A stretch of 43,055 nucleotides of DNA from assembly GCA_011174845.1 (NCBI GenBank), contig DUEW01000006.1:56459-99513 (forward strand), read 5' to 3'. The stretch's first letter is position 1. Each line of letters begins with the position of its first letter. The notes under the pieces are model-generated. The model was not told the DNA's origin and searched no databases. It saw only the letters and a program-made list of their open reading frames with translations. This document shows positions 1 through 43,055 of this stretch, in pieces. The position numbers and the translations under genes are program-made. The DNA is from Anaerolineae bacterium. Its GTDB lineage: Bacteria > Chloroflexota > Anaerolineae > Anaerolineales > E44-bin32.

Positions 1-292
1 AAGAATACCCCTTGCAAGCATCAATACCCATCCAATATATGGCATCGGATTTGTGAAATCCGTTGAACTTTTCATAGACGATAATCGTAGCTTGGATGAG
101 TGAATATCAATCATCGGGCAAGCGCTTGAAAAGGAAGCCTAGTCCGCTGATTGTGAAAATCGTGGATTATCCGATTCTACGCGAACAACGAATGGTATCA
201 TTCCCATACAAGGTCAGCTTAATTCTAGTTGTGGTTTAGCAACATCATCTTGCGGTTAACCACATCCAAATTAGAATAGGAAGCAGTTAAAG
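1..292. other. upstream region of the MoxR operon, no gene seen
   Basis: I see no convincing coding sequence in this stretch. It ends with the AGGAAG Shine-Dalgarno-like sequence of the first gene and holds the inverted repeat listed separately. It may carry the promoter of the moxR-DUF58-transglutaminase operon, but I could not pick a clear -35/-10 pair. Confidence 0.4.
221..277 (+). promoter_or_regulatory. imperfect inverted repeat upstream of moxR
   Basis: Left arm ATTCTA...TGTGGTT pairs with right arm AACCACA...TAGAAT, leaving bulges and a loop of about 20 nt. The structure ends just before the AGGAAG ribosome-binding sequence of the MoxR gene. It could be a leader hairpin or an operator, or be chance. 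No known riboswitch was recognised. Confidence 0.25.
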
Positions 293-1273
293 GTGCCAAG
301 CATGACCGATGTACCTTCCTTTTCCAAACGTCTCATTGAGAATATCGAGCAGACAATTGTTGGAAAGCAACCTTCGATCGAAATGGCTGTCATCGGTCTC
401 CTATGCCAGGGACATCTCCTGATCGAGGATGTGCCCGGTGTAGGTAAGACGGTGATGGCACGTAGCCTAGCTTGTTCGCTTGGGGGTTCCTTTAGTCGTA
501 TCCAATTCACGCCGGATATGTTGCCCAGTGACATCATAGGGGTTTCGATTTATAACCAGGTGAACCAAACTTTTGAATTCAAGTCGGGTCCAGTGATGGC
601 CAATATTGTCCTTACCGACGAGATCAATCGCGCCACACCCAAGACGCAATCCGCCCTTTTAGAGGCGATGGAGGAACGCCAAGTCACCGTTGATGGCGTG
701 ACACATCCCTTACCCAATCCTTTTATGGTGCTCGCCACACAAAATCCCATCGAGTATGAGGGGACCTTTCCACTTCCTGAAGCGCAGTTGGATCGTTTTC
801 TGCTACGGATCCAGTTGGGATACCCCGATCCAAATGACGAAGTCATCATGATGAAACGACAGCAATTTCGTCATCCTTTGGAAGACCTAGAGCAGGTTGT
901 CTCGGTAGAGGAACTGAAGAAAACACAGGAAGCTGTGAAGGAAGTTTACGTATCTCCAGCAGTGGAGCGTTACATTGTGGATTTGGTCAGTGAAACTCGA
1001 CATCACGCGGAGGTCTCGTTAGGCGCAAGCCCACGGGGTAGCCTGTGTTTGTACCGAACCGGACAGGCGCGTGCGGCGATGTTGGGTCGAGATTTTGTGT
1101 TACCCGATGACATTAAAGCCAACGCTGTTCCCGCATTGAGCCATCGATTGATCCTCAATCCAGGAGCCCGGCTTAGAAACCTAAACTCCACAGATGTTGT
1201 GCAACAGATTTTGAAGGAGGTTCCTGTACGAGGAGGCGAACAAGAGGATCCTCAGAAAACCAAATCCAACTGA
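293..1273 (+). CDS. MoxR-family AAA+ ATPase
   Basis: A 326-residue AAA+ ATPase of the MoxR/RavA group, chaperone-like ATPases that usually act with neighbouring DUF58 and VWA or transglutaminase proteins. Seen in the sequence: Walker A GVPGVGKT near residues 49-56, Walker B LTDEINRA near 105-112, the following [14 protein letters not shown] segment and the '[21 protein letters not shown]' type sensor region near 150-165, all canonical for MoxR. Length is typical. The start is GTG at 293, or possibly ATG at 302; AGGAAG lies about 9 nt before the GTG and AAAGG about 8 nt before the ATG, so both are possible. It is first of three same-strand genes (76 bp gap, then a 4-bp overlap). The product probably remodels or assembles the membrane proteins encoded downstream; the exact substrate is unknown. 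Confidence 0.93.
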
Positions 1274-1349
1274 TGTTGGTTGGCCCGCCTAGTAAGTCTA
1301 CTTTGTGGGTTGAGGTGGAACCTCTCACCTGTGGAGGTTTTATCTTCCA

Positions 1350-2612
1350 ATGCCGAAGGTTACGCAAAGATTAAATACACGCCTGATGCCCTTTTTAGTG
1401 GGTGTGTTATTTCTGATTCAACTTATTGAACCTTTTCGAGGTTGGCAAATTTTGCTGGTGGGATTGGGTGGTGTATGGCTTCTGGGCTATTTATGGGCTC
1501 GTTCTTTAGCCCGAGGTCTGCGATTGATGCGCGAGATACGTTTCGGTTGGGCTCAGGTTGGCGACCGATTGTTGGAACGCTTCACGCTGGAGAATAGGGG
1601 CCGCCTCCGAGCGTTATGGGTTGAAGTTGTTGATCATTCTTCGCTGCCAGGGTATCAGGCCAGCAGGGTGGTGTCTGTCGAAGGAGAGCGATCCATCCGA
1701 TGGTTCAAGAAGGCAGTTTGTGCTCATCGAGGACTCTTCAGACTAGGACCATTAAGAATGCGCACGGGTGATCCTTTTGGCTTGTACACAGTTGACCTGG
1801 AGTATTCGCTATCCATCCCGCTCTTGGTTATGCCGCCTGTCCTGCCGCTACCTACCATTGAAGTGGCGGCTGGTGGAAGGCCTGGTGAGGGGCGTTTGAA
1901 AACCGATGATTTGGAGCGAACCGTTAGCGTATCTCATGTACGTGAATACCAACTCGACGACCAATGGCGTTGGATCCACTGGCCGACCTCAGCAAGACGT
2001 CAATCGCTTTATGTCCGCTCTTTCGATGGCGCTCCTGCTGGAGATTGGTGGCTCGTGCTTGACATGAATCGCGAGGTCCATATTGGCTTTGGACAAAATT
2101 CAACCGAGGAACATGAAGTGATCTTGGCAGCTTCTTTGGCAGATCGAGGCATTAGATCTGGACGAGCTGTGGGTTTAGTTGCCGCCAATGAGGAGTTGAT
2201 TTGGCTTCCCCCACGCGGGGGTGAGGGACAGCGTTGGCAAATATTGTATTGGCTAGCTCAGGTCGATCTTGGTGACCGACCTCTAGATGACTTGTTGACA
2301 AGGATGGGTCCAAGCTTGGGGAGGAACACTAGCCTGGTGATTGTTACGCCGTCCGTCGATAGTAGATGGATTCGGGCACTTGTTCCTTTAATAGACCGCG
2401 GCGTCATTCCTACTGTGCTGTTGCTTAGCCCTCGATCTTTCGGGGGTTCTAGTGAACCTGTTGAGGTTCAATCATCCCTCATCAACCTTGGTGTGACGTA
2501 TTACCTTATCGCGCGCGATCTGCTTGAAGATGCCACCGCTCGCTTTGATCAACTGGGCAAGATGTCCGGCATCCATGAGCCGGGACATAAAACTTGGGAA
2601 GTTATTTTGTGA
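1350..2612 (+). CDS. DUF58 domain-containing protein
   Basis: A 420-residue protein with two N-terminal hydrophobic segments (about residues 10-50) followed by a soluble region. The DUF58 signature is visible as VREYQLDDQWRWIHWPTSAR near residues 192-213, with a VWA-like fold after it (LVLDMNREVH). DUF58 proteins are nearly always encoded beside MoxR ATPases, as here, and are thought to be partners or substrates of the ATPase at the membrane; no enzymatic activity is established. The ORF overlaps the next gene by 4 bp (GTGA), which suggests translational coupling. The family is assigned with confidence; the cellular role is not known. Confidence 0.9.
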   Translation: MPKVTQRLNTRLMPFLVGVLFLIQLIEPFRGWQILLVGLGGVWLLGYLWARSLARGLRLMREIRFGWAQVGDRLLERFTLENRGRLRALWVEVVDHSSLPGYQASRVVSVEGERSIRWFKKAVCAHRGLFRLGPLRMRTGDPFGLYTVDLEYSLSIPLLVMPPVLPLPTIEVAAGGRPGEGRLKTDDLERTVSVSHVREYQLDDQWRWIHWPTSARRQSLYVRSFDGAPAGDWWLVLDMNREVHIGFGQNSTEEHEVILAASLADRGIRSGRAVGLVAANEELIWLPPRGGEGQRWQILYWLAQVDLGDRPLDDLLTRMGPSLGRNTSLVIVTPSVDSRWIRALVPLIDRGVIPTVLLLSPRSFGGSSEPVEVQSSLINLGVTYYLIARDLLEDATARFDQLGKMSGIHEPGHKTWEVIL

Positions 2613-4999
2613 ACCGAATAAAATCTTGGGTTTCTCAGATACTGGACCGTCTGAATGTACTCTCCCTGAGTATGGTCCTGATCACATTGTATGTCGTGGC
2701 GCGAGGTTTGGTGAAGGTGGTACATGGGTTGGAACCCTCACTTCTATCGAATATGGTATGTTTTGGCACCCTGACAGGTTGGGTTCTGGCTTTGACACCT
2801 GTAACCGGATGGACAGCAAGCCTACTTGGTTTGTTAACTGGCATTTTGGTCGTCTTACTTCGCATCGGAAGGATTGGTCCAGATCTATTTACAATATTCC
2901 GCAATATGGCTGAGAATATTAGACCGATGCCATGGTGGATCATCGATCCTCAAACGCTAGATTGGACACCAATCACGACGGCTTTTTTGGATCTTATAGA
3001 TTCCATCGATGTTCTGTTAACCCGTTTGAGCGATTGGGTTCTGGCTTGGGTGAATGGCGAGCCAATATTTGATCCAGTCTCAATAGCAGTTGTATGGAGC
3101 TTAGCCATTTGGATTGTAGCGGTTTGGGCTGGTTGGGTTGTCCGCCGACGCCAAAAACCACTGCTTGCATTGATCCCCGCCGGTGCTCTGATAGGAATTA
3201 CACTCGCTTTTACAGGTTCGAGGACCACGAGTCTTTTCTGGCTGCTGATCACAATGTTACCGATGTTGGCAATCGTGAACCATGAAATACGGCAGCGTCA
3301 GTGGAGAAAAACAGGGATCCAATTTTCGCCAAGCCTTTGGCAGAGCATCGCCGTTTGGTCAATATTGCTGTCGATGGTGATTGTCGTTGCCGCTGCTCTA
3401 ACGCAGTCCATGTCACTAAAAGGCATCGTAGATTTTACGCGGAGGTTAAGAAGTTATGAGACGACGCAGAGGGAACAAGTAGCCGAATCACTAGGTATGG
3501 AGTTACAGCCGGTAGGTCAACCTGGTCAAATGCGATCACAAAGCAATGTAAGCATACCCAGTTCAAGCCGGCAACACCTCATCCGCTCAAGCCCAAAATT
3601 GTCTGAACAAGAAGTGATGGCTCTTCGAATAAGCCCTCCAGTTGGATCAGGTAAAGGCAAAGAGGGTGATGTAGTTGGACCGAGCGTCTATTTGCGTAGA
3701 AATACCTATGACCGCTACACTAGTCGAGGGTGGAAAACTGGCAATACGGAAGCCGAAAAGTACGAGGCTGGAGAGCAAGTTTCCCAGATTGATCTCCCAG
3801 GCCATCGATTAATAAAACAAGAGCTTGTTGCTATTGCTGAGCCGAGCCAAGCGGTTTACGTGGTCGGCACATTAGTCACGACAGATCAGGATTTCACTGT
3901 CGAGTGGCGATCTGCAGAAGATTCTTTCGGGGCTTTCTTCTCGGAGCCCACGAATAGTAGTCAGGTTGTCTCGCTCATACCCGTTGTGAGTGAGGATGAA
4001 CTACGTGCATCGGGCAGTGATTATCCAGATTGGGTAAAAACTCTTTACCTTTCGCTTCCAGATACGGTGCCTGGACGGGTGTTGACCTTGGCTCGTGATC
4101 TAACTGCCACCGCTCCGACCCCCTATGATCGGGCCCTCGCGATCGAATCCTATTTACGTGAATTTCCTTACACATCAGACACGCCGGTTCCATCGCTAGG
4201 ACAAGATGTCACCGATTATTTTCTCTTTGACCTACAAAAAGGATATTGTGACTACTACGCTACATCAATGGTTGTCTTGGCCCGAGCAGCTGGAATTCCT
4301 GCTCGTATGGTGGTTGGCTTCATGAGTGACAGATACGACCCTGATTTGGAGGCATATATCATCACGGAAGATCAGGCACATTCATGGGCCGAGATCTACT
4401 TCCCGGGATATGGATGGGTGGAATTTGAGCCCACGGCTGGATTGTCAACACACGAACGACAAGAATTTTATGTAGGGATCGAGCATGACGAACTTGAGAG
4501 ATTGTTGGAGATGGAAGGTCGAGATCGATTATGGTTGGATCTTGATCGTGTGACACAAAACAAAAACTGGAAGTTGGCAATATCAGTTAGCCTTCTTGCG
4601 ATAGGCGTAGGAGTTGTTGCTTGGTTCGTGGTCGATCGTTGGCGTTTGCTTCATTTATCTACGGTAGAAGTTGCATCAGAAGTTTATAACCGGCTCCAGC
4701 GGCATAGTAAGAAGCTTAAGATCAAAACAGATGTTGGAATCACTCCTTATGAACTTTCAGACATTGTTGTCAACCATGTGGCTCAAATGGCTCGGAGAAG
4801 ATTTTGGGGATGGGCCTTAGCTCCGGCCCAAGAGGAAATGATTTTTCTTACCAACAGCTACGCACAAGTAAGCTACAGCACGCATTTGTTGGGAGATGAT
4901 GCCAAAGGACAAATGATACGAACCTGGTGGAAGCTACGAAGGAGGTTTTGGATCGCTTGGCTTAGAACAAAGTTTGGGCGATTACCTTCTTCGGGATAG
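2609..4999 (+). CDS. TgpA-like membrane transglutaminase (DUF3488/DUF4129 type)
   Basis: A large inner-membrane protein with about six N-terminal TM segments in the first 270 residues, a long extracytoplasmic region, a transglutaminase-like core and one C-terminal TM segment (SVSLLAIGVGVVAWFVV) followed by a cytoplasmic DUF4129-like tail. The papain-like triad is visible: Cys in GYCDYYATSM near residue 547, His in DQAHSWAEIYFPGYGW and Asp/Glu in VEFEPTAG. This order matches TgpA of Pseudomonas and relatives, which sit next to moxR-DUF58 genes. The ORF track begins at a TTG at 2594, but the GTG at 2609 forms a GTGA overlap with the DUF58 stop and is preferred. Likely substrate is an extracytoplasmic protein or peptide; whether it cross-links or hydrolyses is unknown. 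Confidence 0.9.
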   Translation: MNRIKSWVSQILDRLNVLSLSMVLITLYVVARGLVKVVHGLEPSLLSNMVCFGTLTGWVLALTPVTGWTASLLGLLTGILVVLLRIGRIGPDLFTIFRNMAENIRPMPWWIIDPQTLDWTPITTAFLDLIDSIDVLLTRLSDWVLAWVNGEPIFDPVSIAVVWSLAIWIVAVWAGWVVRRRQKPLLALIPAGALIGITLAFTGSRTTSLFWLLITMLPMLAIVNHEIRQRQWRKTGIQFSPSLWQSIAVWSILLSMVIVVAAALTQSMSLKGIVDFTRRLRSYETTQREQVAESLGMELQPVGQPGQMRSQSNVSIPSSSRQHLIRSSPKLSEQEVMALRISPPVGSGKGKEGDVVGPSVYLRRNTYDRYTSRGWKTGNTEAEKYEAGEQVSQIDLPGHRLIKQELVAIAEPSQAVYVVGTLVTTDQDFTVEWRSAEDSFGAFFSEPTNSSQVVSLIPVVSEDELRASGSDYPDWVKTLYLSLPDTVPGRVLTLARDLTATAPTPYDRALAIESYLREFPYTSDTPVPSLGQDVTDYFLFDLQKGYCDYYATSMVVLARAAGIPARMVVGFMSDRYDPDLEAYIITEDQAHSWAEIYFPGYGWVEFEPTAGLSTHERQEFYVGIEHDELERLLEMEGRDRLWLDLDRVTQNKNWKLAISVSLLAIGVGVVAWFVVDRWRLLHLSTVEVASEVYNRLQRHSKKLKIKTDVGITPYELSDIVVNHVAQMARRRFWGWALAPAQEEMIFLTNSYAQVSYSTHLLGDDAKGQMIRTWWKLRRRFWIAWLRTKFGRLPSSG

Positions 5000-5406
5000 A
5001 TCAAACCTACTCCTTGTTAGCCGATCTTCTCGTAGCCACTTAACTATCAAATACACAATTCACAGACATATATCGCTTCACATCGTTCTTGTTTCCATGA
5101 AGATGTAGCGAGCAAGCGGCCACCACGATTTTTTGTTTATGGTTTCCAATACTCCCAGGCGTTCTTCTATCTCGATTTCATGTATAAGCCAGGAAACGAA
5201 AGGGGGTACATAGACGAAAAACTCAGAACCCTTGTTGGATAAGAATTTTGATCCGCGATTAATTGCTTAGATCTGCTTCTTTCAAAAAACCTTCTGCGCC
5301 AACTTGTGTTGAAATATCAACCTATCTCGTCCTCGGCCTATGAATCGTTTATTGTCCGTACGGCTTATCAAGGAATTTCTCCCCCTATACAACTTTATTT
5401 CATCTT
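5000..5406. other. gene-free region between convergent genes, with gene debris
   Basis: No intact gene lies here. The main content is a minus-strand coding-like fragment (listed as a pseudogene). I found no convincing strong terminator hairpin for the transglutaminase operon. Confidence 0.4.
5078..5321 (-). pseudogene. decayed gene fragment, family not recognised
   Basis: On the minus strand there is a 62-codon open stretch (5266 to 5078) with no start codon near its 5' end whose translation looks like real protein, for example FFVYVPPFVSWLIHEIEIEE and then KKSWWPLARYIF. Just upstream, in another frame (5321 to 5259), a 20-codon stretch reads VDISTQVGAEGFLKEADLSN. One frameshift near 5260 would join the two. 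This is what the C-terminal end of a decayed gene looks like. I do not recognise the family. The stretch could still be chance open frame, because it is short and there is no alignment to support it. Confidence 0.35.
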
Positions 5407-6198
5407 CTAGCTGGAAGGCTGGTCACTTTTACGCCTAGAAATGATCTTTCTCGCCAATAAGACACCAACGAGGAGAATTGTAAGCAACGGGATGAAATAA
5501 AATGCCGCCGCAAGTATGTACAATGGAAGGTTACCTTCGGGAATAGGGAGCATTGACACAATAGAACCTAGAGGCGCGAGCAGTGCTATCAGGATGATTG
5601 TGATCCTGAGCACGGTGCTCATGGGCATCGCGTTATACACATAAAGGAAAAAGAGAATAGAGCCAAGCAAATGAATCCCTATGGTAAGGATGAGGAGGTG
5701 TAAGCCTCGTAAGCCAATGAAGTTCACAATGGCAATGCCACACCTTCCCTCAAATGCGAACTCTCTTAGGATTGAAGGGAATGGGCGTTGGTCGCCAGCT
5801 TGCGCCCAGATACTTACAATCAAGTACCCTTTTTTCGATGTTTCTGCTACATGAAAGAACCGGGCAAGATCGACACCCTCGCCTGGATGCAACGAAACTT
5901 CTTCGGTTTCGAACATTTGATAATGAGCTTCATAGCCGTCGATCCTTCCTGCAACAGAATATTGATATATTCTGTCGCTTGTATTTTTCGGAATTGTTAC
6001 TGAAATCCTGCCTTCCTCGTTTGTTGAGAGGATCGCGGGGCAGTGTATGGGCATGGGATCATAGGTGTCATCAATGGATGAGACATACGAGTACAAGCCG
6101 TTGATGCCTGCCATAAACAATCGGCTTGTGAGGTAAAGGTTTACAAAAATCCCGAAAGAAAAGGCCAAAATCGAGAAGTAATATCTTAGCTTTTGCAT
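5407..6198 (-). CDS. uncharacterised membrane protein, 4 TM
   Basis: A 263-residue protein I cannot assign to a family. One TM segment or uncleaved signal lies near residues 8-30, then an extracytoplasmic domain of about 130 residues with a beta-rich look (SVTIPKNTSDRIYQYSVAGR), then three TM segments (about 163-190, 195-215, 228-252) and a basic cytoplasmic tail (RKIISRRKSDQPSS). The start ATG at 6198 has an AAAGGG sequence about 11 nt upstream. It faces the transglutaminase operon convergently and the small 6539 gene divergently, so it is probably transcribed alone. Its low similarity to anything I know, and the gene debris beside it, suggest lineage-specific sequence. Confidence 0.75.
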   Translation of the reverse strand: MQKLRYYFSILAFSFGIFVNLYLTSRLFMAGINGLYSYVSSIDDTYDPMPIHCPAILSTNEEGRISVTIPKNTSDRIYQYSVAGRIDGYEAHYQMFETEEVSLHPGEGVDLARFFHVAETSKKGYLIVSIWAQAGDQRPFPSILREFAFEGRCGIAIVNFIGLRGLHLLILTIGIHLLGSILFFLYVYNAMPMSTVLRITIILIALLAPLGSIVSMLPIPEGNLPLYILAAAFYFIPLLTILLVGVLLARKIISRRKSDQPSS

Positions 6199-6538
6199 TT
6201 TATCGATTTACCCTTTCGGTAACTTTGGGATGTTGAAGCGATTCCGATCCGGCAGGATGCCGAGTGATATTGATCCAGCGTTCCAAGAAATTCACTTACC
6301 CGAAATGACGATCAGGATTGGCACCTATTTTTCGTGAGCAAGATTGAGCCATTATGAAGATTTCGCTCATCGTACGCAAGCGATTGTGGTTTTGATTTAG
6401 ATTGAGTAGAGAAGGTGATTTGTGTTTGTAATGTGAATGTGATAAGCCCTTCCATCACGGCTTGGATGTCACAAACGCAACTTCAAGCGGCCACCTTTTG
6501 TAAACCACCTGTAAGTCCATTTCATAGGTTGAGTTGCT
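6199..6538. other. divergent intergenic region, no gene seen
   Basis: About 340 bp between two divergently transcribed membrane-protein genes. It presumably carries both promoters, but I could not find a convincing -35/-10 pair. An ORF at 6415-6693 in the track overlaps the small gene in another frame and does not look like protein. Confidence 0.4.
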
Positions 6539-6781
6539 ATGATGAGATCACCTATGAATTGGATTTTACTTGCCTCTTTGTTTTATGCTCTTATCGGCGC
6601 GTTGCTTGTCCGGCGTTGCATGCGCGGTCTAGTGGTCCGTGCTACTGTAGGCGAGTGGGCTATGATGATTCTTCTGTGGCCGTTTTGTCTTAACCTATTT
6701 ACCTACCTGGAGATCGTACAATCCCAGATAGAAGCGCTGGAGGTGTGGGCATCTGACGAAGACAGTAAATCATCCTCATAG
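6539..6781 (+). CDS. small hypothetical two-TM membrane protein
   Basis: An 80-residue ORF starting ATG-ATG. Its translation has two hydrophobic helices (WILLASLFYALIGALLV near residues 8-24 and WAMMILLWPFCLNLFTYL near 40-57) separated by a short basic loop, and an acidic Ser-rich tail. The charge pattern (RR, R, R in the loop) fits a small membrane protein with the loop inside. There is only a weak AGGTTGAG ribosome-binding sequence. A strong symmetric hairpin follows about 45 bp downstream, which supports a real transcription unit. No family is recognised. Confidence 0.5.
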   Translation: MMRSPMNWILLASLFYALIGALLVRRCMRGLVVRATVGEWAMMILLWPFCLNLFTYLEIVQSQIEALEVWASDEDSKSSS

Positions 6782-6827
6782 AATCGGAATCTATTGATTC
6801 GTGAGGATCAGCGAGATAGAAATCAGC

Positions 6828-6852
6828 CGGCGGTGGGAATTTCCCACCGCCG
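6828..6852. terminator. perfect hairpin between convergent genes (bidirectional terminator candidate)
   Basis: CGGCGGTGGG-AATTT-CCCACCGCCG is a perfect 10-bp GC-rich stem (12 bp if the loop AA/TT pairs count). It lies between the end of the small plus-strand gene and the end of the minus-strand SRPBCC gene. The T-tracts on either side are weak, so the terminator call rests on position and stem strength. Confidence 0.55.
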
Positions 6853-6897
6853 ATTTACTGTGCGTTGTGGTGTCAACCTATGGGTATGTGCAGATTT

Positions 6898-7329
6898 TTA
6901 TGATTCCAACCGATCTTTTAAATTTTCTAAGCTTGTTCTTCCCTCACGTTTATTCATTTTCACGATGATGGTCTCAGCTAACTTTCCAAGCACTGGGATA
7001 GGTACGATGTACTCGGCCTCGACAGATAATCTTGTCCCTTCACCTTCGGGTTTGTACTCGTAGATAAACGTACTCTCGACGCCACCTTTGCTCTTCGTTA
7101 CGATGCGTTGATTAGGGATGACTTCGATAGTTTCAGTCGTGTCTTCCAACCTGACAACGGCCATTTTGTACACCCAGCTATCTTTCTTTCCACCTGATGG
7201 AAGTTCTTCGACGTCCTTGACATCCTCGAAACTTGGCCAGTATTTGGTATTGATTCTAGGATTTGTATGGTAATCGATCACTTTTTCCACCGGGGCGTTG
7301 ATGAAGATGCTATCCTTAAAAGTTACCAT
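6898..7329 (-). CDS. SRPBCC (START/polyketide cyclase-like) domain protein
   Basis: A 143-residue single-domain protein. The start is placed at the internal ATG at 7329 because GAGGAGGGATCC lies directly upstream, an excellent ribosome-binding site; the longer ORF of the track (to 7425) has an implausible N-terminal extension. The sequence begins VTFKDSIFINAPVEKVIDYH, the typical first strand and helix of SRPBCC proteins ('I.AP.E.V...'), and ends in the long C-terminal helix (LGKLAETIIVKMNKREGRTS) that closes the hydrophobic cavity. Length and layout match Polyketide_cyc2-like proteins. Such proteins bind a hydrophobic ligand; the ligand is not predictable here. It is probably a single-gene unit. 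Confidence 0.82.
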   Translation of the reverse strand: MVTFKDSIFINAPVEKVIDYHTNPRINTKYWPSFEDVKDVEELPSGGKKDSWVYKMAVVRLEDTTETIEVIPNQRIVTKSKGGVESTFIYEYKPEGEGTRLSVEAEYIVPIPVLGKLAETIIVKMNKREGRTSLENLKDRLES

Positions 7330-7670
7330 TAGGATCCCTCCTCTACTTTCTTTCGCTGTTGACCTCACACAACGGGGGCTGGCTTCTCTGGCAGGTTCTC
7401 TACCAACGGTAAGGTATATGGACACATGATATCCGGAGGATGGTGCTGATCTGCTCCACCCTAGTGCAGATTAAGGTGAGGAAACAACGAGCCCGGCCTC
7501 TTGCGAAGTCGGGCTTTTTTTCGATGTGACAAGGCTGCCGCTCATACCACCGAGGCAGCTATTTCCCTGCCAGGTTTTTCACCCCCATAGTACGCTTATT
7601 GCGTACAACGGTCCATTCTTTGAGTCAAGCTAATCCAATACTGAGCTCAATTCGGTGTTGTGTTTTTCCT
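7330..7670. other. intergenic region with a plus-strand terminator and a small hairpin
   Basis: Between the start of the SRPBCC gene and the end of the MEMO-family gene (both minus strand). It holds the strong plus-strand terminator listed separately and a small perfect hairpin GTACGC-TTATT-GCGTAC at 7590-7606. I see no protein gene here. Confidence 0.45.
7490..7521 (+). terminator. Rho-independent terminator
   Basis: AGCCCGGC ... GTCGGGCT followed by seven T (7515-7521) forms an 8-bp stem with one G-U pair and a loop of about 10 nt. The T-run is on the plus strand although both flanking genes are on the minus strand, so it does not end a known gene. The A-run on the other side could let it work also for the minus-strand MEMO gene. 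Confidence 0.65.
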
Positions 7671-8894
7671 CTAGTGGAACACCACCCCACAGATCGAAAC
7701 CAACGAGGTGCCTTGTTCGTCAGCGGGGCAGCGATCGTAGGCTACCTGTGTGCCCGTTACCGGGCTCAATGCACGCATCGTTAGATAGATGGGAGCCACG
7801 CCGCACACGTTATTGACGTCCTTCACGGAGCGGATGGCCTCAATAAACTCATCCGTATTACCAGAGCATACCTGCTCCAGCAATTCCTTGTCCGCTGCCT
7901 CTAACCGGGCACGACCAACAAGATCCAAGGGGTACCCCCCGAAAGCAGGGCCGACATGAGACAAATCGCCTGCCGCGACGACGATCGCGTTGCGATCTGA
8001 CAAAGATGATCGTAATGCTTCTGTCAGTTGATCGACGAGGAGATCCTTTTCAGCATCAGTCTCTTCGCCAAAAAAGTGTTCGAAGGTACCACATAGGATG
8101 GGGATAAGTTCACAGGGTTGCTCATCACGCATATAGTGCAGCCAGGTCGCTGCCAGTTCGATCGAATGTTCGCCGCGGTGGTAGAGCTCCTGAGCAAAGG
8201 CCTCTTCTTCTCCGATGGCACCTGCAATGTTTTCAACCACTTCCTGTTCTGTAGGTAGGACACCAAAGGGCGTAGCGTAATGCTGACGGGTGAGTGTCAC
8301 CCGGCCTTCGGGGCTGGAGTGGTCGGTCCCAACGATCACCGCTAGATCGGCAGCTCGAATATATTCCTCTGCAGATCCCCAAACCTGGGCATATACGGGT
8401 CCTCCGCGAGCGTAGTCGATGTGGGGGCTGATCAAGCCGCGCACTTCATCGAAGACAGGATGGTCATCCATTGCATCAAGGTAACCTTGCAAAAGTCCTC
8501 GGAGTTCATCGGGGTTTTCAGGATAGGTTGCGCCAGCGAGGGCTGGCTCGCGATGGGACGCTTGTCGGTATTCGCCAAGCGCTTGTACAAGAGCCTCCGC
8601 AGAGCGATCGTTGTCTAAGAGCAAGGCTTGATCAAAAGCGGTCAGGATTTGCTCGATCTCGCTTGGCGAGACGCTCATCCCGAAGCGGACAGCGATGGCC
8701 GCACTCAAGCTGCGGGCGTCACGTGTGCCATCGATGAAAGCCAGGAGAGGTCCCAGTTGCTGCGGGATAAATAGGGTTTTTTCCGTCAACCCCAGAGGAT
8801 CTCTTAAAGCTATGAGTAACTGATCGCCTCTTTGGAAGGGGCGTGCATCGACCGGCCTAAGTTTAGGGAACGGTTTTGTGTTTGGCAATGTCAT
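7671..8894 (-). CDS. amrB: AmmeMemoRadiSam system protein B (MEMO family)
   Basis: A 407-residue protein with an N-terminal region of about 110 residues (PqqD-like or uncharacterised, with GLTEKTLFIPQQLGPLLAFI) and a MEMO domain from about 118 to the end. MEMO landmarks are present: ISPHIDYARGGPVYA (His158), GTDHSS (His192), GDLSHVGPAFGGYPL and VCGVAPIYLTM with the conserved Cys. His/His/Cys at these places bind the metal in human MEMO1, so the site looks intact. In bacteria the family usually accompanies an AMMECR1 domain and a radical SAM protein (AmmeMemoRadiSam); neither is in this window. The function is poorly defined, possibly a redox or dioxygenase-related step. GAGG lies 5 nt before the ATG. 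Confidence 0.85.
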   Translation of the reverse strand: MTLPNTKPFPKLRPVDARPFQRGDQLLIALRDPLGLTEKTLFIPQQLGPLLAFIDGTRDARSLSAAIAVRFGMSVSPSEIEQILTAFDQALLLDNDRSAEALVQALGEYRQASHREPALAGATYPENPDELRGLLQGYLDAMDDHPVFDEVRGLISPHIDYARGGPVYAQVWGSAEEYIRAADLAVIVGTDHSSPEGRVTLTRQHYATPFGVLPTEQEVVENIAGAIGEEEAFAQELYHRGEHSIELAATWLHYMRDEQPCELIPILCGTFEHFFGEETDAEKDLLVDQLTEALRSSLSDRNAIVVAAGDLSHVGPAFGGYPLDLVGRARLEAADKELLEQVCSGNTDEFIEAIRSVKDVNNVCGVAPIYLTMRALSPVTGTQVAYDRCPADEQGTSLVSICGVVFH

Positions 8895-8971
8895 GCTTGC
8901 CTCATCGATTTCCTTAGCTTTCAGCGGTCCTCGCCAATGAGGCTCCCCCCAAATACCGAACTTTTCTAAAT

Positions 8972-9571
8972 CTACCTTCTCACCCAGTCCTCAACCCCCT
9001 TAGACATGATGAGTAGCCAGAATCGGTTACCTGTGTCTTGGAGCGTGGCGGCCGCCTCCCAGAATTTTAACACCGCGGGAATCTTGTAGAACTGATTACC
9101 AGTATCGCAGAAACGTTCGACGTTGTCTAAGGCCTCCGTCCAAGCATCACCGCTGCGTAGGACGAGGTCATGGATGGCTTCTGCCTCCTCTGGTGGGCTG
9201 ATGGATCGGACATTATGAACTGTGTTCTTCATGCTAGCGTTGTCCGCAGCCAATCGACCATCGCAGAGGACCTCATCTTTCCCACCTTCGGATTCCTTCA
9301 GTATCTCCCCGTCCCTCTGAAGCAGCGTCCCTGCATCCACGAGAAGGGGATACATCTCGTTCGCGTAGCGGATCAATTCCCGTAATTCGCTGTCATCTGG
9401 CAAGGCCGAGGGTTGATTCGCCGGGGGTGGAGGGATGGGATAAGGTGTGACCGTTGGTGGTGATGTGGGAATGGGCGTCTCATCGGAGGTTTCGAGTGAT
9501 GGCGTGCCTCTACCACAAGCTATGGTGATTATGATTAGCAATACTAGGAAAATCCATAGTCGACCCCGCAT
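8972..9571 (-). CDS. putative lipoprotein, function unknown
   Basis: A 199-residue lipoprotein. The start is set at the ATG at 9571 because GGAGGGAAAT lies directly upstream; the track ORF starts 7 codons earlier. A hydrophobic signal segment ends in a lipobox-like TIAC, giving an N-terminal lipid-modified Cys near residue 19. A Pro/Thr-rich linker (PIPTSPPTVTPYPIPPPP) follows and then a mostly helical domain with LRELIRYANEMYPLLVDAG and IHDLVLRSGDAWTEALDNVE. No family is recognised. It lies downstream of nothing on its strand and is divergent from the SH3-FN3 lipoprotein at 9781; the MEMO gene is 77 bp downstream and may be co-transcribed. Confidence 0.72.
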   Translation of the reverse strand: MRGRLWIFLVLLIIITIACGRGTPSLETSDETPIPTSPPTVTPYPIPPPPANQPSALPDDSELRELIRYANEMYPLLVDAGTLLQRDGEILKESEGGKDEVLCDGRLAADNASMKNTVHNVRSISPPEEAEAIHDLVLRSGDAWTEALDNVERFCDTGNQFYKIPAVLKFWEAAATLQDTGNRFWLLIMSKGVEDWVRR

Positions 9572-9780
9572 ATTTCCCTCCACGGCTCTCAATCCATTTC
9601 AAATCGATCTTATAATATGCATCGAGACGGCGACCGGAATTTTCATTTCCTATCCGGAGACACCGGTTCTTATCTTAGCACTCAAGCCGGGGTGATGAAA
9701 CAGTCCTAATGCCTCATTGCGGATCGAGATGGAGCGGACCTACAATTCGGTGGAAGTTCTAATAAACTGATAGGGGTAGG

Positions 9781-10599
9781 GTGGTGGATGTACCTCCACG
9801 ACTGAAGAGGTTATATTTTCAAAGACTGTGTATCGGAGTGGTAATATTTTTCGCCCTCGCGATGGCAGGCTGTAACGCGCCGTTCTCGCTCTTCGGAACC
9901 CCAACTCCGACCCCTAGTCTGACCCCAACGGCTTCGTCTACTCCCACCCATACGAACACCGCATCTTCTACACCCACGCCGACATTGACGTCATCAGCTA
10001 CGGACACGCCTACGATTACCCCAACTCCCACCATCACCTCTACACCGACGATCACTCCGACTCCGACCTTCGATTTCCCTGACGTGACCGCTTTCATGCA
10101 GGCTCACTGCCGTTATGGCCCAGGGACAGCCTACCTCCACGCGGGTGACCTCTACCCAGGTGATAGGGCTGTGGTCCACAACCGGAACGACAACGGTACC
10201 TGGTTATGGATCTTACCTGAGAAACAACCTTGGCATTGCTGGGTGTCTACCTCGGTGGTGGAGGTCGAAGGGGACATTTTCTCGGTGTCGGTCTATTACC
10301 ACCCACTACCTCGCACGACCTTCATCGGACCGCCTAAAAATGTCCAAGCTACTCGAAATGGCGATCAGGTTAAGGTCACCTGGGACCCGGTTAAATATAA
10401 TCCCTCATACGACTTACGGGGTTATTTAATCGAGGCCACCATCTGTCAGAACGGTTTCTTATTCTCTACTGCCGTTCACACCGACAGCACCTCCTACACC
10501 TTCACAGATGAGACCAGCTGCTCGGGTGAGTCAGGTGGGGTCCTTTATGCCGTAGAGAAACACGGCTATACCGATCCAGTTGTCATCCCCTGGCCGTAA
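9781..10599 (+). CDS. lipoprotein with Thr/Pro stalk, SH3-like and FN3-like domains
   Basis: A 272-residue secreted lipoprotein. A signal peptide ends in MAGC, followed by a long Thr/Pro/Ser stalk (PTPTPSLTPTASSTPTHTNT type, about residues 38-95). Next is a bacterial SH3-like module: HCRYGPGTAYLHAGDLYPGD and GTWLWILPEKQPWHCWVSTS. The last is a fibronectin type III-like domain (PKNVQATRNGDQVKVTWDPV ... SYTFTDETSC). The start GTG-GTG at 9781 has AGGGGTAGG just upstream. The same domain order, and even the closing 'WP', recurs in the lipoprotein at 34020-34817, so the two are paralogues. The role is probably binding of cell wall or an extracellular polymer; there is no catalytic motif. Confidence 0.82.
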   Translation: MVDVPPRLKRLYFQRLCIGVVIFFALAMAGCNAPFSLFGTPTPTPSLTPTASSTPTHTNTASSTPTPTLTSSATDTPTITPTPTITSTPTITPTPTFDFPDVTAFMQAHCRYGPGTAYLHAGDLYPGDRAVVHNRNDNGTWLWILPEKQPWHCWVSTSVVEVEGDIFSVSVYYHPLPRTTFIGPPKNVQATRNGDQVKVTWDPVKYNPSYDLRGYLIEATICQNGFLFSTAVHTDSTSYTFTDETSCSGESGGVLYAVEKHGYTDPVVIPWP

Positions 10600-10609
10600 A
10601 GTGAAGTTG

Positions 10610-10666
10610 TTTCAAGGACATGAGTTTGAGGGAAATTCCCTCCTATCACGCCTGTTTGTCTTGAAA
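10610..10666. terminator. nested inverted repeat between convergent genes
   Basis: Outer arms TTTCAAGGACA and TGTCTTGAAA pair with one bulge, and an inner GAGGGA-AAT-TCCCTC hairpin sits between them. The structure fills the gap between the convergent SH3-FN3 lipoprotein and 8-TM protein genes, a position that suits a bidirectional terminator. There is no clear T-run. Confidence 0.35.
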
Positions 10667-10680
10667 TGTGCTATTGAAGG

Positions 10681-11592
10681 TCATGCGTCAGGTTCTGTGG
10701 GATCTAATAGGGCGATCAAGCCTAATGTCCCCATGTCAGCAAACAACATGGGAGCCAGGAAAGGCGCGCCGCGAATGAAGCGCTCCGTCACGATTTTTCC
10801 CCCAGCAACAAGATCTTCGCTGACATGCAGGCTCAACCCCAGAATGCCCAGGATGATGAGAGCAATCATTGCACCCGTATAGATGATGTAATCACTTCGC
10901 CCGGGATTTTCTAGAGCGCCCATGATCACGGGTATCACTGTACCAATAATCCCCACTGCAGCTGAAAACCATAACCACGGATTGACGAATCCAGTACGAG
11001 CGTGATCGAAGATCATGCTGATTAGACTGGCCAAGACGCCTAACCCCACAAGGAAATAAAAGGCTCTTGTTTTACTAAAAGGTAGATGTAGCCGTATGCC
11101 TCGTATCAAAGTAAGAATCCCGCTCTCTGGGGGAATTTCAACCCAAGCAGCGCTCAGACCAAGAACCCCCACAAGCGAGAAAGTCAATGGTCCAAGGATG
11201 GGCGGTGCCCAAATTAGAAGATCTATGGTCACCCATTTTCCTGAAGGTCCAGTTGGTAGGATTCCTCGACGAATATGAAAGTACGCACCGAGAAGTCCGA
11301 CCATGATGCTGGCCACAAAGATCAGGCTTGCCATCACATTCGCAAACATTCGTCTCCGAAGGGAGACGAGACCTAATGTGAGCAGAAGTATCCCTGCAAT
11401 CGGGCCGAAGATGATGGGGATCCTCTCTTTTGGCACGATGGTGCCGCTGATGCTGTGCGCTAAGAAGATGTCGATTCCGAGGAAGATTTCGTTGATGGCA
11501 GCCATGAGCAGGATGAGCTGATCTCGTGAGAATGGGATCCTTTCGATCTTCCTCAGCGGAGGGAAAACGGTACCCAGGTGGTGCACCGTCAC
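10681..11592 (-). CDS. uncharacterised 8-TM membrane protein, partner of octaheme cytochrome
   Basis: A 303-residue polytopic protein with about eight hydrophobic helices (near residues 25-45, 58-77, 84-106, 125-150, 176-197, 203-224, 236-256, 272-293). I do not recognise a family. It starts with GTG at 11592, overlapping the stop of the cytochrome gene by 4 bp (GTGA), so the two proteins are very likely made together. His residues sit near helix ends (FLAHSIS, AYFHIRR, IFDHART, LSLHVSED). That could fit haem b or quinone binding, but this is speculation from position only. If the cytochrome is an extracytoplasmic oxidoreductase, this protein is the natural candidate for its membrane electron partner. 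Confidence 0.78.
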   Translation of the reverse strand: MTVHHLGTVFPPLRKIERIPFSRDQLILLMAAINEIFLGIDIFLAHSISGTIVPKERIPIIFGPIAGILLLTLGLVSLRRRMFANVMASLIFVASIMVGLLGAYFHIRRGILPTGPSGKWVTIDLLIWAPPILGPLTFSLVGVLGLSAAWVEIPPESGILTLIRGIRLHLPFSKTRAFYFLVGLGVLASLISMIFDHARTGFVNPWLWFSAAVGIIGTVIPVIMGALENPGRSDYIIYTGAMIALIILGILGLSLHVSEDLVAGGKIVTERFIRGAPFLAPMLFADMGTLGLIALLDPTEPDA

Positions 11593-12878
11593 TCGCCTTC
11601 CACTGCTTCGAGTAACTTTTCTTCAACCAACTCGCGTAACTCTGCAAGGTCGCTCAGTACCTCATATGCGCCGTGCCACTGGGTGTAGTCTGGTCCTTGC
11701 ATCCATACCCCAAATTTAGCTGTTCGACCCCAATGATGCCAAAGTTCGAAGTACAAATAATCGATCGGTTCATCAAAGGGGTATGCAGTGAGCAACCCTG
11801 CATCATTAAGAGGAGCGATGATCTCATTGCTCTCCACGACCCAGGCGTTTACAGCCTCGGTTGCCTTGTCGGCAGCATTGTAAAAATAACTGATCATGTT
11901 TTCGTTATGACATTGAAGACAAACGCTTTGCATGTTCGTCATGTTTTCTTCCCAGGATGGTCTACGCTCACTGATCGGTGCAAATAAGTACCAAGTGAGA
12001 CGCTCTCCAACATCGTGGGAAGTTTCTGTCGTGCCGAAACCTCCGAAGTGACATAATGCACAGGTTGCTGCTGGAAAATCATCGACCGTGAGTGTACCGG
12101 CATCTGCTTCCCAATTCCATTGATCCCCGCTCGTTGCGTAAGCAATTCCATGTGGCGATTCGTGGTAAATCTCCCATTGTGGATGGTCGGGACCGATGTG
12201 ACAAAAATTACAGGTCTCGGGTTTGCGCGCCTGTTCAAGCGTGAACATGTGGCGCAGGTGACACTTCTTGCACTGGCCTGTTGAACCATCCTGGGATGGC
12301 TTGCCTACATCATGGCAAGCCTCGCATGCGAAGCGCGTCACATCATGGCCTTCCAGTGCATACAAGGCATTGCGTGATTTGTCCGGGGCATAACTGCCCT
12401 CTGGAATTGCTTGGTACTCGAGGAGCTGTTCGGGCGTTAAATCTTGACTTCCCGCGTATGCTACATAAGCGGGCAGAGCATGGCGGCTCTGTAAGAACTG
12501 CTCTATCTCTGCTTCATGGCATTGTTGACATCGGGCGGTCGTGGGTTGTCTTAGTACAAAGGTGCCTTCATGCTCTACTGCGCCAGGATACCCACCTTCA
12601 ACTTCATGGCAATCGCGACAGCTGACCTCGGCAGCAGCCATCGTGCTGCGACCGAACTGTAGCACAATCCCTGGGGTGGTATTCCCGTGACAGACAACGC
12701 ACTCATCAATACTGGTGGCTAATGCGTTGGGCCTCCGATCGCTTTCGCTCTCTCTGGTTGCTGTCGTTCCAATAACCATCACCACTACGGCTAAGCCTAG
12801 CAGGACAATGACGATGATCAGGCCGGTGATCATTAATCGAGCTGAACGAACCACATTTGAGACCCGATCTGTGTCCAT
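11589..12878 (-). CDS. octaheme cytochrome c, hydroxylamine oxidoreductase (HAO) family
   Basis: A 429-residue protein with an N-terminal TM anchor (about residues 12-38) and exactly eight CxxCH haem-binding motifs: CVVCH, CRDCH, CQQCH, CEACH, CKKCH, CNFCH, CALCH and CLQCH. The segments CHIGPDHPQWEIYHESPHG and SHDVGERLTWYL are typical of the HAO family. HAO enzymes oxidise hydroxylamine at a P460 haem; relatives oxidise hydrazine or reduce nitrite. The C-terminal GPDYTQWHGAYEV has two Tyr that could correspond to the P460 cross-linking Tyr, but this needs an alignment. The start is ATG at 12878, with GAGGAG 7 nt upstream, rather than the TTG of the ORF track. It is anchored on the outer face of the membrane and translationally coupled to an 8-TM protein. 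The direction of catalysis cannot be told from sequence alone. Confidence 0.85.
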   Translation of the reverse strand: MDTDRVSNVVRSARLMITGLIIVIVLLGLAVVVMVIGTTATRESESDRRPNALATSIDECVVCHGNTTPGIVLQFGRSTMAAAEVSCRDCHEVEGGYPGAVEHEGTFVLRQPTTARCQQCHEAEIEQFLQSRHALPAYVAYAGSQDLTPEQLLEYQAIPEGSYAPDKSRNALYALEGHDVTRFACEACHDVGKPSQDGSTGQCKKCHLRHMFTLEQARKPETCNFCHIGPDHPQWEIYHESPHGIAYATSGDQWNWEADAGTLTVDDFPAATCALCHFGGFGTTETSHDVGERLTWYLFAPISERRPSWEENMTNMQSVCLQCHNENMISYFYNAADKATEAVNAWVVESNEIIAPLNDAGLLTAYPFDEPIDYLYFELWHHWGRTAKFGVWMQGPDYTQWHGAYEVLSDLAELRELVEEKLLEAVEGE

Positions 12879-12969
12879 GAACATTCTCCTCTTCAATTAC
12901 AATCCACAGTTCATCCTAGATCGGAAAGGATCAGAGCGGTTCAAGAATCGCGCCGTACATTAGAAACAC

Positions 12970-12999
12970 AGTATATACTCGCGGCAAGCTCAACGTCAA
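12970..12999 (-). promoter_or_regulatory. sigma70-type promoter of the octaheme cytochrome operon
   Basis: Read on the minus strand, TTGACG (12994-12999), an 18-nt spacer and TATACT (12970-12975) form a good housekeeping-type promoter about 90 nt upstream of the cytochrome start. Nothing else in the 176-bp gap after the deacetylase gene competes with it. The prediction is by eye from consensus. Confidence 0.5.
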
Positions 13000-13054
13000 T
13001 CACAATCGTGAAACTAAAGGGGCAACCCTCTTCCTACTTCGTTGTGGACTACGC

Positions 13055-14164
13055 TCACGACAAACCATGACGCTCCTTCACATGTCCTACAACCTCCTCA
13101 ACCCTTTTCTTTGTAAGTGCTTGCACTCGCTCATCGATTTGCGGAGCTTGTTGGTCTTCCAACCATTCTCCTCCATATTTGGCTTGATACTGGGGAGGGA
13201 GCTTTGTTGGGAACGACTGCTCGGACATGATAGCGAATGCCAGCGTCCATGCGCGTGGAACCACATCGATGTCATATCCACCACCTCCAAGCGCCAGCCA
13301 GCATGAAGACAGGTGGCTGAACTTTTCGAAGATTGTCTTATGTCCGTGGGTCGTGAGCACCAGGCTGGCTAAAGGGTCCAAGTAATGGGTGTCGACACCG
13401 AGTTGGGTCACAAGGATATCGGGTTCGAAACGTTCCACCAACGGTGGTACGATTTGATCGAATGCCCAAAGGTAGATCTCGTCATCGGTATAGGGTGGTA
13501 GAGGTACATTGACGCTGTACCCTTCTCCCTCACCGACACCGATCTCGTCGATAAAACCCGTACCCGGGAAAATTGTACGTCCACTCTGGTGTAACGAGAT
13601 TGTGAGCACCCGATCCGTGTCGTAGAAGGCGTTTTGAACACCGTCAGCGTGGTGAACATCGATGTCGACATAAGCCACTCTCAATCCTTGGTTCATTAAC
13701 CAATGGATGGCGATAGCCGCATCGTTGAAGATGCAAAAACCTGAGGCGAAGTTTGGTCCTGCATGATGTAGTCCGCCGCTGTAGCTGAAAGCGACCTCAC
13801 AGTCGCGATTCACCAGCAACTTTGCACCCAGGAGTGTGCAGCCCACTTTGAGCCCTGCTGATTCGAACATGCCGCTGAAAACAGGGTTGTCGCCTGGCCC
13901 GAAGCCATAGCGAGAAGCGGGGATGTGGATCTCCCCCTTGCTCAGGGATTGTACGACGTCGAGGTATTCCCGGGTGTGGAAGAGCGCCAGTTCTTCATAG
14001 CTTGGAGGGATTGGATCGATGACACGGACATTTGAGGCTTCGAAGGCTCCCAACTCATGGAGGAGATCATACGTGCGTTGTAACCGCTCTTGTTTAAGGG
14101 GATGATTCGGACCGAACCCACCCTGCCAAAGCTTGGGCGAATTGAGAAAGACGACCTTTCGCAT
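13055..14164 (-). CDS. histone deacetylase-family protein (AcuC-like)
   Basis: A 369-residue zinc-dependent deacetylase of the arginase/deacetylase fold. Seen: the tandem active-site His in SGGLHHAGPNFASGFC, the zinc ligands Asp and His in YVDIDVHHADGVQNAFYD, the third ligand Asp in VTQLGVDTHYLDPLA, and the GGGGYD loop with the catalytic Tyr. All key residues are intact. Bacterial members include AcuC (deacetylates acetyl-CoA synthetase) and acetylpolyamine amidohydrolases; length and motif spacing favour AcuC-like. No acetoin genes are nearby, so the substrate is open. There is no strong Shine-Dalgarno before the ATG. It is divergent from the P-type ATPase, and the cytochrome operon downstream has its own promoter. 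Confidence 0.9.
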   Translation of the reverse strand: MRKVVFLNSPKLWQGGFGPNHPLKQERLQRTYDLLHELGAFEASNVRVIDPIPPSYEELALFHTREYLDVVQSLSKGEIHIPASRYGFGPGDNPVFSGMFESAGLKVGCTLLGAKLLVNRDCEVAFSYSGGLHHAGPNFASGFCIFNDAAIAIHWLMNQGLRVAYVDIDVHHADGVQNAFYDTDRVLTISLHQSGRTIFPGTGFIDEIGVGEGEGYSVNVPLPPYTDDEIYLWAFDQIVPPLVERFEPDILVTQLGVDTHYLDPLASLVLTTHGHKTIFEKFSHLSSCWLALGGGGYDIDVVPRAWTLAFAIMSEQSFPTKLPPQYQAKYGGEWLEDQQAPQIDERVQALTKKRVEEVVGHVKERHGLS

Positions 14165-14407
14165 GCAGGTATTTTAACTTCGATGTGAATTTCGAGACAC
14201 TCATGCTTATCTATACCTGGTAAGGAAGACGGGTTAGTGTGAGAGGCCATTGGAGCCCTACATTCATCCTCACTCCAATCCTCGACCTGAAAGGGAGGCG
14301 CTAGTTGAGTGCTCATATTTTCCAGGTAGAATCTATCTTGGTATTCTGCCCGACTTTCATACGATGCGTTTATGTTGCTCGAAAACAGTTGATAAGGCTT
14401 TACAAAT

Positions 14408-16933
14408 ATGACTGCGATTCAAGGTTTATCTGAGTCGGAAGCCCTCGCCCGACGCCAACGTGGTGAGGGGAATGATATCCGTCTTCAAACCAGTAGGTCT
14501 TATCGGGATATCCTGCGTCAAAACATCTTTGCTTTCATTAACATTGTCCTCTTCGGTATCGGTGCGGTATTGATTCTAATCGGGCGCATCGAAGACGCGG
14601 TCGTCAGCGTCCTCCTCATCTTGATGAACGTCATTATCGGAGTCTACCAAGAAGTGCGTGCCAAGCGTCAACTCGACCGTATCGCGCTGCTCACCCGACC
14701 CAAAATAGCCATCGTGCGTGATGGTCAGGAGCAGACCGTTGACCCATCTGAAATTGTGTTGGGTGATGTATTGGTTGCCCGTCCGGGCGATCAAATTGTT
14801 GTCGATGGTGTGATTGTTGGCGAAGGTGAGATGGAAATTGACGAATCCTTGCTCACCGGTGAATCGGATCTCATTCCCAAACACGCGGATGACAAGGTGC
14901 TGTCGGGAAGTTTTTGTGTCAGTGGGAGCGCGATGTACAAAGCGACGAAAGTTGGATTAGAGAGCTATGCGAATCAACTCACTGCTGGTGCGCGCTCTTT
15001 CCGCCTTGTGCAGACACCGTTGCAGAAGGATGTCGACTTTATCATCCGTCTCTTGACTTTGCTTGCCATCTTCATTGGGCTGTTGTTGCTGATTTCAGCG
15101 GTGCTGCTTGCCATCCCGCTAATGCGTAGTGTGCAGATGGCGGCAGTGATCGCCGGTTTAGTTCCAAATGGATTGTTCCTGATGCTAATCGTCGCGTACG
15201 CGATGGGTGCGTTGAGGATCGTCGGGCGTGGGGTGCTCGTCCAGCAGTCCAACTCCGTTGAATCGTTGAGCTATGTGGATGTCCTGTGTATGGACAAAAC
15301 TGGGACACTCACGACCAATAGCATTCGCTTTCACGGCGTAGAACCCATCGGAGTCGAGGAACAGGAACTTGAAAGCCTTCTAGGTGACTTTGCCAATAGC
15401 ACCTCCGTAAACAATCGCACCAGTGAGGCGATTATCGAGGCCTTAGGGGGACAGAAGCGGCCCAAATTGGATGAGATACCGTTCTCATCGGCTCGCAAGT
15501 GGAGTGCGCTCGCATTCGACGACGAGAAGCTAAGAGGAACCTACGCGCTGGGCGCGTTTGAAGCGCTTCAGCCATACCTCCATCCAGGGTTCGAACTATC
15601 AGAAAAAATCGAAGCGTGGTCTGAGGCTGGTTTACGTGTGCTGCTTTTCACCCATCATCCCGATGTGATAAGTTTGCACGAGAGCAAAGGAGATCCACAC
15701 CTACCAAAGAACCTCGTTCCTTTGGGATTACTTAGCTTTCTTGATGAACTCCGTCCAGCAGTGAAGGAGACTCTCGAGGGCTTCACAGAAGCGGGGATTC
15801 ATTTGAAGGTCATCTCTGGTGACCATCCATATACCGTCACGTCATTAGTAAAACAAGCGGGACTTCCTGCTGATTTCGAGGTCGCTGTTTCTGGCACGGA
15901 ATTGGCGCAAATGGATGATGCGCAATTCAATCAGGTCGCTGAAGAGATCTCGATATTCGGTCGCATCATACCCGAGCAGAAGGAACGATTGGTGGAGGCG
16001 CTTCGCGAGCGAGGGCATTATGTCGCCATGATCGGTGATGGGGTGAACGATGTCTTGTCCCTTAAAAAAGCAAATCTGGGCATTGCGATGCAAAGCGGCA
16101 GCGCGGCCACGCGCGCCGTCGCTGATATGATCCTACTTAATGATTCCTTCGACGCATTACCACCAGCGTTTATGGAAGGCCAGCGTATCATCAATGGGAT
16201 GAGGGACATCCTTCGCCTTTTTTTGACGAGGGCGATTTACTTTGCGCTGTTGATCATCGCAACATCGGTGATCGGAATAGGTTTTCCTTATGTGCCAAAG
16301 CATGCTACGCTGGTCACTCTTTTCACAGTGGGTATTCCTACCTTCGCGTTGGCGGCATGGGCGAAGCCTGGTAATGTGCCCAAAGAGGGGTTGATCCGAG
16401 CCGTGACGCATTTTGTTTTTCCAGCGGCTATCTCAACATTCTTGTTTGGGTTGATCATCTATGCGATAGCTTTTGGACTAGCTTATAGGGATGTCGAGGC
16501 GAGATCTTTTACGGTTACTCAAGAGGAAATCGAACGATTCCGAATCTCTGCAGGGATTGACTACGAGATCACAGCACCGGAGGAATATGCTAGCGAGGTG
16601 GCGACCTTAGTAGCTCAATCAGCTTTGACAACGTTCACGCTGTTAGCGGGTCTAGTCCTCGTGGTGTTTGTGGAGCCACCGACGGAATTCTTTGTGGGGG
16701 GTGACATCTACAGCGGTGATAAGCGTCCAACATTGTTGGTGATCGGGCTTATTCTTGCATCCCTTTCGGTGATGTTTATCGAACCGATAAGGACCTTTTT
16801 TGAAGTCCTCGTCTTACCACCCTTTGCTTACTTGATCATCGGTGTGGCGGTGGTTCTTTGGGTTTTCGTGCTGCGTCTGGTGTGGCAAGGCAACTGGTTC
16901 GAACGTTTCCTGCGGCTAGAATCGGTGAGGTAA
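14408..16933 (+). CDS. P-type cation-transporting ATPase, CtpE-like
   Basis: An 841-residue P-type ATPase without an N-terminal metal-binding domain. Motifs: LLTGES in the actuator domain, the phosphorylation site DKTGTLT with Asp296, RKWSALAF and YALGAFEAL in the nucleotide domain, and MIGDGVNDVLSLKKANLGIA in the hinge. About ten TM helices. The actuator sequence LSGSFCVSGSAMYKATKVG and the overall layout match mycobacterial CtpE, a calcium-uptake ATPase. Odd point: the M4 ion-binding motif is PNGL (Asn254) where Ca2+ and Na+/K+ pumps have PEGL, so the coordinating Glu is lost and the ion may differ. A long insertion before the last helices (VTQEEIERFRISAGIDYEIT) lies outside the core. It is divergent from the deacetylase gene. 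Confidence 0.9.
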   Translation: MTAIQGLSESEALARRQRGEGNDIRLQTSRSYRDILRQNIFAFINIVLFGIGAVLILIGRIEDAVVSVLLILMNVIIGVYQEVRAKRQLDRIALLTRPKIAIVRDGQEQTVDPSEIVLGDVLVARPGDQIVVDGVIVGEGEMEIDESLLTGESDLIPKHADDKVLSGSFCVSGSAMYKATKVGLESYANQLTAGARSFRLVQTPLQKDVDFIIRLLTLLAIFIGLLLLISAVLLAIPLMRSVQMAAVIAGLVPNGLFLMLIVAYAMGALRIVGRGVLVQQSNSVESLSYVDVLCMDKTGTLTTNSIRFHGVEPIGVEEQELESLLGDFANSTSVNNRTSEAIIEALGGQKRPKLDEIPFSSARKWSALAFDDEKLRGTYALGAFEALQPYLHPGFELSEKIEAWSEAGLRVLLFTHHPDVISLHESKGDPHLPKNLVPLGLLSFLDELRPAVKETLEGFTEAGIHLKVISGDHPYTVTSLVKQAGLPADFEVAVSGTELAQMDDAQFNQVAEEISIFGRIIPEQKERLVEALRERGHYVAMIGDGVNDVLSLKKANLGIAMQSGSAATRAVADMILLNDSFDALPPAFMEGQRIINGMRDILRLFLTRAIYFALLIIATSVIGIGFPYVPKHATLVTLFTVGIPTFALAAWAKPGNVPKEGLIRAVTHFVFPAAISTFLFGLIIYAIAFGLAYRDVEARSFTVTQEEIERFRISAGIDYEITAPEEYASEVATLVAQSALTTFTLLAGLVLVVFVEPPTEFFVGGDIYSGDKRPTLLVIGLILASLSVMFIEPIRTFFEVLVLPPFAYLIIGVAVVLWVFVLRLVWQGNWFERFLRLESVR

Positions 16934-16969
16934 GTTACAGGAATGCCTGCGGACTTCAAACCGATTGCT

Positions 16970-17926
16970 TCAAGGGTTCACTGATCTGGGGTGGGCTTCG
17001 AAGAAGTCCCAGATCACATCCGTGGCATTGATGTACAGGAAAATGCTTCCCAGGGTGGCGTTGAGTGGAGCACCGGGCCAGGTATGCCCGCCTCCTTCAA
17101 GCGTGTAGAAAGTCACCTCGACTTCCTCAGAACAGTTCATCCAGGTTTCCTTTGTGACGCTCGTGTGAGGGTGGCTAACGACGGGTGTGGGATCGCAACC
17201 GTCGCGCTCCGCCCAAGCCTCTACCCAAAGATGAACCGGCGGGACGTCGTTTTCTACTCCAGCATAAGGTATGGTCGGGTCATCCGTTCCATGGAAGACT
17301 AACACAGAAATTGGCTGATCAATTTTGCAGCGATCAAACGCGACGTGTCCACCTGAGACTGGGGCAATAGCTGCGAAGGTGTCCGACATATCGCAACCTA
17401 AACGATTCACCATCGTCGCGCCATTGGACATTCCAGTGGCATAGATGCGATCTGGGTCGATCCTGATTTCCCGTTGAAGAAAAATAAGCAGTTCATTGAA
17501 AAAATCCATATCGGCTTGGCCAGCTGGACCTGGGATGGGTCCTAGCCATGCTGGAGGGGCACCGATTGCCTGCGGATTGACGACGATGAAATTCTTTTCA
17601 TCTGCTCTCGCGTTCATCCCGCTTAAAAATTCCTGCTGGAAGGCGTCCTGTGTGACAGCGTGAAGGTTGATCACCAAAGGCATAGGAACGCCAGGCTGGT
17701 AATTAGGCGGTAAATGGACTGCAAACCAGCGCCTGGTTTCGTTCACTTCGATTGCAGTCACATACTCGCCGGGTGAGAGATACTTCTCAATGGGATGGCT
17801 AGTAGGGGTGTCTGTTGGCGAAGGGGATGGTGTTGATGATGGCAGAGGCGGTGTCTTGTGAGTGCTACAGGCGCTGATGAACAAGGCCAAGGTGAAGAGG
17901 AAACGGATTACGATGTTCCTTCTCAT
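16970..17926 (-). CDS. secreted PHB depolymerase/feruloyl-esterase-type esterase (lipoprotein)
   Basis: A 318-residue alpha/beta hydrolase of the esterase PHB depolymerase family (LpqC-like). The start is set at the internal ATG at 17926, which begins a clean signal peptide ending in ISAC (lipobox); the longer track ORF adds 12 unlikely residues. A short Pro/Ser/Thr linker follows. The nucleophile elbow is GMSNG in YATGMSNGATMVNRLGCD, the acid lies in FHGTDDPTIPY, and the catalytic His in GGGHTWPGAP. All three are present, so it should be active on an ester such as a polyester, feruloyl-sugar or acyl ester. It faces the P-type ATPase convergently with only 36 bp between. A TTGATC-16-TATAGT promoter lies about 80 bp upstream. 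Confidence 0.87.
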   Translation of the reverse strand: MRRNIVIRFLFTLALFISACSTHKTPPLPSSTPSPSPTDTPTSHPIEKYLSPGEYVTAIEVNETRRWFAVHLPPNYQPGVPMPLVINLHAVTQDAFQQEFLSGMNARADEKNFIVVNPQAIGAPPAWLGPIPGPAGQADMDFFNELLIFLQREIRIDPDRIYATGMSNGATMVNRLGCDMSDTFAAIAPVSGGHVAFDRCKIDQPISVLVFHGTDDPTIPYAGVENDVPPVHLWVEAWAERDGCDPTPVVSHPHTSVTKETWMNCSEEVEVTFYTLEGGGHTWPGAPLNATLGSIFLYINATDVIWDFFEAHPRSVNP

Positions 17927-18006
17927 GACATACGTCCTGGTTTGGCTCCTTAGGAATATCAACGAACCACAATAGGTAGATTACCGCCATTAACAACCCG
18001 ATGCTG

Positions 18007-18034
18007 ACTATATAAAATGATGAGCTGCGATCAA
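18007..18034 (-). promoter_or_regulatory. promoter candidate of the secreted esterase gene
   Basis: On the minus strand TTGATC (18029-18034), a 16-nt spacer and TATAGT (18007-18012) lie about 80 bp before the esterase ATG. Both hexamers differ from consensus by one or two bases. The call is by eye only. Confidence 0.35.
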
Positions 18035-18140
18035 CTTACACTTCCATTCCATGTGTAAAATACTTTAGTAATGTATACCATTTCACCACGTTTTAGGTTC
18101 GGATGTTCTTTAGATCTGTTGGTTGGATCATAAATCACAG

Positions 18141-18380
18141 CTAACGCCAACGTTCTGGAGTGTTTCGAATCCTTGGAAGAAGAGAAGTCATTCCATTGAG
18201 TGGTGTTATACCTCCCATGGTGGATAAAATTCCTTCCTTCCCCTTAAAGCGCAAATAGACAAGATGTTGTAGTATAAGGGTAAGGACGCCGAGCATCGCA
18301 CCCCCTATGTCATCGTTCACAACATGGTTGAGGGGAAAATGGAGCCCAGCACCTCTGCGAGCTCCCTCCCGATACATCAA
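18141..18380 (-). CDS. uncertain small ORF, possible remnant of a membrane protein
   Basis: A 79-codon minus-strand ORF starting TTG-ATG, without a recognisable ribosome-binding site. It has one hydrophobic stretch (GAMLGVLTLILQHLVYL) and a C-terminal PRIRNTPERWR. The sequence reads more like protein than most shadow ORFs and does not overlap a real gene, but it may be chance or a gene remnant. No family is recognised. Confidence 0.25.
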   Translation of the reverse strand: MMYREGARRGAGLHFPLNHVVNDDIGGAMLGVLTLILQHLVYLRFKGKEGILSTMGGITPLNGMTSLLPRIRNTPERWR

Positions 18381-18463
18381 ACGGGGTCAGCAATTGCGTT
18401 CCCATTTGCCATCTCGCTGAGGCTGGGTATGTCCCCTTCATGTGGGGTTAAGGAGAAGGGACC

Positions 18464-19420
18464 ATGTTTAGCCATATTCTCGTTCCTCTGGATGGATCTT
18501 CCCTAGCAGAGTGTGTTTTACCGCACGCGGTGGCGATGGCTCAAGCCTTCAATGCGCGCTCAACACTCGTCCGAGTGTTGGAGCGGTCCACGACAACAGG
18601 TCGACTCAAATCCGTCGATCCGTTGGAATGGCAAATGGTAAAAGCCGAAGTTAGCGCTTATCTCAACAATGTAACTGCCCGTCTACAAGAGATCGGCATA
18701 CAAGTAGAAAATGCCCTCCTAGAAGGTCAAGCTGCTGAGCGCGTCCTACAATACGCTCGTAGTCGGAATGCTGAATTAATTATCCTAAGCAGCCATGGGA
18801 GGAGCGGTCTAAGCGGTTGGAATGTCAGTGGTGTGGTTCAAAAAATCATCCTGCGTGCTTATGTGCCGACGATGATTGTTCGTGCTTACCGACCGTCTTT
18901 CGGTAAGCTAACAGGTTTACAATACCGTCGATTGCTGGTTCCGCTTGATGGATCTCAACGGGCTGAATGTGTTTTACCATTGGCTACCAAGTTAGCATAT
19001 CAGCATGAGTCTCAACTTATTCTTGCCCACGTAGTACAAAGACCCGAAATGCCCCGGCGTGCACCTCCTACACACAGTGATCTTGAATTGGCGAACCAGG
19101 TGACGGAGCGCAATCAGCTGGAAGCAGCCAAGTATTTAGAGCAACTGAAATCTCGTTTAGCTCTTGACGCTCAAGTTCACTTGATCGTTAGTGATCGTGT
19201 TACCGCGACATTGCATGAGTTGGTTGAAAGCGAAGAGATTGACTTGGTATTGTTAAGTGCCCACGGTTATTCAGGCGAATCCAGATGGCCTTATGGAAGT
19301 GTGACGGTAAGTTTTATCGCCTATGGTACAACCCCGTTGTTGATCCTACAGGATCTTCCTCTAGACGAAGTGGAGCCCACGCTGGCTGAGGTCGCAGCAA
19401 GAGAGCATAAGGGACACTGA
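18464..19420 (+). CDS. tandem universal stress protein (two UspA domains)
   Basis: A 318-residue protein with two UspA domains, about residues 1-143 and 158-300. Both begin with the same strand and loop (ILVPLDGSSLAECVLPHAVA and LLVPLDGSQRAECVLPLATK). The C-terminal nucleotide-binding loop is SSHGRSGLSGW in the first and SAHGYSGESRWPYGSVT in the second. The GS that contacts the ribose/phosphate is present only in the second, so the first may not bind ATP. AAGGAGAAGG upstream of the ATG is an excellent ribosome-binding site. The gene is 3 bp from the glucan synthase gene, so the two are surely co-transcribed. A stress or ATP-sensing role linked to envelope glucan synthesis is an inference from this coupling. 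Confidence 0.9.
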   Translation: MFSHILVPLDGSSLAECVLPHAVAMAQAFNARSTLVRVLERSTTTGRLKSVDPLEWQMVKAEVSAYLNNVTARLQEIGIQVENALLEGQAAERVLQYARSRNAELIILSSHGRSGLSGWNVSGVVQKIILRAYVPTMIVRAYRPSFGKLTGLQYRRLLVPLDGSQRAECVLPLATKLAYQHESQLILAHVVQRPEMPRRAPPTHSDLELANQVTERNQLEAAKYLEQLKSRLALDAQVHLIVSDRVTATLHELVESEEIDLVLLSAHGYSGESRWPYGSVTVSFIAYGTTPLLILQDLPLDEVEPTLAEVAAREHKGH

Positions 19421-19423
19421 TAC

Positions 19424-22400
19424 GTGCAAAACGGCCAGCCTAGTCCTACCACACTAGAAACCGAGTCCCACTCTGGTGTATTCGAGACGGTGGGTCGATT
19501 GGAGAATTTGGCGCGCCGATTAGCGGAGAGACAAACCGTTACTAGATATCCCGTTCGTCGGAGCCCCATGACAAATCGTCTCAAGGAACTCGATACCCTT
19601 TTACACGACGCCTACCGCTATTTCGCTAAGGTATCCGAGGAAGATCCAACACTCTCCCAAGCGGCTGAATGGCTACTAGACAATTTCTATATAGGGCAGC
19701 AAGCACTGCGTCAAATCCGGGAGGATATGCCAGCCGGTTTTTATCGCCAATTACCCAAACTAGCTACACTACCCTTTGAGGGTTTCCCTCGCGTCTATTC
19801 ATTGGCTCGTGAAGTTATCGGGTATTGTGAAAACCGGCTAGAAGTTGGCATCGTAACCCGCTTCGTTCATGCCCACCAACGTATCAAATCGTTAACCATG
19901 GGCGAACTGTGGGCATTGCCGACCATGTTGCGTTTGGGGACATTGGAAAACCTAGTTGAAGCTCTTGCTCGTATCACAGGACTTCCAATTAAGGACAGTC
20001 GTGAGATCGCAATAGCATTGTCCTTCCCCATGACATTGACGGATGAGGAAATCGTCGCAAGTAGTATTGTCAGTCTGCGCACCTTGGCAGCGCAGGACTG
20101 GACAGCTTTCTTCGAAAACGTGAGTCATGTCGAGGGGATATTACGTGGCGATCCAGCGGAAATCTACCCTTATATGGATTTTGATACCCGTGATCGTTAC
20201 CGTAAAGTCATCGAGGAATTGGCTCGCCGAACATCATTTGATGAGGAAGAAGTTGCGAAGGAAGCCATTAAACTCATCAAAGATGTTCCCGCCCAGCAAG
20301 GGACTTCACGGGTCAATCATGTTGGTTTCTACCTCCTGGATGCAGGTCTTGTACAACTTGAAGCCCGTATTAACTTCCAACCTTCATGGCGTCTGCGGTT
20401 GCGTCGTTGGGTGTTCGCTCATCCTACCTTGATTTATTTCAATGCTATAGGCTTATTGGCCTTGGCTATCCTCTATAGCTTAATTCGTTATGTGCATATG
20501 GCGGGTGGGAATTTCTTACACCTTATCGGGACAAGTCTATTGCTCATCATACCGGGGTTGACCGTGGCAGTCGACTTGATCAATTGGCTCATCACAAACA
20601 CTGTTCAACCTCGTGTGTTGCCCAAAATGGAATTCAAGGATGGCATCCCAACCCAATATTGTTCTGTCATAGCCATCCCTGCACTCCTAAGCCACCCAAG
20701 CGATGTCGAATCCGTGTTACAGCAAATGGAACAGCATTATTTGGGCAATGCGGACCCACATCTTCATTTCATCCTGCTCACGGATTTCGTGGATGCGCCT
20801 CAACTTGAAATGCCCGGGGATCAAGCCTTGCTTGACTTGGCGAAGGCCGGTATCCAAGTTCTTAATACAAGATATGCTCGGGAAACTGATGATCTTTTCT
20901 ATCTTTTCCATCGACAACGAAAGTGGAACTCGAGTGAGGATTGTTGGATGGGGTGGGAGCGTAAAAGGGGGAAATTGGTCGAGCTTAATCGCTTGATTCT
21001 TGGTGAGACCAGTGAAACAGATAGAACTCCTGTTGAAAAGAGTAACGGTGAGACATCCTTCAGCCTAATAGTTGGGGATCTCGACATCTTGTCAAAGGTC
21101 AAGTATGTCATTACGCTGGATGATGACACCACTTTACCCCCTGGTGGTGCACGACGATTGATCTCTGCACTTGCACATCCTCTGAATCGTGCTGAATTTG
21201 ACCCTGTTACCGGGGACTTGATCTCCGGATACACAGTGCTTCAACCGCGAGTGGAGATGAGACCGGCGAGCGCGAACCAATCGATATTCACTCGGATATT
21301 CTCTGGAGACATCGGCTTGGATTTGTATTCGCGAGCGGTATCAGATGTATACCAGGACTTTTTCGGTGAAGGGATCTATGCCGGTAAAGGCATTTACGAT
21401 GTGGCTGCCTTCGAGCATAGCCTTAACGAACGGGTGCCCGAAAACACATTACTCAGCCATGACCTTTTTGAGGGGATCCACGGTCGCGCTGGGCTAGTGA
21501 CGGATGTGATTTTGCTCGAAGATTATCCTCCCAATTACCACATCTACACACAACGTTTACACCGATGGATCCGAGGAGATTGGCAGTTATTACCTTGGTT
21601 GTCGTTCAACGTGCCTCGAGAAAGTGGGGAGAGGGAGCCCAATGATCTCTCCGTGCTCAATAGATGGAAAATCTTTGATAATCTCCGCCGCAGCTTGATC
21701 ATGCCGTCGCTGTTGGCCTTAATCATCGCGGGTTGGTTGTGGTTGCCTGGGTCAGCGATCGTCTGGATGATGGTGGTCTTGCTTACTCCGGTGGTGCCGT
21801 TCGCAACTAGTTTGGTTAGTGGGTTGATTCGTGGTCTAAGGAATCTATCCATGGAGGGGTTCCTTCAGTCTATACAGCCGGTTGCCCTCCGGTGGCTATT
21901 AGCAATTATTTTTTTCCCTCATGAAGCTATCATCGTCTTAGACGCTGTTGCCGCGACGCTGGTCCGGCTGCTGATCACCCATAGACGTTTATTGCAATGG
22001 ACTCCCGCCGCGCATTCGATTCGTATCTTTGGCTTAGAAACAAAGCTGGCGCTGATGTGGAGGCGAATGATCGGAGCGCCAGTTATTAGTATGGCGCTTG
22101 CCATGTTGGTATGGCTGTTCAACCCAGTGGCATTACCCATCGCCGCTCCTTTATTACTCCCTTGGCTGATTTCGCCCATGATTGCACACTGGATCAGCCT
22201 ACATTCAGTTTACCGACCTCCTCCTCTTTCAGCGGATCAGCGTCAGCAGTTACGTGGCTTGGCTCGACGCACTTGGTGTTACTTTGAGCAATTTATCGGT
22301 CCCGACGATCATTGGCTACCCCCTGATCACTTTCAAGAAGATCCGCGCGGCATCGTCGCTCACCGCACCTCGCCAACGAATATAGGATTGATGCTGCTCT

Positions 22401-25400
22401 CCACCTTGGCTGCCTTTGACATGGGTTATCTCGGTCCATTGGATCTGGTTCTACGTCTACGCGCTACATTTGACACCATGGATCAGTTGGAACGTTATCG
22501 AGGCCATTTTCTAAATTGGTACGATACGAGCACGCTTGAACCGCTACCCCCACGCTATGTATCGACCGTTGACAGTGGTAACCTCGCCGCATGTTTGCTA
22601 GCCCTGAGGCAAGGTTGTCTGGAATTACCTCAAACGCCAATCCTGCTCTGGCAACGTTGGCAGGGTCTCCTCGATATTTTGGCTGCCCTCAGCGAGACGT
22701 TAGAAGATCTTGATAGCAAGGAACTTGAGCATGTCCTAAGACCATTACAGGCATACTTGGATCATCTTCGTGACCGGATCCTCGCGGTGCAATACGAACC
22801 TGAAAATTGGCCGCAACTGTGGTCCTATCTATATAACGAAGCATGGCAAGAATTGAATCAACTTTTAACGTCGTTTGTTGAATCCGGCGCTTCTATGCTC
22901 GACGCCATGCTGCTGAGCGATATGCGCATTTGTGCGGACCATATTCAAAATCATCTTTTCAGTGCGAACCGCGAAGCGAGCATGATGCTTCGGTGGCTTA
23001 CTCTTTTGAAACAACCCCCGCGCCTATTTCAGCACCTGAAGAAGGATCCGACGAGTACTGAAGACGACCGTAAAGATATTGAGGTGATGTGGCAAGCATT
23101 GGTTGCTGCCTTGCCAACAACGGCACGGCTCACCGAGGTGAAGGAGGTTTGCAGAGCTGCGCAGATTCTCGTGTCAGAGCTGCGGGAGCGGATCACCGAT
23201 CAAACCGGCCCATTGGACCAAATCGAGGAAGCCAGGATTTGGTGTAAGCAACTAAACGAGGAGTTGAGAGATGCCCGAATGGCAGTAGAGGTCATATTAT
23301 ATGGCTATAGAGACTTAGCAGAGCTAGCAGAAGTGTTCTTCAACGAGATGGACTTTGGTTTCTTATTTGACCCTAAACGCCAGGTATTCCACATTGGACA
23401 CAACGTTGCTGCTGAGAAGTTAGACCAGAATTACTACGATTTGTTAGCGTCCGAGTCGAGAATAGCCAGTCTGTTGGCGATTGCCAAGGGTGATGTACCT
23501 CAAAGTCATTGGTTGCACCTCGCCCGTCCCCTGACAAAAATTGATGGCACCCGAGTGCTCCTCTCTTGGAATGGGAGCATGTTCGAGTATCTCATGCCCT
23601 TATTGCTATTACGTGGTTACGAAGAAACCCTTCTAAATCAAAGTTGTCGCGTGATTGTCAGGCGTCAGATTCAGTACGCGCGTCATAGAGGCAGCCCCTG
23701 GGGCATCTCTGAGTCGGGATATTATCGGTTCGATGCGAATATGAATTATCAATATCGGGGATTTGGGATTCCAGGTCTGGGTTTCAGGCGTGGGCTAGGC
23801 GAGGATCTGGTCATTTCGCCCTACGCTTCTCTGATTGCCCTCTCGCTTTTCCCACAATCTGTAATGGGAAATATCCAGCGGCTTCTAGAGCTTAAGATGG
23901 TAGGACATTATGGTTTTTATGAAGCTATTGACTACACCTCTTCACGTTTACCTGCGAAGCAGGAGCATGCAATTGTGCAATCCTACATGGCGCACCATCA
24001 AGGCATGATCTTGATAGCTCTTGCTAATTATCTTCAAGATGAGGTGATGGTAAGGCGCTTCCACGCTGATCCCCGTGTACAGAGCGTAGATATGCTCTTG
24101 CAAGAGAGGGTGCCGAGGCGAGTCTCTGTCGAATATCCACACCCTCAGGAAGTAAGACCTATCCATCCGGCTGAATCTTTGGTCGTAATCTCACCTTGGC
24201 AGGTTCCGGTGGACAGGTCGCTCCCCTATGTGAATTATCTCTCCAACGGTCGGTATTGTGTGTTCATCACAAGCTCTGGTGGAGGTTTTAGCCGTTGGCA
24301 AGGAATCGACCTTACGCGTTGGCGTGCTGACACTACCCTCGATGCCTGGGGAACCTGGATCTACATTCAAGATAGGGATCTTGGCGCTCTCTGGTCAGCC
24401 ACTTATCAACCTACAGTTTCTCCCCCAGAAAGCCAAACAGTGCTCTTTTCACCCCACAAAACTGAATTTCAACGACGAGATCACGATATCTCCCTGCATA
24501 TGGAAATCACCGTACCGCCGGAAGATGATGTAGAGGTTCGGCGCCTCACCCTGATCAACCATAGTGATCGTACGCGACACTTGGCGTTAACTAGCTACGC
24601 TGAAGTCGTTCTTGCGCTCCAATCTGATGACAGACGTCATCCGGCCTTTAATAAACTTTTTGTAGAAAGTGAATATCTGCCCGAATTCAATACGATGTTG
24701 TATCGCCGTCGTTCCCGTTCTGCGGATGAAACTCCAATCTACATGGCTCACTCACTGGTGTTGGAGCAGGGTCTTGACATCACGGGCGCTTATGAAGGTG
24801 ATCGGGGTCGATTTCTTGGTAGAGGCAGATCTCCCCGTTCACCAGTAGCCTTAGAAAGAACGGATCGATGGCTTTCTGGAGCCATCGGTTCCACCTTGGA
24901 TCCGATCATGGCCCTTGGTCAGGAGATTCAACTGGAACCGTACACGAAGGTGCAGATTGCTTATATGACCCTGGCAGCAGGTTCGAGAGAAGAGGTCCTG
25001 GAGCTTGTTGACCGATATCAGGCATGGCATCGGATTGAACGGTCTTTTGACCTTGCCCGAGCTCATAGCGAACGTGAGCTGCGACAATATGGTCTCTCAA
25101 GCCGGGATGTCGAATACAATCAACTCCTCTTGTCCTTTCTCCACTACCCTTATAAAGATCTACGAGCTGATCCCAATACACTGGCCACCAATACGAAAGG
25201 ACAATCAGGATTATGGGCCTATGCAATTTCTGGCGACTATCCGATTCTGTTGGTAAAGATCAAAAACTTGGAAGAATTGGCTCTGGTACGTGAAGTACTG
25301 CTAGCTCATGCTTACTGGCGTGAAAAAGAGATCAAGGTCGATTTGGTCATCGTCAATCAACGGGAAACGGGGTACGACCAGGAATTGCAAGCGCAACTTC

Positions 25401-28105
25401 TCCAACTTATCAAGCGAGTTAAAGCTGACACTTGGCTGGATCGACGGGGTGGAATCTTTTTATTACGCGCTGATCAAATGCGAGAGGACAATCGGGTACT
25501 GCTGGAAACGGCTGCTCGAGTTATTCTCGATGGAAGGAAAGGTTCTCTACCTGAACAGCTTGATCAACTGCGTCCCTACCCGGCTCGTCTTCCGCACTTT
25601 GTTCCCACATTACCCGGTCCTGAAGATGTCGAACCAACGCCACCTTTGATCCGTCCCACGGATCTTCTATTCGATAACAGCATCGGTGGATTCAGCCCTG
25701 ATGGACGAGAGTATGTGATTTGGCTTGAGCCAGGCCAATGGTCACCAGCCCCCTGGGTCAACGTCATCTCCAATCCCAATTTTGGCTTCCTGGTGTCCGA
25801 GTCAAGTTTAGGCTTTACCTGGTGCGAAAATAGCGGCGAGAACCGGCTGACCCCTTGGCGCAATGACCCGGTGAGCGATGATCCGGCTGAGGCTTTGTAT
25901 TTACGTGATGAAGAAACAGGGCAGATTTGGTCACCCACACCCTCGCCCGCTGGTACATCAGCTCCTTATCTAATCCGACACGGAGCTGGCTACTCTGTCT
26001 TCGAGCATCATAGCCATGGCCTCAAACAGCAATTACGTATATTTACTCCCCAGGACGCACCTATAAAGGTGATTGGATTACGGTTAGAAAACATGTGGCA
26101 TCGTCATCGACGGATAACAGCGACCTATTATGCTGAATGGGTACTGGGCACAGACCGGGATGAAACCCAACAATATATTGTGCTTGAGTTCAATCCTGAA
26201 ACCCAAACGCTTCTAGCTCGTAATCCTTATAATGCCGATTTTGGTGAACGGGTCGCATTTTTAACCACCATTGAAGAACCTCATGGTCTGACTGCTGATC
26301 GGGCTGAATTTCTCGGTCGGATGGGAAGCCTGCAACGTCCAGTAGCGTTGGCGCGCGTCGGCCTAGCCGGCACAGTAGAAAGTGGTCTGGATCCGTGTGC
26401 GGCGATACAACTTCATGTTGAATTAGACGCTGGAGAGGGTAAAGAAGTCTTTTTCTTGCTGGGAGAGGAAAGAGATCATCAAGCTGTGCTCAAATTAGTG
26501 AAGCAATACCAAGACCCGGCGCATATAGAGGCAGCATGGCAGGGTCTACAAGAGTTATGGGACAACCTCTTAGGTGCCGTCGAGGTGGTAACACCCGACC
26601 CGACCATGAATTTACTCACGAACCGTTGGTTGTTGTACCAAGTGATATCTAGTCGAGTCTGGGGAAGGTCTGCTCTTTATCAATCAAGTGGGGCTTATGG
26701 CTATCGAGATCAACTTCAAGACGTCATGGCCCTAATGTATTCAATCCCGGAGGTTGCGCGAGATCACATCTTGGATGCTGCATGTCATCAATTCGAAGAG
26801 GGGGATGTCTTGCATTGGTGGCATCCGCCCTCCGGCCGAGGAGTGCGTACACGCTGTTCAGATGATCTATTATGGCTTCCATATGTGACGGCACATTATG
26901 TTGCCACAACCGGTGATCACTCAATCTTAAGTGAACAAATACCCTTTCTGAAGGGTGAGCCCCTGGAAGAGGACGAGCAGGAGCGGTATGGTCATTATGT
27001 GACCATTGGTGAGAGTCATACACTCTATGAGCATTGTCAACGAGCGTTGAAGAAAGGTTCAACGAGGGGTCAGCATAACCTACCCCTGATCGGCAGTGGG
27101 GATTGGAACGACGGTATGAGTCGGGTGGGCATAGAAGGCCGCGGTGAAAGTGTATGGCTGGGGTGGTTCTTATACGCTACCTTGAATCGTTACGCTTCCT
27201 TGTGTGATCTTATGGGTGATGAGGAGCAAGGAGCCTCATACCGACAGCAGTCATCGGAATTGCTCCAGGCGATAGAAGCGAACGCTTGGGATGGGAATTG
27301 GTACCGGCGAGCGTATTATGACGATGGCACACCACTGGGATCGATCGAAAATAATGAATGCCAGATCAATTCCATTGTTCAATCTTGGGCTATCTTATCC
27401 GGAGTAGCCAACGACGAGGTGGCTCGAGGTGGATCTCAGAAGCTTGGTCATGAAATCCGTGGGCGAGCGGAGCGCGCCATGAAATCCGTCACTGAACGAC
27501 TTGTGCGCGATGACCAACAGATATTGCTTCTTGTCCCCCCATTCGATAAGACATCACGTGATCCGGGGTATATCAAGGGTTATCCGCCGGGTATCCGCGA
27601 AAATGGGGGTCAATATACGCACGCTGCGTTGTGGATCGCATGGGCTTTTGCTGATTTAGGGGAGGGGGATCGCGCAGAGGCATTGTACCGGATCCTAAAT
27701 CCCATTTACCGCGGAAACACGCTAGATAAAGTCGAACGCTATAGGGTAGAACCCTATGTTGTGGCGGCGGACGTGTATAGCGTTCCGCCTCACATTGGAC
27801 GGGGTGGTTGGACCTGGTACACTGGCTCGGCAGGTTGGATGTATCGCTTGGGTTTGGAGGCCATCCTAGGATTGCGACGGGTGGGAAAGGCGCTTCAAAT
27901 CAATCCTTGCATTCCTGGCAAATGGTCTGGCTATGAAATCACCTACAAGGATGGGGATACCTCTTATCGCATCCTCGTTGATAATCCAGAAGGCGTCAAC
28001 TGTGGGGTAAAGGAAACGACGTTGGACGGAAAGATCCTGACTGGTGTGGATATTCCACTATTGGAAGATGGTGAAGATCATACAATCCACATCAAGATGG
28101 GCTGA
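19424..28105 (+). CDS. ndvB: cyclic beta-1,2-glucan synthase-like protein (NdvB/ChvB family)
   Basis: A giant 2893-residue membrane enzyme with the NdvB/ChvB/Cgs layout (family members are about 2800 residues). Order: helical N-terminal region; two TM helices near 335-390; a GT84 glycosyltransferase domain with the nucleotide-sugar site LDDDTTLPPGG (Asp566-568) and the QRLHRW motif near 710; about five TM helices at 760-920; a glycoamylase-like region starting near RGIVAHRTSPTNIGL (about 975) and including ESGYYRFDANMNYQYRG; two GH94-type beta-sandwich regions; and the C-terminal GH94 phosphorylase domain with GSGDWNDGM (Asp2563, general acid). In rhizobia the enzyme makes, cyclises and trims cyclic beta-1,2-glucan from UDP-glucose. 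Start is GTG at 19424, 3 bp after the UspA stop with AAGGGA upstream. No frameshift is seen. Glucan product and cyclisation here are inferred. Confidence 0.9.
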   Translation: MQNGQPSPTTLETESHSGVFETVGRLENLARRLAERQTVTRYPVRRSPMTNRLKELDTLLHDAYRYFAKVSEEDPTLSQAAEWLLDNFYIGQQALRQIREDMPAGFYRQLPKLATLPFEGFPRVYSLAREVIGYCENRLEVGIVTRFVHAHQRIKSLTMGELWALPTMLRLGTLENLVEALARITGLPIKDSREIAIALSFPMTLTDEEIVASSIVSLRTLAAQDWTAFFENVSHVEGILRGDPAEIYPYMDFDTRDRYRKVIEELARRTSFDEEEVAKEAIKLIKDVPAQQGTSRVNHVGFYLLDAGLVQLEARINFQPSWRLRLRRWVFAHPTLIYFNAIGLLALAILYSLIRYVHMAGGNFLHLIGTSLLLIIPGLTVAVDLINWLITNTVQPRVLPKMEFKDGIPTQYCSVIAIPALLSHPSDVESVLQQMEQHYLGNADPHLHFILLTDFVDAPQLEMPGDQALLDLAKAGIQVLNTRYARETDDLFYLFHRQRKWNSSEDCWMGWERKRGKLVELNRLILGETSETDRTPVEKSNGETSFSLIVGDLDILSKVKYVITLDDDTTLPPGGARRLISALAHPLNRAEFDPVTGDLISGYTVLQPRVEMRPASANQSIFTRIFSGDIGLDLYSRAVSDVYQDFFGEGIYAGKGIYDVAAFEHSLNERVPENTLLSHDLFEGIHGRAGLVTDVILLEDYPPNYHIYTQRLHRWIRGDWQLLPWLSFNVPRESGEREPNDLSVLNRWKIFDNLRRSLIMPSLLALIIAGWLWLPGSAIVWMMVVLLTPVVPFATSLVSGLIRGLRNLSMEGFLQSIQPVALRWLLAIIFFPHEAIIVLDAVAATLVRLLITHRRLLQWTPAAHSIRIFGLETKLALMWRRMIGAPVISMALAMLVWLFNPVALPIAAPLLLPWLISPMIAHWISLHSVYRPPPLSADQRQQLRGLARRTWCYFEQFIGPDDHWLPPDHFQEDPRGIVAHRTSPTNIGLMLLSTLAAFDMGYLGPLDLVLRLRATFDTMDQLERYRGHFLNWYDTSTLEPLPPRYVSTVDSGNLAACLLALRQGCLELPQTPILLWQRWQGLLDILAALSETLEDLDSKELEHVLRPLQAYLDHLRDRILAVQYEPENWPQLWSYLYNEAWQELNQLLTSFVESGASMLDAMLLSDMRICADHIQNHLFSANREASMMLRWLTLLKQPPRLFQHLKKDPTSTEDDRKDIEVMWQALVAALPTTARLTEVKEVCRAAQILVSELRERITDQTGPLDQIEEARIWCKQLNEELRDARMAVEVILYGYRDLAELAEVFFNEMDFGFLFDPKRQVFHIGHNVAAEKLDQNYYDLLASESRIASLLAIAKGDVPQSHWLHLARPLTKIDGTRVLLSWNGSMFEYLMPLLLLRGYEETLLNQSCRVIVRRQIQYARHRGSPWGISESGYYRFDANMNYQYRGFGIPGLGFRRGLGEDLVISPYASLIALSLFPQSVMGNIQRLLELKMVGHYGFYEAIDYTSSRLPAKQEHAIVQSYMAHHQGMILIALANYLQDEVMVRRFHADPRVQSVDMLLQERVPRRVSVEYPHPQEVRPIHPAESLVVISPWQVPVDRSLPYVNYLSNGRYCVFITSSGGGFSRWQGIDLTRWRADTTLDAWGTWIYIQDRDLGALWSATYQPTVSPPESQTVLFSPHKTEFQRRDHDISLHMEITVPPEDDVEVRRLTLINHSDRTRHLALTSYAEVVLALQSDDRRHPAFNKLFVESEYLPEFNTMLYRRRSRSADETPIYMAHSLVLEQGLDITGAYEGDRGRFLGRGRSPRSPVALERTDRWLSGAIGSTLDPIMALGQEIQLEPYTKVQIAYMTLAAGSREEVLELVDRYQAWHRIERSFDLARAHSERELRQYGLSSRDVEYNQLLLSFLHYPYKDLRADPNTLATNTKGQSGLWAYAISGDYPILLVKIKNLEELALVREVLLAHAYWREKEIKVDLVIVNQRETGYDQELQAQLLQLIKRVKADTWLDRRGGIFLLRADQMREDNRVLLETAARVILDGRKGSLPEQLDQLRPYPARLPHFVPTLPGPEDVEPTPPLIRPTDLLFDNSIGGFSPDGREYVIWLEPGQWSPAPWVNVISNPNFGFLVSESSLGFTWCENSGENRLTPWRNDPVSDDPAEALYLRDEETGQIWSPTPSPAGTSAPYLIRHGAGYSVFEHHSHGLKQQLRIFTPQDAPIKVIGLRLENMWHRHRRITATYYAEWVLGTDRDETQQYIVLEFNPETQTLLARNPYNADFGERVAFLTTIEEPHGLTADRAEFLGRMGSLQRPVALARVGLAGTVESGLDPCAAIQLHVELDAGEGKEVFFLLGEERDHQAVLKLVKQYQDPAHIEAAWQGLQELWDNLLGAVEVVTPDPTMNLLTNRWLLYQVISSRVWGRSALYQSSGAYGYRDQLQDVMALMYSIPEVARDHILDAACHQFEEGDVLHWWHPPSGRGVRTRCSDDLLWLPYVTAHYVATTGDHSILSEQIPFLKGEPLEEDEQERYGHYVTIGESHTLYEHCQRALKKGSTRGQHNLPLIGSGDWNDGMSRVGIEGRGESVWLGWFLYATLNRYASLCDLMGDEEQGASYRQQSSELLQAIEANAWDGNWYRRAYYDDGTPLGSIENNECQINSIVQSWAILSGVANDEVARGGSQKLGHEIRGRAERAMKSVTERLVRDDQQILLLVPPFDKTSRDPGYIKGYPPGIRENGGQYTHAALWIAWAFADLGEGDRAEALYRILNPIYRGNTLDKVERYRVEPYVVAADVYSVPPHIGRGGWTWYTGSAGWMYRLGLEAILGLRRVGKALQINPCIPGKWSGYEITYKDGDTSYRILVDNPEGVNCGVKETTLDGKILTGVDIPLLEDGEDHTIHIKMG

Positions 28106-28406
28106 GTCAATCGAGACACATCCCCCAAGCCAAATCTGAAAGTTGCGCTAAGTAAAATTACAATGTACAGCTTGGTGCTACCCTACCACGAAGCACGTTG
28201 GTAAACTTGTGGTATCTGACGTATATTCATGAGGCGTTGTGATTCCACGATCTTCTGGCTAAAACTAGGTGTAGCGAGTATATTTGGCTGATCATGGAGC
28301 GCGTCCGCATCTGTTCCTAACTCCGCTAAGGGAGAAGGAAGAGAAATAGAAACATACTCGCATTTCAATACCTTACACTCCATTTTGATATCTTAGGAAT
28401 GGTTTT
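28106..28406. other. intergenic region of 300 bp, no gene seen
   Basis: A 66-codon minus-strand ORF (28183-28383) has no ribosome-binding site and unconvincing composition, so it is not called. Alternative short repeats TACCA/TGGTA around 28185-28215 could form a weak hairpin. The right end should carry the promoter and the TTAGGAAT ribosome-binding sequence of the next gene. Confidence 0.4.
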
Positions 28407-30605
28407 GTGCGTTACTTCGTGAGATTGTTCATCATCTTGTGGACCCTTTCTGTGGTTGCTCTAACTGCTTGTGGTCAGCAACCTATCGCTTTGGATGAGG
28501 CAAGGGACCAACCATCGGATAGCACAGTTGCAACAGCTCCCCCTGCGAATCCAATAACTGAAACACGCTCAGCGACGACTGAACTTTTGGGCGGCGGGAC
28601 AGGGCGCATCGTTTTTTCCTCCTACCGCGATGGGGAGTCCGAAATCTATGTGATGGAACTCGATAGCAAGGAGGTGGAACGTCTGACGGACGATGATGCA
28701 CGGCTAAGCCAACCTGTTTGGTCACCCGATGGCAATCGGATCGCTTTCGTCCGCCGAAGAGGCGCTGAATACCTTGAAATCTTTGTCATGAACGCCGACG
28801 GTACGGGACAGGTTCGGGTCATGACAAATTATCGCTCTCTAGACATAGAACCCAGCTGGTCTCCGGATGGATCGAAAATCGCCTTTACTTCTTCAAGGGA
28901 TAGTTTTTACGACTCGTCAGATGAGAAGGTTACCGTACTCAATATCTATGTGCTAGACACGACAAATCTGCAACAAACAAAATTGACAAACACTCGGGCA
29001 TGGGATTCCTCACCAAGCTGGTCTCCTGAGGGCGAGAGGATCGTTTTTCAATCCTCCCGTGATGGCAACAATGAGATCTATGTCATGAACTCGGATGGGT
29101 CAGGACAAGCGAATCTGTCGAGGAACGCTTCCAGCGATGTAAGCCCCACCTGGTCACCTGATGGAAGAAAGATAGCGTTTGTTTCGGACAGAGGTGGGAA
29201 TGAAGATATCTATATCATGGACGCCGATGGCCGAAACCAGGTTAGTCTCACGGACCATAATGGCCAAGACAAATCGCCTGCTTGGTCACCAGATGGACAA
29301 TATATCGCGTTTCACTCCGACGAGGATGGCGACTTCGAGATCTACATTGTGAAGACCGATGGGACGGGCATGACGAAGTTGACGAATCATGGGGATTTCG
29401 ATGGCTTCCCCTCATGGCAACCCCCACGTTCAGCTCCACCTGTGGGCTCGATTCCTTCGGAACTTGATCCGACGAATATTCGACAGATGCTTGATTTCAA
29501 CCTGATGGACTGGTTAAGTGCGAACGCCATCCCGATGACTACCACTGAGCCTGGGCACAGTCTCGGTGACCTCGCTCCACTCGGTGAGTTGATCGGAGAT
29601 TCGCACGTTGTTAATCTCGGTGGACTAACCTTTGGGACGAGTGAATCCTTCACGATAAGGCACCGCATTCTGCAGTACCTCGTTAGAGAGCTAAGTTTCA
29701 ACACGTTAGTCTTTGAAATCGGTCAGGATGATGCGAAGCTGATCAATCATTACATTCAAACGGGGGAAGGGAATCCATCCTTATTTTTAGCGGAACTCGA
29801 CGATCCCCGGTGGAATACCCAAGAGATGCTTGATTTGATCGAGTGGATGCGTATCCATAACCAGGAATCTGGTACTGCACCAAAAATCAGCCTCTTTGGG
29901 TTTGAGGTGGATAATCCATTTTTACCTATGGATTTGGTCATTGCGAATCTTATGCGAATGGATCTTGGGGAAACCGAACGAAGAGAACTTGTCTATGAGT
30001 ATCTGGGGGAAAGAAGTAGTCAAGTGGTTGAAAATGTCGATTGGCTGCTCGGACAGGTTGGGTATAGAGCTAAGTTTATCCTTTGGGAGTACGACTATGA
30101 TTTCGCCGGAGCCGTCCAAGGAGGTTATTTAGGAAATATATCTTTCCACCCCTCAGTTGGCTCGATGTTAAGCGCGATCTATGAGGAGGATCCGTTTACG
30201 ATCGGATTTGCCTTTGGCAGAGGTGAGATGACCGCATTTGATTCGCTCTTTGAAGACAGGGTGTTGACGACAATAAAGGTCTCTTCAGCGCCACCAGGTA
30301 GTTTCGAATGGTTTGCCCGTAGCACGGCCTTACCAGTGTTTATTATCCCGATAAGGGAAACCTTCGATGAAGAAAGCCTTGAAACTGTTTGGCTCGATCG
30401 ACCACTTCTATCGCGCTTAACCCTCGGAGTGTATCAGCCAGACGATCCTAACAGTGGTTTTCATAACATCCGGCTCGCCCGTGTTTATGATGCCCTGGTC
30501 TACGTTGATCAGGTGAACCCCACCCAATTGCTCCAGCTTCCCCCGGGATCAGAATTTGAAAGCCAAGAAACTCCGTGTGCTGATCCCGGCATCTGTGTCC
30601 AGTGA
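28407..30605 (+). CDS. PD40 beta-propeller lipoprotein fused to a degenerate erythromycin-esterase domain
   Basis: A 732-residue secreted lipoprotein. The signal peptide ends in ALTAC (lipobox). Residues about 60-350 form a TolB-like propeller of six PD40 repeats (WSPDGNRIAFVRRRG, WSPDGSKIAFTSSRD, WSPEGERIVFQSSRDG and so on). From about 370 the sequence follows the erythromycin-esterase (Ere) family closely: SLGDLAPLGELIGDSHVVNL, IRHRILQYLVRELSFNTLVF and WNTQEMLDLIEWMRIHN. But the catalytic motif GE-x-TH is GGLTF, and the second His motif (AHNGHIA in active enzymes) reads EYDYDFA, so the Glu and all the His are gone. I therefore call it a pseudo-enzyme, probably a binding domain. The start is GTG at 28407 with AGGA 8 nt upstream. 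It is convergent with the kinase-GH99 gene. The ligand is unknown. Confidence 0.85.
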   Translation: MRYFVRLFIILWTLSVVALTACGQQPIALDEARDQPSDSTVATAPPANPITETRSATTELLGGGTGRIVFSSYRDGESEIYVMELDSKEVERLTDDDARLSQPVWSPDGNRIAFVRRRGAEYLEIFVMNADGTGQVRVMTNYRSLDIEPSWSPDGSKIAFTSSRDSFYDSSDEKVTVLNIYVLDTTNLQQTKLTNTRAWDSSPSWSPEGERIVFQSSRDGNNEIYVMNSDGSGQANLSRNASSDVSPTWSPDGRKIAFVSDRGGNEDIYIMDADGRNQVSLTDHNGQDKSPAWSPDGQYIAFHSDEDGDFEIYIVKTDGTGMTKLTNHGDFDGFPSWQPPRSAPPVGSIPSELDPTNIRQMLDFNLMDWLSANAIPMTTTEPGHSLGDLAPLGELIGDSHVVNLGGLTFGTSESFTIRHRILQYLVRELSFNTLVFEIGQDDAKLINHYIQTGEGNPSLFLAELDDPRWNTQEMLDLIEWMRIHNQESGTAPKISLFGFEVDNPFLPMDLVIANLMRMDLGETERRELVYEYLGERSSQVVENVDWLLGQVGYRAKFILWEYDYDFAGAVQGGYLGNISFHPSVGSMLSAIYEEDPFTIGFAFGRGEMTAFDSLFEDRVLTTIKVSSAPPGSFEWFARSTALPVFIIPIRETFDEESLETVWLDRPLLSRLTLGVYQPDDPNSGFHNIRLARVYDALVYVDQVNPTQLLQLPPGSEFESQETPCADPGICVQ

Positions 30606-30620
30606 ATATCGTTTCAATCG

Positions 30621-30767
30621 TCATGAATATGGCCACCTAAACGGGCAGATATCATCGGGGATGTATTCACGATCGAAATCAGCGTAGAAATTATGACCCA
30701 GCGGGCTTAAAATTTCATTCATGTGAGCAGATGTGAATCTAATGTCTTCCCCTAAGGATTCCCTTCT
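30621..30767 (-). other. protein-like open fragment downstream of the kinase-GH99 gene
   Basis: A stop-to-stop frame of 48 codons whose translation looks like protein: SAHMNEILSPLGHNFYADFD, then ICPFRWPYS and a stop. It has no good start or ribosome-binding site (only an internal ATG at MNEIL). It may be the remnant tail of a lost gene, or chance. No family is recognised. Confidence 0.25.
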
Positions 30768-30886
30768 TCAGTGATGGTCTTGCTATATCGCTCTGATGTA
30801 AGGTCGTAAATGGACTATCAAATCGTATCCGGGGATCTTTAGTTGTTTCAACTACGAAAGTTTAGTAGTTGGTTCGGCACATTAAA

Positions 30887-33607
30887 TCATGGAATACGGG
30901 CGGATATTTCAGAAGCGGGTAATTGGAAGGTAGTAAAATTTCTACCGGGACCTGCGATCTCATCCCAACGGAAAGTTTCAATCAATACCGGCTCTTCCCC
31001 AAAATAATTGAAGAGCTTAACTTCTGTCCAGCCTAGATGGCCGCGTTCAATTCTTAATGTTAGCGTGCCATCCGGATCCATATCGGTAAAGAGGATATCG
31101 ATAACGAGCTCTACCACCCCTCTTTCTTCTGCTCTCTCAATTGGTTGCTGAAGAAAGAGATCACCATCGACCATCCCGGCGACTTCAGCTTCCTCGCTCA
31201 CCAAGACAATGCTCGGGCGAATCCAAGAAGCGCCATTGACGATTTTAAAGATTGTCCAATCGGAAGTGGTTGTAATATGAACTTGGGCACGGTATGTTGC
31301 AGGCCATTCGGTGTCGAGGAATTGATCGACAAATTCGCGCGTGAGCCTTAAATACCCCTCTGGGCCGAGTTCGCCATAATCGGAGTAGGTGAAATCCCGG
31401 TTGTTCGTCTTCCCCATGTCTGCTGGCTCAATCTGGGTCCCCTCATGCCACTCGTTGAAAGAGGTGATGGTGACCATCTGAGGTTCCACGCTGGTACCAA
31501 GAGCGGTTCGCCACTGCTCTTCGTATGTTGCGCCATCTCGACGAGGAACGTTGTAGCTCTCTGGATAGCCTATTCTCTGACCAGAGAAGCCAGGTATGAC
31601 ACTGGGGACGTACCATGCATGCTGAGGGATATTCCAAGCCCAGTTAAAACTTTCTCCTGGTACATGGTTTAGAGTGACGTAGTTATACATTCCGTCAAAA
31701 TGTCCACGGTCAATCCAATTGGCCTCGATTGTCTGAGCGATCACCAAACCGCCATCGGGCAAATTGTGGATCGCTTCTATTGCGTCCGCCCAATGTTCAG
31801 GTTCGATCGGTTCTCCCTCCGGGGGCATCTGCGTGATATTAAAAACGAAAAACAGGCCTTTCGGGCGGTCATCGGGGCTCCAACGACTTTGGGCATTTGT
31901 GCGGAAAAAGGCCGGATGGCTGCCGTATCTGGCGTAGAGGTATCGGATGTCTTCGACGATTCGGCCAGGGGAGCGTCCATCATACGGTTCAAGGTGAAAG
32001 GCGACCTTGAGGTTATATCGCTCTGCCATCTCGAGCAGGAGCATGACGGCCTCATCCTCGATAGAATCTCGTCCCCACCAAGATGTGATGACGACACCGA
32101 CGCCAGCCTGGCGAAGCCAAGCGAAGTGTTGCGCCACGGCATGGGGATCAAATGAACTGTAAGTACCTAAGAGTGGGTAATAATCGCTGCTGATGTCAAT
32201 CGGTGGATCGAAATCCGGTTCTTCCCAATGGATCCAACGATCGTGAATTTCTGGGTTACTGTACCAGGGGTAATAGAATATGCCTATCCTGTAGGAGGGT
32301 TCAGGGCCTTCAACCGGCGGGAAGGTCTTGGTTGGTAATGGGGTCGGTTCTGCTGGTAGTGCAGTTGCAGCGGCTGGTAGCGTGGGGCGGGGGGTTGGCA
32401 GAGGGGTTGAAATTGGCTGGGTGGTGAAAAGACCGTTTCCAGAGGTGAGCAATCCGATCACTACGATACCGACAATGATCACGCCGCCCGCTGCCCATCC
32501 CCAGACGGGTATCTTGAACCGTCCTCTCTTGACTACTGGCGTTGGTTCTAGCAGGGGTTCTACAACCGGAATCTCGGATTCGGGGATTTCGGGCTCAACA
32601 GGCTCTCTGATCTCCGGCTCCAAAACTTCGGGTTCAATGATCGTCGACTCTTTCTCAGGTTCTGAAATCACCTTGTCAGGTGCGAACGAAGGTTCTGGAG
32701 TGAGACCTTCCTCCTCTTCGGTAACCATTTCCTCGGGGATGACAACCTGTTCCTCAAAAGTCGCAACAGCCTCTGGCGCAACAGCCTCCCTCTCCTGCGT
32801 AATGTTTTTCTCGAGCTCAGCTGCGAACTCACCAGCGGTAGCGTACCGCCCTTCACGTTCTTTACATAGCACACGCTCGATGAGGGTTGCGAAATCGGGT
32901 TGTAGATCTGGTCTCGTGTCGAGGATGTTTGGTATTGGTTCTGTGATGTGTTTAATCGCGACACCGATCGGTGTGTCAGCTTCATAGGGGGGGTTCCCAG
33001 AGAGCATTTCGAACACGATCACACCGAGTGCGTACACGTCGCTCCGCAGATCGAGCTCGCGATCGCCGCGTGCTTGTTCGGGGCTCATATAGGCTGGAGT
33101 GCCGATAATCCCGCCCCCCGTGTAGGTGGTCGTCTCCTGAGTTAATTTAACGATGCCGAAATCGGTGAGGAAGGCATCGCCATGGTGATCAAACAAGATA
33201 TTTCCCGGCTTGATGTCGCGATGGATCATTCCTCGTTCATGAGCTTCGTCAAGGGCAGTGGCAAGTCTGGAAGTGATGTTCGAGATTTCTTCGAGGGAAA
33301 GTGGTCCCTGCTCTAATTTTGTGATCAGTGATCCGCCAATCATATGCCGCATGACGAGATAGGGTTGGCCTTCTTCCTCACCGAAATCGTAGACGGGGAC
33401 GATGGACGAGTGTTCAAGTGAGGCGATGGTCTTTGCCTCGCGCCTAAAGCGAGCGATAAAAGTGGGATCGTGCAGGAACTCGCGTGGAAGCAGCTTCACC
33501 GCTACGTCGCGCTCGAATCTCGGGTCGTGAGCGAGGTAAACCGTCGACATCCCGCCTCGACCGAGCTCCGAGAGGATTTCGTAGCGGCCGATCTTGCGGA
33601 GGGTCAC
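30887..33607 (-). CDS. receptor Ser/Thr protein kinase with extracellular GH99-like glycosidase domain
   Basis: A 906-residue fusion. Residues 8-265 are a PknB-type kinase with all key residues: GRGGMSTVYLA loop, Lys38 in VAVKLL, HRDIKPGN (Asp131), DFG (Asp149) and GTPAYMSPEQ. An acidic Glu/Pro-rich juxtamembrane region follows (about 270-360), then one TM helix (VWGWAAGGVIIVGIVVIGLL, 368-388) and a Thr/Pro stalk. Residues 440-770 match GH99 (endo-alpha-mannosidase/mannanase): RIGIFYYPWYS at the start, and SFNEWHEGTQIEP with Glu719 and Glu722 in the places of the catalytic pair. A beta-sandwich of about 130 residues ends the protein. Kinase inside and glycosidase outside suggests a receptor for, or enzyme on, alpha-mannose glycans. 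GTG start at 33607, with GAGAGGA upstream. Known GH99 proteins are not usually kinase-linked, so the fusion is unusual. Confidence 0.88.
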   Translation of the reverse strand: MTLRKIGRYEILSELGRGGMSTVYLAHDPRFERDVAVKLLPREFLHDPTFIARFRREAKTIASLEHSSIVPVYDFGEEEGQPYLVMRHMIGGSLITKLEQGPLSLEEISNITSRLATALDEAHERGMIHRDIKPGNILFDHHGDAFLTDFGIVKLTQETTTYTGGGIIGTPAYMSPEQARGDRELDLRSDVYALGVIVFEMLSGNPPYEADTPIGVAIKHITEPIPNILDTRPDLQPDFATLIERVLCKEREGRYATAGEFAAELEKNITQEREAVAPEAVATFEEQVVIPEEMVTEEEEGLTPEPSFAPDKVISEPEKESTIIEPEVLEPEIREPVEPEIPESEIPVVEPLLEPTPVVKRGRFKIPVWGWAAGGVIIVGIVVIGLLTSGNGLFTTQPISTPLPTPRPTLPAAATALPAEPTPLPTKTFPPVEGPEPSYRIGIFYYPWYSNPEIHDRWIHWEEPDFDPPIDISSDYYPLLGTYSSFDPHAVAQHFAWLRQAGVGVVITSWWGRDSIEDEAVMLLLEMAERYNLKVAFHLEPYDGRSPGRIVEDIRYLYARYGSHPAFFRTNAQSRWSPDDRPKGLFFVFNITQMPPEGEPIEPEHWADAIEAIHNLPDGGLVIAQTIEANWIDRGHFDGMYNYVTLNHVPGESFNWAWNIPQHAWYVPSVIPGFSGQRIGYPESYNVPRRDGATYEEQWRTALGTSVEPQMVTITSFNEWHEGTQIEPADMGKTNNRDFTYSDYGELGPEGYLRLTREFVDQFLDTEWPATYRAQVHITTTSDWTIFKIVNGASWIRPSIVLVSEEAEVAGMVDGDLFLQQPIERAEERGVVELVIDILFTDMDPDGTLTLRIERGHLGWTEVKLFNYFGEEPVLIETFRWDEIAGPGRNFTTFQLPASEISARIP

Positions 33608-34019
33608 CCTCTAATCCTCTCTGGTGTATCCGATACCTTGCGGTCATTAATTGAACATGAATAGTTACATTATATGTCATTGTGGTCCTTGAGGCGTACA
33701 GGATTTGTAGAAAGCAAGCAAATAGGTAGAAAATCGAGATAGGAATGTAAAATGGTTTGTTTGGTTTGGGAAAACACGAGAAGCACATGATGTTGTTCTA
33801 GGGGTCGTTATGGGCAAGGCTATATATCATTTACCGAAGTCTGATGTTTCACCAGAGGGATTCCTCGGTTCTTGGATTTTTGTATGGCACAAGCGAAAGA
33901 ATCACTCGGGTTAAAAAAGTGGGCGACCGACAGGTCACCCCTGCTTCATTTTCCGAGCATCTGATCCAAGTTGACACGAAGAAAATGACAGCGAATGGAT
34001 AAGTCAGACCTCCAAACTA
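33608..34019. other. 410-bp intergenic region upstream of kinase-GH99
   Basis: It contains the terminator of the lipoprotein gene (listed) and, on the minus strand, a perfect TATAAT at 33669-33674 about 60 bp before the kinase GTG, but with no matching -35. A 34-codon plus-strand ORF at 33810 is not convincing. Otherwise nothing was recognised. Confidence 0.4.
33913..33940 (-). terminator. Rho-independent terminator of the SH3-FN3 lipoprotein gene
   Basis: On the minus strand GGGTGACC-TGTC-GGTCGCCC forms an 8-bp stem with a G-U pair and a 4-nt loop, followed after AC by six T (plus-strand A-run 33913-33918). It lies 80 bp after the lipoprotein stop codon. Canonical in stem, loop and T-run. 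Confidence 0.75.
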
Positions 34020-34817
34020 TTACGGCCAGGCTATCTTGTATGGTGGACCATAACCCAACTTATTGAATACACGGACCTGACCGTAGGAGTCCCCCGAACA
34101 GCCAGTCTTGTCGTTTAGCGTATAAGATGTGTTAGTCGTGCTATAAACCACGTCCATGAGATAGGTGCCGCTACAAATTCTCGCTTCGATCAAATAACCT
34201 AAATCGACAGACGGTGGTGCGGGATTCCAGCTGATTGTGACACTTGAACCGCTCCGGCTCGCTTTCACACCGGATATCGCGGGCACAGATGGGTTGATGT
34301 AGATGGGGGGATAGACCGTAGGCACGGTCATGATGTCCACGGAAGCAGTGACGAAGGATGCAGCGACCCAACAATGCCAGTCCGTGTCGTGTGGCAGTAC
34401 CCAAAGCCATGTGCCCGCATAGTTACGACCATCGAGTTGTGCGGTATCTCCATCAGAAAGCAGCCAAGCGTACAAATAAACCGGATCTGGCCCGTACCGG
34501 CAATTGACATTTCCATCGGCAGTGATAGTAGCTGGTTCCTCTGTAGGTGTGATTGATGGGGTTGGGGTATCGATTGGGGTTGGTGTATCAGTTTCCGTTG
34601 GGGTGAGGGTAACTGTAGGGGTATCGGTTGCAGTCGGTGTAATGCTCGCTGTTACGGTAACCGTAGGTGTATAGGTTGAAGTAAAGGTAGCAGTTTGTGT
34701 TGAGGTTGTAGTCGGAGGGATTGAGGTTGGCGTCGAGGTCGGAAGAGGGGGTGCTTCGGTTGCACAACCGGTAAGCAGGAGAAATGTCACGATGGCGAAA
34801 ATAAGCGTCTTTCTCAC
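34020..34817 (-). CDS. lipoprotein with Thr/Pro stalk, SH3-like and FN3-like domains (paralogue of 9781-10599)
   Basis: A 265-residue lipoprotein. The signal peptide ends in LLTGC, followed by a long Thr/Pro stalk, then the SH3-like module NCRYGPDPVYLYAWLLSDGD with GTWLWVLPHDTDWHCWVAAS, then an FN3-like domain (GVKASRSGSSVTISWNPAPP ... SYTLNDKTGCSGDSYGQV) ending IAWP. Every element matches the 9781-10599 protein in order and spacing, including the two Cys near the end (RIC and GCSG), which probably form a disulfide. The GTG start has GGGAGGCGCC upstream and a strong terminator follows, so it is a single-gene unit. Probably a wall- or polymer-binding surface protein. The two paralogues lie 24 kb apart on opposite strands. 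Confidence 0.83.
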   Translation of the reverse strand: MRKTLIFAIVTFLLLTGCATEAPPLPTSTPTSIPPTTTSTQTATFTSTYTPTVTVTASITPTATDTPTVTLTPTETDTPTPIDTPTPSITPTEEPATITADGNVNCRYGPDPVYLYAWLLSDGDTAQLDGRNYAGTWLWVLPHDTDWHCWVAASFVTASVDIMTVPTVYPPIYINPSVPAISGVKASRSGSSVTISWNPAPPSVDLGYLIEARICSGTYLMDVVYSTTNTSYTLNDKTGCSGDSYGQVRVFNKLGYGPPYKIAWP

Positions 34818-35159
34818 TTGGCGCCTCCCCGAGTATTGTCCTCCCTAGAGAGCCTTTAATCACTAGGTAAATCTGCCTAATAGGGGAGATCTGGATTCAT
34901 ATGGAAAGTAACAAGGAGAAACTCTAACTGTAAATTTCACATCCGTTGACGAAGACTGCGATGAACGAGGATCTGATGCTCTGCTTGTGTGTAATCTGTC
35001 TTGAAACTGCGCTGCTTCCAATCATGCGGAGGGTGAGAAACAAGGAGGATTAGGTGCGCTGCTTATCCAACTCCCAGATCCATCTTACATTCATTAAAAT
35101 CAACCAAATCCCCAACCAACGCTGTCAGGGAATGCGTGTTTATTCAGTATGGCAATTAG
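34818..35159. other. intergenic region of 340 bp, no gene seen
   Basis: Both flanking genes are on the minus strand. The plus strand holds a perfect AAGGAGGATTAG before a GTG at 35054, but that ORF (35054-35299) runs antisense into the aminotransferase gene and its product does not look like protein, so it is not called. The promoter of the lipoprotein gene must lie here but was not identified. Confidence 0.4.
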
Positions 35160-36269
35160 CTACAAGCCACGACTTGATAAAAATTGTGCCAAACCATCGA
35201 GAACTGCGTCAATATCCTCCTCGTTTATCATCTTACCCATGTGTCCTACACGGAAGACGCGGTCTTTTAGGCTCTCTCCGAGACCTCCGGAAATCATGAT
35301 GTCGTGTTCGTCAAATAGGTAATGAACAATCTCTCCGGTTGGTACACCGGTTGGGCCGTAAATTGCTGTTGCCACAGGGGCAAGCTGATCATCTGGGGTA
35401 AATGGTTGCAGACCCAATTTGCGAACGCCGTCTCGAAGTCGTAATGCAAGCTGTGTGTAGTGTTGTATTCGCTTTTCAATACCATCCGCCAGTAAGCTGC
35501 GTAGACCTGCTCTAAGCGCAAGAATGTTATTGGTTGCCATGGTGACTGGATAGGGATGCCATTCGGCCCACTCTTCAGCAAATCGTCGCCACGTTTGAAG
35601 GTTGAGATACCAACCGTGATTTCGTTGTGGTTTAGCATCCATGACCTCCCAAGCGAGCTGGCTGATCGCGACCGTTGCCAAGCCAGGAGGCGCGCCGAGA
35701 CATTTCTGGGAGGCGCTCACACAGATATCGATCTTCCATTCATCAAATTCTAGTGGAACACCACCTAAAGATGACACCGCATCGACGATGACGGGCACTC
35801 GTCTTTTATTCGCTTCTAACGCGATCTCCGAAAGAGGATTCACGATGGCTGTTGCGGTTTCCAGGTGCACCATGATCAAAGCGGCAGCGTCGGGATGATG
35901 GTCGAATGTCTCTGCGAAGGCAGCGGGGTCTAGGGGTTCACCGAGGGGAGAATCGACCGTAACTATATTCAAACCATATTCGCGACAGATCTCACACAGC
36001 CGTTCGCCGAAGAAGCCGTTCTTACCGACGATAACCTTCTCGCCCGGCGCAGTCAGGCTGCCAATGGCTGCGTCCAAACCAGCAGATCCAGATCCTATAA
36101 GGATATGGACATCGCTCCGAGTTTTAAAAACAAGCTTTAGAAGGTCGATCGTCTCTTTATAAATTGCCAACCATTCCGCGCCATGGTGGGCTCTAACCGG
36201 GCTTCCCATTTCGCGTAACACATTTTCCTCGACGGATACCGGTCCGGGGATCATCATCTTGTATGGCAT
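35160..36269 (-). CDS. class V aminotransferase (alanine-glyoxylate/serine-pyruvate type)
   Basis: A 369-residue PLP enzyme of fold type I, aminotransferase class V. Landmarks: the N-terminal MIPGPVSVEENVLREMGSPV, GSGSAGLDAAIGSL that binds the PLP phosphate, HLETATAIVNP near residue 135-145, Asp163 in VPVIVDAVSSLGG for the pyridine nitrogen, and the Schiff-base Lys189 in SVSASQKCLGAPPGLA. This pattern is that of alanine-glyoxylate or serine-pyruvate aminotransferase and the related purine-catabolism enzyme PucG. The exact amino donor cannot be told. It lies 115 bp downstream of the nitroreductase gene on the same strand and may be co-transcribed with it. Confidence 0.9.
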   Translation of the reverse strand: MPYKMMIPGPVSVEENVLREMGSPVRAHHGAEWLAIYKETIDLLKLVFKTRSDVHILIGSGSAGLDAAIGSLTAPGEKVIVGKNGFFGERLCEICREYGLNIVTVDSPLGEPLDPAAFAETFDHHPDAAALIMVHLETATAIVNPLSEIALEANKRRVPVIVDAVSSLGGVPLEFDEWKIDICVSASQKCLGAPPGLATVAISQLAWEVMDAKPQRNHGWYLNLQTWRRFAEEWAEWHPYPVTMATNNILALRAGLRSLLADGIEKRIQHYTQLALRLRDGVRKLGLQPFTPDDQLAPVATAIYGPTGVPTGEIVHYLFDEHDIMISGGLGESLKDRVFRVGHMGKMINEEDIDAVLDGLAQFLSSRGL

Positions 36270-36384
36270 ATTTATGACCCTATAAACAATATTTTGAAGT
36301 ATATATCTTTAGCGTGCATACGCGCATTTCCTGCAAAGGGCCAAATTATAGGAATCAGGATGGAGAAACGTGCTGTCCTTCGCT

Positions 36385-37254
36385 TCACTCAAATGTTATT
36401 TTTGCTAGAGGCTCAAGATTCGGGGGGTGGTCTGGCGCTTCGTGCTCATGGCCATACAAGATCCATTTACCTTTTATATTTAGAGCTTTCAGCGCAAGCT
36501 TGATATTCGCCATACAGATCCCGCCGTCATAGAAACGATAGGCCTGGCCTTCACCGGGGCCATATTTGGAGTTGTACCGTTTCACGAAAAGGTGCAACCC
36601 TCCATTGCGCCATAAGAACCGCCATGGTTGTGCATTGACCGCGGAGGGAGAAAACCGCGCAGCAGAAAGGATTGGAGAGAGATGATCTGGTGGGTTCGTG
36701 GGGAGGTCGAAAGTCTCTTGAAAGAAGAGTTGATTCAAAGGAAGCCGGGTGTTCCCCATAGGTACCGAACGCATCAGAGAATTCAAAGCACGTCCGGATG
36801 TAGATCTGGCTGGATGTCCGAATACCAGCAACGCGCCACAGCGAGAATCCGTTGGTAGATCAAGACGCAATCGATTTTCCTCCTCGCGATATAAGGTGCC
36901 AATGTAGCAGGTTCCGATTTCGAGGCATGTAAGTCGTACGACGATTTGTTCGACACGATACCCTAAATCGACCAATGGATATTGACTTCCGATGATGTAC
37001 GGAGCTAAGGCATGGGGTGGTGTAACAATGTATCCGTAAGCGCCCATGCTTGCGATGAAAGCTTTATCGATCAGCATGCCGTTATGATGAAGAACCTCGA
37101 ACTGGTTTTCATCAAGCAACGGTTCGACATTGTCGATGATATGTTGAACTTGGGCGATTATTTCTTTGTCCAACGGAGTTCGATCATACCGACGTACAGA
37201 ACGTCGGTTTAGAATCGCACGATACAGGTCGGTTTCAACTCTCTTAGTCATCAT
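36385..37254 (-). CDS. nitroreductase family protein (TM1586-like)
   Basis: A 289-residue protein of the FMN-dependent nitroreductase fold. The N-terminal LYRAILNRRSVRRYDRTPL is the classical start of the family with the Arg cluster that binds FMN phosphate. Sequence in the middle (GYRVEQIVVRLTCLEIGTCYIG) and the second-half ARFSPSAVNAQPWRFLWR are the two conserved blocks of the TM1586_NiRdase type, in which two half-domains lie in one chain. The substrate is unknown; family members reduce nitro compounds, quinones or flavins. The ATG-ATG start has no clear ribosome-binding site. The MITE-like element lies about 110 bp upstream. Confidence 0.82.
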   Translation of the reverse strand: MMTKRVETDLYRAILNRRSVRRYDRTPLDKEIIAQVQHIIDNVEPLLDENQFEVLHHNGMLIDKAFIASMGAYGYIVTPPHALAPYIIGSQYPLVDLGYRVEQIVVRLTCLEIGTCYIGTLYREEENRLRLDLPTDSRCGALLVFGHPARSTSGRALNSLMRSVPMGNTRLPLNQLFFQETFDLPTNPPDHLSPILSAARFSPSAVNAQPWRFLWRNGGLHLFVKRYNSKYGPGEGQAYRFYDGGICMANIKLALKALNIKGKWILYGHEHEAPDHPPNLEPLAKITFE

Positions 37255-37637
37255 CGGTAGTATGCTAAAGTTTCCGGTTATTTGAATATGTTGTTTAATT
37301 CTATGTCAAGGAAAGCATGATAAATAGAGATACGCTAGACAGTTTGTAAGGAGTCATTGGTGAATCTACTGAAAAAAGATCAACTACGGGAGAGGGACCG
37401 GTATATATGGGGGTGTGGGCGCAGCCCACACCCCCATATTTATACCTCCAGGCTCCTTGGGGGTGTTTTTTCAGTGGTTTCATTGGTTATTCATGCGGTG
37501 AAATATGGGAATAAGTATAAGGTATGGCTATAAAATCTGCGCGATAATGGTTCGCGATGCAATCCATAACTCAATTGTATGCTCCTTTGCATTTTAATAC
37601 CTCCTTATTTACCCCCGGGTGAAAGAGACGCAAGGCC
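37255..37637. other. divergent intergenic region holding a MITE-like element
   Basis: Between the nitroreductase (minus) and kinase (plus) genes. The middle third is the MITE-like inverted-repeat element (listed). The rest must hold two divergent promoters; several TATA-like hexamers occur (for example GGCTATAAAATC near 37522) but no convincing pair was found. Confidence 0.45.
37361..37482. mobile_element. 122-bp MITE-like element with 17-bp inverted ends
   Basis: Ends TGAATCTACTGAAAAAA (37361-37377) and TTTTTTCAGTGGTTTCA (37466-37482) are inverted repeats matching at 15 of 17 positions. They are flanked on both sides by ATTGG (37356-37360 and 37482-37486, sharing one base with the element), which fits a 4-5 bp target-site duplication. 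Inside is a perfect 16-bp palindrome ATATGGGGGTGTGGGC-GCA-GCCCACACCCCCATAT (37405-37439). No ORF of its own is present. I could not name the parent IS family. It might alternatively act as a terminator or cruciform between the two genes. Confidence 0.6.
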
Positions 37638-40600
37638 ATGGAAGACCTCACTGGAAAACAACTCGGTCAGTATCGGGTCGTCGAATCGTTGGGTGAAGGA
37701 GGCATGGCGGCGGTTTACAAGGCCTATCAGCCAGCGGTGGACCGCTATGTAGCTTTGAAGATCCTCCCACGACATTTCGCAAGCGATCCGGAATTCGTAG
37801 GTCGCTTTAAGCAGGAAGCTAAAGTCATTGCCAAGCTGCAACATGTTCACATTCTCCCGGTTCATGACTTCGGTGAATCTGAAGGATACACCTTCATCGT
37901 CATGCCTTTTATCGAAACAGGCACGCTTGCGGACATCTTAGACGATCGACCGCTCCCCCTGCTAAAAGTACGGAAATTCATCTCACAAGTTGGCGATGCT
38001 CTAGCTTATGCCCATTCCTGGAAAATTGTCCATCGTGACGTTAAACCGAGCAACATCCTGATCGATGACCGGGAAAATTGTCTGTTGACGGATTTCGGAA
38101 TCGCAAAGATCGTCGCGGGGACTACAAAATTCACGCAGACAGGGGCTACGATTGGGACACCGGCATATATGTCACCCGAACAGATCTTGGGCAAAAAGCT
38201 CGACGGACGCAGTGACATTTACTCTTTGGGTATTGTTTTATTTGAAATGGCGACCGGTCGCCAACCTTATCGGGCCGAGACACCACCGGCGATTTTCGTC
38301 AAGCATCTGCATGACCCTCTGCCCCTTCCTCGTACACTGAACCCCGATTTGCCCGAATCTTTAGAACGAGTGATTCTGAAAGCTTTGGATAAGGATCGCG
38401 ATAACCGATATGCATCAGCCGCTGACATGGTCCAAGCGGTAAAAGATGCGATCCCTGAAAAACCAAGGGACGAAGTGACCATTGTTGAACCAGATGTGGT
38501 ACCGGTTCCCGCCATTGCGGACGAAGAATTTCTCGAAGTCGAACCGGTCCCCCCACGACCAAGAGAACCGATCGTTCCCGAGGTCAGACGGGTCGAAGGC
38601 GCACCCCGGCGGAAAGTGCCTCGCTGGATTTACGGTTTAGGTGTATTGGCCTTGATCGCGTTTCTCGGGATCTTGTTGGTACCAAAGATCTTCCCCAGTG
38701 GTGTTGAGTTGACACCTGTGCCTACGGAGAGCCTCCCGACTTCTGAACCATCCGCGGTCGTACCAACGGAATTACCGCAAAAGTTAGGTGTTTCAGTCAA
38801 ATGGACCTATACGTCGCCAAGTGTCATCCAATATCTCGATTCGTGGGGCGATGGTATGGCAACGGGCGATCTTAATGAAGATGGAATTCCTGATGTGGCT
38901 TTTGGGACAAAAAATGGTTTCGTGGTGGTTGTCAATGGTTTCAATGGTGACGAGTTGTGGTCCTATCGCATCACGACTCAGATGGATGCTGCGGTCAACG
39001 TTGATATCGTGGATGTGAACAATGATGGTGTTCTAGAAGTCGTTGGAGCAGGGAAGGGGGACCAAGCGACGAATCAGCAAGCGATCATCAGTGCCTTTGG
39101 TCCCACTGGCATCAAACTCTGGGAAGCTCATGGCGGCTTTGAGGAAGTAACGGATTTAGCTTATGGCGATGTGGACTATGACGGTGATATGGACGTCTTC
39201 GCTTCTGTGGGCACCTATCCGTGGGGTGGTGGGGAGTTGATTGTCTTGGATGGCCGCACAGGTGTCCAACTCGCGTCGAAGAGTTTGGGGAGCGGTCATC
39301 CACAGGGCCTCGATATCGGGGACTTGGATGGCGATGGTGTTATAGAGGTCGCGGTCGAGAATTACGAGAACAAGGTATTCCTTCTAGATGGGCTTTCACT
39401 GGAGATCTTGTGGTCTCGTCAAAAAAGTTGGTATGGAAGGGATGTCCTCATCGCTGACGTTGATAGTGATGGCACTGGAGAAATTATCTCAGGTGCTGGT
39501 CAAGTTGCTGTTTTCGATCCCAACGGCAACCAGGAATGGTTGGCGGGTGTAGAAGAGGAGGGGATGGACATCTCAGTAGGAGATGTCAATGGAGATGGTC
39601 GTATCGAGATCATTCTCAGTTCAGGTTTTTCAGGTGTGTCTGCTGTGTTCGATGGGGGCGGTCAAACGCTATGGCAACGACAGCGGAGCGGTGTTCATGT
39701 CGTTGGCGATGTTAATGGGGACGGAGTGGATGATATTGTATTTGCCACGATCAGTTACTACGGTATTGAGCTTCCATATTCTATCGAGGCGGTAGATGGA
39801 GACAACATCACACTCTGGAGCTATCCAATGGACTCCATCTTCAACGAACAAGGTTTTGCCATGATCTTGGAAAACCTCGATGGTGATCCGACTCAGGAGG
39901 TGCTCGTAGCAAACGGGACGCAGCTCCTGGCGCTTGATGTCATCCGGGTGGGCAAAGAAATCGAAGAAGCTTCTATTCCGACCCAAGTTCCCAAGTCGGC
40001 ATACGACTTTGCTTTCGTGTCTATTCAGGGTGATGAGTATAGGCTGTACATATCCTCATCTTCGGACATGAAACTGGCACGCCAAATCCCACTGCCCCCG
40101 GGTTATGAGATCGTTCGCTGGCCCAGTTGGTGTGGGGATCGTCTCTACATTGAAGTGGCCGATGCTGAACAGATCGAACCACAAAGGATTTATATCGTTG
40201 ACCCCTTCATGGGCACTCAAGAGATGTGGCAGCCTACTGAACCCGGTTTTAGCAATCTAGGTACGCCGGCTTGTACCCCGGATGGGAAATCCCTAGCTTA
40301 TGCCGTATTTCGGGATGGACGCTACCAGATGGAGGTCGTAGATCTCCAGAACAATCGGCGGACTTTTACGACCGCTTCGATACAGGATGTCCATTTCGGC
40401 AACCCAAGTTGGTCGGCCAACACAGCTGAATTTTTATTTATGGGCTTCCGTGAGAACATGTACCGCCTCTGGCGAGTATCCGCTGAATTAGGTCGTGAAC
40501 CTAATGAGTTGTCTTTGAGGAATACATGGGATGGCAAGACGATAAATGATAGTCTCTATCCTGCGTTATCCCCCGACGGTCTCAAAGTGGCTTTCATATG

Positions 40601-40865
40601 CTCGATGGACGATTGGAGGTTATGCGTCCACGATCTCACGACTTGGCAGACGCAGTGGCTCCATAAGATTACGGCTTCCTACATCGAAGGAACGCTATCC
40701 GCACCGGGTACCCCATCCTGGTCACCAGATGGAAGATGGATCCTCTTCGCTACCGAAGATGACGGTGATCGCGACATTTATCGCATTCGACCCGATGGGA
40801 GCGGTTTAGAGAATCTCACGGTGGATTGGCCTGGGACTGAACTGATGCCTTCTTGGCGGAGGTGA
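37638..40865 (+). CDS. receptor Ser/Thr protein kinase with extracellular FG-GAP and PD40 propellers
   Basis: A 1075-residue fusion. Kinase domain at about 10-272 with Gly-rich loop GEGGMAAVYKA, Lys41, HRDVKPSN (Asp134), DFG (Asp152) and GTPAYMSPEQ; all key residues intact. A Pro/Glu-rich linker leads to one TM helix (IYGLGVLALIAFLGILLV, about 331-349) and a short Thr/Pro/Ser stalk. Residues about 400-750 hold eight FG-GAP/VCBS-like repeats with Ca-binding loops DLNEDGIPD, DVNNDGVLE, DVDYDGDMD, DLDGDGVIE, DVDSDGTGE, DVNGDGRIE and DVNGDGVDD. A second, PD40-type propeller fills about 790-1075 (WSPDGRWILFATEDDGDRD). The extracellular part looks like a ligand sensor, comparable in layout to PknD-type propeller kinases. 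The start is ATG at 37638. The GH3 gene follows directly. Confidence 0.88.
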   Translation: MEDLTGKQLGQYRVVESLGEGGMAAVYKAYQPAVDRYVALKILPRHFASDPEFVGRFKQEAKVIAKLQHVHILPVHDFGESEGYTFIVMPFIETGTLADILDDRPLPLLKVRKFISQVGDALAYAHSWKIVHRDVKPSNILIDDRENCLLTDFGIAKIVAGTTKFTQTGATIGTPAYMSPEQILGKKLDGRSDIYSLGIVLFEMATGRQPYRAETPPAIFVKHLHDPLPLPRTLNPDLPESLERVILKALDKDRDNRYASAADMVQAVKDAIPEKPRDEVTIVEPDVVPVPAIADEEFLEVEPVPPRPREPIVPEVRRVEGAPRRKVPRWIYGLGVLALIAFLGILLVPKIFPSGVELTPVPTESLPTSEPSAVVPTELPQKLGVSVKWTYTSPSVIQYLDSWGDGMATGDLNEDGIPDVAFGTKNGFVVVVNGFNGDELWSYRITTQMDAAVNVDIVDVNNDGVLEVVGAGKGDQATNQQAIISAFGPTGIKLWEAHGGFEEVTDLAYGDVDYDGDMDVFASVGTYPWGGGELIVLDGRTGVQLASKSLGSGHPQGLDIGDLDGDGVIEVAVENYENKVFLLDGLSLEILWSRQKSWYGRDVLIADVDSDGTGEIISGAGQVAVFDPNGNQEWLAGVEEEGMDISVGDVNGDGRIEIILSSGFSGVSAVFDGGGQTLWQRQRSGVHVVGDVNGDGVDDIVFATISYYGIELPYSIEAVDGDNITLWSYPMDSIFNEQGFAMILENLDGDPTQEVLVANGTQLLALDVIRVGKEIEEASIPTQVPKSAYDFAFVSIQGDEYRLYISSSSDMKLARQIPLPPGYEIVRWPSWCGDRLYIEVADAEQIEPQRIYIVDPFMGTQEMWQPTEPGFSNLGTPACTPDGKSLAYAVFRDGRYQMEVVDLQNNRRTFTTASIQDVHFGNPSWSANTAEFLFMGFRENMYRLWRVSAELGREPNELSLRNTWDGKTINDSLYPALSPDGLKVAFICSMDDWRLCVHDLTTWQTQWLHKITASYIEGTLSAPGTPSWSPDGRWILFATEDDGDRDIYRIRPDGSGLENLTVDWPGTELMPSWRR

Positions 40866-40867
40866 CC

Positions 40868-42751
40868 GTGCCAGGATCGAGGTCATCGGGATCATTTCCA
40901 CGTCTTCTCCTTGTTATCGGAATCTTCGCAGGCATTGCCATCCCGCTTTGTTGTGTGTTCTTGTGGGTCAGTATTGGATCGTGGGAGGAATTTACTAACA
41001 TTGCCGGTGAAATTCTGGGAATGAACCCCCCACCACCTTCCTTAACGCGAACCTCAACTTTGCCTCCGACTTCAAGCACGACTCCTACCGTCACAATAAC
41101 CCCAACTCCCAGCCAAACTCCGACCCCAACCCCAACCTATACACCTACACCTGATCCTCGGGTTCAAACGATACTTTCGCAGATGACCTTAAAACAAATG
41201 GTTGGGCAGTTGGTTATGACGGGCGTCAATGGACAGGAGGTGAGCGAAGCCACGTGTCAATTCATACGGCAGCTCGCGCCGGGCGCTGTAGTGTACCGGA
41301 CGGGCAATGTGATCTCGCCAGAACAATTGCGACAAACCTCATCCATTCTGCAGCGCTGTGCCCAAGCAGGAGGCGTCCCTCTCTTCATATCGGTGGATCA
41401 TGAGGGTCAATATGTCACTAGATTTCAAACCGTGGTTACCATTTATCCTCCTGCCATGGCGCAGGGAGCTACACTGGATGCCGAGATAGCTTATCGGGTC
41501 GCTATATCCGCTGCTAGCGAACTTGCTTTCAGTGGCGTAAATATGGTGTTGGGACCGGTAGCAGATGTGCTGATTGAATATGACAATACGGTCATCTCCC
41601 AACGATCTTTTGGTGGTGATCCAGAACTTGTCAGCGACTTCGTCGCGGGAGCGGTTAAAGGTTACCTTCAAGCTGGTCTGATCCCGGTGCTGAAACACTT
41701 TCCGGGACATGGGGGCGTTGCAGGCGACTCACATTACACACTTCCCATAGATGATGTCGATTGCCAATATTTACGATCGATTTATCTGCCCCCATTTCAA
41801 GCAGGTTTTGATGCCGGAGCCTCGGTTGTGATGACAAGTCACGTGGCTTTCCCGTGTCTTGACGAGACTGCTCGACCGGCCACTCTCTCAGAGGACATTT
41901 TACGGGTGTTGCGTGATGAGATGTTTTTTCAAGGCGTGATCCTCACTGATTCGATGAGCATGAGTGCGATAACGGAGGGGGGGCGTACGATTCCTGAGGC
42001 TTCGGTGGAGGCGGTGAGGGCGGGTGTTGACATGCTTCTCATCACCTCGCCAGAGCAAGCGCTAGCAACACGAAATCGATTAGAGATGGCCGTGCAGCAA
42101 GGTGAAATCTCCATGGATCGAATACAGGATGCCGTGGAACGAATACTTACCCTTAAGGCTTCCTCAGATCTTATTTCATTCCCTCTCTCTGAAACATCTG
42201 CACCAGACTGGGAAGCGAACCGTGCATTGGCCCTTGGTGTTGGTCATACGGCTTTGGCGTTGCTCAAAGACGAGCTGAATCTGGTTCCCATTCCATCGGA
42301 GTTGCGAAAAATTTTGATCATTGGTCCGACGGACGGATGGGGATTGTACCCATTATTGACCACCGCGCTTCACGCGAGCGGCTTTGAAACCTATGTCGTT
42401 CGTTACTCAAGTCCGTGGAGCGGTCCGATCCCTGAGGTCGGCTATCTGGAGAGCTTACCTAAACAGACAGCCGGATATGATCTTATCCTCATGTTGACAT
42501 GGGAGTCACATCTTAACCAATTTCGGTACGACGATCTATGGCAGGTGAACCTTGTCGAAGCTCTACTATTGACGGGGAAACCCATGATCGTCGTTGCATT
42601 GAAGTCACCGACAGATATCTTAGACTTTCCCCGCATTACTACCTATATGAGCACCTATGGAACTACGAGCGGACAGCTACAAGCTTTGGCGGATGCTTTG
42701 GTTGGGGACTATACACCGAGCGCACAAAGCCCATTACCTGGTCTTCCTTAA
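40868..42751 (+). CDS. membrane-anchored GH3 beta-N-acetylhexosaminidase (NagZ-like)
   Basis: A GH3 glycosidase of about 627 residues. An N-terminal TM segment (LLLVIGIFAGIAIPLCCVFL) anchors it outside the cell, followed by a Thr/Pro stalk. The catalytic domain has SVDHEGQYVTRF, SGVNMVLGPVADV and KHFPGHGGVAGDSH (the NagZ Asp-His acid/base motif), and LTDSMSMSAI with the nucleophile Asp. A second GH3 C-terminal domain follows, as in B. subtilis NagZ. Likely substrate is GlcNAc-containing wall glycan or another beta-hexosaminide. The usual EGG(R)V sequence reads EGQYV here. Start choice: the track TTG at 40853, GTG 40862 (GTGA overlap with the kinase stop) or GTG 40868, which has GGAG at the best spacing; I used the last. 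The stop-overlap marks it as the partner of the kinase. Confidence 0.87.
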   Translation: MPGSRSSGSFPRLLLVIGIFAGIAIPLCCVFLWVSIGSWEEFTNIAGEILGMNPPPPSLTRTSTLPPTSSTTPTVTITPTPSQTPTPTPTYTPTPDPRVQTILSQMTLKQMVGQLVMTGVNGQEVSEATCQFIRQLAPGAVVYRTGNVISPEQLRQTSSILQRCAQAGGVPLFISVDHEGQYVTRFQTVVTIYPPAMAQGATLDAEIAYRVAISAASELAFSGVNMVLGPVADVLIEYDNTVISQRSFGGDPELVSDFVAGAVKGYLQAGLIPVLKHFPGHGGVAGDSHYTLPIDDVDCQYLRSIYLPPFQAGFDAGASVVMTSHVAFPCLDETARPATLSEDILRVLRDEMFFQGVILTDSMSMSAITEGGRTIPEASVEAVRAGVDMLLITSPEQALATRNRLEMAVQQGEISMDRIQDAVERILTLKASSDLISFPLSETSAPDWEANRALALGVGHTALALLKDELNLVPIPSELRKILIIGPTDGWGLYPLLTTALHASGFETYVVRYSSPWSGPIPEVGYLESLPKQTAGYDLILMLTWESHLNQFRYDDLWQVNLVEALLLTGKPMIVVALKSPTDILDFPRITTYMSTYGTTSGQLQALADALVGDYTPSAQSPLPGLP

Positions 42752-42911
42752 GGGTTGAAACCAACTGTGGTTCAAGCTAGTCCAGGCGATATCTTTTTGT
42801 CCCCCAGGATGATATGCGCAGTGGGGATTTCATTCGGTCGTGGAAATCTTTGTAGAAAATGAATAGAAGAAAAACACAATCTCCTGAAAAGATATTAACT
42901 TGCTCGATCAC

Positions 42912-43026
42912 TGTAGGGATATTTCACCGTTCGGGCCGCGAGCCCCGTCTACGCGGGGCGAACGGCTCCGTCTACGCGGGGCGAACGGCTCCGTCTACGC
43001 GGGGCGAACGGTGAATTGTCCCTACA
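42912..43026. repeat. 115-bp inverted-repeat element with 22-bp ends
   Basis: TGTAGGGATATTTCACCGTTCG (42912-42933) is matched at 20 of 22 positions by the reverse complement of CGAACGGTGAATTGTCCCTACA (43005-43026). The ends of the TGTAGGG...CCCTACA kind occur in many small non-coding repeats of environmental bacteria, so this is probably a MITE- or REP-like element. Its centre is a tandem repeat (listed). No ORF is present. Confidence 0.6.
42943..43011 (+). repeat. three tandem copies of a 23-bp unit
   Basis: Three direct copies of CTCCGTCTACGCGGGGCGAACGG without spacers; the first begins CCCCG instead of CTCCG. Each unit can fold, pairing CCCCG or CTCCG with CGGGG, and shares GCGAACGG with the end of the surrounding inverted repeat, so it probably arose by slippage inside that element. 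Confidence 0.85.
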
Positions 43027-43055
43027 ATGTTGCAGGATATGGTTCATTCGTGAGG

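Follow-up and report, generated by a model that had tools for sequence, protein, structure and literature searches.

How an octahaem cytochrome of the HAO family is tied to the respiratory chain is the question raised by one gene pair in a 43,055-nt stretch of Anaerolineae DNA, the whole of which we refer to as the window. HAO-family proteins occur in many phyla without a known role in nitrogen metabolism (PMC9213671), and the gene that follows the cytochrome in the window encodes a membrane protein with eight transmembrane (TM) helices. We therefore ask what the cytochrome is, how strictly the two genes belong together, what kind of protein the membrane partner may be, and in which direction electrons would flow between them. 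The features discussed are collected in the table.

Table. Features of the octahaem cytochrome gene and the adjoining membrane-protein gene, in window positions.
Feature	Position	Strand	Basis or remark
Octahaem cytochrome c, HAO family, 429 aa	11589..12878	(-)	ATG start; PF13447, PDB and relatives comparison
Cytochrome N-terminal TM anchor, residues 15-37	12768..12836	(-)	sequence; haem domain behind anchor
Eight CxxCH motifs, residues 60, 87, 117, 185, 203, 223, 273, 320	11907..12701	(-)	sequence
Asp231-His232 of cytochrome, at haem 6	12183..12188	(-)	equivalent to catalytic Asp267-His268, N. europaea HAO
C-terminal loop YTQWHGAY, residues 398-405 of cytochrome	11664..11687	(-)	Tyr467 column = Gln400
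Promoter-like site TTGACG-18-TATACT, best of the sites found	12970..12999	(-)	upstream of gene pair; number of sites at chance level
8-TM membrane protein, 303 aa, without Pfam/NCBIfam family	10681..11592	(-)	profile searches; AF2 model
GTGA overlap, four bases: cytochrome TGA (11591-11589), membrane-protein GTG (11592-11590)	11589..11592	(-)	sequence
4-TM repeat 1, residues 23-150	11143..11526	(-)	His46 (11455-11457), His106 (11275-11277); hhalign
4-TM repeat 2, residues 174-297	10702..11073	(-)	His197 (11002-11004), His256 (10825-10827)

By sequence comparison the cytochrome belongs to the HAO family far above chance. It matches PF13447 with an E-value of 2.6e-30, and its eight CxxCH motifs stand in the HAO order. 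Among solved structures, the PDB search finds IhOCC (4qo5, E 2e-31) and N. europaea HAO (E 2e-25), and a profile built from 13 relatives of the cytochrome finds the same two (E 1.3e-42 and 8.6e-29, respectively). Alignment to 1fgj identifies the motif at residue 185 as haem 4, the predicted active site. The Asp-His pair at haem 6 is kept in 71/71 pair-type cytochromes (those encoded beside the membrane gene), and the TM anchor is conserved across all pair-type relatives. A TTG codon at 12896 provides an alternative upstream start, giving 435 aa. The eight motifs, the N-terminal anchor and the HAO-type segments around haems 6 and 7 that the original prediction had pointed out are all present, and phylogeny upholds its family assignment, grouping the protein with the non-cross-linked (reductive) members of the HAO family. 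The "good promoter" it also reported did not hold up, as four sites were found against 3.0 ± 1.8 in shuffled sequences, which is the chance level.

The gene upstream on the same strand (13055-14164, -) encodes a histone-deacetylase-like amidohydrolase, which adjoins the pair also in the nearest relative (locus L002) and not generally. Elsewhere the window encodes a 2893-aa protein with a glucoamylase-like and two GH94 domains (19424-28105, +; cyclic glucan synthase-like) and a protein in which a Ser/Thr protein kinase domain and a glycosyl hydrolase family 99 domain are predicted to be fused (30887-33607, -). No Rfam families were found in the window.

A four-base overlap joins the cytochrome stop codon to the membrane-gene start, as had been read from the sequence earlier, and the two genes are closely associated elsewhere too. 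Scanning 84,980 species genomes with a profile of the membrane protein returned 76 loci, nearly all in Chloroflexota MAGs. An octahaem ORF lies directly upstream in 73 of these (71 intact with eight motifs, one split 3+4 and one cut to six); two of the remaining three show the cut end of a cytochrome, and the contig of the last starts at the membrane gene itself. Counting split and contig-truncated copies along with whole ones, the cytochrome is thus directly upstream in 75 of the 76 public loci, which bears out the linkage in relatives on which the original prediction had been made to depend. The same is seen from the side of the cytochrome. Close relatives (at least 61% identity) are present in 15 of 151 related genomes, and the membrane gene stands beside the cytochrome in exactly those 15. 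A phylum-wide sample of 400 genomes adds two more linked pairs and one exception, so that the pair is found in 17/18 genomes over both sets. The exception (genome G221, L141:5844-7217) is a clade-1 octahaem protein on a long branch, with a lipoprotein-type signal in place of the TM anchor and no 8-TM gene.

In about 11 loci the pair forms part of an operon with genes for a Rieske protein, cytochrome b, cytochrome c and Ccm proteins, a setting that supports a respiratory role. These operon loci include L127/L128 (genome G156) and about 10 more, for example L087, L103, L108, L109, L111, L116, L119 and L120. At the one locus where the operon was annotated in full, the order is Rieske, cytochrome b, cytochrome c, two hypothetical genes, octahaem and 8-TM protein, followed by CcmE, CcmF, CcmH, a thioredoxin-like protein (CcmG), a small TM protein, a cytochrome c, an ABC ATPase, CcmB and a CcmC-like protein. 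The pair also appears in MAGs labelled Planctomycetota, Bacteroidetes, Gemmatimonadetes, Acidimicrobiia, unclassified bacterium and Tectomicrobia (L088, L092, L101, L106, L112 and L115), for which horizontal transfer, mislabelling or misbinning could each be the cause.

What the membrane protein replaces is indicated by a sister clade of cytochromes in the same order. It is present in 14/151 genomes, which have no 8-TM gene. Its members share 33–37% identity with the window protein, the range for the matched portions in the 14 genomes being 33–41%, and those that are intact are lipoproteins. The sister-clade cytochrome adjoins a four-haem NapC/NrfH protein (PF03264 with E 1e-24 or better in 7/7 tested), and plasmid-borne relatives in Desulfobaculum and Desulfosarcina are NapC-linked as well. 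The pair-type and NapC-type clades never co-occur in one genome among the 151. No NapC/NrfH-family gene neighbours the octahaem gene of the window. That absence had been noted in the original prediction, and the comparison shows that the place beside the octahaem is held by the 8-TM protein. Since a NapC/NrfH protein stands there in the sister clade, the 8-TM gene fills the quinol-dehydrogenase slot.

The membrane protein had been described as belonging to no recognised family, and this description stands: hydropathy and an AlphaFold2 model support eight TM helices, no Pfam or NCBIfam model matches the window protein, and the 75 members of its family give only scattered weak matches to unrelated Pfam or NCBIfam families. 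Its two halves are homologous to one another (hhalign E 7.5e-13), with His46 paired with His197 and His106 with His256. Each repeat thus has one histidine near the end of TM1 and one near the end of TM3, and all four are invariant wherever the sequence is complete. The AlphaFold2 model, built from 75 sequences, has a pLDDT of 86 and a pTM of 0.87. Loop charges predict an N terminus on the inside and put all four histidines close to the outer face, on which the octahaem domain is predicted to sit. Foldseek searches of the PDB with two models found no match (best E 0.22). NrfD, NapC and b561 were considered as the family of this protein and discarded, as no match to them came from Pfam, NCBIfam, a sequence search of the PDB or Foldseek with both models.

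Homologues of this protein do exist in a different setting. The 75-sequence profile detects proteins of about 330–430 aa in 28 other Chloroflexota genomes, often with two repeat matches per ORF, and plasmid records add members from Granulicella, Deinococcus, Frondihabitans, Caballeronia, Paraburkholderia and Rhizobium. Aligned as profiles, this branch and the 8-TM family match over their full length (hhalign E 1.4e-15), and the reverse search with the profile of the distant branch returns exactly the 15 pair-bearing genomes among the 151 relatives. Genes for a Gluconate_2-dh3 protein and a GMC flavoprotein follow directly in 33/34 loci of this GMC branch, the remaining one being cut by a contig end, and the loci span five phyla (Acidobacteriota, Deinococcota, Actinomycetota, Pseudomonadota and Chloroflexota). 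The window pair, with an octahaem gene rather than these neighbours, represents a separate branch of the family of proteins with two four-helix repeats (2x4-TM). When the two repeats of the two branches are compared as four classes, no more than two histidines, three glycines and two prolines are conserved at 90% or above, and in a further 65 repeats both histidines are kept in 64–65, that is in every alignable case. The GMC-branch membrane proteins also match no Pfam or NCBIfam family. What is new here, on the evidence of these alignments, is that the membrane protein consists of two 4-TM repeats and is homologous to uncharacterised proteins of GMC operons.

In classical complexes of the gluconate 2-dehydrogenase type the flavoprotein is exported and a c-type cytochrome serves as a subunit. 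The Gluconate_2-dh3 and GMC subunits recur beside the distant homologues, but the operons of the GMC branch lack the usual cytochrome subunit, the 2x4-TM protein takes its slot, and no export signals were seen in the GMC-branch enzymes. The soluble partner in this branch therefore seems to lie on the opposite side of the membrane, with the topology of the branch tentative. In four GMC loci (L154, L156, L159 and L161) the 2x4-TM protein is split into two adjacent 4-TM genes, and in three (L146, L150 and L164) one ORF with a single 4-TM repeat was detected, which suggests the 4-TM repeat as the ancestral unit of the family. The operons at L130–L149 often include a thiamine-diphosphate enzyme, a mandelate racemase/enolase-type enzyme, an FAD-linked oxidase with FeS domains or a glycoside hydrolase 15, and probably belong to a sugar-acid pathway.

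Since one branch of the family is linked to an octahaem, the other branch to a flavin dehydrogenase, and each bundle has its histidine pair, the 2x4-TM protein is best understood as a quinone-reactive subunit. On balance we lean, though not far, towards a single complex made of a reductive-type octahaem enzyme and an 8-TM quinone-reactive subunit that probably carries haem b. Both gene products would form one membrane-bound respiratory complex. The octahaem protein, on the outer face and held by its N-terminal helix, would be the catalytic subunit, an HAO of the non-cross-linked, reductive type, and the 8-TM protein would be the membrane electron-transfer subunit, in the role that NapC/NrfH has in the sister clade. 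In each of the two homologous four-helix bundles, the invariant histidines near the same membrane face may together ligate a single haem b next to a quinone site, and electrons would pass from the membrane b-haem to the nearest c-haem of the octahaem protein. The same module would serve the GMC-type flavin dehydrogenase in the distant branch, as expected of a modular quinone-reactive subunit. Against this scheme stand the failure of Foldseek to match any known b-cytochrome or NrfD-like fold, the missing export signals of the GMC-branch enzymes, the partnerless lipoprotein cytochrome of G221, the indel in the cross-link loop, and the lack of a NarG over cut-off, as a source of nitrite, in the window's genome and most pair-bearing genomes. 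The suggestion that the membrane protein may be a new type of quinone or electron partner gains support from this comparison, through both the slot of NapC/NrfH in the sister clade and the homologues linked to flavin dehydrogenases. We think it reasonably probable, somewhat more so than the complete scheme, that the 2x4-TM proteins form a class of membrane electron-transfer subunits that had gone unrecognised, with a bis-His site per bundle, recruited by two unrelated enzymes, namely an octahaem c cytochrome in Chloroflexota and a GMC flavin dehydrogenase in at least five phyla.

The predicted direction of electron flow depends on the tyrosine that forms the P460 cross-link. We aligned 71 pair-type and 11 NapC-type cytochromes with six references; the C-terminal stretch of HAO was checked against the PDB record, where Tyr467 sits in GGWTYTEGW. 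The Tyr467 column holds Gln400 in 70/70 complete pair-type cytochromes, in a loop with one indel through which the register could shift by one or two residues. In the NapC-type clade this column is occupied by His, and Tyr is restricted to the HAOs of N. europaea and Ruegeria. A survey finds His at this site in reductive HAOs and Tyr in oxidative ones (PMC12758564), an agreement that supports the register for the NapC-type clade. Tyr398 and Tyr405, put forward earlier as possible cross-linking residues, were both rejected: Tyr398 aligns with the Trp465 column and Tyr405 likewise falls outside the Tyr467 column. Hydroxylamine or hydrazine oxidation is thereby made the less likely direction. Non-cross-linked members of the family are the reductive ones (PMC12758564; PMC3701875), and from the missing tyrosine we predict a reductive enzyme, whose likeliest substrate would be nitrite, NO or hydroxylamine. 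The pair-type cytochromes form one clade (support 100/99) well apart from cross-linked HAO in a tree built without an HDH sequence, and with few references and two long branches, since the references were plasmid-borne HAOs and PDB sequences.

The same complex could run in reverse: the octahaem would oxidise hydroxylamine, hydrazine or NO, and quinone would receive the electrons through the 8-TM protein, in analogy to the hydroxylamine:quinone module of ammonia oxidisers. The catalytic Asp267/His268 pair is conserved, pair-type cytochromes have a Tyr or Phe close to the position of Tyr334, and Tyr398 is invariant in 71/71, so that a shifted cross-link is conceivable; furthermore, the GMC dehydrogenase served by the distant homologues is an oxidative enzyme, and the Rieske/cytochrome b complex of some operons could take up the quinol. 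Against this, the cross-link column is Gln, the tree groups the protein with non-cross-linked members and far from true HAO, and no ammonia-oxidation gene was found within the window. We regard this reversal as unlikely, although it keeps some weight.

A reductive octahaem with the 8-TM protein as quinol partner might instead use an acceptor other than a nitrogen compound, such as sulfite, tetrathionate or a metal. Sulfite and tetrathionate reductases with eight haems belong to the wider fold family, and for one of the HAO clades beyond the nitrifier/anammox group, none of which has a known function, a role in sulfur reduction has been proposed (PMC9213671). NarG exceeds the family cut-off in only 3/15 pair-bearing genomes, and neither narG nor cox1 is significantly associated with the pair. 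However, the residues of the haem-4 pocket match those of HAO. NrfA is found in 1/29 genomes with either HAO clade and in 37/122 without (p 0.0016, not corrected for kinship), and this near-exclusion between NrfA and the two clades together fits nitrite chemistry, weakly. We consider a non-nitrogen acceptor rather unlikely and retain the nitrogen-compound reductase as the preferred reading.

In the genome of the window no NrfA, COX1 or NarG over cut-off was detected; this genome is an 81%-complete MAG, which makes such absences weak evidence. Prismane matches, present in 13/15 pair genomes, were considered as hydroxylamine reductase (Hcp) and rejected: the copy in the window's genome (G000:C2:2200-4900, L129) is the catalytic subunit of an anaerobic CO dehydrogenase (TIGR01702), and these matches are therefore uninformative on hydroxylamine. 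With a CO dehydrogenase present and no COX1 detected, the organism is likely to be anaerobic, as far as its gene content indicates.

Haem- or quinone-binding membrane bundles usually show two invariant histidines with neighbouring glycines. That the membrane protein is redox-inactive, an anchor or a factor for assembly or haem handling whose histidines are structural or metal-binding, would suit its strict linkage to two different enzymes, the Ccm genes after some pairs and the lack of a Foldseek match to a known redox fold, but we find it improbable, given that the cytochrome carries its own anchor, that in the GMC branch there is no haem to handle, the usual cytochrome subunit being absent from its operons, and that the two invariant histidines and neighbouring glycines of each bundle resemble just such a binding site.

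Set beside known systems, the proposed quinol-fed complex resembles the epsilon-HAO or reverse-HURM module, for example of Nautilia profundicola, in which HaoA is paired with NapC/NrfH/cM552 and electrons from quinol are predicted to serve nitrite reduction (PMC3701875). Both octahaems are non-cross-linked members of the HAO family and predicted to be quinol-fed, but the epsilon-HAO partner is a four-haem c-type NapC/NrfH protein, whereas the window partner is an unrelated 8-TM protein without c-haems, and the window catalytic subunit, unlike that of the epsilon-HAO/HaoCA module, has a TM anchor of its own. IhOCC of Ignicoccus hospitalis, the closest solved structure, is membrane-associated and also without the cross-link Tyr; it forms a long separate branch, and its equivalent of His268 is Val where the window cytochrome has His. 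HAO (1fgj, 4fas) and hydrazine dehydrogenase (6hif) share the eight haems, the motif order and Asp267/His268 with the window cytochrome, which differs in lacking a match at the cross-link column and a haoB/c554 context, in being about 100 residues shorter and in its membrane anchor.

Other octahaem and multihaem reductases also have membrane partners. An octahaem tetrathionate reductase has been reported in a cluster with the membrane b-type cytochrome b561 (PMC7509429), a similar arrangement with an octahaem of a different family; the window membrane protein has no Pfam or Foldseek match to cytochrome b561 or bc-type cytochrome b. NrfD has eight predicted TM helices (PMC12285233), and proteins of the NrfD/PsrC type (NrfCD, MccCD) are likewise 8-TM partners of multihaem reductases. 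The window protein, in contrast, matches them in neither sequence nor fold, has no FeS partner gene, and is built of two four-helix repeats with two invariant histidines each.

If the 2x4-TM proteins are such a new class of subunit, octahaem enzymes would have a fourth type of link to quinone, besides NapC/NrfH, the NrfCD type and b561. As a quinone module, the 2x4-TM protein would also account for an unannotated subunit of GMC dehydrogenases in five phyla, and would add a membrane redox fold that is absent from the PDB. For the HAO family, a partner so strictly linked and so widespread offers a concrete candidate complex through which its members may be tied to the respiratory chain.
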